A stretch of 60,921 nucleotides of DNA from Crystallibacter degradans (GTDB lineage Bacteria; Actinomycetota; Actinomycetes; Actinomycetales; Micrococcaceae). The notes beneath the pieces are model-generated. The model saw only the letters and a list, made by a program, of their open reading frames with translations. It did not search any database and was not told the origin of the DNA. The position numbers were made by a program, and so were the translations under genes. The number at the start of each line of letters is the position of its first letter. The stretch's first letter is position 1. Shown piece by piece: positions 1 to 60,921 of this stretch. The stretch covers positions 1-60,921 of the forward strand of contig NZ_JABBCH010000019.1 of the NCBI RefSeq assembly GCF_012952295.1. Direction: 5' to 3'.

Positions 1-187
1 GTCCATGGTCTTCCTGACAGCGCCGGGGAAACGCAGCGTCCAAGCGCCCCGATAACTCCCGGACCCGTAGGCGGCATAACATCCACTGGCCCGGGTGCCC
101 TGTGCCTTGGTAGGCTCACACCTGTCGAAGCGGTCGAAATGCTTAGTTGCCGGAACGCTTGAGGCGTGGCAACGTCGAGGAGGCACA

Positions 188-1243
188 GTGAAGGCACTTG
201 TTTACGGCGGACCGGGACAGAAATCCTGGCAGGATGTACCTGACCCAAGAATCGTCAAGCCCACTGATGCCATCGTGCGGATCGACACGACTACCATCTG
301 CGGTACGGACCTGCACATCCTCAAAGGTGATGTCCCCGCCGTTCAGGCAGGACGGATCCTCGGCCATGAAGGAGTCGGCACAATCACGGACGTCGGCGCA
401 TCTGTCGGCAATCTCAAAGTTGGAGACCGGGTCATCATCTCCTGCATCAAATCGTGCGGGCACTGCACCAACTGCCGGACAGGACTGTACTCGCACTGCC
501 TGGGTGATGAAGGACAGTCCGGCATCGGCTGGATTTTCGGCCACCTCATAGACGGCACCCAGGCCGAATACGTGCGCGTGCCTTATGCGGATAACTCCCT
601 GCACAGGCTCCCCGAAGAGGTCAGCGACGAGCAGGCCGTCATGCTCTCGGACATCCTGCCCACAGGGTTTGAAATCGGCATCCAGTACGGCCGGGTCAAG
701 CCCGGGGACACGGTCGCGGTGATCGGCGCCGGACCGGTCGGACTGGCAGCAATCGCCACAGCAGGACTTTACGGGGCAGCGACCATCATTGCCATCGACC
801 TCGATGAGAACCGGTTGGAGCAGGCCAAGACCTTCGGCGCCACTGAGACCGTCATCTCCGGATCGTCCGGGTGGAAAGAACAGGTCCACGCCCTGACCGA
901 TGGCCAGGGCGTAGATGTTGCCATCGAGGCCGTGGGCATCCCACAAACGTTCGAGATGGCCACCCAGGTGGTCCGGCCCGGCGGCAACGTCGCCAACGTA
1001 GGCGTTCACGGAAAGCCCGTCGAACTGCACCTCGAAGATCTCTGGATCCAGAACATCAACATCAGCATGGGGCTCGTCAACGCCAACACCACGCCCATGC
1101 TTCTGAAGCTGGTGGCCCAGCAGAAGATCCCCGCGGAGAAATTCGTAACCCACCGGTTCACGCTGGACAACATCCTCGACGCCTATGACACCTTCTCCCG
1201 GGCATCCGAAACCAATGCGTTGAAAGTTGTGATCACCCGGTAG
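188..1243 (+). CDS. Zinc-dependent alcohol dehydrogenase (MDR family)
   Basis: Predicted cytosolic NAD(P)-dependent medium-chain alcohol dehydrogenase of 351 aa, oxidising an alcohol to an aldehyde or ketone; substrate unknown. Visible features: catalytic zinc ligands Cys38 (ICGTD) and His60-Glu61 (GHEG), a structural-zinc cysteine cluster at Cys90/93/96/104, and the Rossmann loop GAGPVGL near residue 180. I chose the GTG at 188 because AGGAGG lies just upstream and because the longer ATG form adds 31 residues unlike the family. It is convergent with the following kinase gene. Length is normal and no lesion is seen. Family assignment is secure; physiological role is not. Confidence 0.93.
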   Translation: MKALVYGGPGQKSWQDVPDPRIVKPTDAIVRIDTTTICGTDLHILKGDVPAVQAGRILGHEGVGTITDVGASVGNLKVGDRVIISCIKSCGHCTNCRTGLYSHCLGDEGQSGIGWIFGHLIDGTQAEYVRVPYADNSLHRLPEEVSDEQAVMLSDILPTGFEIGIQYGRVKPGDTVAVIGAGPVGLAAIATAGLYGAATIIAIDLDENRLEQAKTFGATETVISGSSGWKEQVHALTDGQGVDVAIEAVGIPQTFEMATQVVRPGGNVANVGVHGKPVELHLEDLWIQNINISMGLVNANTTPMLLKLVAQQKIPAEKFVTHRFTLDNILDAYDTFSRASETNALKVVITR

Positions 1244-1262
1244 CCGGCTCCCGAAGGGCCGG
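1244..1262 (+). terminator. Possible intrinsic terminator after the dehydrogenase
   Basis: A short GC-rich hairpin (CCGG..CCC, loop GAA, GGGCCGG) begins right at the stop codon of the alcohol dehydrogenase, without a clear T-tract. The 245 bases to the convergent gene hold nothing else I recognise. Confidence 0.35.
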
Positions 1263-1507
1263 GGAACAGACGGAGGAAACTACGGAAGAACGGACGGATT
1301 CAGCGTCAGTTCCTTGTATCGCTCTCCCGGAGACGTGCACCATCAGAGTCCCTGCCTGTCGCGGGCTTCGCTTTCGCTGGCATTGCCGGACACCGCCGGG
1401 TCACGCGTCTTGGACCGACCCGTACACGAATCCGGACACGCCCATGCGAAAATGTGCCGCGGTTTGATGGACTGTTCCCCAGGCAGTCACTGTGACGGGC
1501 GGGCGGG

Positions 1508-3166
1508 TCAGCGCTTTTTCCGTCGACCGGTCCAGGCCAGGTATGAACCCAGCGTACCGGCTGCTCCGAGTCCTGCCCCCATGAGAGGTCGTGCCCAGCG
1601 GCGGAACTCGTCCTTGTCCGCGACCACCAGCTCCCCCAAGCCCCTGATGAACGCGGCGGCAATCAGGCCCGCCACCACGCGGTTGCCGATGCGTTCGGCG
1701 CGTCCCAGGAGGGGCTCGATTTCGGCCGCGCGCAGGTGCAGTTCAAAGCCGTCCGTATCTATGGCATCCAGGATCCGGCGGAGTTTTCCGGGCAGCTCGG
1801 CGCCCAGTTCCGCAGCATCCACGCCGGCCCGTCCCAGCCGCTTGGCGTAGGCGAACGGTGAGAGGCTTTGAAGTGCCAGCCGCTGCGCGTAGGGGTTGAG
1901 CGTTTCCGCGACGTTGAATTCCGGATCCAACCGGACCCCCATGCCCTCTGCCATGAGAACCATCTTCAGGATCAACACGATTTCCCGGGGCAGCTGCAGG
2001 TGGTGGTCGCGCAACAGTGCGAGCAGTTTGCCGATGAGCGGCGCGATTTCGATCTCGGCCAGCCTGCGGTCCTGGTAAAGGGCCATCACCGCGGCGAGAT
2101 CCGCGCGCAGCTGCGCACGGTCGACGGGACGTTTTGCCACGGACAGGTCCAGCAGGGCCGGGCCTGCCCGTTCCGGGTCGGCCCGGGCCAGCGCGACCAG
2201 CAGGACGGCGAGTTGTTGCCGCAGCTTCTCGTCCACTTCACCAACCATGCCGAAGTCGATCAGGCCTATGCGGCCGCCCGTTTCGATGAAAAGATTCCCG
2301 GGGTGGGGGTCAGCGTGGAAGAAGCCGTCCTCGAAGATCATTTTCGCAATCGCGCCGACCGCACGGTTGGCCAGCGCCCGGCGGTCGATGCCCGCGCGGT
2401 CCAGGCCATCGAGGTCATCGACCTTCAGCCCGCTGACCCGTTCCAACGTCAGCACGCGGGAGGTGGTGGTGTGCCAGAAAACCCGGGGAATATGGAGGCC
2501 TGGATCCCGGGCAAAATTCTCTGCGAACCGTTCCGCGTTGCGCCCTTCCTGCAGATAGTCGAGTTCGGCCCGGAGGGTCCGGGCGAATTCCCCGGCGATA
2601 CCTGTCAAGTTGTAATCGGCAGCAGCGTCCCACCGGCGGGTCGCCTGGGCGGCGAGATTCTGCAGGATCTCCAGATCCTCCTGAATGCGTGCGACAACGC
2701 CGGGTCGCCGGACCTTGACGACGACGGGCGTTCCGTCTTCCAGTGTGGCGGCGTGGGCCTGCCCGATCGAGGCGCTGGCCAGCGGCTCTTCATCGAACTC
2801 GGCGAAGAGCTCCTCAGGGCCGGTTCCGAGTTCCTGCCGGATCAATTCTCGGACGGTGTCGCCGGGGACAGGCGGTGCCCCGTCCTGAAGTTTGGCCAGC
2901 TCCTGTAGATAGTCCGGGGGCAGTAGATCCGAGCGCGTGGAGAGCAGTTGGCCGAGCTTGATGAATGTCGGCCCAAGCTGTTCCAGGGCCAGCCGAAGGT
3001 GTTCGGGGTTTGTGTAGGGTTGCTCACGGGGCTGATGGCCCAGCACCCCGTGGTGAAATCGGACCCAGCGTTCAAGGCCGGTGATTCCGGCGAGAAAGCC
3101 AAGTCCATGACGCGCCAAAACCTCGGCGATCTCCCTGTACCGTGCGGATTGGTTGCTCGGGACCAC
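1508..3166 (-). CDS. UbiB/AarF (ABC1) family atypical kinase
   Basis: Protein of 552 aa of the UbiB/ADCK atypical kinase family, associated in other bacteria with quinone or isoprenoid-lipid handling at the membrane. Sequence shows the family KxGQ signature at Lys70-Gln73, the Ala-rich nucleotide loop (ASIGQAHAA), a VVVKV lysine, the HADPHPGN catalytic stretch and an IDFGM metal site. The C-terminus carries two hydrophobic segments followed by a basic tail (GRRKKR), suggesting membrane anchoring. Start is GTG with AAGGAG five bases upstream. Menaquinone is the expected quinone in actinobacteria, so a CoQ role is not implied. Substrate is unknown. Confidence 0.92.
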   Translation of the reverse strand: MVPSNQSARYREIAEVLARHGLGFLAGITGLERWVRFHHGVLGHQPREQPYTNPEHLRLALEQLGPTFIKLGQLLSTRSDLLPPDYLQELAKLQDGAPPVPGDTVRELIRQELGTGPEELFAEFDEEPLASASIGQAHAATLEDGTPVVVKVRRPGVVARIQEDLEILQNLAAQATRRWDAAADYNLTGIAGEFARTLRAELDYLQEGRNAERFAENFARDPGLHIPRVFWHTTTSRVLTLERVSGLKVDDLDGLDRAGIDRRALANRAVGAIAKMIFEDGFFHADPHPGNLFIETGGRIGLIDFGMVGEVDEKLRQQLAVLLVALARADPERAGPALLDLSVAKRPVDRAQLRADLAAVMALYQDRRLAEIEIAPLIGKLLALLRDHHLQLPREIVLILKMVLMAEGMGVRLDPEFNVAETLNPYAQRLALQSLSPFAYAKRLGRAGVDAAELGAELPGKLRRILDAIDTDGFELHLRAAEIEPLLGRAERIGNRVVAGLIAAAFIRGLGELVVADKDEFRRWARPLMGAGLGAAGTLGSYLAWTGRRKKR

Positions 3167-3349
3167 AGGTTCTCCTTGTTGGAAGGGCAGGATCGGCTAT
3201 TAGGGTCACTGCGTGCGGCGGACGCCGGTCCCGAATGGTCGCGTTGACCAGAGGCCCGCTGCTACGCCTTGTAGAATAGTACCGGTACATGAGCCCCCCC
3301 AATGCGGAAGGAACAGGTCCATGATCAGCGCGACGGCAGCACGGGCGGC

Positions 3350-3397
3350 TCAGTACTTCAGCGATGAGGAGCCGGAGTTGAGTACGAGGACGAGCAT
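3350..3397 (-). pseudogene. Acetate kinase N-terminal remnant
   Basis: Fifteen codons beginning MLVLVLNSGSSSLKY and then TGA. This is the characteristic start of acetate kinase (strand beta-1 and the N-S-G-S-S-S-x-K phosphate-binding loop), cut off immediately after the first motif; the remaining ~380 residues are absent. Nothing resembling phosphotransacetylase, its usual upstream partner, is recognisable on the same strand upstream. The rest of the 3167-3639 gap holds no gene I can support. The match is short but distinctive. Confidence 0.6.
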
Positions 3398-3561
3398 GGG
3401 TCTGCTTCCTGGGCCGGGCGGTGGGCGGTCAACGTCCGCATTCACCTGCTGAAGCCTGACCGGCATCCATTCTGCCAAAACCAGAACGCCCGCAACACAC
3501 ACGCTGCCGGTCCCTGCAGCCCGCGATCGCGCCCTGTTGCTTAGTTGTAGTCCACTTGTTT

Positions 3562-3573
3562 GGTTGAACAACC
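3562..3573. promoter_or_regulatory. Small palindrome upstream of the universal stress gene
   Basis: GGTTGAACAACC is a perfect 5-bp inverted repeat with a 2-base centre, about 65 bases before the universal stress protein start. It could be a repressor or activator site; no regulator is assigned. Confidence 0.3.
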
Positions 3574-3639
3574 ATGGCAGGCCTGTCCCGTATCTGCCAC
3601 ACTGGGTAGGCATGTGCGGGCGCTGAAGGAGGCAGGTCG

Positions 3640-4107
3640 GTGGACAATGATGTGAGTTTTAAGGTCGTAGTCGGGTTGGACGGGTCGGACGGGTCACAGA
3701 CCGCCCTCGGCTGGGCAGTATCCGAGGCGCGTCTGCGCAGCGGCACGGTCCACGCCGTGACCGTCTGGCAGCCTCCTGCGGTAACGGCGGGGATGGAGGG
3801 CCTGATATGGGACCCGGCATCGTTTGAGGCGGCAGCAAAGAACGAACAAACACGGGTTCTGAAACGCGTACCGGCCGGGGACATCCCTATTAGCAAGCTG
3901 CTGGTCCATGGATCACCGGCGGCCGTCCTCCTCGACGCTTCCAAGGACGCGGACCTGCTGGTGGTCGGCTCCCGCGGGCTCGGCGGGTTCAGCGGCCTGC
4001 TGCTCGGCTCCGTGTCCACACACCTCATCCATCACGCGGCCTGCCCCGTATTGGTCGTCAGGCCCGGCGAGGATCCGCAGCCCCAGAAACTGCGGCCAAT
4101 ATCCTAG
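3640..4107 (+). CDS. Universal stress protein (UspA family)
   Basis: Single-domain universal stress protein of 155 aa. It opens with the VVVGLDGSDGS strand/loop and carries the ATP-binding G-x2-G-x9-G-S/T signature near the C-terminus (GSRGLGGFSGLLLGSVS), so it is predicted to bind ATP and dimerise in the cytoplasm. Start is GTG preceded by AAGGAGG. Such proteins respond to starvation or hypoxia in actinobacteria; the sequence here does not show a specific regulon. It is isolated, with remnants on its left and a gene-free stretch on its right. Confidence 0.92.
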   Translation: MDNDVSFKVVVGLDGSDGSQTALGWAVSEARLRSGTVHAVTVWQPPAVTAGMEGLIWDPASFEAAAKNEQTRVLKRVPAGDIPISKLLVHGSPAAVLLDASKDADLLVVGSRGLGGFSGLLLGSVSTHLIHHAACPVLVVRPGEDPQPQKLRPIS

Positions 4108-4662
4108 AGCGGATCAGGAAACGGATGAGGAGGCCGCTAACAGGGCCTCAGGTGATGGCATAGAGGCGTCAGACAACCGTCCCGTCCGTACGGTCATCAC
4201 GGCGGAGTGGGATTCGATGTGTAGCTCCCGTGCGGATGGACACGAGCATCACGCGGGCCAGAGTGGTAAGCCCAGGCTTCGGGCCGCGTAGAACCCAGCT
4301 CTATGCACGGTACCTCCTTGATCTGCGGCGTCTTGCCGGTCGCGGTTTTTGGGCGTGGAGATGATGCACCGAACTGCGCGTGCCGAGGATGTCCGATGAA
4401 AGAATCTATGTCTCCTCCTTCCAACCGGTTCATGCACTGGTCCGTGATCCCAGGAGCACCGGATGCCCTCGTCCCTTGTCTTGGTCCTAAATTGTCCCGC
4501 TGCTTAAACTGTCTGGGAACCGAGGGAGGCTCGGTCGCAACTGATCAGGGCCCCAGCGTCGATAGGCGGGCCGCTTCAACAGCCCCTGCAGCCTGTGAGG
4601 TGGTATCGCCCCTCGCTCGCTCTCCCAGAACCATGCTGCAAACCTCTTGATTGGAAATCTTT
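4108..4662. other. Gene-free stretch
   Basis: About 555 bases with no reading frame that looks like a protein on either strand. A small inverted repeat (CCGAG...CTCGG near 4518-4535) is the only structure noticed. Given the remnants on both sides it is probably decayed DNA. Confidence 0.4.
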
Positions 4663-5241
4663 ATGCCGAAGATGTCCCGAATTGAAACGGCGTTTTGCTG
4701 TAGCACGTCCTGGCGGCGCTTCACAGGATCTGTCGTCCTGCCTTGGGCACTTCAAGGCAACGATATTAGTGGCGATGTACTGGAACTAGGTGCTGGCAGC
4801 GGCGCGATGGCTGCAGCGCTGTTGCAGCGGGCACCTGGAATTCGCCTGACCGTCACGGACCTCGATGAGGGCATGCTCGCCAACGCTCGCGGTCGCTTTC
4901 CGCGCCCTGGCCCCAAAGTGCAACAAGCAGATGCAACGGCGCTTCCCTTTCAAAGTGGTTCGTTCGATTTTGTTCTTAGTTTCTTGATGCTGCATCACGT
5001 CCTGAACTGGCAGGCTGCCGTAGCGGAAGCAGCCCGGGTCCTAAGACCGGGAGGTATGCTGATCGGTTATGACCTGACTGCCTCGCAGGCAGCAAAGCTG
5101 ATTCACCTCGTCGACCGATCGCCGCACCGGCTCGTGCAGCCTGCAGACCTGACAGCCACAGCGCGTCTGGCAGGTCTCGATATATCGGTACGCACCGGCC
5201 TTATGCGCCAGGTAATGCGGTTCCGTGCTCGGAAAGGCTAA
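4663..5241 (+). CDS. Class I SAM-dependent methyltransferase
   Basis: Cytosolic methyltransferase of 192 aa. The SAM-binding motif I is DVLELGAGSG, the acidic end of strand 2 is TVTDLDEGML, motif II/III gives QQADATALPF followed by FDFVLSFLMLHH, and motif post-III is LRPGGMLIGYD. The substrate cannot be inferred; the arrangement is like UbiE/Methyltransf_11 proteins. I use the ATG at 4663; a TTG at 4651 is an alternative and neither has a good ribosome-binding site. The protein is somewhat short and lies in a region of decayed genes, but this reading frame is intact. Confidence 0.8.
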   Translation: MPKMSRIETAFCCSTSWRRFTGSVVLPWALQGNDISGDVLELGAGSGAMAAALLQRAPGIRLTVTDLDEGMLANARGRFPRPGPKVQQADATALPFQSGSFDFVLSFLMLHHVLNWQAAVAEAARVLRPGGMLIGYDLTASQAAKLIHLVDRSPHRLVQPADLTATARLAGLDISVRTGLMRQVMRFRARKG

Positions 5242-5320
5242 ATCGTTGTGCGCCGCTGCTGGTAATCCGCGGCCAAAGCTAGAGCTCCGGCATGGCCACC
5301 AAGGCCACGGCACAACGGCA

Positions 5321-5768
5321 TATCTGGGCGGGGCCGATCTCGCTGCACCCGTACATGCAGCACGTGTACCCCGGAGGCTCAAGACGGTTCCCGCCGCGGA
5401 ACTGGTCCTCGGTGACATCCTGGTGCTGGGCGAGGGTGACGCGGTCAGGGCTGATGCCCGGCTGATCACGGCCACCGCGTTGCGCGTATCGGAAGCCTCG
5501 CTGACCGGTGAGAGCGAAGCGGTCTTCAAGGATCCCCTTACCTTGGGCGGGGACGTGCAGCTGGGGGACCGCCTGGACATGGTCTTTAGGGGCACGGCTG
5601 TCGTACAGGGGCGCGGCCTAGCGGTTGGCACCGGGACGGGCCATGGAAACCGAAGTGAGCGCCATCGCGGGCATGCTCGAACGGACCGAGTCCGAATCGA
5701 CTCCGCTTCAGAAGGAAATCGCGGGGGTCAGCAAACTGCTGGGTACTCATTTTATGCTGCACATATAG
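5321..5768 (+). pseudogene. P-type cation-transporting ATPase fragment, frameshifted
   Basis: Internal piece of a P-type ATPase, covering the actuator domain: VPAAELVLGDILVLGEGD, the hallmark SLTGESEAV loop, and TAVVQGRG. At about 5640 the match jumps to another frame, continuing as METEVSAIAGMLER and STPLQKEI, which is the conserved stretch leading to transmembrane helix 3. The N-terminal membrane segments, the phosphorylated aspartate and the rest are missing. It therefore cannot be functional. The closest layout is the Ca2+/cation (PMCA/SERCA-like) class. Confidence 0.75.
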
Positions 5769-5830
5769 CTTCCTAGACGCCCGGCAAGGTTCACAATGGC
5801 TGGGACGGCTGCATTAGGGGGACGATTCCC

Positions 5831-6865
5831 GTGACTCCAGCACAAGTGGTTGCGAAAACTTACCCGGCACCGGTTCGTGACTTGGTCACCGGTGTGATCG
5901 GCACGTGGCTGCTCCTCGCCGTATATCTCGACGGCTGGGCGCACTTGAATGATGTCGGCACGGAGACGTTTTTCACGCCGTGGCATACGGCCCTGTATGC
6001 AGGTCTGGGGATGATTGGTATCTGGATGGCTCTGTTGATGCGGCGTGGCCGCCGGCAAGGGCTGCCGCTCCGCCACTCTCTGCCCAAGGGGTATCGGGGG
6101 ACGCTGCTGGGAATCGGCCTGTTTGCCTTGGGCGGGTTACTCGATCTGGCTTGGCACGAGCTGTTTGGCATCGAGGTGGCACTGGACGCATTAGTCAGCC
6201 CGACACATTTGTTGTTGGGAGCCGGCGGAATGCTGATCCTCGGCACGGGTGTTCGTAGCCAGCGCGCGGTGAGACCGTCCCGGCCGTGGGCTGCCCCGGC
6301 GATGTTGTCTTTGCTGCTCGTGACCGGTCTGGCGGCGTTCTTTCTGGTCTATACGTCAGCTTTCATGTTTTCTGCTCCTCTCATGGAGTTTGTTCCTGTC
6401 CCCGAAGGTGCCCCGGGGCACGAGGAGGCAGAGCTGCCGGTGATTGCGGCGCTGGGCGGATACATCGTCACCACCATGTTGTTAATCGTTCCGATACTCT
6501 ATGTGCTCGCCTCCGGCAGCCGGATTCCCCGCCTTACGGTCACCGCGGTGGTTTCGACGGTTGCGTGGCTGTCCGTGGGAATCGCCAGCCTGCCTTCCGC
6601 CGCGGTGGCCGGCGCCCTCGGTGCGACCGTGGCAGCAGTGCTGACGGATCTTGCCTTAGCCCGCGTGCCCGTCGAGCTGACGCGGCGGTGGCTCCCCGTT
6701 GCTGCAGCGGGAATCGCCGTGTTCATATGGGCGGGTCAGCTGGCAGGTCTTGCCATAGCAGAAGGACTTGGCTGGCCGGTATCGCTTTGGGCCGGTGTGG
6801 TGGCGCTGAGCGCCGGTGTCGCTGCCGGTTTAGCTGCACCCTCGAGTGCGGTACCGGAATTGTAG
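5831..6865 (+). CDS. Multi-pass membrane protein with conserved-looking His/Asp motifs
   Basis: Integral membrane protein of 344 aa with about nine predicted helices; I do not recognise the family by name. Charged residues sit where membrane helices are expected: Asp34/His38 (LDGWAHLN), His52 (TPWHTALY), Asp105/His109/Glu110 (DLAWHELFG) and His126 (SPTHLLL). Four histidines and two aspartates clustered in the first four helices suggest a metal or heme site; this is inference. Start is GTG at 5831 with an AGGGGG stretch upstream. It is intact although its neighbours are remnants. Confidence 0.75.
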   Translation: MTPAQVVAKTYPAPVRDLVTGVIGTWLLLAVYLDGWAHLNDVGTETFFTPWHTALYAGLGMIGIWMALLMRRGRRQGLPLRHSLPKGYRGTLLGIGLFALGGLLDLAWHELFGIEVALDALVSPTHLLLGAGGMLILGTGVRSQRAVRPSRPWAAPAMLSLLLVTGLAAFFLVYTSAFMFSAPLMEFVPVPEGAPGHEEAELPVIAALGGYIVTTMLLIVPILYVLASGSRIPRLTVTAVVSTVAWLSVGIASLPSAAVAGALGATVAAVLTDLALARVPVELTRRWLPVAAAGIAVFIWAGQLAGLAIAEGLGWPVSLWAGVVALSAGVAAGLAAPSSAVPEL

Positions 6866-7146
6866 ACGCCTGCTGAATTCATTCACTGATTTTGGAACGG
6901 GTTGCGATGGTGGCCCGCTCTGGCCTCCGGAGGGGTACCCGGCAGCCTCAGTCCGGAACCCGCCGCCTGGAGCGCCCCTCACCTGATCCGAACAGACATC
7001 CTCGGAGCACAGCTCTATCAGGTCCACGCCTGAAGTGTCTCCGGTCAGTTCAACCGTGAGGCTGTTGGACCAGCCGATCGCCGGGCATGCACCCCGTGAG
7101 GGCTGCATGCCACCACCACGATCAGGGGAACTGCCATCTTCCGCAT
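6830..7146 (-). pseudogene. Small secreted lipoprotein, frameshifted
   Basis: A leader MRKMAVPLIVVVAC starts at 7146 but continues out of frame; the body reads in the next frame as CPAIGWSNSLTVELTG, DLIELCSEDVC, a pattern I associate with small actinobacterial lipoproteins having paired cysteines. The leader and body are separated by about ten bases, consistent with a small deletion. The C-terminal end is uncertain because the frame runs into the preceding gene. It is divergent from the intact lipoprotein at 7205. Confidence 0.5.
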
Positions 7147-7204
7147 GGGAACAGTCTGCCGCACTGACAGCTGTCCGGATCGCGGCGTCGGCTAGGCTGC
7201 TGCC

Positions 7205-7621
7205 ATGACTCTTCGACCGGCCCTCGGCGCCCTGGCCGCTGCACTGCTTCTGTCTATGACGGCCTGCGGGCCGAGTCCCGACCCGGGTGAGTGGGCGAAG
7301 CAGCAGTTCAGCGAAAAGCGCTGGGGAGCGCCCGGTGTTCACAGTGCAGCCGGCGGCATTGGGCCCGGCGCGGGAATGGACTTCACGCCCGGGAACGCAG
7401 GCTGGTACGACATCGGGATCGCCTGCGAGGGAACCAGCTCCATCACCGTGACGGTAACATCTGCGGACGGTGAACTGGGAACCGGAAACACGGACTGTGG
7501 CTCCTCGGTGGCAACCACCATGGAACTTCCCGCTAGTCAGATCACCATTGCCGTCGAGGGCACGGAAGTGCAAGGCCAATGGGCGATCGCCGTTGCGCCG
7601 GCGGAGGCACCTAAGCCGTAA
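7205..7621 (+). CDS. Hypothetical lipoprotein
   Basis: Protein of 138 aa with a typical lipoprotein signal: short positive start, hydrophobic core, and lipobox LSMTAC giving the lipidated cysteine at residue 21. The mature part is small, Gly/Thr/Ser-rich with a second cysteine pair, and is predicted to sit on the outer face of the membrane. No catalytic motif is visible. A TAGGCT box six bases before the ATG and the lack of a ribosome-binding site suggest a leaderless transcript. Function unknown. Confidence 0.75.
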   Translation: MTLRPALGALAAALLLSMTACGPSPDPGEWAKQQFSEKRWGAPGVHSAAGGIGPGAGMDFTPGNAGWYDIGIACEGTSSITVTVTSADGELGTGNTDCGSSVATTMELPASQITIAVEGTEVQGQWAIAVAPAEAPKP

Positions 7622-7660
7622 CACAGCGCCCTTATAGATTGGCCAGCCTTGTGGTGGCCA

Positions 7661-7972
7661 TCAGGCAAGCAGATGCAGCCGCCGGGCAGAGGCTACTGCC
7701 TGCAGCTGGGAGTGCGCGCCGAGCTTGGCCAGGATTGATTTCACGTAGCCCCGGCAGGTGTTTTGGGTGATGTTGAGTTTTCTGTCCGTGGCCGGCACGT
7801 CGCTGCCTTCAGCCAGGAAAGTCAGCACCTGCCTCTCCCGTCGGGTAAGCACGGGGATTTCCTCTGAGTTGACCGATCGGACCACGGGCATGAGCAGGGA
7901 AGGATGAACTGTCATTGCTCCCGGACGGGCACTGCGGATCGCGTCCAGCAATCCGCCTAGCGGGCCGTTCAT
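7661..7972 (-). pseudogene. LuxR-type HTH half of a split response regulator
   Basis: Frame of 103 aa containing a NarL/FixJ-type DNA-binding domain: LTRRERQVLTFLAEG, then TQNTCRGYVKSILAKLGAHSQLQAV. The HTH is somewhat degenerate (NTCRGYV where TVRNHV is usual). Its ATG overlaps the stop of the receiver half by four bases. In intact homologues both halves are one protein of about 210 aa, and the sequence VSGLLP just before this ATG continues the receiver frame, so a frameshift near 7975 is the simplest explanation; translational coupling as two subunits is the alternative. Confidence 0.7.
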
Positions 7973-8295
7973 CGGGAGCAGCCCGCTGACTCCTGCGTCC
8001 GCGACAGGACGTCATGCGCAGGGCCCGTTGTCAGCAGAATGATTCTCGCTGACGGAACAACAGTGAGGATCCGCTCAGCTGCATCAAGTCCATCTCCGTC
8101 AGGAAGCGTGCCGTCCACAACAACGGCGTCTGGAGCAGCCCCGGCACACAGCGCAACAGCGCTTTCGATGGTGACTGCGAACCCTGCCGGGTTCAAATCC
8201 TCCTGGCTGTCGACCGCCTCGCAGAGCAGCTCCGCGAACATTGTTTGGCTGCTGACCACTACGACATTTGAAGCTGCATTCCCCTGAGTGCTCAT
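7969..8295 (-). pseudogene. Receiver-like half of a split response regulator
   Basis: Frame of 108 aa resembling a CheY-like receiver: NVVVVSSQTMFAELL, then PDAVVVDGTLPDGDGLDAAE with the expected phospho-acceptor aspartate, and ARIILLTTG for strand 4. It ends in TGA where the protein would be expected to enter helix 5. The start-proximal acidic pair that binds magnesium is not obvious (SSQT instead of DD), so the receiver may have been atypical before the split. No sensor kinase is adjacent. Confidence 0.65.
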
Positions 8296-8440
8296 TCGTA
8301 CTGTCCTGTCCCGGCAACGAGCCCGTGTACGTGCGCACTTACGTGACCCTGCTCCTTCTGCAGCAGAGCATCAGTATTGCTCCCCCGGTGCTGGGCCTTT
8401 GCCTGCTTTTCCTCAAGATTTGCTCAAGAATAATGTCTTC

Positions 8441-8625
8441 CTAGGCGCCGAATAGAAGCGCCGCGCCGACAATGGCGAGCAGCAACCCGATCAAGCTCAG
8501 GCTCAGCAGAACCGCCCGCACAGGTCCCAAAGGTTGGCCGGCCGGCGCGGCCGCGAGTACCGGTACATGACTGTCGGAATACCTAAGACCACACCGAGCA
8601 CAATAAGCACTATCGCCAGCTGCAT
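8441..8625 (-). pseudogene. Small two-helix membrane protein, apparently frameshifted
   Basis: From the ATG at 8625 the first helix reads MQLAIVLIVLGVVLGIP followed by a basic loop, then the frame stops; in the adjacent frame the product continues as AVLLSLSLIGLLLAIVGAALLFGA, an ideal second helix. One indel around 8530 would join them into a protein of about 60 aa. Function unknown. Two hydrophobic segments in neighbouring frames could be chance in GC-rich DNA. Confidence 0.4.
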
Positions 8626-8754
8626 GGGCCAAGACTAAGGACAAGCTCTGGACCAATGGGCGTGCTCAGGGCCAGAAGGTACTTATCAGTTGCCTGCCGT
8701 CCACAGCTTCATAGACTGGTCGCACCAGCCGGCACTCCACAGGATGGGACAGCA

Positions 8755-9381
8755 ATGATCGACATTGATCCTGAGTACCTGATCCTGTCCTACCGGTTGA
8801 CATACCTGGGCGTGCCCGATCCTCACGAGTCCCCTGAGACTTACCCGCTGGCGTGGCATATCGACATTCGAGCCACGGTCTTTCCGGATGAAGGGGAAGA
8901 CGGGGAAGAGCACAGCGTCGGTTCCGCCCTCGCCTACACGGTCCTTGACGCCGGGCTCATCGATCTGTTCAAAACTCTCAAAGCACATCGTAGGCTGGCA
9001 TCGTTCGGAGAGGTCCTCGGGGTCTTGCGCCCCGATCTTTTGGACGAGGCCGGCATGCGGGAGTTCGGCGGGGACCTGATGATCCTGGCCGGCCTGCTGA
9101 TCAAACCGGAGTACCGGGGACAATGGCTCGGCCACCACGTGCTGTGGGCGGTCCTGGACACCATAGGCCGCAGCGTCGCCCTCGTCGTCCTGCGCGCTGC
9201 GCCCCGGATCAAGGATGACGGACCACAGGAGGGAACCCCGGAGCATGACGCCGCCAAGGCAGCCCTGCGCTCCTACTGGGAGTCCTTCGGGTTCATCCCG
9301 GTGCTGGATGGCGAGTCCGGTCACTACATGGTCTATTTCACCGGACCCCGCGAGCTTTCCGATGAGGTACTGCCTTCTTGA
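8755..9381 (+). CDS. GNAT-like acetyltransferase domain protein
   Basis: Protein of 208 aa. The second half resembles a GNAT fold: the strand ILAGLLIKPEYRG, a Q/R-x-x-G-like acetyl-CoA loop (RGQWLGHHVL), then helix AVLDTIGR and strand VALVVLRAAP, ending with the usual YWESFGF. The first half is acidic and unassigned. I use the ATG at 8755; an upstream ATG at 8656 would add 33 residues rich in Arg and Leu without homology. Likely a cytosolic N-acetyltransferase of unknown substrate, possibly inactive. It precedes the GIY-YIG gene on the same strand. Confidence 0.6.
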   Translation: MIDIDPEYLILSYRLTYLGVPDPHESPETYPLAWHIDIRATVFPDEGEDGEEHSVGSALAYTVLDAGLIDLFKTLKAHRRLASFGEVLGVLRPDLLDEAGMREFGGDLMILAGLLIKPEYRGQWLGHHVLWAVLDTIGRSVALVVLRAAPRIKDDGPQEGTPEHDAAKAALRSYWESFGFIPVLDGESGHYMVYFTGPRELSDEVLPS

Positions 9382-9450
9382 AGCGTTTTCGCCAATCGGT
9401 CTGTGCGCCTAGGCTGGGCAACGTCGACGCTACCCATGAGGAGTCCAGCT

Positions 9451-10437
9451 ATGCGAGATCCGGCACGTCCCTATCGCCTAGGCTGCGAACACATCGGTGA
9501 GCAGCTTCGCGGACCGCAGATCGGCCATAAAATGATCCGAGACCTGTACGCGTTCCCCCGCCGTTCACAAAAGCAAAAGCCTAATCGAGCGGACTTCAGC
9601 GACCGGGCATGGGAGGACCAAGCCTGGAGGTATCGGGACGACGACCACGCCCAGCACTCGGACGCATATCTGCTCGTGCAGCGCGACAAGGCACTGAGGA
9701 ACTTCGACCTGTCCATGCGGTACTTCGAGTCCTTGGACCAGGCGGAATTCGAGTCTGCGTTGGAGCACGTCCTGGCCAAGGGGCGGACGTTCAAGCCCGT
9801 CGAGTCGCTGCCTGCTTGGGACGATGTTGAGGGCGCGTATGTGATGGTCTTCGACGACTACAAGCAGTTCTACATAGGTCAGTCGAACAACGTCCGCAAG
9901 CGGATAAAGCAGCACTGGGTCGGCAGCAAACCGTTCGACCGGCTGATCAATGGCGACGTGTACAACTCGATCTTCCCCGTGGACGAGCTGCGTGCCTTGG
10001 ACACCACGCGGATCTACGCTGCCCGAAGCACCAACCCGTATGCCCCTGAAGAGCGCGCCGAGAAGGCGGCCGACCAGCGCTTTTGCCTGAACAGGATGAC
10101 GGGAGGCGAAGCCACTCCACTGACACTGATGCTTACGCACAGTCGGACGCACGGAGTGGCCTCGGCGCCTCTGTCCTTTGAGGAATATCAACGGGAGCGG
10201 GACGGCTTGGCAAACACAATTGCCCAGACACCGCCCTCACACCGATCAACGTTGATAGCGGAACTTGCCGGCATGGACATGACGATCTATTCAGTGACAC
10301 CAGAGACCGGTGCGCCGTTCATGTGGTCAAGGCGGGATGGCATCGCCGGTGCGGTTACCCGAGGCGAGTTGAGCGTGGAGGAGTTCACATCGTTCCTGGG
10401 AATGATGGGGGAGAAAGTTATCTGGCCCAAAAACTGA
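9451..10437 (+). CDS. GIY-YIG nuclease-domain protein
   Basis: Protein of 328 aa with a central GIY-YIG domain: GAYVMVFDDY, then FYIGQSNNVRKRIKQHW, carrying the family tyrosines, the downstream arginine and the His. A basic N-terminal region and a C-terminal helical region flank it; a glutamate later in the domain would be the metal ligand. Expected activity is DNA strand cleavage, in repair, restriction or mobility. The ATG at 9451 has GAGGAG eight bases upstream, and a TAGGCT -10-like box lies at 9410-9415. It sits at the left of the accessory block, next to the small-ORF operon. Confidence 0.8.
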   Translation: MRDPARPYRLGCEHIGEQLRGPQIGHKMIRDLYAFPRRSQKQKPNRADFSDRAWEDQAWRYRDDDHAQHSDAYLLVQRDKALRNFDLSMRYFESLDQAEFESALEHVLAKGRTFKPVESLPAWDDVEGAYVMVFDDYKQFYIGQSNNVRKRIKQHWVGSKPFDRLINGDVYNSIFPVDELRALDTTRIYAARSTNPYAPEERAEKAADQRFCLNRMTGGEATPLTLMLTHSRTHGVASAPLSFEEYQRERDGLANTIAQTPPSHRSTLIAELAGMDMTIYSVTPETGAPFMWSRRDGIAGAVTRGELSVEEFTSFLGMMGEKVIWPKN

Positions 10438-10456
10438 ACCCGCCTCCCCAAGGCTG

Positions 10457-10498
10457 GATGTAAAAAAGTACATCTGACCTGCACCTTTACGGCATAGT
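10457..10498 (+). promoter_or_regulatory. Palindrome plus -10 box heading the small-protein/translocase operon
   Basis: GATGTA (10457-10462) and TACATC (10469-10474) form a perfect inverted repeat around an A-rich centre. CATAGT at 10493-10498 lies 7 bases before the ATG at 10506 and fits an actinobacterial -10 box of a leaderless transcript; the palindrome then overlaps the -35 position. This looks like a repressor operator for the downstream gene set. Confidence 0.5.
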
Positions 10499-10505
10499 GG
10501 CAGCC

Positions 10506-10793
10506 ATGGAACCATCCGTCACCGCGATCCTCACAGTTTCCCTGGGCGGCGTGTTCGTAGCCGCCGTCGTCACCGTACTTATCGCTGCCAGGCGAAAGAA
10601 GGCAGCGACCGACCGGCGCCTGGACAACGGCCCCGTCCCGCGCGGCGGAGCCTCTTCCGGTGCAGTGGCACCAACATTCCTGGCAGCTGCCACGGATGTC
10701 GGCAAGCCGGACGGCACGACGAACGGCTCGTACTCGGATTCCGGATCTTCTCCCTCCGGCTCGGACGGCGGTGGCGGCGGAGGCTGTGACTAG
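10506..10793 (+). CDS. Small single-pass membrane protein with Ser/Gly tail
   Basis: Protein of 95 aa: an N-terminal membrane helix (AILTVSLGGVFVAAVVTVLI) followed by a basic stop-transfer stretch (AARRKK), a disordered middle and a Ser/Gly-rich tail ending GGGGGGCD. No known domain. It is first in a run of seven small genes leading to the NERD and translocase genes. The ATG at 10506 fits a leaderless start; a GTG three codons earlier is possible. In Streptomyces conjugative plasmids small membrane proteins (Spd) accompany the TraB translocase; a similar role here is inference. Confidence 0.6.
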   Translation: MEPSVTAILTVSLGGVFVAAVVTVLIAARRKKAATDRRLDNGPVPRGGASSGAVAPTFLAAATDVGKPDGTTNGSYSDSGSSPSGSDGGGGGGCD

Positions 10794-10922
10794 GATGCTT
10801 GCCGCTCGTCCTTATCCATGCCGCGATTCTGGCATAGGCAGACAAGGGTCAGGTTTCCGGAAACCGAGCGGGTGATTGCCGCACACATGACGGCAACCGT
10901 AGGACCGACTACAGGAGTCACC

Positions 10923-11219
10923 GTGGAAGCTTTCGTACTCACCGGGATCGCCATCCCGGTTACCGGACTGATCGTCTGGGCGATCTTCGTAGGAAGACGT
11001 CCAAGGCCCTCGGCCGCGGAAGAGCTGGCAGCAGTCTTCGCAGACCATCGAACAAACCGGCCCCGCCAGACTTCAAGCAGCAGTGATTCCATCGCGCTCC
11101 TTGCCGGTGGCGTCGCCGCCTCCGGATTCATCTCGGGCACCGACGACTGTCCCCCTTCCACTTCAATTTTCTCCGACTCTGGCTCGTTCTCCGGCGGGGA
11201 CGCCGGCTGCAGCTTCTAG
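10923..11219 (+). CDS. Small single-pass membrane protein, Ser/Gly/Cys tail
   Basis: Protein of 98 aa starting at a GTG with AGGAG six bases upstream; an upstream ATG would add 35 basic residues. It has one membrane helix (VLTGIAIPVTGLIVWAIFV), a basic anchor (GRRPRP), and a Ser-rich low-complexity tail with cysteines ending GGDAGCSF. The architecture repeats that of the preceding gene (helix, then Ser/Gly tail with a cysteine at the C-terminus), so the two may be paralogues or interact. Function unknown. Confidence 0.6.
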   Translation: MEAFVLTGIAIPVTGLIVWAIFVGRRPRPSAAEELAAVFADHRTNRPRQTSSSSDSIALLAGGVAASGFISGTDDCPPSTSIFSDSGSFSGGDAGCSF

Positions 11220-11233
11220 TCGGGAGTAGGGAC

Positions 11234-11482
11234 ATGGAACTTTTCGTAGCCGTGGTTGCTGGCCTCGCGATCTTCACCGCGGTGGTTGTGGCGGCCCTCA
11301 GACGGCGTCAGCCGGTCAATCAGGAGCACCTCCGACTCCGCCAAGAGCACCGGCGGCGGGGGAAACAGCGGCGAGCCGCGGAGCGGGCCCAACTCAACGC
11401 GCGGCAGCGCCGGATTATGGAAGGCTACGAGGAGCAGCGGACGCTCCGGCGCGAAGAACGGAAGTATCGACCGCCCAGCTAG
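11234..11482 (+). CDS. Small membrane-anchored basic helical protein
   Basis: Protein of 82 aa. An N-terminal hydrophobic helix (LFVAVVAGLAIFTAVVVAAL) is followed by a long Arg/Glu/Gln-rich helix likely to form a coiled coil in the cytoplasm (about residues 30-78). GGGAG lies upstream of the ATG. It continues the small-gene run with 14 bases from the previous stop. The basic helix could contact DNA or other coupling proteins. No family recognised. Confidence 0.55.
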   Translation: MELFVAVVAGLAIFTAVVVAALRRRQPVNQEHLRLRQEHRRRGKQRRAAERAQLNARQRRIMEGYEEQRTLRREERKYRPPS

Positions 11483-11484
11483 GC

Positions 11485-11661
11485 ATGCCGGTGACCCTCT
11501 ACGCCGCCGCCGTACACATGGTGGTCATGGGAAACGCCGTCACCTACTCCGCCATCACCGCTGCCGCAGCCGGTGCCATTGTCTGGGCGAGCCAGTTCGT
11601 CCATAGCCATGTCCTCCCGGCCTTTGAGGCGGTGGTGTCAGTCCTCGGCCATGTCCAGTAG
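11485..11661 (+). CDS. Very small hydrophobic protein (candidate)
   Basis: Open frame of 58 aa starting three bases after the previous stop, with Ala/Val-rich segments consistent with one or two membrane helices (YSAITAAAAGAIVWASQFV). No ribosome-binding site is seen; internal ATGs at 11518 and 11527 are possible starts. It fills an otherwise empty gap in a tightly packed operon, which is the main reason to believe it. Confidence 0.4.
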   Translation: MPVTLYAAAVHMVVMGNAVTYSAITAAAAGAIVWASQFVHSHVLPAFEAVVSVLGHVQ

Positions 11662-11715
11662 CACCCGGCGGGGGACCTGGCGCCCGGCCTGTGTGCCCGC
11701 CGCATAGGCAAGGCC

Positions 11716-11886
11716 ATGACAGCCCTGACCTTGCTCCAGACACTGGACGCCGCACTGCCGGGCCTCGGCACCCTGATCCCATTCCTCAGCACCGGCCTCG
11801 TCGCAACCGTGTGCCTGGTGCTGCGCAGGAGAGCCGCAACCAAAAACCAACCCGCTCCGGCTACCCTGCACGAGACCTCGCAGTGA
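11716..11886 (+). CDS. Very small membrane protein (candidate)
   Basis: Open frame of 56 aa: MTALTLLQTLDAALPGLG, a membrane helix (LIPFLSTGLVATVCLVL), a basic stop-transfer RRR and a short hydrophilic tail. CATAGG lies seven bases before the ATG, matching the pattern before the genes at 10506 and 12143, so transcription could restart here as a leaderless message. No family recognised. Confidence 0.45.
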   Translation: MTALTLLQTLDAALPGLGTLIPFLSTGLVATVCLVLRRRAATKNQPAPATLHETSQ

Positions 11887-11926
11887 AGCCCACTAGCCGG
11901 ACGGCGGCGAAACACGTATGGAGAGC

Positions 11927-12103
11927 ATGAAGCTCGGCCTCCTCGGCGCCATCTGGCTGCTCGTCGTCATGACGGCCATCAACGTCTTCGAAAGCTCCGG
12001 AGCCATCGAACCCAACTTCTTCCACGGCCTCATGGGCACCGCCTTCCACTACCTCGGGATGGACGAGCAGGCCACCTACTTCTTCGAGCTCTACCGCGGC
12101 TGA
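11927..12103 (+). CDS. Small membrane protein
   Basis: Protein of 58 aa from the ATG at 11927 (an ATG three codons earlier at 11918 is equally possible). It has one N-terminal membrane helix (LGLLGAIWLLVVMTAINVF) and an aromatic, hydrophilic C-terminal half (FFHGLMGTAFHYLG). Part of the run of small proteins before the translocase gene. No known family; a role in transfer or spread of the element is only contextual inference. Confidence 0.5.
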   Translation: MKLGLLGAIWLLVVMTAINVFESSGAIEPNFFHGLMGTAFHYLGMDEQATYFFELYRG

Positions 12104-12142
12104 CTGCCTGCCCGTACACGTGCGCCGGCGCATAGGGCAGGC

Positions 12143-12292
12143 ATGGCTGAGAACTGGAAGGACCGCTTCGGCGGCGACCTTGAAGAGAAGAGCAAGAACA
12201 TCCAGGACTGGATGTACGGATCCGGCGGCAAAGTGCTCGGGGCGATCCTCGTTGTCCTGGGACTGTACTTCGTCCTGCGGATCTTCCTCTAG
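12143..12292 (+). CDS. Small tail-anchored membrane protein
   Basis: Open frame of 49 aa: a charged N-terminal half (MAENWKDRFGGDLEEKSKN) and a C-terminal hydrophobic helix (VLGAILVVLGLYFVLRIF), i.e. a tail-anchored topology opposite to that of its neighbours. CATAGG stands six bases before the ATG, again suggesting a leaderless start. It lies ten bases before the NERD gene. The well-formed amphipathic and membrane halves make this credible despite the small size. Confidence 0.55.
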   Translation: MAENWKDRFGGDLEEKSKNIQDWMYGSGGKVLGAILVVLGLYFVLRIFL

Positions 12293-12302
12293 GGGCGCGG
12301 GC

Positions 12303-13055
12303 ATGGCGAACGGAACCTTCGGCACCGCCGCGGCCGGACTCGACAACGCACACTGGGCGAAGAACCGGGACGTCGCAGCGATCGGCGCCAAGGGTGAACT
12401 GCGCACCGCGGAGATCCTCGATTCGTTCGCGGACCGGGCCGCGATCCTGCACGACCTGCGCATCCCGATCAAGGGCATCAGCGCCAACATCGACCACGTC
12501 GTCATCAGCGGCCGCCGGGTCCTGATCCTCGACTCGAAGGTGTGGGCGCCGGGCATCTATTGGACGCTCGGCGGGGTCAATCGGCGCGGTATGCAGCGGG
12601 TGGTCCACACGCAGAAAAAGACCATGGAAATGGCCTGGTCCAGCCTGGTCCGTTTCCTGGACCGCACGCGGTCCGAAGTGGTCCACCCGAAGGTCGTTGT
12701 GTGGTCCAGCCGGACCACCCAGCCGGTCCGGACCATCCTCTTCCAGGTGCCTGGGGCAGACGTCCTCAAGGGCGAAAAACTCGCGCGGACACTGGGATCT
12801 TTCATCGGCAGGCAGCCTGCGGACCAACAGATTGTGGACCACCTCTCTTCGCTGTTGGTCCGGTCCACGCGGACCACTATGGACCACCCCCGGACCACTT
12901 CGTGGACCACCCAGCGGACCGGTCCGGACCAGCGGGTGGACCGGTCCGGTGGACCACTTGTGGACCACCCCATGTATTCCCGTAGGGGAATGGACGAGAA
13001 GGTCCGGGCCAGGCTGGAACGCATGCGCAACGACGACGACCCGTTCGCCGCCTGA
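12303..13055 (+). CDS. NERD-domain (nuclease-related) protein
   Basis: Protein of 250 aa with an N-terminal NERD domain: GAKGELRTAEIL (Gly28, Glu32), ANIDHVVISG (Asp64) and ILDSKVW (Asp77-Ser-Lys79), the arrangement of a restriction-endonuclease-like fold. The second half is low complexity and reflects an unusual array of GGWCC-type DNA repeats rather than a normal domain. It ends RNDDDPFAA, matching the repeated DDDPFA motif at the C-terminus of the translocase that follows 42 bases later. Likely a DNA-processing partner of that translocase, in transfer or defence; the reaction is not known. Confidence 0.8.
   Translation: MANGTFGTAAAGLDNAHWAKNRDVAAIGAKGELRTAEILDSFADRAAILHDLRIPIKGISANIDHVVISGRRVLILDSKVWAPGIYWTLGGVNRRGMQRVVHTQKKTMEMAWSSLVRFLDRTRSEVVHPKVVVWSSRTTQPVRTILFQVPGADVLKGEKLARTLGSFIGRQPADQQIVDHLSSLLVRSTRTTMDHPRTTSWTTQRTGPDQRVDRSGGPLVDHPMYSRRGMDEKVRARLERMRNDDDPFAA
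12601..12967. repeat. Array of 25 palindromic YGGWCCR heptamers
   Basis: I count 25 copies of YGGWCCR (core GGACC or GGTCC), first core at 12602 and last at 12962, most spaced 5-15 bases apart with one gap (12735-12820). Every copy has a pyrimidine before and a purine after the core. Core positions fall in all three codon phases (11, 11 and 2-3), so the pattern is set at DNA level, not by the encoded peptide. Random expectation for the core at this GC is about one or two in this length. Confidence 0.9.
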
Positions 13056-13097
13056 CCCTCCCCCGACGCACCCCTTTTCCAAGGAAGGACCACCGCC

Positions 13098-16000
13098 ATG
13101 GCTGCACGTGCCCAGGCACCGCAGAAACCGGTCACCCTGCCGCTGATTGCCCTCACCATCGCCGCGGCCGGGGCCGCTGTCTGGTACGGCTACCCGGGTC
13201 TCGCCCTCGTGTGGGCCGGACTGATCGCCGCCGGCATCACCTACCCGCCGGCACAGTTCACGGGCAAAAAGGACAAGCGGGGCTACGCCACTCCGGCCGA
13301 CGCGTCCGAGCTGCCGGCGATGAACCGCTACCGGTTCTGGGAAGACGTCAAATACAAGCTGATGCTGCCCAACGCGGACTGGCTGCCGGGCTGGCCGGTC
13401 CGCCTCTCCTGGCTCGCCGCTCTCTGGGCGGGAGCCGCCGCTTCCCTGATCCCTGTGACCGATGAGTACACGGCCGGCTGGGGCCAGTGGGTGAACGCGG
13501 TCGCCGCCTATGTCGTCGTTGCCCAGCTGGCCGCATCCCGCCGGCGGACCAGTGTGTACGGCGACGAGAGCCCCGGCGCCCGTACCGACACCCTCATCCG
13601 GCTCTTCAAGGAGCGCACCGCTGCCATCGCCGGGATGGCCGGCGGCGGTGTAGCCCTGGGCATCTTCCTGGCCGTTGCTGCGACCATCTTCGAGCCCCTC
13701 TACAGCAGCATCGTGCCGATCCCGGTCTGGGCACTGTGGTTGCTGCTACCCGTTGGCGGCATCCTCCTGGTCATCTCCCGCACCTGGATCGACGCAGCAC
13801 TCGAGCACTGGAAGGTCGTGGTCGAAGCCCGCGCCGAATGGGAGAACCGGTGGCCGCAGCTGAAGATTGATCCGGCCCCTCGTCTGATTGACCGGCAGCA
13901 GGTTGGACCAGCCACCGTGGACACCTTCGAAGCCCCGGCCTCCATGGGCGCCGGCCAGTTCTGGACCATGGACGCCAAGATCACCCCGACCGTCGGCGGT
14001 AACAGCCAGGTCTACGTCCTCGACGTCCCCGACTCGGATGCAAACGGCCAGCCCGTAGCCGGCTCCCGCAGCCCGTTGAAGTTCGACATCGCCGTCTGGC
14101 CGGCCGACCAGATCCCCTCCGTCACCGACCCGACCGTCCCGAAAGAGCAGGTAGCCCTGTACGTCCGCTGCGCCCTGGCCAAGGCCTGCGACGCCGGAGC
14201 AATGGCCCCGCGCTACATCTTCGACGACATCCACCTGCTCACCGAACCGGCCGCCCCCGCCGCGGAACCGGTGAAGAAGTCCATCGAGGGCCAGGTCGTG
14301 GCCTACGGGGAAGACCTGGACGGGGACGGCATTCCCGACGGCCAGCAGGGCAGCGAGGGCTCTCCCGCCATCTGGGCCTTGACCTGGCACAACCACGACA
14401 CCGCCGGGGCGGTCTCGTTCCGCACCAACGCCTCGGGCGCCATGGCCGGCATCATCCAGGCCCAGGTCCTCGTCGACCACCGTGCCCGCGGCGGTTCCGG
14501 TGTCGCCTACTTCGGCGCCATCGGCGACCCGGCCGTCCGGTTCGACCCGAACAGCGGCGTCACCGAGGACGCCCTGCACGCCATCGCTGAGGAAGACAAG
14601 TGGAACCGCCACCGGGGCGAAGTCGTCGGCTCCATGGTGAACCCGCCGATCGCCCAGATCCCCACCGGCGCGACCGAGACCCTGCGCAACGGGGTCGCCG
14701 TCCACCGGATGGCGTTCGTGACCCGGCAGGGCATGGACCCGATGGAGTTCATGAAGTATGAGAACAAGATGCCGACCGTGCTGAACGCGGCACCGTTCGT
14801 CACCCTGACCGGCTGGCCCGGAACCGGCCAGCGGCCCGGCGAACGGCACAGCCAGGCCCTCGCCGTGTACTGGTCCGACGAATCCGTCCCGGCCAACCCG
14901 GACACCCTGTCCGGGGCCCGCGGTTCAGAAGCAGCCAAGTGGGTGCTTTCGGGCCGGGTCAACCAGGCGTTCACCGCTGCCCGGCTGCCGCGCCCGGAAA
15001 TCGCGCGTGCCCTCTGCTTGACCAAGGAAGACTCCCGGAAGCACATCTGGAAGATCGACCTGCGCCTCTACGGCGGCGTCACCCTCGCCGAGGTCCGCGG
15101 CGCGGCCCAGAAGATCAAGCAGCACTGGGCTTCCGAATGGCTGCGGGTCACCGAGGCCGCCGACGGCTGCACCATCTACGTTGGAGCGAGCCCGTCCAAG
15201 GTGAAGCTGGCCAATCCGCGCTACGAGAAGGACCTTCACGCCCTCGACTGGGAGCAGGCGTTTATCGACGCGAAGATCTCCGGCATCGGCGGGCTCATGC
15301 CCAAACTGGTGAAGGTCGACCACATGCCGATGAACCCGCAGGTGAGGATCCTGACCTTCGACCTGGCCGGCACCGGCTTGGACTACGCTGCCATGAAGGA
15401 GGCCCGTGCCCGGCTGGAGTCCACGTCCGGCAACTCGTTCGTGGACATCCGACGGGTGAAGAACGATGCGCAGAAAATCCAGATTCTCGCCTCTGAGGTG
15501 AACCCAATGCCCGAGCACGCTCCCTACGACTACGAGGCGATCGACGGCTCGAAGGGCATCCCGTTCGCCACCGGTGTCGAAGGCGAGCCGGTTGAATTTG
15601 ACATCAAATCGCACATTCACCAGATGGTTGTGGGCGGTTCGGGATCCGGTAAGTCCGTGATCCTTCAGGCCTACATAACGGGGGCGCTGCGCCGCGGCTG
15701 CGACCTGTACATCGCTGACCCGACCAAGGGCGCAGCCGACTTCACTTTTGCCGAACCGTACGCGAAGGCGTTCTGTAAAGACCTGCTGGAGACGGGCGCC
15801 ATGATGAAAGGTGTCTATGCCGAGGTCAAGCGCCGCGTGAAGCTGAACAGCGCTTACGGTGTCGGCTCGTACCGTGACCTGCCCGAGGACGTACGCCCGG
15901 CCCACATCGTTATTGTCCTGGACGAGTTCACCTCGCTGATCGCTCCGGACGCGGTGGCCAAGCCCTCTGATGACCCGGATGTCGAGGCCGAGCGGGAGAT

Positions 16001-19000
16001 GGCTCTGGCCATCAATGCCTCCAAGGCCGAGGTCGGCGCTTTCACCGCGAAGATCGCTCGCGAGGCCCGCTCCGCCGGTGTCACCCTGCTTCTCGCTACC
16101 CAGAAGCTGGTGCAGAAAGATCTTGACCAGATGCCAGGCGGCGCAACGTTGAAGGATCTGGATCTCGACACCCTTATTCCGGTACCGGTGTCAGAGCGCT
16201 TCCCTGACGGCTGGGCGAGGAACCGCGATCTGCAGGTCGGTGACCTCCTGTTCGCCGTCGATGGCAGCACCACGCATATCGCCGGTTTCTCCCCGATTAT
16301 CGACCAGGAGTCGACGTGGGAGGTGGAATTCGATGATGGTCAGGTGGTGCGGACTGGTGCCGGCCACCAGTGGACGGCGTCAAACGAAAACAGCAGGAAA
16401 TGGTGGGGACGGGTCGCGCGTGACCACGACGGAAACCCGATGTGGCAGCAGCGTGCCGCTACGGCACGATACCTGTCAGAGACTCTTTCCGTCGGCACCT
16501 GGGCAGACTACGGGCAGGTTGCCGAAATGGCAGGGCTGGACGAAAAATACGTTCGCATGCTGTCAAGGAAGTTCGGAACACCGGTCATGACCGACACCGT
16601 GCTGGGGCTCCAGGATGTGGACTCCGCCGTTCGAAGAGGTCTCCCCGGCCGGCAGTACATTGTGGACTCCCGGTGCCTGACCGCTGTGGCGCGCGACCGC
16701 ATGGTCACCGAAACAGGCAGCCTGGAATCCTTCATCGGTGCCCAGATGACGGCCCGTCAGATGCTTCAGGCCACCCTGGGCGAAAAGCCCACGGCAATGC
16801 AGGCTGGCAATCTTGTGACGCGGTTGGGGGAAGCGGGCGTCCCGTGTCAGCCAGGTGCACATGACCGCCTGGTGATTGACGTTGGTGAGTTCTTCACGGC
16901 AATGGCGGACCATGCAGCCCGTTTGGCTCTCATAGGTGCCGACGGCGACGCCCCCGCTTTGGAGAAGGTCGTAACAACTGAAGAGATGGCCGAGAACCTG
17001 AAGTGCCACAGGGGTGGGTCCAACTGGGCAGTCCGCCTCCCCAAGGCAGCCGAACTTCCCGACGCTGACTTGCCGGTAGACCCTTATGTCTTGGGCGTTT
17101 GGCTCGGGGACGGTTCAACAGGGACAGGAATCATAGCCGCGGGCATGACCGGGGCGTGCACGGACTCCGACGGGACTACGGATCAGGATTTCATGATCAG
17201 GCAACTTTGCGGCGCAGGGTTCGATGGGCATGCATTGAAGTGCTCAGATCGTTTGATCGGAACCCGTGGGCTCAAGGTCGCCCTGCGCGGCATCGGCGTC
17301 CTCAGCCGCAAGCACATTCCGGTGAAGTACATGCGGGGCTCGGTTGCACAGCGCATCGCGCTGCTGCAGGGACTCATGGATACTGACGGATCTGTGTCCA
17401 ACGGCAAACCGACCATCACACAAAAGAACCGGGGGCTGGCGCTCCAAGTCTTGGAGCTTGCCCGGTCGCTGGGGTTCAAGGCAACGGAGAGTCGCTACGA
17501 GTCCTGGTACAAGGACGACAATGGAGACCGGGTTCCCAGAGGGAACGTCACCAACGTCTCCTTTCATGCCGGGGTGCCAGTATTCCGGCTGCCACGGAAG
17601 ATCGCGAAGCAGAAGTTGAGCGCAACACGCCAGCTTCGTTACGTCGCCGATGTGCGCCGGGTTGCCCCTGTGCAGACGAGGTGCATCGCCGTTGAGCATC
17701 CTTCCCATCTGTTTCTGGTCGAAGGCTTCATTCCGACCCACAACACCAACCTGTCCCGCCTGATCGCCGGCAAGTCCACCCCGGGTGAGCGCATGTCCGC
17801 CCTGAAGGACGCGATGAACGCTCCGGCGCTGGGTGATTCCATCCCGCCGGGACGCGCTATCTTCGAGCCTGTAACTTCCGGCCCGGTGCTCATTCAGTGC
17901 TGGTACGACAAGCGCGAGCAGGAGGCGCTGGCCGGGTACGTTGGCCTGCATCGGAACCCGCTGGCCGAAGACGAGAAGCTCGACCTGAACGCCTACATGC
18001 GCAATCGGCCGCGGCAGGACGACCCGACCCAGTTTGAAGAGCCGGCCGTGATCGACCTGGGCGAGATGGAACTGGACCTGGAGGATCTCGAGCTGGACTG
18101 GTCCGACTCCGACCTGGACACAACCGAAGGAGACGACGATGTCGTACCGGAATCAGCTGCGGATGCAGCGCATCAAGGAATCACCGACGACCTGGTGGGG
18201 GCGGATCCTGTATCCCATCTGGCTGGTCCATCTGTACGAGATGTACGAGGCGGAGAAGAAAGCAGCCGGGTCGGACCCGCTCTGGTGGAAGCCTCGGAGA
18301 CGGAAGCAACGGAGGCGCTTGAGGTAGCCGAGTACCCTGAAGCCGTGACGGCTGACCAAGACACCGCTCTTTTCCTGGACGTCGACGGCACTCTTCTCCC
18401 GTCGATCACGGGAGAGGGCATGATCCGGATGAACGTTCCGGGCTTCGGTGCGGTCGCGTACCGGCCGGCCGTGGTCCGCACCCTCTCAGCACTGCCGGTG
18501 CGTCAGGTATGGCTGACCGACTGGGCCGCGGACGCGCCCAAGCATCTGGGCCCGATGTTCCCGGGTGCCGTCGAGTATTTGCCCCGTGGCTCCCAGGAGT
18601 ACGGCTCGTGGAAGATCGACGCCGCGGCAGCTTGGCTGGAATCGAACCCGCAGATCGGCCGTGTCGTCTGGGCGGATGATCAGCTGGTCCGCGAGGACAT
18701 TGCGCTCGGCCTGACCTTCCGGGAACTGGCTGAGGACATGTTCGCCGATCACGGTGTCGAGGCAGTGCTCGTGGTCCCCGATGGCAAGACCGGCCTGAGT
18801 GACGCGGAGCTGGCCAGGATCGCTGCCTTTACCGGAGGCACGGCTGCGATTGAGCCGGAGCCGGAGGTGGTGGCCGCCCCGGAGCCCGGACCGGGTCCCG
18901 TGGAACCCGAGGGAGATGACCCGTTCGCAGCGGAAGTGCCGGTACCGCGCTTCCAACAGCCAATCGACGACGACCCGTTTGCAGAGGAGACACCGCGTCC

Positions 19001-19046
19001 GGGTCGCCGCAGGATCATCGTCCCGGACGACGATCCGTTCGCCTGA
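13098..19046 (+). CDS. Membrane FtsK/TraB-type DNA translocase with intein and C-terminal HAD domain
   Basis: Polypeptide of 1,982 aa. N-terminus: about six membrane helices within the first ~240 residues. A long middle region precedes the FtsK/SpoIIIE ATPase: Walker A GGSGSGKS (Lys852), Walker B VIVLDEF (Asp942-Glu943) and LLLATQKL. An intein fills residues 1020-1549, after which the ATPase resumes with TNLSRLIAGKSTPGERMSAL. Then comes an acidic linker, a HAD-like domain (FLDVDGTLLPS, Asp1761/Asp1763) and an acidic tail with three DD(D)PFA repeats. Predicted to pump double-stranded DNA at the membrane, as TraB does in actinobacterial conjugation. AAGGAAGGA precedes the ATG. The linker around 18139-18327 has poor coding character in this frame (see the overlapping small ORF). 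Confidence 0.88.
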   Translation: MAARAQAPQKPVTLPLIALTIAAAGAAVWYGYPGLALVWAGLIAAGITYPPAQFTGKKDKRGYATPADASELPAMNRYRFWEDVKYKLMLPNADWLPGWPVRLSWLAALWAGAAASLIPVTDEYTAGWGQWVNAVAAYVVVAQLAASRRRTSVYGDESPGARTDTLIRLFKERTAAIAGMAGGGVALGIFLAVAATIFEPLYSSIVPIPVWALWLLLPVGGILLVISRTWIDAALEHWKVVVEARAEWENRWPQLKIDPAPRLIDRQQVGPATVDTFEAPASMGAGQFWTMDAKITPTVGGNSQVYVLDVPDSDANGQPVAGSRSPLKFDIAVWPADQIPSVTDPTVPKEQVALYVRCALAKACDAGAMAPRYIFDDIHLLTEPAAPAAEPVKKSIEGQVVAYGEDLDGDGIPDGQQGSEGSPAIWALTWHNHDTAGAVSFRTNASGAMAGIIQAQVLVDHRARGGSGVAYFGAIGDPAVRFDPNSGVTEDALHAIAEEDKWNRHRGEVVGSMVNPPIAQIPTGATETLRNGVAVHRMAFVTRQGMDPMEFMKYENKMPTVLNAAPFVTLTGWPGTGQRPGERHSQALAVYWSDESVPANPDTLSGARGSEAAKWVLSGRVNQAFTAARLPRPEIARALCLTKEDSRKHIWKIDLRLYGGVTLAEVRGAAQKIKQHWASEWLRVTEAADGCTIYVGASPSKVKLANPRYEKDLHALDWEQAFIDAKISGIGGLMPKLVKVDHMPMNPQVRILTFDLAGTGLDYAAMKEARARLESTSGNSFVDIRRVKNDAQKIQILASEVNPMPEHAPYDYEAIDGSKGIPFATGVEGEPVEFDIKSHIHQMVVGGSGSGKSVILQAYITGALRRGCDLYIADPTKGAADFTFAEPYAKAFCKDLLETGAMMKGVYAEVKRRVKLNSAYGVGSYRDLPEDVRPAHIVIVLDEFTSLIAPDAVAKPSDDPDVEAEREMALAINASKAEVGAFTAKIAREARSAGVTLLLATQKLVQKDLDQMPGGATLKDLDLDTLIPVPVSERFPDGWARNRDLQVGDLLFAVDGSTTHIAGFSPIIDQESTWEVEFDDGQVVRTGAGHQWTASNENSRKWWGRVARDHDGNPMWQQRAATARYLSETLSVGTWADYGQVAEMAGLDEKYVRMLSRKFGTPVMTDTVLGLQDVDSAVRRGLPGRQYIVDSRCLTAVARDRMVTETGSLESFIGAQMTARQMLQATLGEKPTAMQAGNLVTRLGEAGVPCQPGAHDRLVIDVGEFFTAMADHAARLALIGADGDAPALEKVVTTEEMAENLKCHRGGSNWAVRLPKAAELPDADLPVDPYVLGVWLGDGSTGTGIIAAGMTGACTDSDGTTDQDFMIRQLCGAGFDGHALKCSDRLIGTRGLKVALRGIGVLSRKHIPVKYMRGSVAQRIALLQGLMDTDGSVSNGKPTITQKNRGLALQVLELARSLGFKATESRYESWYKDDNGDRVPRGNVTNVSFHAGVPVFRLPRKIAKQKLSATRQLRYVADVRRVAPVQTRCIAVEHPSHLFLVEGFIPTHNTNLSRLIAGKSTPGERMSALKDAMNAPALGDSIPPGRAIFEPVTSGPVLIQCWYDKREQEALAGYVGLHRNPLAEDEKLDLNAYMRNRPRQDDPTQFEEPAVIDLGEMELDLEDLELDWSDSDLDTTEGDDDVVPESAADAAHQGITDDLVGADPVSHLAGPSVRDVRGGEESSRVGPALVEASETEATEALEVAEYPEAVTADQDTALFLDVDGTLLPSITGEGMIRMNVPGFGAVAYRPAVVRTLSALPVRQVWLTDWAADAPKHLGPMFPGAVEYLPRGSQEYGSWKIDAAAAWLESNPQIGRVVWADDQLVREDIALGLTFRELAEDMFADHGVEAVLVVPDGKTGLSDAELARIAAFTGGTAAIEPEPEVVAAPEPGPGPVEPEGDDPFAAEVPVPRFQQPIDDDPFAEETPRPGRRRIIVPDDDPFA
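16155..17744 (+). mobile_element. Intein with LAGLIDADG homing endonuclease (class 3-like)
   Basis: In-frame insertion of 530 residues between Lys1019 and Thr1550 of the translocase, within the conserved ATPase motif that reads ATLK then TNLSRL. Splicing block A is DLDLDTLIPVP with Asp rather than Cys/Ser at position 1; block B is TGAGHQW (His1090, Trp1092); block F is TRCIAVE (Cys1529); the end is PTHN with Thr1547 and Asn1549, followed by Thr. Trp, Cys and Thr at these places define class 3 inteins, which do not need a residue-1 nucleophile. Endonuclease motifs LGVWLGDGS (Asp1338) and LLQGLMDTDGSV (Asp1428/1430) look intact. Confidence 0.88.
18139..18327 (+). CDS. Small ORF overlapping the translocase gene in another frame
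   Basis: Frame of 62 aa with AAGGAG six bases before the ATG. The product has the segment TTWWGRILYPIWLVHLYEMY, then DPLWWKPRRRKQRRR, which looks like a membrane-associated peptide with a basic tail. Third-position GC is about 80% in this frame against about 50% in the translocase frame over the same bases, so this frame looks more like real coding sequence. It may be an independent gene that once separated the translocase from the HAD gene before a stop codon was lost. Confidence 0.5.
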   Translation: MSYRNQLRMQRIKESPTTWWGRILYPIWLVHLYEMYEAEKKAAGSDPLWWKPRRRKQRRRLR

Positions 19047-19097
19047 TCGCGGGCCAACGCTCGGCATAGGAACGCCGGACCTGGTCGGCAGAAAGAT

Positions 19098-19775
19098 TCA
19101 CATGCCCGGAGGCACATAGAGGTTCAGGAAGACGAAGACGGACATGTTGCCGACGTCGACGAGTGCATGTGACCAGAGAGGAACCCGCAGGCTCCCTGTT
19201 GCCCGGCGGATAAATGCCCAGGCCAGTCCCATGATTGCAAGGGAGCCGAAAAGCGCTGCCGAGCGGTTGCCTGCCGAGAATACGCCCCACATCAGCGGGT
19301 GGCTGAGTACGAACAGTGCAGTCGAGTACAGGGCCATGAGCCAGAACGGCCATCGTCCCCGCGCGTCCAGCAGCAGGCCGCGCCAGTAGGTCTCCTCGAC
19401 CACTGGGTTCACCAGCGCGAAAACCAGCCAGGGCAGAATCAGTCCCGGATGAAGGGCCAGCAGGTCTAGATTCATCAACAGGATGCCGGCCACCGGGAAA
19501 AGACCCAACAGCACCGCACCCGCGTAGACCCACCATTTGACCCGATCTCCAGGCCGGAGCCAGGTCCGGCGCTGTGCAGGAGTGCTGAAGCCGAATACTG
19601 CCGCGACCGCCAGAAGCCAGTAAGCTCCTGCTACTACCAGCCACGCGCCGTCGCCGGTTACATCGTCCGCCCATCTAGCCAGGAAATGCACGACAGCGAT
19701 GACCGCCAGCGGCGAGAGCAGGATCAAGGTACGCCGCGAGGTCGCAGTTACGGGCGGAGAATTCAGCAGGGTCAT
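19098..19775 (-). CDS. CPBP-family intramembrane metalloprotease
   Basis: Protein of 225 aa with about seven membrane helices and the motifs of the CPBP/CAAX-protease (Abi) family: VVEETYWRG (Glu127/128, Arg132), a histidine in FVLSHPLMW and WSHALVD near the C-terminus. These form a metal site in the membrane. Family members process prenylated proteins, act in bacteriocin self-immunity, or have unknown substrates; nothing here selects among them. It is convergent with the translocase gene, 51 bases away. Confidence 0.9.
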   Translation of the reverse strand: MTLLNSPPVTATSRRTLILLSPLAVIAVVHFLARWADDVTGDGAWLVVAGAYWLLAVAAVFGFSTPAQRRTWLRPGDRVKWWVYAGAVLLGLFPVAGILLMNLDLLALHPGLILPWLVFALVNPVVEETYWRGLLLDARGRWPFWLMALYSTALFVLSHPLMWGVFSAGNRSAALFGSLAIMGLAWAFIRRATGSLRVPLWSHALVDVGNMSVFVFLNLYVPPGM

Positions 19776-19886
19776 GCCTTGGAGCGTAGCTCTCGAATCC
19801 GAACCCCTCGTTAACGGCTCCGGCGAGACAGCTATGGCACCCCCTCATTTGCCGGGAGGGCGTGCCATCTGCGTTATGAAATTCGG

Positions 19887-20100
19887 TCAGTCGCCTGTGG
19901 CGATCCCGACCGTGTGTGCCAGCTGCCGAGCGGCGGCCTGATCCAGATCGATGACGATCCGGCCGGCCTCGCCGTCCAGATAGATCTGGAGACCGTTCTC
20001 GTGCGGCCCGCCCCTCACGGTCGGAAGGGCCAAAGGCTTTGATACGCAGCTCGTATTCATCGGTGTCGAGGTCAAAGCGGCTGAGGATCATGCGGGCCAT
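19887..20100 (-). pseudogene. Small protein gene, frameshifted
   Basis: Starts MARMILSRFDLDTDEYELRI at 20100, directly overlapping the stop of the upstream gene (TGATG), then leaves frame near 20010. The rest reads in the next frame as GGPHENGLQIYLDGEAGRIV, IDLDQAAARQLAHTVGIATGD. Joined, it would be about 70 aa. I do not recognise the family. The overlap indicates an operon with the gene at 20100-20363. One indel accounts for the break. Confidence 0.5.
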
Positions 20101-20363
20101 CAGAGCAGTCCTTCCAGACTGTCGGGGACGACGAATTCGCCCAAGGCCTCGGTCTGATTCCCCCGGGCCTTCTCCACCTGGGCGAGGATCTCGGGCAGTG
20201 CGGACCAGACGATCGGAGTCAGCTGGGCCAGGAGTCGTTCCTGGACCACCTTGGGCATCTCGTCGAACGGCTCGGAGTCTTCGATTCGTGCAAGGTAGGC
20301 GGTGGCGGCCTGCTTCATGATCGGGGTCATGTCGAGGTTTTCTCGGGTAATCATGGCTTTCAT
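20100..20363 (-). CDS. Small helical hypothetical protein
   Basis: Protein of 87 aa, mostly alpha-helical and acidic (TPIMKQAATAYLARIED, VVQERLLAQLTPIVW, ALPEILAQVEKARG). No domain recognised. It is transcribed away from the alpha/beta-hydrolase gene at 20438, from the same short intergenic region, and overlaps a broken downstream gene by one base. No ribosome-binding site is clear for the ATG at 20363. Size, operon structure and divergence resemble small regulatory or antitoxin-like genes, but that is only suggestive. Confidence 0.5.
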   Translation of the reverse strand: MKAMITRENLDMTPIMKQAATAYLARIEDSEPFDEMPKVVQERLLAQLTPIVWSALPEILAQVEKARGNQTEALGEFVVPDSLEGLL

Positions 20364-20407
20364 GTGTCGGAGGGTGACGATACATTCGACGGCCACCAAA
20401 GCTTCCG

Positions 20408-20431
20408 GGACACATGTGTCCGGACTAGGAT
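20408..20431 (+). promoter_or_regulatory. 14-bp perfect palindrome and -10 box of a leaderless promoter
   Basis: GGACACATGTGTCC (20408-20421) is a perfect palindrome. TAGGAT (20426-20431) follows, exactly six bases before the ATG at 20438, as expected for the -10 box of a leaderless actinobacterial message. The palindrome abuts the -10 and covers the upstream promoter, so a bound dimer would block transcription. Confidence 0.55.
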
Positions 20432-20437
20432 GCGGAC

Positions 20438-21277
20438 ATGTCGGCAGGACCATCGCACACACGATACGAAGTTGGGGATCTCCCTGGTTGGGTCCTATAT
20501 GTTTCCCACAGCCGTGCGGTTCGGCTCGTGGTATTCGTCCACGGCTTTCGCGGGAAGGCTGTCGCGACCTGGGATGAGTTCTCCTCCAGCGGCCACACAG
20601 ACCTATGGTGGCGCGACACGGATATGCTCTTTGTCGGTTACGACTCCGCGCACGACAACATCACTGCGGTCGCAGACCGAGTCCGCACCAACCTCAGGAA
20701 GTTCTACCCGAAACCACATACGCCGGCGATGAATCTAGGCGGCACCACCCCAAGGGATGACACGTCCACGCCGTACGGGGAACTCGTAGCGCTTGGGCAT
20801 TCACTGGGCGGGCTGGTCCTGCGTCGGGCCATGGCCGATGCCGCCCAGGACAGGCTGGACAGCGAAACGGCCGGAGAAAAGCCGCAACACCAGGAAATCC
20901 TGAACGCAAAGCTGAGGCTGTTCAGCCCGGCCAGTGCAGGGTTCCGGCCCGCCGGCATGCTTGGCCTCGTAAAAGCCTCAGGGCTCGGGACCGTCGTCGA
21001 AATGTACCTACGCCGCTCCTCCGCCTACACCGACCTACAGCCCGGATCGGAACTTCTCGTGACGACCCGTAACAGGACAGAGCAACTGGCCCCACAATTC
21101 AGTCAGCTTCGCGCCCGCATTCTTTGGGCCAACCCGGACGACGTTGTCAACACTGAGCGCTACAACACCGATTTCGTGGCTGAGACCGTAGACCAGCAAA
21201 GCCACAGCACGGTGTGCAAACCCAACCCTCAGTACGGCCTTCCACTGCACTTCGGCGCCACCGGGAGAAGGCCGTGA
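20438..21277 (+). CDS. Alpha/beta-hydrolase (serine esterase/lipase-like)
   Basis: Protein of 279 aa with an alpha/beta-hydrolase core: oxyanion strand VVFVHGFRG, nucleophile elbow GHSLGG (Ser122), a candidate acid in NPDDVV (Asp234/235) and His256 in QQSHSTVCKP. No signal peptide, so cytosolic. The layout resembles PGAP1/DUF676-like lipases; the substrate may be lipid or ester. The downstream gene starts inside its stop codon (GTGA), so the two are translationally coupled and likely act together. No ribosome-binding site is present, in line with a leaderless start. Confidence 0.8.
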   Translation: MSAGPSHTRYEVGDLPGWVLYVSHSRAVRLVVFVHGFRGKAVATWDEFSSSGHTDLWWRDTDMLFVGYDSAHDNITAVADRVRTNLRKFYPKPHTPAMNLGGTTPRDDTSTPYGELVALGHSLGGLVLRRAMADAAQDRLDSETAGEKPQHQEILNAKLRLFSPASAGFRPAGMLGLVKASGLGTVVEMYLRRSSAYTDLQPGSELLVTTRNRTEQLAPQFSQLRARILWANPDDVVNTERYNTDFVAETVDQQSHSTVCKPNPQYGLPLHFGATGRRP

Positions 21278-22140
21278 CCGACATCCCGCTCTACCGCCTG
21301 CGCGCTTTTGAAGCGTCGTTCATTGAGCCGCACATGCTGTTTCTAGAGGAGTATCCCCAAGCACGGGATGACGCCCTGGAGCTGCTAGCCCTGCATCTGA
21401 TGGCAGGGGACCAATTCGTGCGGGGTGCCTCACACGGCTTACTGCGCATGTGCCTGCTGGTTGAGTCTGAAGCCTGGCTAGAGGCAGGTCGCCGCGCGGG
21501 CTACTTCCCTTACGCGGCCGGAACGCCGGAAATCGTGATTGGCGAGGTACCCCTCGATAAACTGGCGGCGCGGCTTGGCTACTACACCGGGCCGCTGCAA
21601 GAAGCTTTTTCTTCCGCCGACCCCAATAGGCTGGCTACTCAGCTGGCGTTGGAGGCGGAGGGGCTGACGCCAAGTCGGCTAGAGTACCTGCGGCTGCTGA
21701 TTTTCGCCGAGAACGACGAACAGCGAAAGCGCATCGAACAGGCAGAGCAGGTGGCTGCTCTTTTTGTACGGCGGCCCGACATAACGATGCCCACCGACGC
21801 CATGGATGAGATCTCCTGGGTGCTCCATGGTCCCGACGATGAAATCTATGAAGAAGACGATCCATCTCTGATGGAATGGCCTTCCCGATGGCGCCGTGAA
21901 CAGTCATGGCATGAACGCCAATGGGCGGAGAACGCGCAAAATCTACGGGACAGGGTAAAGAGGTGCCGGCAGCAGTTTGAGGCAGCAATCGCTCAAGTTG
22001 CGTTGGATGAGAGAAGAGCTGGGGAGCTGCAGAACCGGGACGTCAATGCCGCCGCAGAGACAGTAGGTTACTCAGAGGCCGCAGCTGTCGACGCAGACAT
22101 CCTCTACTGGGATCAGGAAGACGGCATCGGCAATGAGTAG
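21274..22140 (+). CDS. Hypothetical protein coupled to the alpha/beta hydrolase
   Basis: Protein of 288 aa with no domain I recognise. It is predicted largely alpha-helical, acidic, with a charged coiled-coil-like stretch in the second half (about residues 200-260, RREQSWHERQWAENAQNL). No signal peptide or membrane helix. The GTG at 21274 overlaps the stop of the hydrolase gene by four bases and has GGGAGAAGG upstream. Obligate coupling to a serine hydrolase suggests a partner, inhibitor, sensor or effector. Function unknown. Confidence 0.7.
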   Translation: MTDIPLYRLRAFEASFIEPHMLFLEEYPQARDDALELLALHLMAGDQFVRGASHGLLRMCLLVESEAWLEAGRRAGYFPYAAGTPEIVIGEVPLDKLAARLGYYTGPLQEAFSSADPNRLATQLALEAEGLTPSRLEYLRLLIFAENDEQRKRIEQAEQVAALFVRRPDITMPTDAMDEISWVLHGPDDEIYEEDDPSLMEWPSRWRREQSWHERQWAENAQNLRDRVKRCRQQFEAAIAQVALDERRAGELQNRDVNAAAETVGYSEAAAVDADILYWDQEDGIGNE

Positions 22141-22268
22141 TGAAGCTGTAGAAGCCGCTCAGAGCGCCTGTAAGGAGTTCAGGCCCCCGGAGGGCTTCGG
22201 AGGCTTTTAGGGCCGCAGAAGCGGCCGTAGCGGCCCGGGCAGGAGGTAAAACGATCCGGCCTGCGGGT

Positions 22269-22442
22269 TCAAGGAGTGTTTTCCCGGAAAAACGCCTCGA
22301 TTTCGTCATCGGTGACCTCTGACGTGAGGATGGTCCAGACCATGTAGCCGGGGATCATGAAGTGCCGGCCCAGGTCTTCGAGCCGCCAGCCCTGCGACCG
22401 CATTCTGACCAGTTCATTCCGGTCGGGCAACTCCCTCGCCAT
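22269..22442 (-). CDS. Small putative HTH protein
   Basis: Protein of 57 aa: LPDRNELVRMRSQGWRLEDL followed by GRHFMIPGYMVWTILTSEV, which has the spacing of a resolvase- or homeodomain-like helix-turn-helix, then an acidic tail. ATG at 22442 chosen over an upstream ATG at 22463 because the intervening residues are not structured. It may be a small regulator. It stands alone between the hydrolase pair and the nuclease remnant. Confidence 0.5.
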   Translation of the reverse strand: MARELPDRNELVRMRSQGWRLEDLGRHFMIPGYMVWTILTSEVTDDEIEAFFRENTP

Positions 22443-22636
22443 GCCGTCCCCCTCCCGCCCCAACCCTGTCGGGGCGAGTCTAGCTACGGGGTAGGACAGA
22501 ACGGTTAAGACAGCAAACCCTCCAATGCTGTTGGGGGGTCGGATTGGAGGGCCTGCCGGATCCTTGGGGATCTTGAAACGATGCTATCAGCGAGTTTCCT
22601 GGCTCTTTTACAGACCCCGGAAACCCGTGACAAACC

Positions 22637-24183
22637 TCACAAGGACAGCAGCCAGTCCCGCAGCTGGAGCGTGGATTCGCAGTCGTCGAGGTTGTAGGCC
22701 AGAATCGAGCCGAGGACCTCCTCCGCTGCAGCGGTGTCGCCTGCGGCGGCCGCGTCAGCGTAGGCCGAGTACGCGGTGATCGAGTCCACTGCGGTGGCGA
22801 CGCCTTCACGCGCGGCGGGCCGGTAGAGCGGTTCGAGCTTCTTGATGCTCAGCGACTTCTCCGAGATCCGGATGGCGCGCGAGACGACCGGGCGCAGATC
22901 CACGAGCACCTCGGCGTTCAGCTCCTCCACCTCGTCGGCGAAAATCCCGTGCCGGGCCGCCAGCTGGGTCAAGGCGTTCTTCTCGTAATGGGCGTAGTGG
23001 TAGATGTGCATCTCCGGCCGGGTTTTCCGGCGGGCGGCGACCAGCTCGATGAAGTCCGTGAACGCCTTGCGCTCCTGTTCCCGGTCATGCGCGGTCAGCG
23101 GGTGGAACACCGGGGCTGCGTCCGGGTTGGCCAGCGGGCGGGCCAGCAGGCCGAAAAGGTACTCCAGTCCCCAGGTGCCGTCCGAGGGTTCGAGCCGGTT
23201 CGGGTCGCCCTCGAAGTCGAAGAAAATGTCCCCCGGGTCCGGTGCGGGCAGCTCCTCCAGGGCAGTGCGGTCGATGACCCGGTCTCGCCGTCGAAGCCGC
23301 CGGTGCCGGCCTGCAGCCGGGCCTGGTCCTGCAGGCCGGCCAGCTTCGCATCGGGTTCGTCCAGGGCGGCGGTGGCCAGCCCGGTCACGGTCGTGATGCC
23401 CTGGCTGCGCAGCAGCGTCCGGTACTTCTTCGCGCCGGGCATGCCGGCCACGAGCAGCAGGTCATCGGCGGCCGCGGCGGCCTCCTGGCATTCCGGGCAG
23501 GTGGAGAGCCGGCAGGCGCCGTCGCCTTCCGGGTCCCAGGCCGCGGGTGCGCGAGTGACCAGATGCTCGGCCAGGGCTCCTGTGATCCGGTCGCGGACCG
23601 CCCGGAACTTCGGCAGGATCTTCTCCAGCTCGGCCTTCGCCGGGGTGCCGTCGCGCAGGATGACCCGCGCGTACGGGTGCACGGGGACGCCGGCGGCCAG
23701 CAGCTGGTCGGCGTAGGCAGCCAGCTGGATCAGGTACTCGGGCTTGATCTTGGAGGCCAGCTTGGTGTCGTTGACCGACCAGGCCCCGGTGTCCTCGCGG
23801 ACCAGGAAGTCCGCCTTGCCGTGGAAGGACCCGTCGAAGAAGGAGCCCTGGTAAACGACGTCGGCACCGGAGGACAGGGCGGCCAGGGTGTCGTTGTGCC
23901 CCTGCTTGAGCAGCTCCCGGGAGAAGGCGCCTTCCGTCGTGGTCACGGCGGCTACCTCGCGGTCAGCGGCGAAGGTCTCCAGCACCCGGTATTCGTGGGC
24001 GCGGCCGCGGTCGCGCAGCAGATCCAGCATCTCCTGGTCCTTGCGTTCCGGCGGCAGCGCCAGGCCGGCGCGCACGTCCAGGCGGCGTTTCAAGGCGAAC
24101 AGGCAGGCGGAGCCGGCCGCCAGGTCGGAGGCGGAGACGATCAGTCCGGTCGGGTTGTCGGAGTCGGGTGGAAGGAAAAACAC
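22637..24183 (-). pseudogene. RecB-family nuclease (TM0106-like), frameshifted and lacking helicase
   Basis: The GTG at 24183 has AGGAGG upstream. The first frame (to about 23282) is a Cas4/RecB-like nuclease: SFHGKADFLVRE, WSVNDTKLA, then CPECQEA for a cysteine cluster. The product then continues in another frame with an RNase H/DEDD-like module: DIFFDFEGDP, HYEKNALTQLA, YNLDDCESTLQLRDWL. One indel within a G/C run breaks it. Homologues usually continue into a superfamily 1 helicase; here the frame ends right after the exonuclease-like module, so the helicase part is missing. Confidence 0.75.
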
Positions 24184-24297
24184 GGGGCAGGACCTCCTGG
24201 GCAGTGCCGGATCAGAACCATCTGCCCTGGAACATGCGCAGACCGCTGCCCGGTTCCGCACACATGGGCGCAAAGAACCTCCACGGAAAGGAACTCC

Positions 24298-25020
24298 TTG
24301 TCCCGCCAGACCGAATATCTGCTCGCCGACGGATCGCCCCGTTACGGCATCCGTACCGATGACGCCCCGGCACCTGCCGTCTCAAAACCGGTGACCGGAA
24401 AGTTGCCGGCCGAGGCTGCTGCGGGCCTGCACCGCCAGCAGCTGGCCATGGCCGCGGCCCTGCGCACCGTCCGGTTCCGCTCCGAGGACGCAGAGGAGCT
24501 GGTCGCCAAGCTGCGCTCCGAGCATCCCGCGGAACACGTCGAGGCCCTGAAGGCGGCCGTGGACCACCTTGGGACTCCGCGGAAGTGGGCCCGGGCCTCC
24601 CTGTACCGGTTCACGGAGCAGGTCACCGACTCCCTCATGGACTCCCCCGCAGGGGTATCGCGCTTCCTGATTCCTGCGGTGGCTGCCGTACTGTTCCTGC
24701 TCGGGATTCCGGCACTGGCGATAGGCCTGCCGCTGGCGGGCTACGAGCTTTCCCTCACACTGCCGGTCCTGGCGCTGTACTTTTTCGTCGGTGCCCGCTT
24801 CGTCGGCAGCATGATGGCGAAGGCCCGCTACCCGGAGCGGTTCAAGCTCAACCGGTATCTGGCCGAAGATCTGTACCTGGACGTCGTCGACGCGACACTG
24901 GTGCGCATCCTGCAGGACAAGGGCACAGAGATCGATCCGGTCACGGAGCGGATGGCGAACCGCGGCTGGCGCGACATCCAGGCCGTCGCCGCCAAGGTCG
25001 AGGAGATCTACTCGCTCTAG
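24298..25020 (+). CDS. Membrane protein with two central helices
   Basis: Protein of 240 aa from a TTG with GAAAGGA upstream. Hydrophilic helical N-terminal half (VAKLRSEHPAEHVEALKAAV), two adjacent membrane helices about residues 120-170 (FLIPAVAAVLFLLGIPALAI and LTLPVLALYFFVGARFV), and a C-terminal cytoplasmic helical region ending VEEIYSL. No known domain. It is divergent from the nuclease remnant and ends at a bidirectional-looking terminator. Function unknown. Confidence 0.6.
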   Translation: MSRQTEYLLADGSPRYGIRTDDAPAPAVSKPVTGKLPAEAAAGLHRQQLAMAAALRTVRFRSEDAEELVAKLRSEHPAEHVEALKAAVDHLGTPRKWARASLYRFTEQVTDSLMDSPAGVSRFLIPAVAAVLFLLGIPALAIGLPLAGYELSLTLPVLALYFFVGARFVGSMMAKARYPERFKLNRYLAEDLYLDVVDATLVRILQDKGTEIDPVTERMANRGWRDIQAVAAKVEEIYSL

Positions 25021-25032
25021 CCGCAGCATGAA

Positions 25033-25068
25033 GAAGCTCCCGCCTGGGTTCCCAGCGGGGGCTTCCTT
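25033..25068 (+). terminator. Intrinsic terminator between convergent genes
   Basis: GAAGCTCCCGCCTGGG (25033-25048) pairs with CCCAGCGGGGGCTTC (25051-25065) with one bulge, followed by CCTTT. It lies between convergent genes ending at 25020 and 25073 and could serve both. Confidence 0.7.
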
Positions 25069-25072
25069 TGTA

Positions 25073-25996
25073 CTAAGGCAGGTCGGGTCCGCCGGCGTCG
25101 ACAAGCTCATCGATGACGCTGATCGTCTCGTCGGCCTCGTCGTCGGGGGCCACCTCGCCGACATCCTGCAGCGGTGCCGTTGCCTCATCGTCGGCGAGGT
25201 GCGGGTACTTCTCCAAAAGGAACCGCTTCCGATACTCGATGTTGGCGACGTCAACGATCGATTCCAGCGTGGCCCAGTTGAAGGCGCTGCCCAGGACGAT
25301 TCCGGCGGCGGGCACGACCTTGCCGAGCCCCTGCTTGGTGAGACGGACGGCGAATCTCTCCGCCAGCTTTGTGGAAACCTGAGCGACCACCGACGTGTCC
25401 AGGAGGAGCTCCCAGCTCTTGCGACGGACGAGCGCCTGGGTAAGCCGCGAGATGTCGGCCATCGCGGCGGTCTTTGCGCCGGCGGACACTGCCGTCCCGG
25501 CATTCACGACAGACATCACAAAGAGCTTCTCGGCAGGCTCCTCGGGATCGTACCCGTAGAGCAGCGAAATATGGCCGACGGCGCGTGATGCCAGACCGAG
25601 AACGAAGGCAGTATCACCGACAAGGGCGCCGGCGATCGCCATTCCCGACGGGGCCGCCGATGTTCCAGCCGTAATGGGGACGGCCAGCTGGCCCCCGGAG
25701 ATGACCAGACCTGCAGTCGCTCCCGACAGTGCAGCGGCAGTCGGGTAGGACCAGCTCGCGCCCCACCCGCGGACAGCGTCGATCTGCTCAAGGTCAAGGC
25801 TGCGCAGGTCGAGCAGCCGGGTCACCTCGTGGCCACGCCGTTGGTGGCTGGCCACCACCTTGCTGGGCGAGAGCCCCGCCCGTGACACCCTGCCGACGCC
25901 CCGGCGCATGGACCCAAGCGCAGTGTCGCTCCAGTCAGGGAGGGCGTCGGCAGCCTTGCGGGCCCCTTTTCCGACAGCTTGTGCGCCCTTCGCCAC
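25073..25996 (-). CDS. EcsC-family protein
   Basis: Protein of 307 aa resembling the EcsC family: YPTAAALSGATAGLVISGG, DTAFVLGLASRAVGHISLLY, DPEEPAEKLFVMSVVNAGTA and GKVVPAAGIVLGSAFNW. These are hydrophobic, glycine-rich helices in a membrane-associated protein; EcsC of Bacillus is encoded with an ABC transporter, absent here. The acidic C-terminus is disordered. Start is GTG at 25996 with AAGGGG upstream. Function unknown. Confidence 0.75.
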   Translation of the reverse strand: MAKGAQAVGKGARKAADALPDWSDTALGSMRRGVGRVSRAGLSPSKVVASHQRRGHEVTRLLDLRSLDLEQIDAVRGWGASWSYPTAAALSGATAGLVISGGQLAVPITAGTSAAPSGMAIAGALVGDTAFVLGLASRAVGHISLLYGYDPEEPAEKLFVMSVVNAGTAVSAGAKTAAMADISRLTQALVRRKSWELLLDTSVVAQVSTKLAERFAVRLTKQGLGKVVPAAGIVLGSAFNWATLESIVDVANIEYRKRFLLEKYPHLADDEATAPLQDVGEVAPDDEADETISVIDELVDAGGPDLP

Positions 25997-26037
25997 AAAA
26001 TTCTGCCCCTTGGCTACAACCGCTTGAGCTCTCGAAG

Positions 26038-26202
26038 TCCACGGCCACGATGATTAAACGCTCATCGGGACTGGAAGCTGCGGCCGAACAGCTAAGACAC
26101 TCAAGTAGTGCCGTGACACGTGAATACTACGTCGAGGAGGAGCTGGTGATGGTGGACAACCGAGCTGTCTTCGATGACATCTTTGGGCAAGGGGGTAAGT
26201 AG
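26038..26202 (+). pseudogene. Tyrosine integrase C-terminal remnant
   Basis: The last ~55 codons of a tyrosine recombinase: LEAAAEQLRHSSSAVTREYY followed by an acidic linker and DNRAVFDDIFG. This matches the integrase end, where the H-S/T...T-x-x-x-Y motif holds the catalytic tyrosine (Tyr in TREYYVE). The remainder of the gene (Arg and His/Lys residues) is absent upstream, replaced by the convergent EcsC gene. It lies about 160 bases before a tRNA-3'-end-like sequence, the usual place for an integrase beside its attachment site. Confidence 0.75.
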
Positions 26203-26219
26203 CCCCACAAGAGTCCGCC

Positions 26220-26244
26220 GGGCTATTTACGGGCTATTTATTCT
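26220..26244 (+). repeat. Direct repeat, copy 1, flanking the attachment-like core
   Basis: 25-base sequence beginning GGGCTATTTACGGG and ending TTTATTCT. It matches copy 2 at 26477-26501 at 23 of 25 positions. A 10-base tandem (CTCACTAGCG twice) follows it. Paired repeats around an attachment core resemble integrase arm-type sites. Confidence 0.65.
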
Positions 26245-26360
26245 GTATCTCACTAGCGCTCACTAGCGCTCGGACCACCCATAAAGGAGTTCTGAAAGGC
26301 TATTTGCCCCAGTATCGGCGGGAAATTCCCGAAAACACGCGGAAGGCCCTGAGGGCCGAC

Positions 26361-26403
26361 TCCAGAACAATGGGTTCCGGGTTCGAGTCCCGGGGGGTGC
26401 ACA
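26361..26403 (+). other. tRNA 3'-end-like sequence: probable attachment site
   Basis: Contains CCGGG-TTCGAGT-CCCGG (a perfect T-arm) followed by GGGGTGC and ACA, i.e. the 3' half of a tRNA acceptor arm; the preceding GACTCC would be anticodon-loop sequence. The matching 5' acceptor GCACCCC and a D-arm are not found upstream, so this is not a whole tRNA gene. A 3' tRNA fragment next to an integrase end is the normal appearance of an integrated element's distal junction. The tRNA-Arg group is the closest match by memory. Confidence 0.6.
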
Positions 26404-26409
26404 GGACAA

Positions 26410-26458
26410 GAAACCCCGCCTGACCAAGCAAACTACTTGGACAGGCGGGGTTTCTTAT
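26410..26458 (+). terminator. Strong intrinsic terminator
   Basis: GAAACCCCGCCTG (26410-26422) pairs perfectly with CAGGCGGGGTTTC (26442-26454), with a further CCAAG/CTTGG inner stem, followed by TTATT. It follows the tRNA-3'-end-like sequence directly, as a terminator would follow a tRNA gene. Confidence 0.85.
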
Positions 26459-26476
26459 TGCCCAAAATCGGCTCAA

Positions 26477-26501
26477 GGGCTATGTACGGGATATTTATTC
26501 T
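26477..26501 (+). repeat. Direct repeat, copy 2
   Basis: 25-base sequence starting GGGCTATGTACGGG, differing from copy 1 (26220-26244) at two positions. Together they flank the tRNA-like core and terminator. A shorter GGCTATTT also occurs near 26297 and 26610. Confidence 0.65.
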
Positions 26502-26671
26502 CCGCGGGCGCTCACGACGGTATGCCCGGGCGCAGCTGGCAGCAGTCACTCCGCTCGGGCATTTTCATGCCTGTGCATAGGTTCGGACAGCCCTATCGGA
26601 GCAGGTGCCGGCTATTTTTCTGCCGCTTCCTGAACTAGACTGAGATGCAGGAAGCACAGGAAGGAGTGGCT

Positions 26672-27226
26672 GTGAACACGGAAATCCACCACCGGGAAGA
26701 CCAGCTGCGGGCCGACTCAGCCGCGCTACGAGATGTACTGGACGGCGCGCTCGTGAACCTGCACCGCAGCATGGAAGCGATCCGCCCGGCCCTCGCCTCA
26801 CTCCCACTGCCGGTTAGCCCCGAAGTTGTCGCGGGCATGCAGTCGACGGAAAACGCGTGGCGAGCCATTGAGGCCGAGTTCGGCATGCTCACCGGAAGCC
26901 AGGTCGGCGAACTGCTCGGTTCCAGGGCATCGGGCCGCAGCTCCTACGCATCAGACAAGCGGAAGGCCGGCCAGCTCATCGGCGTCCGGCGCCGCAATGC
27001 CCTGGTCTACCCGGGCTTCCAGTTCGACCAGGAGACTGGCCGGATCCGGGAAGTCGTCCCCGGGCTGATCGCGGTCATCCGGGAACACGGGCGCACCGAC
27101 GAAGACCTAGCCCAGTGGCTGTGCGACCCCAGCGGCTACTTGGACGGTGACCGCCCCGTCGACCATCTGCACGAACCCGAGCGGGTGCTGGCCGCAGCCG
27201 AAGGCCACTACGGGGTTGAGTGGTGA
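26672..27226 (+). CDS. Antitoxin of RES/Xre type (DUF2384, MbcA/ParS-like)
   Basis: Protein of 184 aa. A helical DNA-binding region (QVGELLGSRASGRSSYASDK, VGRRRNALVYPGFQFD-like strand pair) is followed by a DUF2384-type C-terminal segment (DGDRPVDHLHEPERVLAAAE), which in such antitoxins blocks the toxin active site. Start chosen at GTG 26672, because AAGGAG is six bases upstream and a TAGACT -10 box lies at 26636-26641, so an ATG at 26645 would be right at the transcript start. Overlaps the toxin start by four bases. Expected to neutralise the toxin and repress the operon. Confidence 0.85.
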   Translation: MNTEIHHREDQLRADSAALRDVLDGALVNLHRSMEAIRPALASLPLPVSPEVVAGMQSTENAWRAIEAEFGMLTGSQVGELLGSRASGRSSYASDKRKAGQLIGVRRRNALVYPGFQFDQETGRIREVVPGLIAVIREHGRTDEDLAQWLCDPSGYLDGDRPVDHLHEPERVLAAAEGHYGVEW

Positions 27227-27933
27227 CCTCTGAGGATGCATGGAGCCGGCTCGAGGAGCAGGCAGATACGTCCTATGACCAGCTCTCGGAGCAGCAGCGC
27301 GGGGAGCGGCTTGAGAAGTTTCGGCGAGGGGAAGTAGAAGCCCAGCAGTGGATCCTGCCCCCTGGATCGCACTTGTACCGGTTGTTCGCCAACCGGCCCA
27401 AGCGTCACGCCAACACGTTCAACCCGGGAAGGGGCAGGCCCACCCGTTTTGCCTTCTTCGGGGATCCGCCCGTCCCAACGCTCTATGCCGCCCAGACAGA
27501 CGAGGCTGCGGTGTGCGAAACGCTGTTGCACGACGTCCCGATTTCCGGTGGCGCGCTGCGGCCCGGCGACTACGAGGACAAAGTGATGGGCCGCCTGCTG
27601 CCGCGCCGGGAGTTACGGCTGGCTTCCTTCATGGGAACCGGGCTGCGCACCCTGGGTGTCGAGGCCAGAGACCTCACCAGGACCGAGGCCGACCGCTACC
27701 TGGAAACCGCGCTGTGGGCAGCAGCCGCCCATGCCCACCCGGAAGGATTCGACGGCTTGGTCTGGATGAGCCGGCAATGCAACACGGACAGGGCGTACAT
27801 GTTCTTCGGGGACCGGGTGAGCGAAGACGATCTGGCCGTCGACACCGGGTTCGCCAGAGTGTTCGCCCTGCCGGCCGACTACGGGTGGCTGCACCGGTTC
27901 TGCGCTCCCCTGAACGTGGACGTACGACGCTAG
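27223..27933 (+). CDS. RES-domain toxin (NAD+-degrading)
   Basis: Protein of 236 aa with a RES domain: SHLYRLFANRP, NPGRGRPTRFAFFGDPP, VPTLYAAQTDEAAVCETLLH. The conserved Arg, Tyr and Glu of the family are in these stretches. Characterised RES toxins such as MbcT deplete NAD+ by phosphorolysis or hydrolysis, halting growth. GTG at 27223 overlaps the antitoxin stop (GTGA). An N-terminal helical extension of about 40 residues precedes the domain. It lies just outside the attachment-like site, so may or may not belong to the element. Confidence 0.88.
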   Translation: MTSEDAWSRLEEQADTSYDQLSEQQRGERLEKFRRGEVEAQQWILPPGSHLYRLFANRPKRHANTFNPGRGRPTRFAFFGDPPVPTLYAAQTDEAAVCETLLHDVPISGGALRPGDYEDKVMGRLLPRRELRLASFMGTGLRTLGVEARDLTRTEADRYLETALWAAAAHAHPEGFDGLVWMSRQCNTDRAYMFFGDRVSEDDLAVDTGFARVFALPADYGWLHRFCAPLNVDVRR

Positions 27934-28104
27934 CCGGCCCGGATCGGGCAGCAGGGGCCTTCACCTCAATCCAGCCCGTCACCAGGACCTCCGGCCCGCA
28001 GAGAGACGAAGGGGGCACAAGGTAGAACGGGTGGCACAGTATGCTCGCCATGCGAAGTGCATGAAGACTCTGAAAAACGTGACGCGCGGCGGAGGTGAGT
28101 ACTG

Positions 28105-28836
28105 TTGAGCATCCGGATCGGCACCTCTGGTTGGAGCTATGCCCACTGGGACCATGTCCTCTATCCCGGCGGTACACCCTCCCGGGACCGTCTGGGCCAT
28201 TACGTGCGCCGGTTCGACACCGTTGAGCTGAACGCCAGCTTCTACCGTTGGCCGCGCGATGGTACGTTCGCCGGTTGGCGCCGGCGGCTGCCCGACGGCT
28301 TCGCCCTCTCGGTCAAGGCACCCCGTGGACTCACCCACGCCAGGAAGCTATACGCACCGGAGCTTTGGATTGAGCGAATCACGTCTTCCTGGCACGAGCT
28401 GGCCGGCAAGCGCGCGGTCCTGCTGGTGCAGCTTCCGCCGGGCATGGAACGCGACGATGCCCGGCTCGGTTACTTTCTGGACCTGCTACCGGAATGGATC
28501 CGGGTCACCCTTGAATTCCGGCACTCCAGCTGGCACCACCCGGACGTATATGCGCTCTTGGCACACCACGGCGCCGCGTACTGCATCATGAGCGGTGCCA
28601 ACCTGCCGTGCATCCTGGAAGCCACTGCACCTTTCGTCTACGTGCGCCTGCACGGTCCCGACCACAATCACCTCTATGCCGGGTCCTACTCTGATCAAGA
28701 CCTTGGCTGGTGGGCGCACAGGATTCGCGAATGGGAGGCCGATGGGAAAGACGTCTTCGTGTACTTCAACAACGACGGCCACGGGCACGCCGTCCGCAAC
28801 GCCGGTACGCTGCGCCACTTCCTCGGCCAAGGCTGA
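28105..28836 (+). CDS. DUF72-family protein
   Basis: Protein of 243 aa of the DUF72 (YecE) TIM-barrel family: IRIGTSGWSYAHW at the N-terminus, TVELNASFYRWP, FALSVKAPRGLTH, and a C-terminal VFVYFNNDGHGHAVRNA. These are the conserved strand ends that would form the active site; a function has not been settled for the family. Start is TTG with GGAGGTGA upstream. It is monocistronic by spacing. Confidence 0.9.
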   Translation: MSIRIGTSGWSYAHWDHVLYPGGTPSRDRLGHYVRRFDTVELNASFYRWPRDGTFAGWRRRLPDGFALSVKAPRGLTHARKLYAPELWIERITSSWHELAGKRAVLLVQLPPGMERDDARLGYFLDLLPEWIRVTLEFRHSSWHHPDVYALLAHHGAAYCIMSGANLPCILEATAPFVYVRLHGPDHNHLYAGSYSDQDLGWWAHRIREWEADGKDVFVYFNNDGHGHAVRNAGTLRHFLGQG

Positions 28837-28992
28837 GACGGGCGGGCATTTCCGACAGAGCCTCACGACACGAAGGCCCGCGTCGGGTTCATTGCGACAA
28901 AGAAAACGGGAACGCGCCGCGGCCGGAAACCTGGTCCGGCTCGGTGCGTCCCCGCCTCGAAAAAACTCCACAGCTGCAACTACTGCGGCGCT

Positions 28993-29475
28993 TCAGCTCT
29001 GGTCGGGCAGACTCTCGTTAGCCGCCATCCGCATGGTGTCCGGCATATCCACACCCCAGCGGGTAGAACCCAGCCGTCGGATGACGGCCGCCAGCCGGTC
29101 GCGCAGTTCCTCCACCCCGACCTCACCGCCGGGAGTCAGGTTCCGTTCAAGCTCCCGAGCTTGTTCAAGCGCCGTCTGGCCCAGGTCCGAAACAGCTACC
29201 TGCTGCGAGCGCCTGTCAGCTTGGTTACGGACGCGGGTAATGTGCCCGTGCGCTTCCAGCCTGGATAGAGTCTTCCCCATTGTTTGCGCCTGAACCCGGA
29301 CTTTGGCGGCTAGTTGGGCCTGCGCCATAGGGCCTTCACCGTCGAGGACTTCCAGCGCGATGACCCCCGCATGGGTCAGGCCCAGGGAGGCGAGCTTTTC
29401 ATTCCAAGCGTGCTCGACCAATCGCGCGGCAGTTGACAGCAACCGTGGCGTCGGCCAGTTGTTTAAATCCGGCAT
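28993..29475 (-). CDS. MarR-family transcriptional regulator
   Basis: Protein of 160 aa with a winged helix: VIALEVLDGEGPMAQAQLAA, recognition helix QAQTMGKTLSRLEAHGHI and wing TRVRNQADRRSQQVAV. It dimerises through terminal helices. It is divergent from the peroxiredoxin gene, 96 bases away, so could control it in response to oxidants or phenolics; no cysteine sensor is visible, so the ligand is unknown. Confidence 0.9.
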   Translation of the reverse strand: MPDLNNWPTPRLLSTAARLVEHAWNEKLASLGLTHAGVIALEVLDGEGPMAQAQLAAKVRVQAQTMGKTLSRLEAHGHITRVRNQADRRSQQVAVSDLGQTALEQARELERNLTPGGEVGVEELRDRLAAVIRRLGSTRWGVDMPDTMRMAANESLPDQS

Positions 29476-29571
29476 TATCCGATTATAGCCAGCCTGCTTC
29501 TCTCTTGAGGGCCCATGTGCACAATTGGCTAAGCTGGGTGCGACGCACCAACCTACAAAGGAGCTGCCGGA

Positions 29572-30042
29572 ATGGCCGAACGATTGACATCAGGCGAAGA
29601 CGCCCCCGCTTTTGCACTGCAGGATTCCACCGGGAGCACTGTCTCGCTGGCTGATTTCCGCGGCCGCAACGTCGTCGTCTATTTTTACCCTGCGGCGTCC
29701 ACGCCAGGCTGCACCAAGGAAGCCTGCGATTTCCGCGACAACATCGCGTCCCTGCAGGGAGCCGGCTACGACGTGGTCGGCATCTCGCCCGATCCGCTTC
29801 CGAAACTCGTGAAGTTCGCAGAAAAGGAAGAACTAAACTTCCCGCTGCTCTCCGACGAAGACCATTCGGTTGCCGAATCTTATGGCGCCTGGGGTGAAAA
29901 GAAGAACTATGGCAAGACGTATGAGGGCCTGATCCGCTCCACTATTGTGGTGGACCCCGAGGGCAAGGTCTCGTTGGCGCAGTACAACGTTCGGGCTACC
30001 GGACACGTAGCCAAACTGCGCCGGGACCTTGGGCTCGACTAA
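29572..30042 (+). CDS. bcp: Thioredoxin-dependent thiol peroxidase (Bcp/PrxQ)
   Basis: Peroxiredoxin of 156 aa that reduces hydrogen peroxide and organic peroxides using thioredoxin. The peroxidatic Cys47 is in ASTPGCTKEAC and the resolving Cys52 follows five residues later, the atypical two-Cys PrxQ pattern; the fold motifs VVVYFYPA, VVGISPD and FPLLSDED are present. AAGGAG lies upstream of the ATG. It is intact and of standard length. A divergent MarR gene may regulate it. Confidence 0.95.
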   Translation: MAERLTSGEDAPAFALQDSTGSTVSLADFRGRNVVVYFYPAASTPGCTKEACDFRDNIASLQGAGYDVVGISPDPLPKLVKFAEKEELNFPLLSDEDHSVAESYGAWGEKKNYGKTYEGLIRSTIVVDPEGKVSLAQYNVRATGHVAKLRRDLGLD

Positions 30043-30156
30043 CCCGGTTCATATGATCCCGGCGTCCGGCCACAGTGGTCCGGGACGAGCCTGCGCAAGC
30101 CGGAGGCCGGGAGCAGGTATAATTGATGCTGGCTTGCGGCTAGGCCGTACAGCACT

Positions 30157-30241
30157 GCGCGAGTGGCGAAATTGGCAGACGCGCTGGATTTAGGTTCCAG
30201 TGTCTTCGGACGTGCGGGTTCAAGTCCCGCCTTGCGCACCA
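30157..30241 (+). tRNA. tRNA-Leu (anticodon UAG)
   Basis: Complete 85-base class II tRNA: acceptor GCGCGAG with CTTGCGC, D-arm TGGCGAAATTGGCAGACGC, anticodon arm CTGGA-TTTAGGT-TCCAG with UAG at 30191-30193, a long variable arm (TGTCTTCGGACG), T-arm GCGGG-TTCAAGT-CCCGC, and encoded ACCA. The long variable arm and anticodon define leucine. Confidence 0.97.
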
Positions 30242-30247
30242 GGTGAA

Positions 30248-30279
30248 GAAACGGTTCCCGTCCTGACGGGAACCGTTTC
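30248..30279 (+). terminator. Hairpin terminator after tRNA-Leu
   Basis: GAAACGGTTCCCGTC pairs perfectly with GACGGGAACCGTTTC across a tiny loop, six bases after the tRNA. There is no long T-run, but the 15-bp stem is strong. Confidence 0.75.
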
Positions 30280-30361
30280 GTGGTTAAGCCGCCACCCGGC
30301 GTCGTCGTTTCGCCTTACCGGTACCGCTGCTTGCGGTCGGCGGTCACCCCGAGCCACGTGA

Positions 30362-30382
30362 CCAAATTGTGATGATATTTGG
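30362..30382. promoter_or_regulatory. Inverted repeat upstream of the ABC transporter operon
   Basis: CCAAAT (30362-30367) and ATTTGG (30377-30382) form a 6-bp inverted repeat with a 9-base AT-rich centre, about 140 bases before the substrate-binding protein gene. Could be an operator for a nutrient regulator. The rest of 30283-30523 shows no gene. Confidence 0.3.
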
Positions 30383-30523
30383 ACCACGCCAAAGTGTGAA
30401 AGCGATGCTTTCCTTTGAACTTGTGACTAGGCTCTCAACAAGCAGACCCGCGTACAACACGGGAGGCCCGGGCGCGCAGACATCCGCGCTGTCCAGACAT
30501 CACTCGTTGACGAGGAGAAATTC

Positions 30524-32221
30524 ATGTCGTTCAGGGGCACAACACCGGGCAGATGGCGACGCGCACGCAGGCGTACGGCCGCGATCACAGCAGGGCTTGC
30601 CGCCAGCGCCCTCATATTGACCGGCTGCGCCGAAAGCGAGCGCGGCGCTACGGGAGGAACCGGAGAGGACACGGGCGTCAATTCCACTTTCATCTTTGCT
30701 GCCTCATCCGACCCGAAGTCCCTCGACCCGGCCTTCGCCAGTGACGGCGAGTCCTTCCGCGTCAGCCGCCAAATCTTTGAAGGCCTCGTGGGAGTGGAAC
30801 CAGGCACGGCAGATCCGGCTCCCTTGCTGGCCGAATCTTGGGACAGTTCCGAAGACGGCTTGTCCTACACCTTCCAACTCAAGGAAGGCGTAAAGTTCCA
30901 CGACGACACCGCATTCAATGCCGAAGCTGTCTGCTTCAACTTTGACCGTTGGTACAACTTCGAGGGGCTGCAGCAGTCCGAATCGGTCAGCTACTACTAC
31001 AACTCGCTGTTCCGAGGCTTTGCGGACAGCCCTGACACCGCAGTTTATGGTTCCTGTGAAGCGGTGAGCGAAACGGAAGTGACCGTCAATCTGGCACAGC
31101 CATTCGCCGGCTTCATCGCAGCCCTGTCCCTCCCGGCCTTCGCGATGCAGAGTCCGACGGCCCTCGAGGAATTCAACGCCGATGACATCGGCGGGTCAGC
31201 CGAAGCCCCGGTCCTCAGCGAGTATGCAAAGTCCCACCCCGTGGGCACAGGGCCGTTCAAGTTCGACAGCTGGGACGTCGGCCAGCAGGTCGAGGTCTCC
31301 GCGTTCGACGGCTACTGGGGAGAACAGGGCCAGGTCCAGAAGGTCATCTTCCGAGTCCTCGACGATCCGCAGGCCCGCCGCCAGTCCCTCGAAGCCGGGA
31401 CCATTGACGGCTATGACCTCGTGGCTCCTGCCGACACAAAGGCGCTGGCAGATGCCGGTTTCAAGATCATCAACCGCGACCCCTTCACCATCCTCTACCT
31501 TGGCATCAATCAGGAAGTAAAGGCGCTGGCGGATCCTCTGGTCCGCCAGGCACTGTCGCACGCGATCGACAAGGAAGCCCTGGTGCGGCAGACCCTGCCC
31601 GAAGGGACCCAGGTTGCCAGCCAGTTCATCCCCCCGATCGTCAACGGTTACAACGAAGACGTGCCGACTTACGAATACGACCCGGAACGGGCCAAGGAGC
31701 TGTTGGCAGAAGCAGGTTATGCAGACGGCTTGACCTTGGAATTCAACTACCCCACGGGTGTCTCCCGGCCGTACATGCCTACTCCGGAACAGGTCTTCAC
31801 CAACCTCAGTGCCCAGCTTGAAGAAGTGGGAATCACCATCGAGGCGGCTCCGGACAAGTGGTCTCCCGATTATCTCGATCGTGTCCAGGGCAGTTCCGAC
31901 CATGGCATCCATCTGCTGGGCTGGACCGGGGACTACAACGACACGGACAACTTTGTGGGTGTGTTCTTCGGACGGGAGAAGCCGGAGTTCGGTTTCAACA
32001 ATCCGGACCTCTTCAATGCCTTGGACGAAGCGCGTCAGGTCAGCAAGCTGGAAGAGCAGACTCCGCTGTACGAAGAAATCAATGCGGACATCGCGGAGTA
32101 TGTCCCGGCGATCCCGCTGGCACACCCTGCCCCGTCCCTGGGCTTCGCTCCGCGGGTCGAGTCCTACCCGGCCAGCCCCGTCAACGACGAGGTCTTCAAC
32201 ATGATCACGCTCAGCGAATAG
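30524..32221 (+). CDS. ABC transporter substrate-binding lipoprotein (family 5, peptide-type)
   Basis: Protein of 565 aa, of the DppA/OppA-type extracellular solute-binding family. An Arg-rich start, hydrophobic core and lipobox LILTGC give a lipidated cysteine near residue 31. Family stretches visible: DPKSLDPAFASDGESF, RQIFEGLVG, YTFQLKEGVKFHDD, PVGTGPFKF and RQALSHAIDKEALV. It would capture peptides or related solutes outside the cell and feed the permeases that follow. GAGGAG lies upstream of the ATG. It is followed by an intercistronic hairpin and the permease genes. Confidence 0.92.
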   Translation: MSFRGTTPGRWRRARRRTAAITAGLAASALILTGCAESERGATGGTGEDTGVNSTFIFAASSDPKSLDPAFASDGESFRVSRQIFEGLVGVEPGTADPAPLLAESWDSSEDGLSYTFQLKEGVKFHDDTAFNAEAVCFNFDRWYNFEGLQQSESVSYYYNSLFRGFADSPDTAVYGSCEAVSETEVTVNLAQPFAGFIAALSLPAFAMQSPTALEEFNADDIGGSAEAPVLSEYAKSHPVGTGPFKFDSWDVGQQVEVSAFDGYWGEQGQVQKVIFRVLDDPQARRQSLEAGTIDGYDLVAPADTKALADAGFKIINRDPFTILYLGINQEVKALADPLVRQALSHAIDKEALVRQTLPEGTQVASQFIPPIVNGYNEDVPTYEYDPERAKELLAEAGYADGLTLEFNYPTGVSRPYMPTPEQVFTNLSAQLEEVGITIEAAPDKWSPDYLDRVQGSSDHGIHLLGWTGDYNDTDNFVGVFFGREKPEFGFNNPDLFNALDEARQVSKLEEQTPLYEEINADIAEYVPAIPLAHPAPSLGFAPRVESYPASPVNDEVFNMITLSE

Positions 32222-32260
32222 CGCCGGCGCTGCCAGCCGGAGTCGTGCTGCGCCGCATCC

Positions 32261-32294
32261 GTCCGGCCCGGGCCTGAATGTGCCCGGGCCGGAC
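32261..32294 (+). terminator. Strong intercistronic hairpin
   Basis: GTCCGGCCCGGGC pairs with GCCCGGGCCGGAC around an 8-base loop, between the binding-protein gene and the first permease. Such hairpins often stabilise the highly expressed binding-protein message and reduce read-through to the permeases. Confidence 0.7.
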
Positions 32295-32345
32295 GAGCGG
32301 GTCTGTTCAAAATCCACACCGTAAACAGCCGGGCGAAAGGACACA

Positions 32346-33350
32346 GTGTTAAGAGTCATCGGCAAACGCCTGGCGTTGCTCGTACCGACCCTGCTGGGGT
32401 TATCGATCCTGTTGTTCCTCTGGGTGCGGAGCCTCCCCGGCGGACCCGCCACTGCCCTGCTCGGTGACCGGGCAACACCGGAAGCCGTCGAAAGAATCAA
32501 TGAACTGTACGGCTTCAACCGCCCGCTCATCGAGCAGTACTTCATCTACATGGGCAAGCTGCTCCAGGGAGACTTCGGCACGTCGCTGCTGACCGGCCGT
32601 CCGGTGCTGGAAGAATTCGCCACGCGTTTTCCCGCGACTTTGGAACTGACGATCGTGGCGCTCATCTTCGCTATTGGAATCGGCATTCCGCTCGGCTACC
32701 TTGCCGCGAAGCATTACGGCCGCTGGCCGGACCACGGCTCCGTTGTCCTGAGCCTGATCGGCATCACGATTCCGGTGTTCTTTCTGGCCTTCATCCTGAA
32801 ATGGCTCTTCGCCATCAAGATCCCCATCTTCCCCACAGATGGCCGGCAGAACGCCCGGATTAACGCCACCCATGTGACGGACTTCTATGTACTCGACGGC
32901 CTCCTGACCCGGGAATGGGATGCCTCCTGGGACGCCTTCATGCACCTGATCCTGCCCGGCATTGCCTTGGGAACCATCCCGCTGGCTATCATCGTGCGCA
33001 TTACCCGCGCCTCGGTCCTGGAGGTCCAGAACGCCGACTACGTGAGGACCGCAAAGGCCAAAGGATTGCTCGAAAGAACCATCCGCAACCGATTCATCCT
33101 GCGCAACGCGATGCTGCCGGTGACCACCACCATCGGCCTGCAGTTGGGTCTGCTGATATCCGGTGCCGTTCTGACCGAAACAGTCTTTGCATTCAGTGGC
33201 ATCGGCCGTTTCCTACGAGATGCCATCTTTAACCTCGATTATCCGGTTCTCCAAGGGTTCATCATCTTTATCGCCATCCTCTATTCACTCATCAACCTCA
33301 TTGTCGATATTTCCTACAGCATCATTGACCCGAGGGTGCGTGTCCAATGA
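32346..33350 (+). CDS. ABC transporter permease (DppB/OppB type)
   Basis: Inner-membrane permease of 334 aa with six helices and the N-terminal FlgN-like arrangement of DppB: IGKRLALLVPTLLGLSILLF, GDRATPEAVERINELYGFN, and the EAA loop VRTAKAKGLLERTI followed by NRFILRNAMLPV, which docks the ATPase. GTG start with AAAGGA upstream. Its stop overlaps the next permease gene (ATGA), so the two subunits are co-translated. Confidence 0.94.
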   Translation: MLRVIGKRLALLVPTLLGLSILLFLWVRSLPGGPATALLGDRATPEAVERINELYGFNRPLIEQYFIYMGKLLQGDFGTSLLTGRPVLEEFATRFPATLELTIVALIFAIGIGIPLGYLAAKHYGRWPDHGSVVLSLIGITIPVFFLAFILKWLFAIKIPIFPTDGRQNARINATHVTDFYVLDGLLTREWDASWDAFMHLILPGIALGTIPLAIIVRITRASVLEVQNADYVRTAKAKGLLERTIRNRFILRNAMLPVTTTIGLQLGLLISGAVLTETVFAFSGIGRFLRDAIFNLDYPVLQGFIIFIAILYSLINLIVDISYSIIDPRVRVQ

Positions 33351-34291
33351 GCACAACTCTTCCGCCCGCTCCAGGCGGGAACGACTCCGCCAGCAAAGAT
33401 CCGGCGTTACCTGACTCCGGCGGGACCAGCCTCTGGAAAGACGCGTTCTACCGGTTGCGCCGCAATCCGCAAGCCATTGCCGGAGCCATCATCGTCATGG
33501 CGTTCCTGCTCGTTGCTGCGCTGGCACCGGTGCTGGCTCCCTACGGCGGTGAGGACTTACCGGGACGTACCCACATCACACCGACCCATATCCCGGGGCC
33601 GGGGGAAGTTCCCGGCTTTGTGCTCGGGTTGGACCGCTTCGGCGGAGATCTGCTCAGCAAGCTCATCTGGGGTGCGCAGTCGTCGCTGCTGATCGGTGTC
33701 GTTTCCACGGCCCTGGGCCTAGCCGGGGGCATGCTGCTTGGAGTGCTCGCGGGCGGCTTCGGCGGCTGGGTAGACAACGTGATCATGCGGCTGGTGGATA
33801 TCCTGCTTTCGGTCCCGAACCTGCTGCTGGCCGTGTCCATTGCCGCTGCCCTCGGACAGGGAGCCTATGCGATCATGATCGCCATCGGCGTGTCCCAGGT
33901 TCCGATTTTCGCCAGATTGCTGCGATCTTCCATGATTTCCCAGCGCGGCGCGGACTACATCCTGGCCGCACAGACGCTTGGCTTGAGCCGCGGCACCATC
34001 ACCATGAGCCATCTGCTGCCCAACAGCGTGGGCCCTGTCATTGTCCAGGCCACCCTGACCTTGGCCACCGCTGTCATTGACGCAGCTGCGCTGTCCTTTC
34101 TCGGGTTGGGCGGCGGGCGGCCACAGACAGCCGAGTGGGGACGCATGCTGACCTATGCCCAGGACGAGCTCGGCATTGCGCCTCAGCTGGCCTTCCTGCC
34201 GGGTCTCTGCATAGCCATCACGGCCTTGGGCTTCACTCTCCTGGGCGAGTCTTTGCGGGAAGCACTGGACCCCAAGTCACGCCAGAAATAG
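33347..34291 (+). CDS. ABC transporter permease (DppC/OppC type)
   Basis: Permease of 314 aa, partner of the preceding DppB-type protein. It has the N-terminal cytoplasmic segment typical of DppC (WKDAFYRLRRNPQAIAGAII), a large first loop with GLDRFGGDLLSKLIWGAQ, and the EAA region DYILAAQTLGLSRGTI followed by HLLPNSVGPVIVQ. Overlaps the previous gene by four bases. It ends eight bases from a convergent gene. Confidence 0.94.
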   Translation: MSTTLPPAPGGNDSASKDPALPDSGGTSLWKDAFYRLRRNPQAIAGAIIVMAFLLVAALAPVLAPYGGEDLPGRTHITPTHIPGPGEVPGFVLGLDRFGGDLLSKLIWGAQSSLLIGVVSTALGLAGGMLLGVLAGGFGGWVDNVIMRLVDILLSVPNLLLAVSIAAALGQGAYAIMIAIGVSQVPIFARLLRSSMISQRGADYILAAQTLGLSRGTITMSHLLPNSVGPVIVQATLTLATAVIDAAALSFLGLGGGRPQTAEWGRMLTYAQDELGIAPQLAFLPGLCIAITALGFTLLGESLREALDPKSRQK

Positions 34292-34299
34292 GCGATCGA

Positions 34300-34572
34300 T
34301 CAGTCCGGGCGCGGCCGGTGGCGCTGCCTGGCCATGTGCAGCATCGCAACGAATCCGGCAATGAACAACAGCTCCAGGATCGCTAGTCCGAGCACAAAGC
34401 CCCACTGCCCCTCCCCGGCGAAAATCACGGCGCCGATGATCAGCAGGATCGTGCCGAGGACGAGGACAAACACAGCACACCCGACAGCAACGGCCTCGCT
34501 GCGGACTCCTGTCCTGAAACCAAAACCCTCCGGACGGTGTTCGTCGTCAGGAGGCGATGCCGGCGTCGTCAC
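34300..34572 (-). CDS. Small two-helix membrane protein
   Basis: Protein of 90 aa with a hydrophilic N-terminus and two membrane helices (VAVGCAVFVLVLGTILLIIG and FVLGLAILELLFIAGFVAML), ending in a basic tail. Start chosen at GTG 34572, where GGAG is seven bases upstream; it then overlaps the end of the ABC ATPase gene by 26 bases in another frame. No known family. Confidence 0.55.
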   Translation of the reverse strand: MTTPASPPDDEHRPEGFGFRTGVRSEAVAVGCAVFVLVLGTILLIIGAVIFAGEGQWGFVLGLAILELLFIAGFVAMLHMARQRHRPRPD

Positions 34573-36268
34573 CGTAGATCTCCAACTCATTGCCCGGGAT
34601 GGAGGCAAGCAGCTGCCGGGTGTAAGGGTGGCGGGGATTCGTAAAGACCTCCTCCGAGGTGTCGGACTCGACGATTTCGCCGTCCTTCATCACGCAGACG
34701 TAGTCCGAAATCAGCCGGACCACGGCCAGATCGTGTGAAATGAAGAGGTAGCTCAGACCCATTTCGGCTTGCAGGTCGCCCAGCAGCTTCAGGATCTGGG
34801 CCTGGACCAAGACGTCCAGGGCCGAGACGGGTTCATCGCAAATCAACAGTTCCGGCTTCAACGCCAAGGCACGTGCGATGGCCACGCGCTGGCGTTGGCC
34901 GCCGGAGAGTTCGGAAGGGTAGCGGCGAAGCATGCTGTGCGGCAGGGCCACCTGGTCCATCAGCTCACGCACACGCGCCGCACGCTGTTGGGCGTTGCCT
35001 CTTTTATAGGTACTCAACGGTTCCTCGACGATGCGCCCGACGGTGAACATCGGATTCAGCGAAGAATACGGATCCTGGAACACCGGTTGGACGCGCTGCC
35101 GGAAATCACGCAGCTGAACCTTGGTCAGCCTGGCCACGTCCATCCCGTCAAATGTCATGGTCCCGCTGGAGGGCTCGATCAGCTTCAGCAGCATCCGAGC
35201 CGTGGTCGTCTTACCGGACCCCGACTCCCCCACGATCGCCACAGTCCGTCCCCGCGGCACATCCAGCGTGACGTTTCTGGCCGCGTAGAAGTCCTCCGAC
35301 TTGCCGCGGATCTTGTAGATCTTGGTCAAGTCGCGCAGCTGCACGATGTTGTCGGTCCGCTGCGGCTCGGCGGCGGTTGCCGCGTGCTCGGAGAACGTTT
35401 CTTCCGCGTGCCGGATCCGTTCGTCGGTACTTGCCGTGTAGGCGCCAGGCTGCAGCCGCACGGCGGCCACACTCGGTGCGGCCTTCACCAGGGACTGGGT
35501 GTACGGGTGCTGCGGGTCGTTGAGCAGTTGTTCGGCCGGCCCGGTCTCCACAACCTTGCCGCGGTGCATCACCACCAGATCTGAGGCGCGTTCCGCAGCC
35601 AGGCCCAAGTCATGGGTGATCAGCAGGACGGAGGTACCTAGTTCCTCGGTCATCCGGTCGATCTGGTCCAGGATGGTCCGCTGCACGGTCACGTCCAGTG
35701 CCGAGGTCGGCTCGTCGGCAATCAGCAGCCGCGGCCGGCAGGCCATGCCGATGGCGATCAAGGCCCGCTGCCGCATTCCGCCGGAGAATTCGTGCGGGTA
35801 CTGTTTGGCCCGTTCGGCCGCGTCCGGCAATCCGGCGGCCTGCAGTACTTCCACCACCCGCGCGTTGACATTCCTGCCCGTTGCCATTCCGTGAACCAGC
35901 AAAGTTTCGGCCACCTGGGTGCCGATTTTCGTGACCGGGTTAAGGTTGGACATCGGATCCTGCGGCACCAATCCAATTTGGCGGCCCCGGATCCTGCGCA
36001 TTTTATCCTCGGGCAGGCCCACAAGTTCCCGGCCGTCGAAGACGATGCTGCCCGCCGTAATGCGTCCGTTTTTCGGCAACAGCCCGATGATCGCCATGGC
36101 CGTGGTCGATTTGCCGGAACCGGACTCGCCGACGATAGCCAACGTCCTGCCCGCGTGCAGGCGAAGACTCGCATCCTGGACGGCGGAGACGTCACCGTAG
36201 GTGGTCCGGAAATTGACGGCCAGATTGCTGACCTCAAGCAGCGGCGGGGCCTCGGCAGATTCGCTCAT
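34547..36268 (-). CDS. Dual-domain ABC transporter ATPase (DppD-DppF fusion type)
   Basis: Protein of 573 aa with two complete ABC cassettes. Domain 1: Walker A GESGSGKST, signature SGGMRQRALIA, Walker B LLIADEPTSALD. Domain 2: Walker A GESGSGKTTT, signature LSGGQRQRVAIARAL, Walker B LLICDEPVSALD. Each ends with the peptide-transporter C-terminal motif (HPYTQSLV, HPYTRQLL). It energises the permeases encoded on the opposite strand. ATG at 36268 chosen; six codons upstream another ATG exists. It is convergent with the permeases and divergent from the second binding protein. Confidence 0.94.
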   Translation of the reverse strand: MSESAEAPPLLEVSNLAVNFRTTYGDVSAVQDASLRLHAGRTLAIVGESGSGKSTTAMAIIGLLPKNGRITAGSIVFDGRELVGLPEDKMRRIRGRQIGLVPQDPMSNLNPVTKIGTQVAETLLVHGMATGRNVNARVVEVLQAAGLPDAAERAKQYPHEFSGGMRQRALIAIGMACRPRLLIADEPTSALDVTVQRTILDQIDRMTEELGTSVLLITHDLGLAAERASDLVVMHRGKVVETGPAEQLLNDPQHPYTQSLVKAAPSVAAVRLQPGAYTASTDERIRHAEETFSEHAATAAEPQRTDNIVQLRDLTKIYKIRGKSEDFYAARNVTLDVPRGRTVAIVGESGSGKTTTARMLLKLIEPSSGTMTFDGMDVARLTKVQLRDFRQRVQPVFQDPYSSLNPMFTVGRIVEEPLSTYKRGNAQQRAARVRELMDQVALPHSMLRRYPSELSGGQRQRVAIARALALKPELLICDEPVSALDVLVQAQILKLLGDLQAEMGLSYLFISHDLAVVRLISDYVCVMKDGEIVESDTSEEVFTNPRHPYTRQLLASIPGNELEIYGDDAGIAS

Positions 36269-36393
36269 TGCTCTATCGTGCCCCATCTACACTGGATGTG
36301 GCCTGCATCTCGCTAAGGTTTTCCGGCTTCTTTATCTCACCGCATATCAATTAGACTGAGAATTCCGCAAATTCGGCCACGAGGAGCTCACGA

Positions 36394-38073
36394 GTGTCAT
36401 ACCTGCCCGCGCGCCGCAGCTTTCTGAAGGCTGGCGCGGCGGCAGCTGTGGTCCTGCTCACCGGCTGTACGGGCGAGCCTGGTTCGCCATCGACGGGCAC
36501 GGCCACGCCCTCGGGGACATCCGTACCGGCCACGGACCTGACCTTCACCATGGGCACGGCTGCCAATCCCGCCGGCCTCGATCCCGCGCTGCTGATGGAC
36601 TCGGAGTCGTTCCGGGTCACCCGGCAGATCATGGAGACGCTGATCGGCGTCGATCCCGACACGGGAGTCCCCAAGCCACTGCTCGCTACCGAGTGGGAAG
36701 AGCTCGACGACGGCCGGGCCTACCGCTTCACACTGCGTGAAGGCGTCGAGTTCCACGACGGCACGCCGTTCGACGCCGAAGCTGTGAAGGCGAATTTTGA
36801 ACGCTGGTACAGGCTGCCTAGGACTGCCCGTCCGGCGGAAGGTGTCTTGTCCTTCGCTTCGGTGTTCGAGGCCTTCGCCGATGAAGATGAGACCTCTCTG
36901 TACAAGGACTGCGAGGTCCTGGCACCGAACGAACTGCGGCTGAACCTCAACCGCAGGTTCTCCGGGCTGATTGCAGCCTTGTCCGCGCCGGCCTTCGCCA
37001 TCGCGTCACCGGCTGCTCTCGCAGAGGGAACTGCCGATGAGCTGAACCAGGAGCGTGGAGGGACCAAGCTCTCCGCGTTTGCGCAGCACCCCGTTGGGAC
37101 CGGTCCGTTCCGCTTCAAGGCCTGGTCCGACGAGCAGGTCAACCTCACCACCTTCGAAAACTACTGGGGCCCGGCGGCGCAGGTAAGCACGGTTGTCTTC
37201 CAGACATTGCCCCATCCGGCTGCGCGGTTGCGGGCGCTGCAGTCCGGCAGGATTGACGGCTATGACCTTGTCACCCCGGAAACATATGCGGGGCTGGCCC
37301 GCAGTGGGATGCAGATTCTGCAGCGGGATCCCTTCTCCGTCTCCTATCTGGGCATGAACCAGGAATTCGGCCTGCTGGCGGATCTGCGGATGCGCCAGGC
37401 GATCGCCCATGCCATCGACCGCTCCGTGCTGATCGAGGACTTCTTCCTGCAGGGGACCACCGAGGCAAAGCAGTTTGTGCCTCGCAGCCTGGGTGTGACC
37501 AGCGAAGACATCCCTTACTTCGAGTACAACCCGGAGCGCGCCCGTGAACTGTTGGAAGAAACAGGTTACGACGGCGAAGAGATTCCTTTCTACTACCCGC
37601 TGAACGTCACGCGGGCCTATCTGCCGACGCCGGAGAAAATCTATGCCGAGCTCAGCCGCCAGCTGACAGCCGTCGGCATGAATATCCAGCCCCAGCCCCT
37701 GGCCTGGGAGGACGGCTATCTGGACCGGGTGCAGACGTCCTCGGACCACGCCCTCCATCTCGGTGGGTGGAGCGGCAGTTACCGGGATCCGGACAACTTC
37801 CTGGGCCCGCTCTTCGGCGCACCCAGCCCCGAATTCGGTTTCAAGAATGTGCAGCTGTTCAACCGGATTGCCCGTGCCCGGACCCTGCCCGCCGGTGAGG
37901 AACGCAACCAGGCGTACCTGACGATCAATAACCAGGTGGCCCGGCTGGTACCGGCCGTACCGCTGGCGTTCCCTGTTTCCGCCCTTGCCATGGGGCCCAG
38001 GGTGGTCAGCTATCCGGCCAGTCCGATGCTGGACGAGGTCTACAATCTGGTCAGGCTGCGGCCGGACGCCTAA
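36394..38073 (+). CDS. ABC transporter substrate-binding lipoprotein, second copy
   Basis: Family-5 solute-binding lipoprotein of 559 aa, paralogous to the one at 30524. The leader has a twin-arginine-like motif (ARRSFLKAG) and lipobox VVLLTGC, so it may be Tat-exported and then lipidated. Family stretches: NPAGLDPALLMDSESFRVTR, YRFTLREGVEFHDGTPF, HPVGTGPFRFKAW, RMRQAIAHAIDRSVL. GTG start with GAGGAG upstream; TAGACT at 36352-36357 is a likely -10 box. Divergent from the ATPase gene, so the transporter probably serves two binding proteins. Confidence 0.92.
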   Translation: MSYLPARRSFLKAGAAAAVVLLTGCTGEPGSPSTGTATPSGTSVPATDLTFTMGTAANPAGLDPALLMDSESFRVTRQIMETLIGVDPDTGVPKPLLATEWEELDDGRAYRFTLREGVEFHDGTPFDAEAVKANFERWYRLPRTARPAEGVLSFASVFEAFADEDETSLYKDCEVLAPNELRLNLNRRFSGLIAALSAPAFAIASPAALAEGTADELNQERGGTKLSAFAQHPVGTGPFRFKAWSDEQVNLTTFENYWGPAAQVSTVVFQTLPHPAARLRALQSGRIDGYDLVTPETYAGLARSGMQILQRDPFSVSYLGMNQEFGLLADLRMRQAIAHAIDRSVLIEDFFLQGTTEAKQFVPRSLGVTSEDIPYFEYNPERARELLEETGYDGEEIPFYYPLNVTRAYLPTPEKIYAELSRQLTAVGMNIQPQPLAWEDGYLDRVQTSSDHALHLGGWSGSYRDPDNFLGPLFGAPSPEFGFKNVQLFNRIARARTLPAGEERNQAYLTINNQVARLVPAVPLAFPVSALAMGPRVVSYPASPMLDEVYNLVRLRPDA

Positions 38074-38222
38074 GACCGGTGCGGCGTGTATCAGGCACAT
38101 ATTAACGCCACAGCGCCGAAACGTCTGTCTATTGGGTCACAATGCGCTCGGGCAATTTTAGTCTCACGACAGGGGCGCGGTAGTCTTCTAAGCGCTGGCA
38201 AAGCTGCTATGGGAGATGGAAG

Positions 38223-39716
38223 TTGACTGCTAATACCCCTTCGGGATCATCCAAGAACATCGACGTTGCCCTGATCGGCGGCGGCATTATGAGCACGACG
38301 CTCGGCTCCTTTATCAAGCAGCTGCAGCCCGAGTGGAGCATCAATCTCTACGAGAACCTGGCGCAGGCCGGACTGGAGAGCTCCGACCCGTGGAACAACG
38401 CGGGAACAGGACACGCCGCGCTCTGCGAGCTGAACTACACCCCGGCTGCTGCGGACGGCTCCGTGGCTACGGCCAAAGCGGTGGGCATCAACGAGCAGTT
38501 CCACGTTTCGCGCCAGTTCTGGTCGCATATGGTTTCCCAGGGACACATCGGGTCCCCGAAGGGATTCATCAACCCCCTGCCGCACATGAGCTTTGTTTGG
38601 GGTAACGACCACGCGGACTACCTCAAGCGCCGCTACGAAGCGCTCCGCGCCGAGCCGTTGTTCCAGGAGATTGAGTTCTCCGAAGACCATGCCGAGCTGG
38701 AAAAGTGGGTGCCGCTGGTCATGCAGGGCCGCGACCCGCAGCAGCGTGTGGCCGGCTCCCGCGTAGCCGGCGGCACCGACGTCGACTTCGGCGCGCTGAC
38801 CCGCGAACTGGCCGGCTACATGGGTGCCCAGGGCGTTGAAATGCACTACGGACACAAGGTACTCGACGTCTCCCGCGCCAGCGACGGCCGCTGGGATGTG
38901 AAGGTCAAGAACAACTCCACCGGCGAGGTCTCCAAGGTCTCCGCCCGTTTCGTGTTCGTCGGCGCCGGCGGCGGCGCGCTGCACCTGCTGCAGCGCTCGG
39001 GCATTCCGGAGTCCAAGGGCTTCGGCGGCTTCCCGGTTTCCGGGCAGTTCCTGCGCTCCACCGATGACGCGGTCATCGCCCAGCACAACGCCAAGGTCTA
39101 CGGCCAGGCGTCCGTGGGTGCCCCACCCATGTCCGTGCCGCACCTGGACACCCGTTTCGTCAATGGCAAGCGCTCCCTGTTGTTCGGCCCGTACGGCGGC
39201 TTCTCCCCGAACTTCCTGAAGTCCGGCTCGTTCCTGGACCTGCCGCTGTCCGTGCGGACCCACAACCTGATCCCCATGCTGGCCGTCGGCAAGGACAACC
39301 TGGGCTTGGTCAAGTACCTGATCACCGAGGTCCTCAAAAGCCGGCCGAAGAAGGTCGCCGCACTGCGCGATTTCTACCCGGAAGCCAACGGGGATTCGTG
39401 GGAGCTCATCACGGCCGGCCAGCGCGTCCAGGTCATCAAGAAGGATCCCAAGAAGGGCGGTGTCCTGCAGTTCGGCACGGAGGTTATTACCTCCGCCGAC
39501 GGCAGCATCAGCGGCCTGCTCGGCGCTTCGCCGGGTGCCTCCACGGCAGCGCCCATCATGATCCAGGTCCTCCAGCGCTGCTTCCCCAGCGAGTTCAAGG
39601 GCTGGGAGCCGAAGCTCAAGGAAATGATTCCGGGCTACGGCGCCAAGCTGAACGAGAACCCGTCCCTGCTGGCGGACATCACCGCGGATACCAACCGGGT
39701 CCTCGAACTCGGTTAA
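38223..39716 (+). CDS. mqo: Malate:quinone oxidoreductase
   Basis: FAD-dependent, membrane-peripheral enzyme of 497 aa oxidising malate to oxaloacetate and passing electrons to the quinone pool. Visible: FAD-binding [13 protein letters not shown] at the N-terminus, [29 protein letters not shown], and [15 protein letters not shown] near the C-terminus. TTG start with GGGAGATGG upstream. Standard length for the family, intact. Confidence 0.96.
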
Positions 39717-39725
39717 GCTTCAGCC

Positions 39726-42700
39726 ATGCATAAGCTGGCCACACTATCCTTGGCCAACAGGGCCCTGATCGCTCTGATCACGGTATTTGTGGCCGTCTTC
39801 GGTGTCATCACCATGGGTTCGCTCAAACAGGAGCTGATCCCGTCGCTGGAGTTCCCCCGGGTCACGGTAGTCACCGCCATGCCCGGGGCGTCTCCGGAGG
39901 TAGTGGACAAGCAGGTCAGCGAACCGCTGGAAAACGCGCTGAACGCGGTCGAGGGGCTTGAATCCTCGACCGCAACGTCGCGGACCGGACTCTCCACCGT
40001 CAACCTGACGTTCGTCTACGGCACCAACCTGGACCGGGCGCGCAGCCAGGTGGACCGCGCCATCTCCAACGCGCAGCAGCTGCTGCCCGAGGACGTCTCC
40101 CCGCAGTCGGTGGCAGGCAGCATCAATGACTTCCCGATCGTCTTCATGGCGGTCTCCTCCGACCTGCCGTTGAGCGAACTCAATACGGAACTGCAGCGGC
40201 TCACGGTCCCCAGACTGCAGAAGCTGGAGGGTGTCCGCAGCGCCGAAGTCACCGGCGGTTCCGGCCAGCACATCGCCATCCTTCCCGATGATGACGCCTT
40301 GGCCGCCCGCAACGTCAGCGTGTCATCCATTGTCGATAGCCTGCAGAACAGCGGCGGCCTCGTGCCCGCCGGCACGGTCGAACAGGAGGAGAAGACCCTT
40401 TCCGTCCAGATCGGCAGCCCGCTGGACAGCCTGGAGACCATCGAGAACCTGCCGCTGGCGCCCAATCAAACAACGACGACGGAGCCCGCGCCGCCGTCGT
40501 CGGCTTCCGAAATACCAGGACGGGTTCCCGGCCAGTTCCCCGGCGAATCCCAGCCCGCACCGCCATCGCCGGTGAATCCCGCTCCGGTGGATACCGGCGC
40601 TGAAGGTTCCGGCGCTGAAGGTTCCGGCGTCCGGGGGCCTGTACGCGCGGCTGCAACCGGAGATCCGGTGACCATTGGCGAGGTCGCCACGGTCCGGATT
40701 GTCGACGACGAGCGGACGTCGATAACGCGCACGAACGGCGAAGAGACCCTCGCCCTGGCCGTGACGAAGACGCCGGACGGGGATACGGTGGCCATTTCCA
40801 ATGCCATCAACGACCTGCTCCCCGAGCTCGAAGCACAACTGGGCAACGGAGCCGCTTTCACCACCATTTTCGACCAGGCGCCCTTCATCGAGGAATCCAT
40901 CAAGGACCTGACAACCGAGGGTCTGCTCGGACTCGGCTTCGCAGTGCTGGTCATCCTGGTCTTCCTGCTCTCGGCCCGGTCCACGCTGATCACGGCCATC
41001 TCCATCCCGCTGTCGCTGCTGGTCACGTTCATCGGCCTCAGCGCCCTCGGCTATTCGCTGAACATCCTGACGCTGGGCGCACTGACCATCGCCATTGGCC
41101 GGGTCGTCGACGACTCGATCGTCGTCGTCGAAAACATCAAGCGGCATCTGGGCTACGGCGAGGACAAGCGCACCGCCATCGTGACGGCCGTGCGTGAAGT
41201 GGCCGGCGCCGTGACCGCCTCGACCTTGACTACCGTGGCCGTATTCCTGCCGATCGCGTTTGTCGCGGACCTGGCCGGCGAGCTGTTCCGCCCCTTTGCC
41301 ATCACCACCGCCCTGGCCCTGCTGGCGTCCCTTGCGGTGTCCCTGACCATTGTCCCGGTGCTCGCCTACTGGTTCGTCAAGTCCGCGTCCCAACGGCAGG
41401 ATCCGGCCGAGGTGCGGTCCGCGGCGGATGCCAAGGAACGCGCCTCGCGGCTCCAACGCGGGTACCTGCCGGTGCTCTCCTCCACACAGCGGCACCCTGT
41501 CATCACGCTGGGTGCGGCGGCCCTGGTCTTGCTGGGCACGGTGGCCATGGTGCCGCTGATGCAGACCAACCTGCTCGGTGATACCGGGCAGAACAGCTTC
41601 AGCCTGCGGCAGGAACTGCCCGCGGGCACCAGCCTGGAAGTCACCGACGAGGCAGCGTCTCAGGTCGAGGAGCTGCTGGCCGGCACCGAAGGCATCGACG
41701 ACGTCCAGGTCACCATGGGCAATTCCACATCGGGACTGGGTACATTCCTTTCCGCCGGTGCGTCCGTCGCCCAGTTCACGGTCATCACCGAAGAGGGCGC
41801 CGACCAGGTTGCCTTGCGCGAACGGGTACGCAACGACGTCGAGAAGCTGCCGGATGCCGGCACTATCACCCTCAGCACCCAGGGCGGCGGATTCGGCACC
41901 TCCAGTTCGGTGGACATCGACATCTCCGCCAGCAACGCCGGAGAACTGCGATCGGCCTCCGACACGCTGGTGGAGGAGTTGCAGGATCTGCCGGGGGCCG
42001 CCGAGGTGTCCAGCAATCTTGCTGCCGCCGAACCGGTGGTCCAGGTTTCCATCGACCGGGCCAAGGCTGTGGCGGCCGGGCTGAACGAAGAAGAAATTGC
42101 CGGCCTGCTGGCCTCCACCATCAGTCCGCTCCCCGGCGGCACGGTCCGGATTGACACCACGGACTATCCGGTGTTGATCGGCGAAGGAACGGACTTCGCC
42201 AGCGTCGATGAACTGCGCGACGTCGAAGTGCCCACGCCTTCCGGCCCGGTGCCGCTGACCGAGGTGGCCACGGTGGAGGAAACCGAGATCCCGACGTCGA
42301 TCACCAGTTCCGGCGGCGAGCGGACCGCCGTCGTCTCCATCACTCCTGCCGGCGAGAACCTCGGCGCGCTGAGCAGCGAGGTCCAGACGGTGGTGGACTC
42401 CGTCCAGCTGCCGGCCGGCGTCACGGCATCCCTGGGCGGGGCAGCGACCCAGCAGGCCGAGTCCTTCGAGCAGCTCGGTCTGGCGCTGCTCGCCGCGGTG
42501 GCGATCGTGTACGTCATCATGGTGGCGACCTTCAAGAGCCTCGTCCAGCCGCTGATTCTGCTGGTGTCCATCCCCTTCGCCGCCACCGGTGCCATCGCGT
42601 TGCTGGTCATCACCGGGATTCCGCTGGGGTTGCCTTCCCTGATCGGCATGCTGATGCTGGTGGGGATAGTTGTCACCAATGCGATTGTCCTGATCGACCT

Positions 42701-43037
42701 GATCAACCAGTACCGGCGGCCCCTCGGCGACCGCCCCGGCATGAATGTTGCGGACGCCATCCGGCACGGCGCCCGCCAGCGGCTCCGGCCCATCCTCATG
42801 ACAGCCCTGGCGACTGTCTTCGCGCTGACGCCGATGGCCCTCGGGCTCACCGGTGAAGGCGGCTTCATCTCGCAGCCGCTCGCCGTCGTCGTTGTTGGGG
42901 GTTTGATTTCTTCAACTGCGCTGACGCTGGTCCTGGTACCTGTGCTGTACCGGCTGGTCGAGGGCCGCCGTGAACGCCGCGCCCTGGCCAGAGCCGAGCA
43001 GCTGCAGGTCCGCGAGCCGGCCGCCGTGGGGAGCTGA
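39726..43037 (+). CDS. RND-family efflux transporter (AcrB/SwrC-like)
   Basis: Membrane transporter of 1,103 aa with twelve helices and the two large outer loops of the RND superfamily. Hallmarks: N-terminal SLANRALIALITVFVAVFG, the proton-relay helix GALTIAIGRVVDDSIVVVEN, and the repeat-half helix LMLVGIVVTNAIVLIDLINQ. A Pro-rich insert around residues 250-310 in the first porter loop includes an exact 15-bp tandem repeat (40596-40625). No membrane-fusion partner is adjacent, as for other Gram-positive RND pumps. It follows mqo by nine bases; co-transcription is possible. Confidence 0.93.
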   Translation: MHKLATLSLANRALIALITVFVAVFGVITMGSLKQELIPSLEFPRVTVVTAMPGASPEVVDKQVSEPLENALNAVEGLESSTATSRTGLSTVNLTFVYGTNLDRARSQVDRAISNAQQLLPEDVSPQSVAGSINDFPIVFMAVSSDLPLSELNTELQRLTVPRLQKLEGVRSAEVTGGSGQHIAILPDDDALAARNVSVSSIVDSLQNSGGLVPAGTVEQEEKTLSVQIGSPLDSLETIENLPLAPNQTTTTEPAPPSSASEIPGRVPGQFPGESQPAPPSPVNPAPVDTGAEGSGAEGSGVRGPVRAAATGDPVTIGEVATVRIVDDERTSITRTNGEETLALAVTKTPDGDTVAISNAINDLLPELEAQLGNGAAFTTIFDQAPFIEESIKDLTTEGLLGLGFAVLVILVFLLSARSTLITAISIPLSLLVTFIGLSALGYSLNILTLGALTIAIGRVVDDSIVVVENIKRHLGYGEDKRTAIVTAVREVAGAVTASTLTTVAVFLPIAFVADLAGELFRPFAITTALALLASLAVSLTIVPVLAYWFVKSASQRQDPAEVRSAADAKERASRLQRGYLPVLSSTQRHPVITLGAAALVLLGTVAMVPLMQTNLLGDTGQNSFSLRQELPAGTSLEVTDEAASQVEELLAGTEGIDDVQVTMGNSTSGLGTFLSAGASVAQFTVITEEGADQVALRERVRNDVEKLPDAGTITLSTQGGGFGTSSSVDIDISASNAGELRSASDTLVEELQDLPGAAEVSSNLAAAEPVVQVSIDRAKAVAAGLNEEEIAGLLASTISPLPGGTVRIDTTDYPVLIGEGTDFASVDELRDVEVPTPSGPVPLTEVATVEETEIPTSITSSGGERTAVVSITPAGENLGALSSEVQTVVDSVQLPAGVTASLGGAATQQAESFEQLGLALLAAVAIVYVIMVATFKSLVQPLILLVSIPFAATGAIALLVITGIPLGLPSLIGMLMLVGIVVTNAIVLIDLINQYRRPLGDRPGMNVADAIRHGARQRLRPILMTALATVFALTPMALGLTGEGGFISQPLAVVVVGGLISSTALTLVLVPVLYRLVEGRRERRALARAEQLQVREPAAVGS

Positions 43038-43080
43038 CGTCCCGGTCCCGCCTTGATGTGTTGAGCCCCACGACGCTGCC

Positions 43081-43096
43081 GCGGAATGATTTCCGC
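43081..43096 (+). terminator. Small hairpin after the RND gene
   Basis: GCGGAA-TGAT-TTCCGC is a perfect 6-bp stem with a 4-base loop, 44 bases after the stop; there is no T-run, so terminator activity is uncertain. Confidence 0.4.
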
Positions 43097-43118
43097 ACAC
43101 CGCCAGTTGTGTCAGTAG

Positions 43119-43130
43119 ATGCAAAAGCAT
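43119..43130. promoter_or_regulatory. Candidate MarR operator upstream of the flavin oxidoreductase
   Basis: ATGCAAAAGCAT is a short palindrome (ATGC-A4-GCAT) immediately upstream of GTAAACT, a possible -10 element, about 45 bases before the ATG. The regulated operon encodes its own MarR protein, so autoregulation at this site is plausible. Confidence 0.45.
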
Positions 43131-43172
43131 GTAAACTGATGTAAGACTTTGCGGTAGAGAAAGAGGCACAGC

Positions 43173-44279
43173 ATGGAAATCGGCGTATTCAGCGTTTCCG
43201 ATATCACCCAGGATCCGACCACCGGCCGGACCCCGACCGAACGCGAACGCATCAAGGCAGCGGTCAGCATTGCCAAGAAGGTCGAAGAGATCGGCATGGA
43301 TGTCTACGCCACCGGCGAGCACCACAACCCGCCGTTCTACGCCAGTTCGCCGACCACCCTGCTCGGCTACATCGCAGCCCAGACGGAGCGGATCACCCTT
43401 TCCACGACGACCACGCTGATCACCACGAACGATCCGGTCAAGATCGCCGAAGACTTTGCGATGCTCCAGCAACTGTCGGACGGACGCGTGGACCTGGTAC
43501 TGGGCCGCGGCAACACCGCTCCGGTCTACCCGTGGTTCGGACGCAACATCCAGGATTCGCTGGAGCTGACGGTCGAGAACTATGCGCTGCTGCGCAAGCT
43601 CTGGGACGAAGACGTGGTGAACTGGCAGGGCAAGCACCGCACCCCGTTGCAGAACTTTACCGCCACGCCCCGCCCGCTGGACGGCGTCGCTCCCTTCGTC
43701 TGGCACGGCTCGATCCGCACCCCGCAGATTGCCGAACTGGCCGCTTACTACGGTGACGGTTTCTTCGCCAACAACATTTTCTGGCCCAAGGAACACTACA
43801 TGCAGCTCATCGGCCTTTACCGTGAGCGCTATGCGCACTACGGCCACGGCACGGCAGACCAGGCGATCGTGGGCCTCGGCGGACAGTTCTTCATGCGCAA
43901 GAACTCGCAGGACGCCGTGAACGAGTTCCGCCCGTACTTCGACAACGCCCCGGTCTACGGCCACGGCCCGTCGATGGAGGACTTCACCGCCCAGACCCCG
44001 CTGACCGTGGGCAGCCCGCAGGAGGTCATCGAGAAAACCCTCAGCTTCGCCGACGCCTTCGGCGACTACCAGCGCCAGCTGTTCCTGATCGACCACGCCG
44101 GCCTGCCGCTGAAGACCGTGCTCGAGCAGCTGGACCTCTTCGGCGAGGAGGTGCTGCCGGTGCTCAAGCGGGAATTCGCCGCCCGCAGGCCCGCCCATGT
44201 ACCCGACGCACCGACGCACGCCAGCCGCAAGGCAGCACGGGATGCAGCCCTGGCCGGGGAGACGGTATCCAATGGCTGA
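43173..44279 (+). CDS. LLM-class flavin-dependent oxidoreductase
   Basis: Luciferase-like monooxygenase-family protein of 368 aa with an FMN/F420-type TIM barrel: MEIGVFSVSD, VYATGEHHNPPF, TTLITTNDPVKIAEDFA, GRVDLVLGRGNTAPVYPWFG and the C-terminal GSPQEVIEKTL. Substrate unknown; such enzymes oxidise or reduce small organic molecules. GAAAGAGG lies upstream of the ATG. The stop overlaps the start of a MarR gene by eight bases, making a two-gene operon. Confidence 0.9.
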   Translation: MEIGVFSVSDITQDPTTGRTPTERERIKAAVSIAKKVEEIGMDVYATGEHHNPPFYASSPTTLLGYIAAQTERITLSTTTTLITTNDPVKIAEDFAMLQQLSDGRVDLVLGRGNTAPVYPWFGRNIQDSLELTVENYALLRKLWDEDVVNWQGKHRTPLQNFTATPRPLDGVAPFVWHGSIRTPQIAELAAYYGDGFFANNIFWPKEHYMQLIGLYRERYAHYGHGTADQAIVGLGGQFFMRKNSQDAVNEFRPYFDNAPVYGHGPSMEDFTAQTPLTVGSPQEVIEKTLSFADAFGDYQRQLFLIDHAGLPLKTVLEQLDLFGEEVLPVLKREFAARRPAHVPDAPTHASRKAARDAALAGETVSNG

Positions 44280-44733
44280 CGAGGAATCCCAGCCGCAGAT
44301 CAGGACGACGTCGGAAGCCTGGGAGTCGCTCTTTCGCACCCAGGTGGCGGTGATGCGCCGGATGCAGCAGCTGCCGGAGTTCAAGAAGCTGGCCATGCGT
44401 GAATACGACGTGCTGTTCAACCTCAGCCACTGCCCCACCGGGTGGACCAGGCTCAATGAGCTCAACGAGGCCTTGCTGATCAGCCAGCCGAGCCTGAGCC
44501 GGATGGTCGAGCGGCTGGAAGCCAAAGGCTTGGTGCAGCGCCGAACAGCCGAGCGGGACCAGCGTGGCATCGAGATCGCCCTGACCGAGGAAGGCCGCGC
44601 CCTGCAGCAGGAGATCGGCCGCGTGCACGTGCGCCATCTGCACGAGATGCTGGCGCCGGCGCTCAGCGAGGAGGAGTTCAGGCAGCTCCAGTTCCTCACG
44701 GACAAGCTCCGCACGGGGATCAAAGACCGCTGA
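44272..44733 (+). CDS. MarR-family transcriptional regulator
   Basis: Protein of 153 aa with a winged helix: EYDVLFNLSHCPTGWTRLNE, recognition helix ISQPSLSRMVERLEAKGLV and wing RRTAERDQRGIEIALT. Start ATG at 44272 lies inside the end of the upstream oxidoreductase gene, so translation is coupled. Likely regulates its own operon through the palindrome at 43119; ligand unknown. Confidence 0.92.
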   Translation: MADEESQPQIRTTSEAWESLFRTQVAVMRRMQQLPEFKKLAMREYDVLFNLSHCPTGWTRLNELNEALLISQPSLSRMVERLEAKGLVQRRTAERDQRGIEIALTEEGRALQQEIGRVHVRHLHEMLAPALSEEEFRQLQFLTDKLRTGIKDR

Positions 44734-44756
44734 CCCCTGGCGGCGGCCGGCTTGTC

Positions 44757-45563
44757 TCAGCGCAGCTGCACGGCCGCCGCAGGGTCCGTTTCGGGCACGA
44801 AGTCATCCACCACGGCGGTAACTTTCAGCTCCTTCAGGGAAAGGCTGCCGCCCACGGTGGACAGGAAGGCCGTATCCGAGGCATCCCGTCCGGTGGCGAT
44901 GCGCAGCAGGGTCTGCCGCGGGGCCATGCCGGTGGCGTCCACCACGTGCCAGGCGCCGTCGATATAGGCCTCGGCAACGGCGTGGAAGTCCATCGGGTCC
45001 AGTCCCGGGGCGTACACCGCGGCGAGCCGCGCCGGCACGTCCTTGGCCCGCAACAGCGATACCACCAGGTGGGCGAAGTCGCGGCAGACCCCGCGGCGTT
45101 CCAGCAGGGTTTCCACTGCTCCGTCCGTGGGCCGGGACGATCCGCTGACGTAGCGCAGCTCCCGCCCCACCCAGGTGCGCACGGCGTTGAGCAGTTCCAT
45201 CCCGTGCAGCGACCCGAATTCGGCGTACGACGTCGGCAGCAGCTTGTCGGACTCGCAGTACCGGCTGGGGCGCACATACCGGATCAGTTCGGTCCGGTCG
45301 ATGCGTTCCGGCCCCGCCACGCCTTCCACCGTGACCGCATAGTCCACTTCAACCGTGGACGGTTCATCCACATGCAGGGTATGCAGCCGGCCGGAATGGT
45401 TGTCTGCCAGTTCCTCCAGCTGTGCCGGAGCGCCGTCCACCGTCACGGTAAAGGTCTCGTCGAAGGCGGTGTAGCCGGAGTTCCGGGCGGCGGCAATGGC
45501 AAACACCATGGAGGTGTTGGCAGTGGTCCTGGCGACGAGACGGGCCGACGCGGCTCGTTTCAT
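44757..45563 (-). CDS. Transglutaminase-like family protein
   Basis: Protein of 268 aa. An N-terminal beta-rich domain precedes a transglutaminase core with Cys-His-Asp: RRGVCRDFAHL, MDFHAVAEAYIDG and WHVVDATGMAP. No signal peptide, so cytosolic; activity could be proteolytic or cross-linking. Its start overlaps the stop of the upstream lipoprotein gene by four bases (ATGA). The role is unknown. Confidence 0.88.
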   Translation of the reverse strand: MKRAASARLVARTTANTSMVFAIAAARNSGYTAFDETFTVTVDGAPAQLEELADNHSGRLHTLHVDEPSTVEVDYAVTVEGVAGPERIDRTELIRYVRPSRYCESDKLLPTSYAEFGSLHGMELLNAVRTWVGRELRYVSGSSRPTDGAVETLLERRGVCRDFAHLVVSLLRAKDVPARLAAVYAPGLDPMDFHAVAEAYIDGAWHVVDATGMAPRQTLLRIATGRDASDTAFLSTVGGSLSLKELKVTAVVDDFVPETDPAAAVQLR

Positions 45564-46408
45564 GAACGCTCCCTTTGGCCGGATCCGGCGGCGTGTTCGG
45601 CGATCCGCAGGGAGGTAATCATCTCCCGCAGCTTCGCAAAGCGGTCCGTCTCCAGATACTCCAGTGCTTCCTGCACGCTGTTGTAGCTCTTCAGCTCCTC
45701 GGCCGGCTCGTCCGCTGACGGCACACCGTGCACCGGGGTATCCGAAAACGAGTAAAGGCCCACACTATCCGGTCCCGCGACCGCGTTCTGGATGGCGCAG
45801 GCCTTGTTGTCCACACCGCCAACCTTATTCGTGATGCCCATCGAGGCAAAGAACTTATAGCCGCGCAGCATGCGGAACACGAACCGCGGTTCAATGTTGC
45901 CGGCTCCGTCCACCGCTGCCACATCGAGGGGCTCGCTGGCCAGCACCACATAGTCGGTCACGTTACCGGGGGTGCACTGGATTTCCTCCAGGATCAACCG
46001 GGTGTGCAGCTGGGCCACTACCCTGCCCCCGCCGTCGCTGATGTCCAGATGGACGCCGCCGTTTGATGGCTGCGTCGGTTCGGGCTGCTGCTGCACTGTC
46101 CAGTCTTCGGGCAGGTCGAAGCTGAGGGTGCCGGACGGGTCCGCGTAGGTTTTCCAGCCTGCCCTGGCTGTCCCGGAAGGTTCAGCCGAAGGACGCGGCA
46201 TGGTCATTGACGACGGCGGCGCGGCCTGCGCCGGCGGAGCTGCGGCTCTACCCGCGGCTCCTGCGTCCGGGGCAAGATCCAGCAGGCCGCAGCCGGAGAG
46301 CGTTATGCCGGCGACGGCCAGGGCGGCAACTGACCGCAGGCGCCGGGTGGGTCGCGCTGCAGGCAAGGGATCACGTTCCTTCGGTCGCGGCAAGGGGTTT
46401 CCTTCCAC
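45560..46408 (-). CDS. Hypothetical secreted lipoprotein
   Basis: Protein of 282 aa with a lipoprotein signal (VAALAVAGITLSGCG), then a Pro/Ala-rich linker of about 50 residues, then a compact beta-rich domain (TLSFDLPEDWTVQQQ, GRVVAQLHTRLIL). Two cysteines in the domain may pair. I do not recognise the family. It is the first gene of a two-gene unit with the transglutaminase-like gene. Confidence 0.75.
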   Translation of the reverse strand: MEGNPLPRPKERDPLPAARPTRRLRSVAALAVAGITLSGCGLLDLAPDAGAAGRAAAPPAQAAPPSSMTMPRPSAEPSGTARAGWKTYADPSGTLSFDLPEDWTVQQQPEPTQPSNGGVHLDISDGGGRVVAQLHTRLILEEIQCTPGNVTDYVVLASEPLDVAAVDGAGNIEPRFVFRMLRGYKFFASMGITNKVGGVDNKACAIQNAVAGPDSVGLYSFSDTPVHGVPSADEPAEELKSYNSVQEALEYLETDRFAKLREMITSLRIAEHAAGSGQRERS

Positions 46409-46473
46409 GGTACCGATCCCCCGCCGCCAAACTGCCGTACCGCGGGACGTGTCTGCGAAGTCCGGCAGGAGAG

Positions 46474-47616
46474 CTAGGGTACCAGCTTCCGGACGTCTTT
46501 CACCGCGCCGACCACCGCCCGCGCGGCGAGGGCAATCTCGGCCTCCTTGACGGATGCGGTGAAGGTCAGCCGCACGGCCGTCTGCGCCACCGCCGGATCA
46601 ATTCCCATGGCCAGCAGCACCGCGGAAGGTTCATCCGAACCGGCTGCGCAAGCCGAGCCGCTGGAACACACCACGCCCCGCCGCTCGAGCTCGAGGAGGA
46701 CCGCTTCTCCCGAGGTGCCCGGAAAACAAAAGGAGGCACTGGCCGGCAGCCGCCCCGTCCGGTGCCCGGTCAGCTGGGCCTCCGGCAGCGCCTTCAGCAC
46801 CTGCTCGATCAGGTAGTCTCGGTACCCGGTGACCCTCGGCACCGTCTCGGCCCGCTCCTTCTCCGCCAAGGACAAGGCGGTCGCGACGGCGACGGCACCG
46901 GCCACGTTTTCCGTGCCGGACCGCCGTCCGTTTTCCTGGCCGCCGCCATGGACCAGCGGCTCCAGCGGACGCCGGCCCGAGACGTACAGCAGCCCGCAGC
47001 CCTTGGGCGCACCGAGTTTGTGCCCCGAAATACTCAGCGCGTCGACACCAAGACGGCCAACGTCCAGGTCCAGCCAGCCGGCGGCCTGCACCGCATCCGT
47101 ATGGAAGGGGACCTTCGCCTCCCGGCACAGTCCGGCAATCTCTTCGACCGGCTGAATGGTGCCCACCTCATTATTGGCGTACATCACCGTGCACAATGTG
47201 GTCTCCGGCGTGAGTTCTGCAGCCAGGGTTTCAAGATCCACGACGCCGTCTTGGTCCACGGGGACGCGGACGAGCGTAAAGCCGTGCAACCGTTGCAGGT
47301 ACTCCACGGCCTCAAGCACAGAGGGATGCTCCACGGCACTGGCCACAATGCGCTTGCCGCGGGGCGAGGCCAGGGCCAGCCCCTTGATGGCGAGGTTGTT
47401 GGCTTCGGTGCCCCCGGAGGTGAAGATGATCTCCCCGGGCCGGCAGCCGAGGACCTGCGCCGCTGTCCTGCGGGCATAATCCAGAGCCCGCCCGGCCGCT
47501 TCGCCGACCGTGTGGTGGCTGGAGGGATTGCCGAAGTCCTGCGTCAAGGCCGGCCACATCGCTTCCAGCACCTCCTGGCGCACGGGAGCAGTGGCGGCGG
47601 CATCCAGGTAAATCAT
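46474..47616 (-). CDS. Cysteine desulfurase (NifS/IscS-like) of the NAD operon
   Basis: PLP enzyme of 380 aa releasing sulfur from cysteine for iron-sulfur cluster assembly. Visible: YLDAAATAPVRQEV, TSGGTEANNLAI, VEHPSVLEA, the PLP lysine in SGHKLGAPKG, RSGTENVAG and the active-site cysteine in SSGSACAAGS. Placed last in the nadABC operon, 32 bases after nadC; in such operons the desulfurase supplies the 4Fe-4S cluster of quinolinate synthase. Standard length, intact. Confidence 0.93.
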   Translation of the reverse strand: MIYLDAAATAPVRQEVLEAMWPALTQDFGNPSSHHTVGEAAGRALDYARRTAAQVLGCRPGEIIFTSGGTEANNLAIKGLALASPRGKRIVASAVEHPSVLEAVEYLQRLHGFTLVRVPVDQDGVVDLETLAAELTPETTLCTVMYANNEVGTIQPVEEIAGLCREAKVPFHTDAVQAAGWLDLDVGRLGVDALSISGHKLGAPKGCGLLYVSGRRPLEPLVHGGGQENGRRSGTENVAGAVAVATALSLAEKERAETVPRVTGYRDYLIEQVLKALPEAQLTGHRTGRLPASASFCFPGTSGEAVLLELERRGVVCSSGSACAAGSDEPSAVLLAMGIDPAVAQTAVRLTFTASVKEAEIALAARAVVGAVKDVRKLVP

Positions 47617-47648
47617 GGGATCAGGTGCTGCTTTCGTCAGTGGGAATG

Positions 47649-48521
47649 TCAGTGGGAGATGTGGATGTCCAGCCCCAGGTCCAGAGACCTGGCGCTGTGG
47701 GTGAGCGCACCGGAAGAGATTACGTCCACTCCGGTGCGGGCGATCTCCCCCACGGTTTCCAGCCGGACATTGCCGCTGGCTTCCACCAGGGCGCGGCCCG
47801 CCACCTGGGCCACGCCGGCGCGGAGCCCCTCCAGAGTGAAGTTATCCAGCATGATCGTGTCCACCCCGGCCGCCAGTACGGGTTCGATCTGCTCTGCCCG
47901 GTCCACTTCGACTTCAAAATGGACCGTGTGCGGCAGCCGGGACTTCGCCGCCCGCAGGGCCTCGGACAGGTCCTTGCGGCCGCCGTCGGTAATCACGGCG
48001 AGATGGTTGTCTTTGGCCATCACGGCATCGGAGAGCGAATAGCGGTGGTTGTGCCCGCCGCCGCACCTCACGGCGTAGCGCTCCAGCGCGCGCAGCCCGG
48101 GAGTCGTCTTGCGGGTATCGACCACCCGGGCCGCCGTTCCGGCCACCGCTGCGACGAAGGCAGCCGTCTGGGTGGCAATGCCGCTCAGACGCTGCAGCAG
48201 GTTCAGTCCCACGCGTTCGGCCAGCAGGATGGAGCGGGCATTGCCGCTGATCACCGCGAGTACCTGGCCGGCGTCGAACGTGTCCCCGTCCTTGACCTTG
48301 AACTGTACGGAGATGGACGCGTCGGCCTGGCGCAAGACGGTTTCCAGTACGGGGACGCCGGCGAACACGCCTGGCTCGCGCGCGGCCAGTTCCGCTGTCG
48401 CCGTCGCGTCCGCCGGGATCAGGGCGTTAGAGGTGATGTCGCCCCACGGCGCGTCTTCGGCTAGCGCGGCGGCGACAATGCGCTCAAGCGTCGGCTGGTC
48501 GGGCGGAAGAATCTGGTTCAT
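47649..48521 (-). CDS. nadC: Nicotinate-nucleotide pyrophosphorylase (carboxylating)
   Basis: Quinolinate phosphoribosyltransferase of 290 aa: converts quinolinate and PRPP to nicotinate mononucleotide, the third step of de novo NAD synthesis. Visible: EDAPWGDITSNAL, RVGLNLLQRLSGIAT, DTRKTTPGLRALEKYA-like core, CGGGHNHR, VMAKDNHL, HFEVEVDRAEQ, IMLDNFTLE. The ATG at 48521 overlaps the nadB stop (ATGA), showing coupled translation; longer upstream forms are in nadB. Confidence 0.96.
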   Translation of the reverse strand: MNQILPPDQPTLERIVAAALAEDAPWGDITSNALIPADATATAELAAREPGVFAGVPVLETVLRQADASISVQFKVKDGDTFDAGQVLAVISGNARSILLAERVGLNLLQRLSGIATQTAAFVAAVAGTAARVVDTRKTTPGLRALERYAVRCGGGHNHRYSLSDAVMAKDNHLAVITDGGRKDLSEALRAAKSRLPHTVHFEVEVDRAEQIEPVLAAGVDTIMLDNFTLEGLRAGVAQVAGRALVEASGNVRLETVGEIARTGVDVISSGALTHSARSLDLGLDIHISH

Positions 48522-50146
48522 GGCTGCTCCTGGCTGGCACTGCTGCCGGGGACACCGGCACGGGAATTGACAAAACTGAGGCGCCCGCTGCCCGCCGGGC
48601 GGTCTTCGAAATCTGTGCGGTAATGGGCTCCGACAGAGTTCTCGCGCGCGCGGGCCGCGGCAACCACCAGACGGGCGGTGGCGAGCAGGTTCGCGTCTTC
48701 GGCCCCCGCCTGGTCCGCCGGCTCCACGGCCCACTCTCCGAGCTGCTTGGCGGCGAGTTCCAAGGTAGCGCCGTCCCGTGCCACACCCGCTGCCGAGGAC
48801 ATCAGGCGCTGGAGGTCGGCCCGGGTGCAGGGCCCGGTGCCTTCCGACAGCTCCAGCGGGAGCGCCTCGAACACCGGGGTCGACTCCCCGGCGGCGAGGG
48901 CCCGGACAGCCCGGCGGGCGAAGACCAGCCCTTCCAGCAGCGAGTTCGACGCCAGCCGGTTGGCTCCGTGCACTCCGGTGCAGGCGGCCTCCCCCACGGT
49001 AAACAGGCCCGGCACCGAGGTCCGCCCGTCGAGGTCCGTACGGATCCCGCCCATCCAGTAATGCGAGGCGGGCACCACCGGCAGCGGCTGGGTGTTCCAG
49101 TCCAGGCCCAGCGCGGTCACCGTGTTGTGGATGGTGGGGAAACGCCGCGCCAAAAAGTCCGGCCCCTTGGCCTGGCTGATGCCGGTGGCGTCCAGATAGA
49201 CCTGGGGCGCGTCGCCGCGGGACTCCAGCAGCAGCCGTTGCCGGCAGATCGCGCGCGAGACAACGTCCCGGGGCGCGAGCTCGGCATCCGGGTGGTAATC
49301 CGGCATAAAGCGGTGCCCGGTGGAATCCACCAGCAGGGCGCCCTCCCCGCGGACCGCCTCCGAAATCATGAAGGCCGTTCCGTTCGCGGCGGCCGGATCC
49401 AGCAACGTGGGATGAAACTGGATGAATTCCAGGTCCGTCAGGACCGCCCCGGCCGCCCAGGCGAGCGCGACACCGTCACCGGTGGCGGTGTCCGGATTAG
49501 TGGTTGCTTCATACAGCTGCCCGGCCCCGCCCGTGGCGAGAACAACGACGTCGGCCGGCAGTTGCGTGCGCACCTCGCCTTCGGGCGCGCCGAAGAGTTC
49601 GACGCCGGTGACCCGGCCGGCGGTATCCAGCAGGCGGGTCACGAAGCCGTGCTCGCGGAGCTCCAACCGTCCGGCGCCGGCCAGGGACATAACCCGGCTG
49701 ATCAGCACCTCCGCAATGGCGGCACCGGTGCGGTCGCCGCCGGCATGCAGGATCCGCGCTGCAGAATGGGCGCCCTCGAGTCCCAGTGCCAGCTGTGTTC
49801 CCTTTCGGTCGAACGGGACTCCCCATCGAAGCAAGGTGTCGATCTCGGCGCCGGCGGCTTCACACAGAAGCCGCACCGCGGCGTCGTCGTTCATTCCAGC
49901 TCCCGCGCCGAGCGTATCCGCCACGTGCGCAGCGACGGAATCGCCCGCGGCCTCGCCCTGCCGGGTCACGGCGGTGATCCCGCCTTGCGCGAACCAGGTG
50001 TTGCTCTGCGCGAGCGTCCCCTTGGTCACCAACGTCACGTGGTGCCCGTACGGTTCCTCGGCGGCGAGCGCCGCCGCATACAGTCCGGCTATGCCGGAAC
50101 CGACGACGACGATCCGCCGGTTCCCCGTCCGACGCCGCGTGTTCAC
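48518..50146 (-). CDS. nadB: L-aspartate oxidase
   Basis: Flavoprotein of 542 aa oxidising aspartate to iminoaspartate, first step of de novo NAD synthesis. Visible: FAD-binding VVVGSGIAGLYAAALAA, GGITAVTRQGEAAGDS, HAGGDRTGAAIAEVL, EFIQFHPTLLD, and MGGIRTDLDGRTSVPGLF-like core of the succinate dehydrogenase/NadB family. GTG start overlaps the nadA stop by four bases. C-terminal helical domain is complete. Confidence 0.96.
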   Translation of the reverse strand: MNTRRRTGNRRIVVVGSGIAGLYAAALAAEEPYGHHVTLVTKGTLAQSNTWFAQGGITAVTRQGEAAGDSVAAHVADTLGAGAGMNDDAAVRLLCEAAGAEIDTLLRWGVPFDRKGTQLALGLEGAHSAARILHAGGDRTGAAIAEVLISRVMSLAGAGRLELREHGFVTRLLDTAGRVTGVELFGAPEGEVRTQLPADVVVLATGGAGQLYEATTNPDTATGDGVALAWAAGAVLTDLEFIQFHPTLLDPAAANGTAFMISEAVRGEGALLVDSTGHRFMPDYHPDAELAPRDVVSRAICRQRLLLESRGDAPQVYLDATGISQAKGPDFLARRFPTIHNTVTALGLDWNTQPLPVVPASHYWMGGIRTDLDGRTSVPGLFTVGEAACTGVHGANRLASNSLLEGLVFARRAVRALAAGESTPVFEALPLELSEGTGPCTRADLQRLMSSAAGVARDGATLELAAKQLGEWAVEPADQAGAEDANLLATARLVVAAARARENSVGAHYRTDFEDRPAGSGRLSFVNSRAGVPGSSASQEQP

Positions 50147-51435
50147 GGCTTGGCTGCCAGCATCCGCTCGAGGGCCACGCGCGCCGGCACCGCCACATTG
50201 TCCTCAACGGTGATCTGGTTGAGGACTTCGCCGCGCTCGGCGTAGGCCTCCAGGACCCAGGCCAGGTAGCCGGGGTGGATCCGGTACATGGTGGAGCACG
50301 GGCAGACCACTGGGTCGAGGCAGAAAATGGTGTGCTGCGGATACTCCGCGGCCAGCCGGTTCACCATGTTGATCTCGGTGCCGATGGCGAAAACCGTGGG
50401 CTCGGTAGCGGCGGCGATCGCCTTGCGGATGTAGTCGGTCGATCCGGCCTCGTCCGCTGCGTCCACCACGGGCATCGGGCATTCGGGGTGCACAATAACC
50501 CGCACGCCGGGGTAGTCCGAGCGTGCCTTCGCGATCTGGTCCACGGTGAAGCGCTTGTGCACCGAGCAGAAGCCGTGCCAGAGGATGACGCGGGAATCCT
50601 GCAGGCTCTGCTCGTCGTTGCCGCCCAGCGGCTTGCGCGGGTTCCACATGGGCATCTGCTCCAGCGGAACGCCCATGGCCTTGGCGGTGTTGCGGCCCAG
50701 GTGCTGGTCCGGGAAGAACAGCACCCGCTGGCCCCGTTCAAACGCCCACGCCAGTACGGTGGCCGCGTTCGACGACGTGCAGACGATGCCGCCGTTCTCA
50801 CCGCAGAAGCCCTTCAGCGCGGCGGAGGAGTTCATGTAGGTCACCGGGATGACCGGCAGCCTGCCGTCTTCATCCGGCTCCGAGCCGAGCACGTCCGTGA
50901 GCTGCTCCCAGCACGCCTGCACGGAGTCGATGTCAGCCATGTCGGCCATGGAGCAGCCGGCGGCCAGGTTAGGCAGGATGACGGACTGGTCCGCACCCGA
51001 AAGCAGGTCCGCGGTTTCGGCCATGAAGTGCACGCCGCAGAAGACGATGATTTCCGCTTCCGGCTTTTCTTTGGCGGCCCGGGCCAGCTGGAACGAATCC
51101 CCTACGAAATCCGCATACCTGACGACTTCGTCCCGCTGGTAGAAGTGGCCCAGCACCACCAGCTTCTCGCCCAGCTTTTCCTTGGCCGCCATGATCCTGG
51201 CGTGCAGCTCGTCATCGCTGCTTAGCCGGTATTCCTCGGGGATTTGGCCCTGCCGCGGGGTTGCAGCCGGGGCGATATCGGCCATGGAGGCACCTGGGCC
51301 GTAGGCAGGCGTAGCGCCGCCGTCGAAATTCCACGGCGCCTTGACCAGGTCCGGGCTGCAGCTGCCGGCGGCCGCCGGGCGCGCCTCGGCTTCCTCGCGG
51401 GTGATGAGCTCGATGGTGCTGTTGATTGATGCCAT
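50143..51435 (-). CDS. nadA: Quinolinate synthase
   Basis: Iron-sulfur enzyme of 430 aa condensing iminoaspartate with dihydroxyacetone phosphate. The three cluster cysteines lie in VFCGVHFMAETAD, GENGGIVCTSSNAATV and DPVVCPCSTMYRIHP. Substrate-binding motifs LGHFYQRDEVVRYADF and MYANSSAALK-like are present. It is longer than short NadA forms because of an N-terminal extension of about 75 residues. Follows the nrtR gene by 42 bases. Confidence 0.96.
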   Translation of the reverse strand: MASINSTIELITREEAEARPAAAGSCSPDLVKAPWNFDGGATPAYGPGASMADIAPAATPRQGQIPEEYRLSSDDELHARIMAAKEKLGEKLVVLGHFYQRDEVVRYADFVGDSFQLARAAKEKPEAEIIVFCGVHFMAETADLLSGADQSVILPNLAAGCSMADMADIDSVQACWEQLTDVLGSEPDEDGRLPVIPVTYMNSSAALKGFCGENGGIVCTSSNAATVLAWAFERGQRVLFFPDQHLGRNTAKAMGVPLEQMPMWNPRKPLGGNDEQSLQDSRVILWHGFCSVHKRFTVDQIAKARSDYPGVRVIVHPECPMPVVDAADEAGSTDYIRKAIAAATEPTVFAIGTEINMVNRLAAEYPQHTIFCLDPVVCPCSTMYRIHPGYLAWVLEAYAERGEVLNQITVEDNVAVPARVALERMLAAKP

Positions 51436-51477
51436 GGTCTTCTCCGATTTCTGGCGGTTGGCAAAAGTTCCGGCTGC

Positions 51478-52179
51478 TTAGCCGAGAGGTCCGTTCCCGG
51501 GGCTGGTGCTCCCGGTATAGCGGTAAAGCCGGGGCGGCCGGTGCCGGCCGCCCTGCAGGTATTCTTCGGTGGCCGCGATGTCCGTGGCGGCGCGCAGCTG
51601 GCGGCGGAAGTTGGCCGGGTCCAGCTCCTTGCCCAGGACGGCCTCGTAAACCTCGCGGACCTGGGCAAGCGTGAACTTTTCGCCCAGGAAGGCGTAGGCG
51701 ATGGAGCTGTACTCAACCTTGTTCCGCAGCCGCCACAGGGCGTAGTCGACTATCTGGTTGTGGTCGAAGGCGAGCTGGCCAAGGTGATCGGCACGGAACC
51801 ACCTCACGTTTTCTGTTTCGCGGGCAAGGGCCGCGACGTCGGGCTTCACCAGCGCCCAGTAGACAATGGAGACGACGCGCTGGACCGGCGACCTGTCCAG
51901 GCCGCCGAAGGCGTACAGCTGTTCCAGGTAGCTCGGCTGCAGCGACGTGGTGTCCTGCAGATTCCTCCGGGCAGCGTCCGGCAACGACTCCTCCGGACTG
52001 AGCGGTCCGCCGGGCAGAGCCCAGAGATCGCGGTAGGGCTGCCGCGTCCGCCGGACCAGCGGGAGCCAGAGGGTGGGGCGCGCCGAATCCGCATCCGGAC
52101 GCAGCGCGAAGATGACGGTGGAAATGGCAAGCTCGGGCGGCTGCTGCCTGCGCTCCGAAACGTTCGCCGAGTAGACCAC
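51478..52179 (-). CDS. nrtR: NrtR-type Nudix-family regulator of NAD synthesis
   Basis: Protein of 233 aa joining an N-terminal Nudix-like domain (ISTVIFALRPD, LWALPGGPLSPEESLPDAAR) to a C-terminal winged helix (KVEYSSIAYAFLGEKFTLAQ, VREVYEAVLG). The Nudix box is degenerate (RRNLQDTT instead of RE-x-EE-xG), so it binds rather than cleaves its ligand, expected to be ADP-ribose. In NrtR systems ADP-ribose release derepresses NAD genes. It heads the nad operon; a GTG start has AAGGAGGTG upstream. Confidence 0.9.
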   Translation of the reverse strand: MVYSANVSERRQQPPELAISTVIFALRPDADSARPTLWLPLVRRTRQPYRDLWALPGGPLSPEESLPDAARRNLQDTTSLQPSYLEQLYAFGGLDRSPVQRVVSIVYWALVKPDVAALARETENVRWFRADHLGQLAFDHNQIVDYALWRLRNKVEYSSIAYAFLGEKFTLAQVREVYEAVLGKELDPANFRRQLRAATDIAATEEYLQGGRHRPPRLYRYTGSTSPGNGPLG

Positions 52180-52209
52180 TTCCGCACCTCCTTGCCCTCA
52201 TCAGTAATA

Positions 52210-52234
52210 GTCATCATGACCAGAACACATTCTA
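52210..52234 (-). promoter_or_regulatory. Candidate NrtR operator and -10 box of the nad operon
   Basis: GTCATGATGAC (52220-52210 on the minus strand) is a perfect palindrome whose GTCA/TGAC arms fit NrtR boxes. TAGAAT (52234-52229) fits a -10 box, placing the transcript start close to the palindrome; binding there would block initiation. The site is about 30-40 bases before the nrtR start. Confidence 0.5.
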
Positions 52235-52315
52235 GCCTGTTAAAGTCGAAGTGACACAATCACTTTTGGTGGTCTGGGGTTTTATGAAGCTGGCCCGCAG
52301 GCCGGCAGTGGCGGA

Positions 52316-52807
52316 CTACTCGGAAACAGGCGGCTCCGCGGCAGCACCTGCTGCCTGCACCAACGGTAAAGTGCGGCCTTCGAAATGACTGTTCAGGACA
52401 ATGACCGACGACGACCGCAGCACAGTATTGGTGCCCGTCATTTCGTCAAGCACGCGTTGCAGGTCGGCGTTGGACCTCGCTACTACGCACGCGAGCAGGT
52501 CGCTCTCTCCGGACACGGTGTGCAGTTCCAGCACTTCGGGAATCCTGGACAACGCTTCTGCCACGGCGTCGTGCCCGGATTCCTGGCGGATGACCAGCGA
52601 ACAATATGCCTTGACCACGTAGCCCAGCTCGGCCGGTGAAAGCCGCGGGCCCCAGCCAGCGATAACCCCGTGGCGTTGCATTTTATCCAGCCGCGCCTGT
52701 ATTGTGGCACGGGCCACTTTTAGTACCCGCGATGCTTCCAGCACGGACATCCGGGGGTCCTCCGTGAAGAGCGTGACGATCCGGGAATCCAGTGAGTCAA
52801 TGTTCAC
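52316..52807 (-). CDS. Lrp/AsnC-family transcriptional regulator
   Basis: Protein of 163 aa: N-terminal HTH (NIDSLDSRIVTLFTEDPRMS, LEASRVLKVARATIQARLDK) and C-terminal RAM ligand-binding domain (VKAYCSLVIRQESGHDAVAE, LHTVSGESDLLACVVARS). Start taken at GTG 52807; a TTG at 52828 is possible. It is divergent from an amino-acid permease and lies near a 2-oxo-acid dehydrogenase operon, the usual targets of such regulators. The effector would be an amino acid. Confidence 0.92.
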   Translation of the reverse strand: MNIDSLDSRIVTLFTEDPRMSVLEASRVLKVARATIQARLDKMQRHGVIAGWGPRLSPAELGYVVKAYCSLVIRQESGHDAVAEALSRIPEVLELHTVSGESDLLACVVARSNADLQRVLDEMTGTNTVLRSSSVIVLNSHFEGRTLPLVQAAGAAAEPPVSE

Positions 52808-52952
52808 GGTGCTGCTTAACCCTTCCAATCTGAGGCACCCACGGCTGCAGGAGTATACAAATTGTCAGCCGGGGCGGCGCATTCACCAAATGCTTCCGCC
52901 GCTGGCCCTCAGATCTACAGTTATAAGGCCACAGCCGATGACAGGAATCCGC

Positions 52953-54377
52953 ATGACTCGAACGAGCCCCCACCCCTCCACCTCCGACGGCGGACAGGTG
53001 CAATCCAGCACCGATGAAGCCGGCACACCCCAGCCGGGCCTTGGCCAGTCCATGACATCGCGCCAGCTCACCATGATGGGGCTGGGCAGCGCCATCGGTG
53101 CCGGACTCTTCCTCGGCTCCGGCGCAGGCATCCAGGCGGCGGGACCGGCAGTACTGATCTCCTACCTGCTCGCCGGGACGCTGGTCATCATCGTGATGTG
53201 GGCGCTGGGCGAAATGGCCGCCGCACATCCCAGCAGCGGCGCATTCTCCACCTACGCCGAAAAAGCCATGGGCCGCACGGCCGGGGCAACGATCGGCTGG
53301 CTGTGGTGGCTCCAGCTAGTGACCGTCATTGCGGCCGAGGCGGTCGGCGCCGCGGCCCTGCTCGCCTCGGTCTGGCCCATACTGCCGTCATGGCTGCTGG
53401 CCCTGGTTTTCATGGTCGTTTTCACCGCCATCAACCTGATGGGCGTCAAGAACTACGGTGAGTTCGAGTTCTGGTTTGCCATCATCAAGGTCGCCGCCAT
53501 CGTGGCGTTCCTGGCCCTCGGCGCGGCCCTGATCTTCGGCTGGCTCCCCCATGCCCCCTCGCCCGGACTGTCCAACCTGTTTGGCGGCGACGGTTTCGCT
53601 CCCGCCGGCCTGGCGGGCATTGCCGCAGGCCTGCTGGTAGTGATTTTTGCCTTTGGCGGCACCGAGATCGTCGCCGTGGCCGCGGCGGAAACAAAGGATC
53701 CGCAGCACAGCGTTTCCCGGGCCATCAAGACGGTGGTGTGGCGGATTCTGGTCTTCTACTTCGGCTCGGTACTGGTCATCGCCACCGTGGTCCCGTGGGA
53801 TTCGGAAGCCCTCGCCTCCCCTTTCGCCGCGGTGCTGTCCGTAGCAGCCATTCCGGGCGCGGACGTAGCCATCACGATCATCGCAGCCTTTGCCCTGCTC
53901 TCGGCCCTGAATGCCAACCTGTACGGCGCTTCCCGGATGATCTTCTCGCTTTCCCAGCGCGGCGAGGCACCGGCCCTGCTCCAGCGGATAGGCCTGCGCC
54001 GCGTTCCCATCGCGGCGGTCCTGTCCTCGGTGGCCTTCGGCTTCGTGGCGACGGTCATGGAGCTCCTGTTCCCGGAGAAGGTCCTGCCCGTGCTGCTGAG
54101 CTTTGTCGGATCGACCTGCCTGGTTGTCTGGGGCATGGTCCTGACATCGCAGCTGATCCTCCGCCGCCGTGCGGACCGCGAGGGCCAGGACCTGCCGATG
54201 AGAATGCGGGGCTTTCCGGCCATCACCTACCTGGGTCTGGGCCTGCTGGCTGCGATCCTGGCCGTCGGGTTCTTGTCGCCCGGCACCAGCGCGCAACTGG
54301 CTTCAACGGCTGTGCTCATCGCTGGCATCGCCGTTCTGAACAAGCTCTTTGCCCGCCGGCGGTCGACAGTCCGCTAA
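52953..54377 (+). CDS. Amino-acid permease (APC superfamily)
   Basis: Membrane transporter of 474 aa with twelve helices. The APC family signature is clear: GLGSAIGAGLFLGSGAGIQAAGPAVL at helix 1 (cut here into parts), ALGEMAAAHPSSGAFSTYAE, and FGGTEIVAVAAAETKDPQHSV in helix 6. It belongs to the AAT group (proton-coupled uptake of neutral, aromatic or basic amino acids). Start chosen at 52953; upstream ATG 52939 possible. Divergent from the Lrp regulator, which likely controls it. Confidence 0.93.
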   Translation: MTRTSPHPSTSDGGQVQSSTDEAGTPQPGLGQSMTSRQLTMMGLGSAIGAGLFLGSGAGIQAAGPAVLISYLLAGTLVIIVMWALGEMAAAHPSSGAFSTYAEKAMGRTAGATIGWLWWLQLVTVIAAEAVGAAALLASVWPILPSWLLALVFMVVFTAINLMGVKNYGEFEFWFAIIKVAAIVAFLALGAALIFGWLPHAPSPGLSNLFGGDGFAPAGLAGIAAGLLVVIFAFGGTEIVAVAAAETKDPQHSVSRAIKTVVWRILVFYFGSVLVIATVVPWDSEALASPFAAVLSVAAIPGADVAITIIAAFALLSALNANLYGASRMIFSLSQRGEAPALLQRIGLRRVPIAAVLSSVAFGFVATVMELLFPEKVLPVLLSFVGSTCLVVWGMVLTSQLILRRRADREGQDLPMRMRGFPAITYLGLGLLAAILAVGFLSPGTSAQLASTAVLIAGIAVLNKLFARRRSTVR

Positions 54378-54487
54378 CCACCGCCCAGCAGCCACCTAGC
54401 AAATTGCCACCCCACAGTCCGGCTTCGCGGCATAAACTGTGCACGCTGCACGGTGCTTTTCCTCCATATTGCACACTCCACCTGCCC

Positions 54488-54545
54488 GTGACTATGGTCA
54501 CTTAGAGGACGGCCGCCGGGCCGCCTGCGGTTCTCGGCCGCAGGC
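54488..54545 (+). promoter_or_regulatory. Operator-like repeat and leader hairpin before the dehydrogenase operon
   Basis: GTGAC-TATG-GTCAC (54488-54501) is an exact inverted repeat. Downstream, GCCTGCGG and CCGCAGGC (54523-54545) form an 8-bp leader hairpin about 40 bases before the E1 alpha start. The 207-base gap also contains TTGCACACT near 54465. Control by the nearby Lrp protein is plausible. Confidence 0.4.
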
Positions 54546-54584
54546 ATGGCACCGCGGCCACGCAGACGATATGGAGGAAACAGC

Positions 54585-55631
54585 ATGGCTGATGTTCTTG
54601 CTCTGGATGGGACAGGCCGGGCCGAGCTGGCCGGTGAGGAGCTCAGGGAGCTCTACCGGCTGATGGTCGCGGTCCGTTACCTGGACGAATCGGCGATCCG
54701 CTGGCAGCGCCAGGGTCTGATCCCCGGGTACGCTCCGCAGCTCGGCCAGGAAGCGGCGCAGGTCGGCAGCGGCTACGCACTGGACATGAGCCGCGACTTT
54801 GTCTTTCCCACCTACCGTGAAATGGGCGTTGCCCGCGCGGTCGGCGTGGACATGGTGGAATACATGTCCACCCACAAGGCCACCTGGCACGGGGGTCTCT
54901 ACGACCCAAAAGCCTCGCGTTTCGCCCCGATCCAGGCCGTTGTGGGCGGCTCCGTGCTGCACGCGGTCGGCTGGGCGCACGGCCAGACGCTTGACGGGAC
55001 GCCGGCAGGAGAACTGGGAGTGGCGATCACCTACTTTGGTGACGGCGCCAGCTCGCAGGGCGACGTCCATGAGGCTATGAACTTCGCCGCCGTCATGAAG
55101 GCGCCGGTTGTGTTCTTCATCCAGAACAACGGCTGGGCCATCTCGGTCCCGACCGAGCGCCAGGTAGCCGGCGGCTCGGTGGCCGCCCGGGCGGCGGGAT
55201 ACGGCATGCCTTCCATCCAGGTGGACGGGAACGACGTCGTTGCCGTCGCCCAGGCGACTGCAGCCGCTTTGGCCCACGCCCGTGCAGGCAAGGGACCGGC
55301 GGTAGTCGAGGCCATGACCTACCGGCGCGGACCGCACTCCACCAGCGACGATCCGGGTCGCTACCGCACCCTCGAAGAAGAACGTGCCGACGGCGGCGAG
55401 GACCCCTTGGCGCGGATGCGCGCCCGGCTGCTGGCCGACGGGATCGCTGATGAAGCCTTCTTCGAAGAAGCCCTGGCAGCGGCCAAGGCCGAGGAAGAAC
55501 AGATCCGTGCAGGCATCAATGCACTGGGCCCGCGGCCCGGCACGGAAATGTTCGACTTTGTCTACCAGGAACCCACACAAGCACTAAAGGCACAGGCCAG
55601 CGCCTGGCGGGAGGAATCGGAACATGTCTGA
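54585..55631 (+). CDS. 2-oxo-acid dehydrogenase E1 component, alpha subunit
   Basis: Thiamine-diphosphate subunit of 348 aa: ITYFGDGASSQGDVHEAMNF with NNGWAIS about 30 residues on (GDG...NN motif), plus RRGPHSTSDDPGRYR phosphorylation-loop-like region. The complex decarboxylates pyruvate, acetoin or a branched-chain 2-oxo acid and passes the acyl group to a lipoyl carrier. ATG at 54585 has ATGGAGGAA upstream. Overlaps the beta-subunit gene by eight bases. Substrate is not certain from sequence alone. Confidence 0.9.
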   Translation: MADVLALDGTGRAELAGEELRELYRLMVAVRYLDESAIRWQRQGLIPGYAPQLGQEAAQVGSGYALDMSRDFVFPTYREMGVARAVGVDMVEYMSTHKATWHGGLYDPKASRFAPIQAVVGGSVLHAVGWAHGQTLDGTPAGELGVAITYFGDGASSQGDVHEAMNFAAVMKAPVVFFIQNNGWAISVPTERQVAGGSVAARAAGYGMPSIQVDGNDVVAVAQATAAALAHARAGKGPAVVEAMTYRRGPHSTSDDPGRYRTLEEERADGGEDPLARMRARLLADGIADEAFFEEALAAAKAEEEQIRAGINALGPRPGTEMFDFVYQEPTQALKAQASAWREESEHV

Positions 55632-56727
55632 GCACACCACCCTGAGCGACCTCGAAGCCGCCCAGGACAACACAACTGCTGCCGACGTACAGCAGGAATC
55701 CGTGCAGAACTTTCCGGAGCCCGCAGACGTCGGGGCCACCGAAACCATGTCCATGCAGCAGGCACTGAACCGCGCCCTGGCTGAAGTCATGACGGAGAAT
55801 CCGCGCGCGCTCATCCTGGGCGAGGACGTTGGCCAGCTGGGCGGCGTCTTCCGCATCACCGACGGCCTGCAGAAGAAGTTCGGCGAGGCACGGGTATTCG
55901 ACACCCCTTTGGCCGAATCCGGCATCCTGGGCATGTCCGTGGGGCTGGCCATGGCTGGCTACCACCCCATCCCGGAAGTGCAGTTCGACGGTTTTGCCTA
56001 CCCTGCGGTCAACCAGATCATCTGCCAGGTTGGCCGGATGAACTACCGCAGCCGCGGGACGCTGCCGATGCCGATCACGCTGCGCGTGCCCAGCTTCGGC
56101 GGCATCCGGGCGCCGGAGCACCACGGCGAATCCCTGGAAGCCATGTTCGCCCATGTGCCCGGCCTCAAGGTCGTTTCCCCGTCGGGGCCGAACGAGGCAT
56201 ACCATCTGCTCAAGTACGCGGCCACGCGCCAGGATCCGGTCATCTTCATGGAGCCGAAGTCCCGGTACTGGCAGAAGGGGCCGGTCAACACCGGCGCCGA
56301 CGCAGCCGGCTACAACCCGAACGGTTCCCGGGTGGTCCGCGAAGGCAAGCACCTGACCCTCGTGGCCTGGGGTGCTATGGTGGCCCGCTGCCTGCAGGTT
56401 GCCGAGCTGGCGGCCGAGGACGGCATCGAGATCGAGGTCCTGGACCTGCGCTGGCTCAAGCCCATCGACGCCGAAGGCCTGGCGGCTTCCGTGGCCAAGA
56501 CGCGCCGCGCCGTCGTCGTTCATGAAGCGCCCCGGACCTCCGGGCTGGGCGCCGAAGTCGCCTCGATCATCACCGAGCGCTGCTTCGGCACGCTGAAGGC
56601 ACCCGTTGAGCGGGTGACCGGTTTCGACGTACCGTATCCCTCAGGAGACCTCGAGGACGAGTACATCCCCAACATTGACCGCATCCTGTACGGGATCCAG
56701 CGAGTATTGGAGTATCGCCGTGGCTGA
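55624..56727 (+). CDS. 2-oxo-acid dehydrogenase E1 component, beta subunit
   Basis: Beta subunit of 367 aa. It contains LILGEDVGQLGGVFRITDGL, EVQFDGFAYPAVNQIICQVG, RVPSFGGIRAPEHHGESLEA, HVPGLKVVSPSGPNEAYHLL and the C-terminal RTSGLGAEVASIITERCF typical of transketolase-like E1 beta. The N-terminal ~40 residues are acidic and extra to the family. It overlaps its neighbours on both sides by eight bases, indicating coupled translation. Confidence 0.92.
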   Translation: MSEHTTLSDLEAAQDNTTAADVQQESVQNFPEPADVGATETMSMQQALNRALAEVMTENPRALILGEDVGQLGGVFRITDGLQKKFGEARVFDTPLAESGILGMSVGLAMAGYHPIPEVQFDGFAYPAVNQIICQVGRMNYRSRGTLPMPITLRVPSFGGIRAPEHHGESLEAMFAHVPGLKVVSPSGPNEAYHLLKYAATRQDPVIFMEPKSRYWQKGPVNTGADAAGYNPNGSRVVREGKHLTLVAWGAMVARCLQVAELAAEDGIEIEVLDLRWLKPIDAEGLAASVAKTRRAVVVHEAPRTSGLGAEVASIITERCFGTLKAPVERVTGFDVPYPSGDLEDEYIPNIDRILYGIQRVLEYRRG

Positions 56728-57049
56728 AATTTCCTTCCCCCTCCCGGATCTGGGCGAGGGCCTGATCGAGGCCACCGTGCTTGAATGGCTGGTTACCGAA
56801 GGCGAGATGATCGAACGCAACCACCCGCTGGTTGAAGTGGAGACGACCAAGTCGGCCGTGGAGCTGCCGTCGCCGCAGGCCGGCAAGGTGGTCCGGACCT
56901 ACGGTGAACCCGGCGAGACCATCAAGGTGGGCGACCCGCTGATTGTCTTCGAAGTTCCGGACGACACAGCCGGCATCGTCGGCACGGTGCCGAAGGAGGA
57001 GGCGCCCAAGCGACGCGTCCGCCTCAGCGCCAACCTGGACGAGGACTAG
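56720..57049 (+). CDS. Stand-alone lipoyl-domain carrier protein (truncated E2)
   Basis: Protein of 109 aa consisting of one lipoyl domain: SFPLPDLGEGLIEATVLEWL, EVETTKSAVELPSPQAGKV with the lipoylated lysine in TTKSAVE, and GDPLIVFEVP. There is no peripheral-subunit-binding domain and no acyltransferase domain. It would shuttle the acyl/reducing intermediate. It is encoded between E1 beta (8-bp overlap) and an alpha/beta hydrolase (5-base gap), so carrier and hydrolase together correspond to an AcoC-type E2. Confidence 0.9.
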   Translation: MAEISFPLPDLGEGLIEATVLEWLVTEGEMIERNHPLVEVETTKSAVELPSPQAGKVVRTYGEPGETIKVGDPLIVFEVPDDTAGIVGTVPKEEAPKRRVRLSANLDED

Positions 57050-57053
57050 TCCG

Positions 57054-57860
57054 GTGGGCAGGCACCGGGAACAGACCGTCGAGGGCGTGGATCCGCACCT
57101 GAACGTGCGGATCCACGAGGCCGCCGAGGGAACCACTGGTCCGCGCCGGCCGGTCATCCTGCTGCATGGTTTCGCGTCCTCCGCCAAGCTCAACTGGGAG
57201 GACGCCGGCTGGATTACGGCCTTGACGCAGGCCGGACGGCGGGTGGTCACGGTAGACCTGCCGGGCCATGGCGGCAGCCCTTCCCCGGAGGAAATGGATG
57301 CCTACTCCCCCAGCCGGATCCGCGCGGATCTGCTGCAGTTGATCTACAACGCCCACGTCCGGCCGCTGAAGGACGACGACGATTCCACCGGAGTGGATCT
57401 GGTTGGCTACTCACTGGGCTCACGTCTGGCTTGGGAGTTCGGCGCCACGCAGCCGGAAATGGTGCGCCGGATGGTCCTGGGCGGTCCCGGGGTCGGGGAT
57501 CCGCTGGCGGACTTCGACCTGCGCGCGGCCCAGCAGTATCTGGCCGACGGGACGCAGATCGCAGACCCGACGACGGCCGAACTGCTCCGGATGGCCACAT
57601 TGGTGCCCAGCAATGACGTCTTCGCGCTGCTGACCATGATCGAGGCCATCAAGACAGAGCCCTTCGTCCCGGCCGAGGCGGTGCCGCGGATGCCGGTGCT
57701 GCTGGTGGCGGGTGAGAAGGACGAGCTGGCCGCCACGGCGCCGGAGCTAGCCAAGCTCAGCGCCAATGCGGAACTGCTGTGGCTGCCGGCCCGCACCCAC
57801 GCCAACGCGGTCACCAGCCGCGCGTTCAAGAATGCCGCCATCGAATTCCTCGCAGGCTGA
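57054..57860 (+). CDS. Alpha/beta-hydrolase, E2 (AcoC-like) partner
   Basis: Alpha/beta-fold protein of 268 aa with PVILLHGFASSAKLNWEDAG, nucleophile elbow GYSLGS, VLLVAGEKDELA for the acid strand and a C-terminal histidine in ARTHANAV. In acetoin-dehydrogenase AcoC proteins, a lipoyl domain is fused to such a hydrolase domain that replaces the normal E2 acyltransferase; here they are separate genes. GTG at 57054 chosen; it follows the lipoyl gene stop by four bases. Ends before a strong terminator. Confidence 0.85.
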   Translation: MGRHREQTVEGVDPHLNVRIHEAAEGTTGPRRPVILLHGFASSAKLNWEDAGWITALTQAGRRVVTVDLPGHGGSPSPEEMDAYSPSRIRADLLQLIYNAHVRPLKDDDDSTGVDLVGYSLGSRLAWEFGATQPEMVRRMVLGGPGVGDPLADFDLRAAQQYLADGTQIADPTTAELLRMATLVPSNDVFALLTMIEAIKTEPFVPAEAVPRMPVLLVAGEKDELAATAPELAKLSANAELLWLPARTHANAVTSRAFKNAAIEFLAG

Positions 57861-57878
57861 ACCGGCTCGCCGCGGACC

Positions 57879-57925
57879 GCGAAAAACGGAAGGTACGCCC
57901 GATGTGGCGTGCCTTCCGTTTTCGC
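57879..57925 (+). terminator. Strong intrinsic terminator of the dehydrogenase operon
   Basis: A stem of about 20 bp (GCGAAAAACGGAAGG..., 57879-57899, with the matching ...CCTTCCGTTTTCGC ending at 57925), one bulge and a 6-base loop, closes the operon. The rest of the gap to 58006 contains the promoter of the kinase gene (TAGACTACGTACTAGAT region). Confidence 0.85.
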
Positions 57926-58005
57926 GTTAAGGTGCCTACTGTTCCTCCCGGGAAGGTAGACTACGTACTAGATAAAAACCTTTCATACCCGGCCCTGGAG
58001 GCTTA

Positions 58006-58962
58006 GTGGACTTATTCCTCGGGGGACGCTACAGGACCGGTGACCTTATCGGTACCGGTGGTGCGGCCTCGGTATACCGTGCGACGGATGAATCACTTGG
58101 ACGTGAAGTTGCCGTCAAATTGTTCGCTCCCACCACCCCGGACGACGACGAATACCGGCGCCAGCACACTGAGACGCTGCTGCTGGCCACGCTGAGCCAT
58201 CCTGTGCTGGTGACGCTTTTCGACGCCGGCCTCTACCAGGCAGACGACGGCGCCACCACGAGCTACCTGGTGATGGAGCTGATCGATGGCCGGGACCTGC
58301 GCAAAACGCTGGCCGCGGTCGGACGGCTGGATCCAACAGCGACGGCAAACATCGGCGCGGATCTGGCGGATGCGCTCAACTACATCCATGAGAACGGTGT
58401 AGTCCACCGGGACGTCAAGCCAGCCAACATCCTGATCGCCGATACCGGCAGCCAGGATACGCGTCTGCACCCAAAACTCTCCGACTTCGGCATCGCACGC
58501 GTGGTGGACGCTTCCGTCTCCACGGTGCATGGCGCGACCATCGGAACGGCAAATTACCTGAGCCCGGAACAGGCGCTGAGCCATCCGGTGACGCCCGCTT
58601 CCGACATTTATTCACTTGGCCTGGTCTTGCTGGAATGCCTTACCGGCGAGAAAGCCTTTCCCGGGCCGATCGTCGAAGCCGCGGTTGCCCGGCTGCTGCG
58701 CGATCCCGAAATTCCGGAGGATCTCGGAGCGGCATGGGGCCACCTGCTGCGTGACATGACCGCCAGGGAACCGCAGGACCGCCCCACCGCGCACGATGTC
58801 GCCTTGACCTTGCGGTCATGGACGGAAACATCCATGCCGCCCCACCCGGCTCCTGTGCTTGCCCCGGAACCGGCCGCCCACAACGGGGTCGACACGGGCA
58901 ATGTCACCACGGGCAACGTCATCATTCCGGCTCCGCCGAACCGGGCACCCAGCGTCGGTTAG
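58006..58962 (+). CDS. Soluble Ser/Thr protein kinase (PknB-like catalytic domain)
   Basis: Eukaryotic-like kinase of 318 aa: glycine loop LIGTGGAASVYRA, VAVKLF lysine, VVHRDVKPANILI catalytic loop, KLSDFGIARV metal loop, and TANYLSPEQAL in the activation/P+1 segment. It has a ~45-residue Pro-rich tail and no membrane helix or PASTA/sensor domain, unlike PknB. GTG start, CTGGAGG upstream. A second such kinase or phosphatase is not adjacent. Targets unknown. Confidence 0.93.
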   Translation: MDLFLGGRYRTGDLIGTGGAASVYRATDESLGREVAVKLFAPTTPDDDEYRRQHTETLLLATLSHPVLVTLFDAGLYQADDGATTSYLVMELIDGRDLRKTLAAVGRLDPTATANIGADLADALNYIHENGVVHRDVKPANILIADTGSQDTRLHPKLSDFGIARVVDASVSTVHGATIGTANYLSPEQALSHPVTPASDIYSLGLVLLECLTGEKAFPGPIVEAAVARLLRDPEIPEDLGAAWGHLLRDMTAREPQDRPTAHDVALTLRSWTETSMPPHPAPVLAPEPAAHNGVDTGNVTTGNVIIPAPPNRAPSVG

Positions 58963-59081
58963 CTTCGGCTGGCTTCGCTACGCGGAGGTTTTCAGTGAGT
59001 CATCCCGAGGGGCTACGACCGCCGGATCATTCGGCGTAGAATCCGGTTACAACCCCTGACGGGCAATAGCTGGGCACGGCA

Positions 59082-59809
59082 ATGAGTCGAGCTTTAGAGC
59101 AATGCACGATGTTGGTAGCAGCCATTTCCCTTGCGCTCTGCGCGGGCGGGGCTGTCGGCTTCGCCGAAGTACTCCCGGCAGCCCCGACAGCACTCCACAT
59201 CAGCGATGCCCCGCCCGACGGCTATCCTCCCCCGTGGGATTACAACCGGCCGCGCCCTGCTCAACACCTTGGTCAAGCGGGCACCTGCGGGTCCGGAGTT
59301 CCGGGAAGCATCCTTCGACTACCCGGTGGTCGGACCTGACGGCTGCACCACTGAGGAACACGTCCTGATCGCCAACGCCAGTGACCCGACGATGTCTTCC
59401 CCCTGCACAGTAATCAAGGCGCAATGGCCCGCCGTCTGGGACATGCATGTCATAGAGGATCCGGCTGAGGCGGACGTGGTGCACCTTGTTCCGCTGGAAG
59501 AGGCCTGGCACTCCGGGGCCTGGGCGTGGACGCCCGAGCAGCGGAGGGGACTTCGCCAACGATTTGACCAACAACCTGACCTTGACCATCCTGTCGGCCG
59601 GCAGCGACGAGGAGCGCGGCTCGTCGGATCCGGTGGACTGGTGGCCGCCCTACTTCGGCGTGCACTGCAAATACGCCCAGGAGTGGGTATGGATCAAGGC
59701 TCGGTGGAACCTAAGTGTCGATCCCGCTGAATACGACGCCCTCATGATCCAGCTGGACGAGGCGGAGACCAACATGTGCCGTAACATCCCTATCGGTGTT
59801 TGTAACTAG
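59082..59809 (+). pseudogene. Secreted HNH nuclease-family gene with two frameshifts
   Basis: Three frames in succession give one recognisable protein: a signal peptide (MLVAAISLALCAGGAVGFA) in the first, EASFDYPVVGPDGCTTEEHV and ADVVHLVPLEEAWHSGAWAW in the second (HNH/DUF1524 core, with Val in place of the usual Asp before His), and DFANDLTNNLTLTILSAGS plus DWWPPYFGVHCKYAQEWVWI in the third. Breaks lie near 59235 (in a C-run) and 59550 (in a G-run). Not functional unless these are sequencing errors. Confidence 0.7.
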
Positions 59810-59871
59810 TGTCATTTTTTATGGATTTTTATCCACAAATAATGTCTCACCTTCCTGCTAGCGTAACCGTT

Positions 59872-60349
59872 ATGAAACTGCCGCAGGACTCGACGAAGGC
59901 CGGAATGGGCTATATCGTGCTGCGTGGAGCCGGTACAAAGCCGGGCACATTCCCGGTGCGTGGCAGGGCGCGGCACCATCCACGTGCCCGGATCCGGATC
60001 GCTCATGGCATCTAGGGCCGCCGTCGTGTCAGTGACCCGAGAAGTGGCCGGTGGCGTCCACGATGAACGCCCGAAGCTGGTGAAGCTGCTCCGTTCGGAG
60101 GACCGGGGCACACCCGTCGGCAAACACTGTGCCCGGCTCGCCCGCGCCGGGCACACCCGCTTCGACGTGTTCCTCGCCCTGGAAGGGCTCCGCGTCGAGG
60201 GGGCGGACCTTGCGCAGACTTCGGATCAGATCGATGGCTACTTGTCCCTGATTTACCCGTTCACCGCGCGCTTGTACGGGCTGCGCGGCTCAAGACGCCG
60301 GAGCAAGAACCTCTTCGCTGCCCTTGAAAACGAAGCCGCCGGTAAATGA
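59872..60349 (+). pseudogene. IS607 serine-resolvase (TnpA) remnant
   Basis: Starts with MKLPQDSTKAGMGY like the MerR-type HTH of IS607 resolvases, then changes frame; the second part (from about 60006) reads VTREVAGGVHDERPKLVKLL and FTARLYGLRGSRRRSKN, matching the resolvase segments that normally read EVGSGLNDERPKL and FCARLYGRRSA. The expected catalytic-serine block (VYARVSS) and the VVEHRDRL stretch are missing or altered. It cannot be an active recombinase. Confidence 0.65.
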
Positions 60350-60921
60350 CGGCGACCGGGGCAGCGCAGAAGCAGGCCATCAGGGTCCGGGCGTACCCGC
60401 TGCCCACTTTCGCGAACGAGGGCAAACTCGCCCGGGTCCATGCACTGCTGGGTCCGTGGCGCGACGCCCTGGGCGGCATGCAGGCCCAGCTGCACCGGCA
60501 AATCCTTACCGGCCAGCCCCTCATGAAGCGCATGCCAACCAAAAGGAAGGACCTGACGTTCACGACCGAACTGTCCGCCCGGCAGGTCAAGTCCGTTTAT
60601 AACCAGACGTTCCAAGCACTGAACGCATGGACCGGTTCGGTCAGGAACGCCGTCCGGGAGCTTATCAGCGGCTCCGGTCTGGACGATGATGCCCGGACCG
60701 TGCTCTACCGGGTGAACGCGAGGAAGGCGTGGTACGCCAAGGAACTGGTGCTCCCGATATTGGTCAACACGGCAACCGGCGAGGTCCGGCACAACGACGG
60801 CAAGCCCGGCAACGGCTGGGTCAAAGACGAACTGCCGGTACCACCGTCCCTGTTGAAGCTCTCGCGGCGCATGGCCAAGCAGGTGGGCAGGCATGCTGTT
60901 TCGTTGCCGGACCTGTCCCGG
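60346..60921 (+). CDS. TnpB-family (IS607 OrfB) protein, N-terminal part
   Basis: 192 codons with no stop, cut by the window end. Reads AIRVRAYPLPTFANEGKLAR, then LMKRMPTKRKDLTFTTELSA and QTFQALNAWTGSVRNAVREL: an N-terminal wedge/recognition-like region of TnpB-related proteins. The RuvC aspartate, glutamate and zinc ribbon would be further right, so activity cannot be judged. Its ATG overlaps the resolvase stop by four bases. TnpB proteins are RNA-guided nucleases; whether this longer variant is one is not shown. Confidence 0.65.
   Translation, partial: MTATGAAQKQAIRVRAYPLPTFANEGKLARVHALLGPWRDALGGMQAQLHRQILTGQPLMKRMPTKRKDLTFTTELSARQVKSVYNQTFQALNAWTGSVRNAVRELISGSGLDDDARTVLYRVNARKAWYAKELVLPILVNTATGEVRHNDGKPGNGWVKDELPVPPSLLKLSRRMAKQVGRHAVSLPDLSR

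Follow-up and report, generated by a model that had tools for sequence, protein, structure and literature searches.

A predicted protein-binding array of GGWCC palindromes within a NERD-domain gene of Crystallibacter degradans, and similar arrays at DUF2637-HTH genes of related plasmids

Introduction

Short palindromic sites positioned inside the gene of a plasmid DNA-binding protein have been described for Streptomyces plasmids (including pIJ101), in the SpdA2/sps system (PMC4170104). As described in that report, the sps motif is conserved across Streptomyces plasmids and affects segregational stability, and its authors suggested that it interacts with conserved chromosomal functions (PMC4170104). 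The clt/TRS loci associated with TraB, also from Streptomyces plasmids, represent a second point of comparison: there too, short repeats are clustered on a plasmid-type element, and a gene of the FtsK type is close by (PMC3583192, PMC4170104). Two further systems are reported in terms that bear on the locus described below. SGI1 is a chromosomal element that carries docking sites of a helper plasmid, with parS-like sites that hijack the ParABS system of its IncC helper, and it offers a model for an array that is read in trans (PMC10954446). BldC forms multimers along repeats of variable number (PMC5859096).

Here we describe an array of YGGWCCR sites in a DNA stretch of 60,921 nucleotides from Crystallibacter degradans (contig NZ_JABBCH010000019.1, positions 1 to 60,921 of the forward strand; 'the window'), together with a second family of such arrays at DUF2637-HTH genes. 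The array motif differs from the sps consensus (CGTCACGTGACG), and whereas sps is a 12-bp palindrome present in 1–3 copies, each of the two blocks at the loci described here contains 6–15 sites of 7 bp. SpdA2 is furthermore a small protein with a zinc-finger match, unlike the DUF2637-HTH protein, which includes a membrane domain. BldC differs in that the protein is MerR-like and its site AT-rich (PMC5859096). In contrast to clt/TRS, the presence of the array and that of an FtsK gene are uncoupled across relatives, and the motif is a different one. Unlike the situation for SGI1, no helper plasmid was found in the genome of the window, and a helper-encoded binder is putative here. Plasmid R1, in which the repeats are 11 bp long, is described as having two repeat groups, as at this locus; unlike R1, no partition NTPase gene was found adjoining the array, and its two blocks point apart.

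Results

A two-block array of YGGWCCR sites within a NERD-domain gene

The array and the genes surrounding it are as follows.

12143..12292, + strand: gene of a small peptide (49 aa), judged by eye to be membrane-type
12303..13055, + strand: NERD-domain gene that hosts the array, 250 aa (PF08378, E 2.2e-10)
12601..12735, unstranded: left array block, 10 YGGWCCR sites (7 GGTCC and 3 GGACC), within the conserved NERD part
12736..12819, unstranded: gap between the blocks, 84 bp, zero sites
12820..12967, unstranded: right array block, 15 YGGWCCR sites (11 GGACC and 4 GGTCC)
13098..19046, + strand: translocase of the FtsK/SpoIIIE type, containing a LAGLIDADG (intein-like) insertion and ending in a HAD domain

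The right block corresponds mostly to a C-terminal extension of the NERD protein; plasmid NERD proteins are without this extension or have only part of it. One additional YGGWCCR is found in the same gene at position 12430, outside the array. Between positions 12602 and 12966 we counted 25 GGWCC cores versus 1.5 expected (Poisson P ~5e-22). An earlier note on this DNA had reported 25 YGGWCCR sites in about 365 bases, with the flanking pyrimidine and purine present without exception, and this description is accurate: all 25 array cores carry the Y..R flanks, as compared with 87 of the 250 cores elsewhere in the window. The count along the window that the same note had proposed also indicates enrichment, with 112 YGGWCCR overall (25 of them within 12601–12967) against a mean of 60.45 and a largest value of 81 in 100 shuffles. 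Its statement that the cores fall in all three codon phases stands in so far as all three are used, but the usage (2, 11 and 12 cores) is uneven and one phase is rare.

Within the blocks, 13 of the 23 steps between neighboring sites measure 9–13 bp (random mean 6.7, p 0.005); this spacing test was used in place of a phase-coherence sum for helical phasing, which was unclear across the whole array. The polarity of the cores (GGTCC to GGACC, 7:3 in the left block and 4:11 in the right) displays a tendency for the blocks to point apart that is weak (Fisher p 0.049). A pattern requiring triple sites matched 21 times in the genome of the window, where 11 matches correspond to the array and the remaining 10 are scattered. 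When the array was used in BLAST searches against plasmids and phages, only matches of 30–37 bases with E values of 0.1–0.4 were returned, and a scan of viral contigs with the NERD protein, a DUF2637-HTH alignment and two array patterns gave zero matches. We consider the locus very probably a protein-binding array acting at the level of the DNA.

Orthologous arrays and selection on the DNA motif

A search of ten genomes of the genus with the NERD protein gave matches in four, three of which are full-length: the genome of the window itself (G000), G007 (93% protein identity) and G001 (89%). The Y..R flanks accompany 25/25, 25/26 and 26/26 array cores in G000, G007 and G001, respectively. Comparison of these three copies, to which all of the following figures on variability refer, indicated that 1 of 100 positions in the GG..CC cores is variable versus 14 of 118 in the spacers of the blocks (p 0.002), while 46 of 298 positions vary in the N-terminal part of NERD (p 2e-5 in comparison with the cores). 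For third-codon positions the corresponding values are 0/46 within cores versus 21/99 (p 2e-4). Seven changes were found within sites, all of them nonsynonymous, and six retain the Y, W or R class of the base involved; the single change that breaks a core is in G001, which also possesses one extra site that is absent from G000 and G007. A short insertion is common to G007 and G001, and the core that it contains is preceded by A in G007. The near-invariance of the cores, together with changes that are nonsynonymous and retain the base class, therefore demonstrates selection on the DNA word rather than on the peptide: selection acts on the DNA motif, and the amino acids yield to the DNA.

These results bear directly on the possibility that the repeats are a peptide-level artefact of low-complexity coding sequence. 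The C-terminal extension is indeed of low complexity, and its amino acids alone lift the expected number of sites to 6.6, which is the mean obtained when the NERD open reading frame was resampled with synonymous codons (2000 runs, codon usage drawn from the window). The maximum of those runs, however, is 13 YGGWCCR, versus 26 in the real gene; the changes within sites are all nonsynonymous and mostly retain the motif; and at DUF2637 genes (described below) the upstream blocks precede the start of the gene. We therefore regard such an artefact as having a negligible probability. Coding constraint, which the earlier note had named as a potential refutation, thus does not explain the repeats, and its proposal that the motif is maintained at the DNA level agrees with both the resampling and the substitutions among orthologues.

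Alignment of the left block with plasmid NERD proteins requires hardly a gap, and its ten sites would therefore have been acquired through substitutions in existing codons and not through repeat expansion. Judged from that alignment, point changes are the most likely origin of the left block.

Across the family, 8 of 295 genomes contain NERD matches, comprising the three orthologues and five others, and no array cluster is present at those five loci, nor at two NERD loci from other genera (L033 and L034). Absence of the array from homologous NERD genes, which the earlier note had taken as evidence against its proposal, is thus true for distant homologues and false for the two orthologues within the genus. 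The same distribution bears on the idea that the array is an operator or self-recognition element, which NERD itself, or else a cluster regulator, would bind within its own gene. All three orthologues (G000, G001 and G007) retain both the array and the C-terminal extension, and SpdA2/sps provides a demonstrated case of a palindrome located in the gene for the protein that binds it (PMC4170104). Against this, the more distant NERD homologues are without the array, a second binder of equal specificity would be required to account for the motif at DUF2637 genes, and 25 sites is a large number for an operator. We consider this explanation unlikely.

Arrays at DUF2637-HTH genes of plasmids and family genomes

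When the ten genomes of the genus were searched with the pattern, a second dense cluster of sites was found in G002, at a DUF2637 gene, where it lies partly within the gene and partly upstream; in that genome a stop codon separates the membrane part from the helix-turn-helix (HTH) part. BLAST searches with the G002 locus identified the same place in pYJN5-1, pACHL01 and pPA-B-2242, which are three of ten plasmids discussed in the following section, and in each of them this locus is the sole run of triple sites, any other triples being isolated. We extended the search to 395 genomes of the family in two ways. The triple-site pattern matched 209 of them, mostly as isolated occurrences, and 16 that were picked by eye for high counts were followed; these added G119 and G274, among the matches listed. 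A search of the 395 genomes with a DUF2637-HTH alignment matched 26 and added G337 and two copies in G185, an array-bearing genome that was outside the 16 followed.

Two GGWCC blocks are present at eight of the nine full-length DUF2637-HTH loci examined in the family, with those of G337 being sparser (6 and 8 sites). At the remaining full-length locus, G185-C13, the array is absent. None of 23 DUF2637 matches that end before the HTH part has an array (6 cores per 150 bases at one of them and at most 4 at the other 22). In six loci that were compared in detail, the distance from the first base of the conserved membrane part to the intragenic block is 455–470 bases, and sites most often follow one another at a step of 12 bp. 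This block encodes the linker that joins the membrane domain to the HTH. When eight loci were pooled, GGTCC accounted for 71 of 81 upstream sites and GGACC for 81 of 94 intragenic sites, read along the gene, such that the blocks point apart. The palindromic sites thus lie in the gene of a candidate DNA-binding protein, in the same position as at SpdA/sps.

The array in the window shares the layout of these loci, in having two GGWCC blocks, steps near 12 bp, and blocks that point apart (weakly, at p 0.049). It differs from them in being located within a NERD gene, in a genome without a DUF2637-HTH match. The base preceding the core differs as well: 35 of 139 sites at six DUF2637 loci have A before GGACC, and among the 77 sites of the three NERD arrays only 1 does. 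The G185-C11 array represents an intermediate case, in which 21 of 22 sites have the symmetric YGGWCCR form seen in the window. We consider it probable that the window array and the DUF2637-HTH arrays form one class.

A common origin of the window and plasmid arrays was also considered, based on a stretch of 20 bases that by eye is identical with part of the upstream array of pACHL01; this candidate was rejected, as such a match between short repetitive sites is weak.

The adjacent FtsK-type translocase

The FtsK open reading frame starts at 13098, 131 bases past the last array site, as the earlier note had stated. Its LAGLIDADG-type insertion, within the motor, and its terminal HAD domain span residues 1407–1472 and 1758–1904, respectively, and no gamma domain is found in the Pfam result for this protein. 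The HAD domain is of a kind named after RNA repair proteins and scores slightly below the Pfam cut-off.

The leading proposal of the earlier note was that the array acts as a loading site like clt/TRS, at which the adjacent FtsK would hexamerize and then pump the element into a recipient. The position of the ftsK gene next to the array agrees with this proposal, as does a weak similarity of the protein to the plasmid TraB model (29.8 bits, against a cut-off of 800), which is limited to the level of the ATPase; clt loci are likewise described as clusters of repeats, one of them overlapping a tra gene (PMC3583192). The distribution of the two features among relatives argues against it. G001 retains 26 sites without ftsK, although the loss of the gene there is undated: the ftsK match ends after ~41 bases, a search of G001 with the whole FtsK matches the intein part only, and the FtsK of pACHL01 used as a query against the same genome gives zero matches. 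G002 contains DUF2637 arrays and no such FtsK, and G274, in which an array is present, displays a weak 35% match to the C-terminal part of FtsK.

Conversely, we collected ten plasmids from PLSDB (0.15–0.61 Mb) that carry this kind of NERD gene, beside which an FtsK-type gene is annotated in eight, a LAGLIDADG homing endonuclease in one, and nothing in one. An adjacent GGWCC array is absent from all ten of these NERD loci, with at most 4 Y..R sites per 370 bases in the fetched stretches; in three of the ten plasmids an array is located elsewhere, at the DUF2637-HTH gene. With arrays found in the absence of FtsK and FtsK loci in the absence of arrays, it follows that the distribution of the array does not match that of this FtsK. 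In view also of the absence of a gamma domain from the Pfam result and the HAD domain at the C-terminus, loading of the adjacent FtsK appears quite unlikely, and that part of the earlier proposal is not borne out. Its more general part, that this is a dense array of short sites of the protein-loading kind beside plasmid-type genes, is supported.

Repeats beside ParA genes and other explanations for the array

Several of the related plasmids contain dense arrays or repeats beside a gene for ParA. Two Arthrobacter megaplasmids (W01 and W05) have arrays of AGWCT/CAGASTY (ACAGACT) sites directly before that gene. The corresponding features are listed here.

L005 29150-29901 and L009 23680-24600: ParA-side arrays of two Arthrobacter megaplasmids, with the next gene RHH-like by eye
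NC_011879.1 from 199237: CTCAGC repeats adjacent to ParA in W03 (pACHL01)
NZ_CP061722.1 from 176955: ATGCAT repeats adjacent to ParA in W04 (pPA-B-2242)

The ParA-side array of the ACAGACT/AGWCT type looks like a centromere. AT-rich TATATA clusters, possibly an origin, occur in similar places in L005 (from 22844) and L009 (from 19482).

The presence of dense short-site arrays beside parA in sister megaplasmids raises the possibility that the GGWCC array is itself the centromere of a ParA-type partition system. The ParA-side arrays of W01, W03, W04 and W05 use other motifs, however, and in W03 and W04 they are separated from the GGWCC array by ~157–160 kb. Moreover, the sequence stretches retrieved for the window region, G001 and G007 contain no homologue of ParA or its partner from W01 and W05. 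With other motifs beside ParA and no such ParA in the window stretch, this candidate was rejected as very unlikely. The ParA-side motifs vary between plasmids while the GGWCC motif is constant, a behavior that recalls sps in Streptomyces plasmids.

Two further explanations relate to the sequence of the motif itself. The GGWCC core is the site of AvaII, and methyltransferase genes are annotated on the megaplasmids, such that the array might serve as a restriction-modification or methylation sensor of the AvaII type. The 20 open reading frames of the window that were examined with Pfam, however, include no methyltransferase or restriction enzyme (the nuclease-like NERD and a sub-threshold GIY-YIG match being all that was found), and the invariant Y..R flanks would be needless for a site of this type; we regard this explanation as highly improbable. 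DnaA boxes were set aside, as the conserved part of the array, GGTCC, is not the 3′ end of a DnaA box.

Genomic setting of the array

The orthologous array of G001 is located in a contig of 4.76 Mb, and the segment of the window from 28.6 to 45.7 kb aligns to that same contig at ~92%; the right part of the window therefore corresponds to chromosomal backbone. The genes around the array that match megaplasmid genes include those of the small peptide, NERD, FtsK, an RNase H-like protein and a few others. The small peptide has matches upstream of NERD in five of the megaplasmid-type loci that were searched with tblastn, and in G001 a gene of 1047 aa near the array also matches megaplasmid genes. 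From these matches we infer that the locus is a chromosomal island and that its source was a megaplasmid of this family.

In G001 (L022 2807-14578), ftsK after its start is replaced by the megaplasmid-type gene of 1047 aa, an NB-ARC gene and a phage-type integrase. The RNase H-like gene of the window (22637-23713) is seemingly shorter or interrupted when compared to a 658-aa open reading frame of G007. An AlphaFold2 model of the NERD protein, computed with four sequences, had a mean pLDDT of 34.9 and was not used.

A candidate reader and a proposed model of its action

The HTH-containing tail of the DUF2637 protein was used to construct a profile, which in a sample of 18 genomes and records (lacking G185 and G337) matched strongly (E 1e-24 or better) at the six array loci alone and gave five further weak matches (E 6e-6 to 9e-4). 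At each of the eight array loci the putative recognition helix contains SKTTV; five arrayless HTH homologues (G185-C13, plus four Microbacterium phages drawn from 31 matching phage records) have SKSSV or SKSTV there, an association that is a correlation among related sequences and not a set of independent events. The four phage homologues (L240–L243) have no GGWCC arrays. From these sequence comparisons, the HTH of the same protein is the likely predicted reader of the arrays at DUF2637 loci. Neither a DUF2637-HTH protein nor a match to the HTH-tail profile was found in G000, G001 and G007, and the reader of the window array would therefore be another protein or one that is supplied in trans.

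We propose a model in which a dimeric DNA-binding protein would occupy YGGWCCR sites spaced by approximately one helical turn and would assemble cooperatively over two blocks that point apart, creating a cis-acting docking array. In the array-bearing Micrococcaceae megaplasmids, the binder would most likely be the membrane-anchored DUF2637-HTH protein, consisting of a membrane domain, a linker and a helix-turn-helix, which would grip its own array and thereby tether the megaplasmid for segregation or transfer. At the window copy, the binder would be another protein, or would be provided in trans by a megaplasmid. On balance we lean toward this reading, in which the array would dock a protein in cis and so serve to maintain or transfer a plasmid, and in the window is situated on a chromosomal island that bears megaplasmid-type genes. 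A role in maintenance or anchoring is plausible though short of probable; a role in transfer is a more doubtful prospect. More speculative, and in our estimate rather unlikely, is an extended version in which an as yet undescribed actinobacterial plasmid system uses the membrane-anchored DUF2637-HTH protein to grip two opposed arrays and thereby tether, segregate or transfer megaplasmids, and chromosomal islands like that of the window evolved an array within a coding gene in order to be handled in trans; this version would include the origin of the left block by point changes and takes SGI1 and IncC as its model.

Several observations stand against the docking model. The candidate binder of the plasmid arrays, DUF2637-HTH, is missing from the genome of the window, and the differing frequency of A before GGACC at DUF2637 and NERD loci argues against a single reader. 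G185-C13 and the four phage homologues are arrayless, and the polarity of the window array is weak. Finally, the arrays of pACHL01 and pPA-B-2242 are located ~33 kb from the GC-skew maximum, and not at the skew minimum.

The ten related plasmids are all typed as non-mobilizable in PLSDB. A conserved docking motif, combined with a candidate membrane-anchored reader, would render their maintenance and movement testable, and proteins of the DUF2637-HTH kind would gain a first testable role. The copy in the window is in addition a clear case of a DNA-level array that is written into a coding gene, with its amino acids giving way. In searches of full-text literature, outside which most subscription papers fall, no GGWCC, TGGACCA or TGGTCCA array is described among the papers listed, as judged by title, and those for DUF2637, and for the NERD domain together with FtsK, returned only work that is unrelated by title.

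Two of the arrayless homologue groups have features of their own. In three of the four Microbacterium phages (L240–L243), a serine integrase gene is located close downstream of the DUF2637-HTH gene. The G185-C13 copy (L270) has an altered HTH and no array; its genome also contains a copy with an array, and the two form a natural comparison pair.
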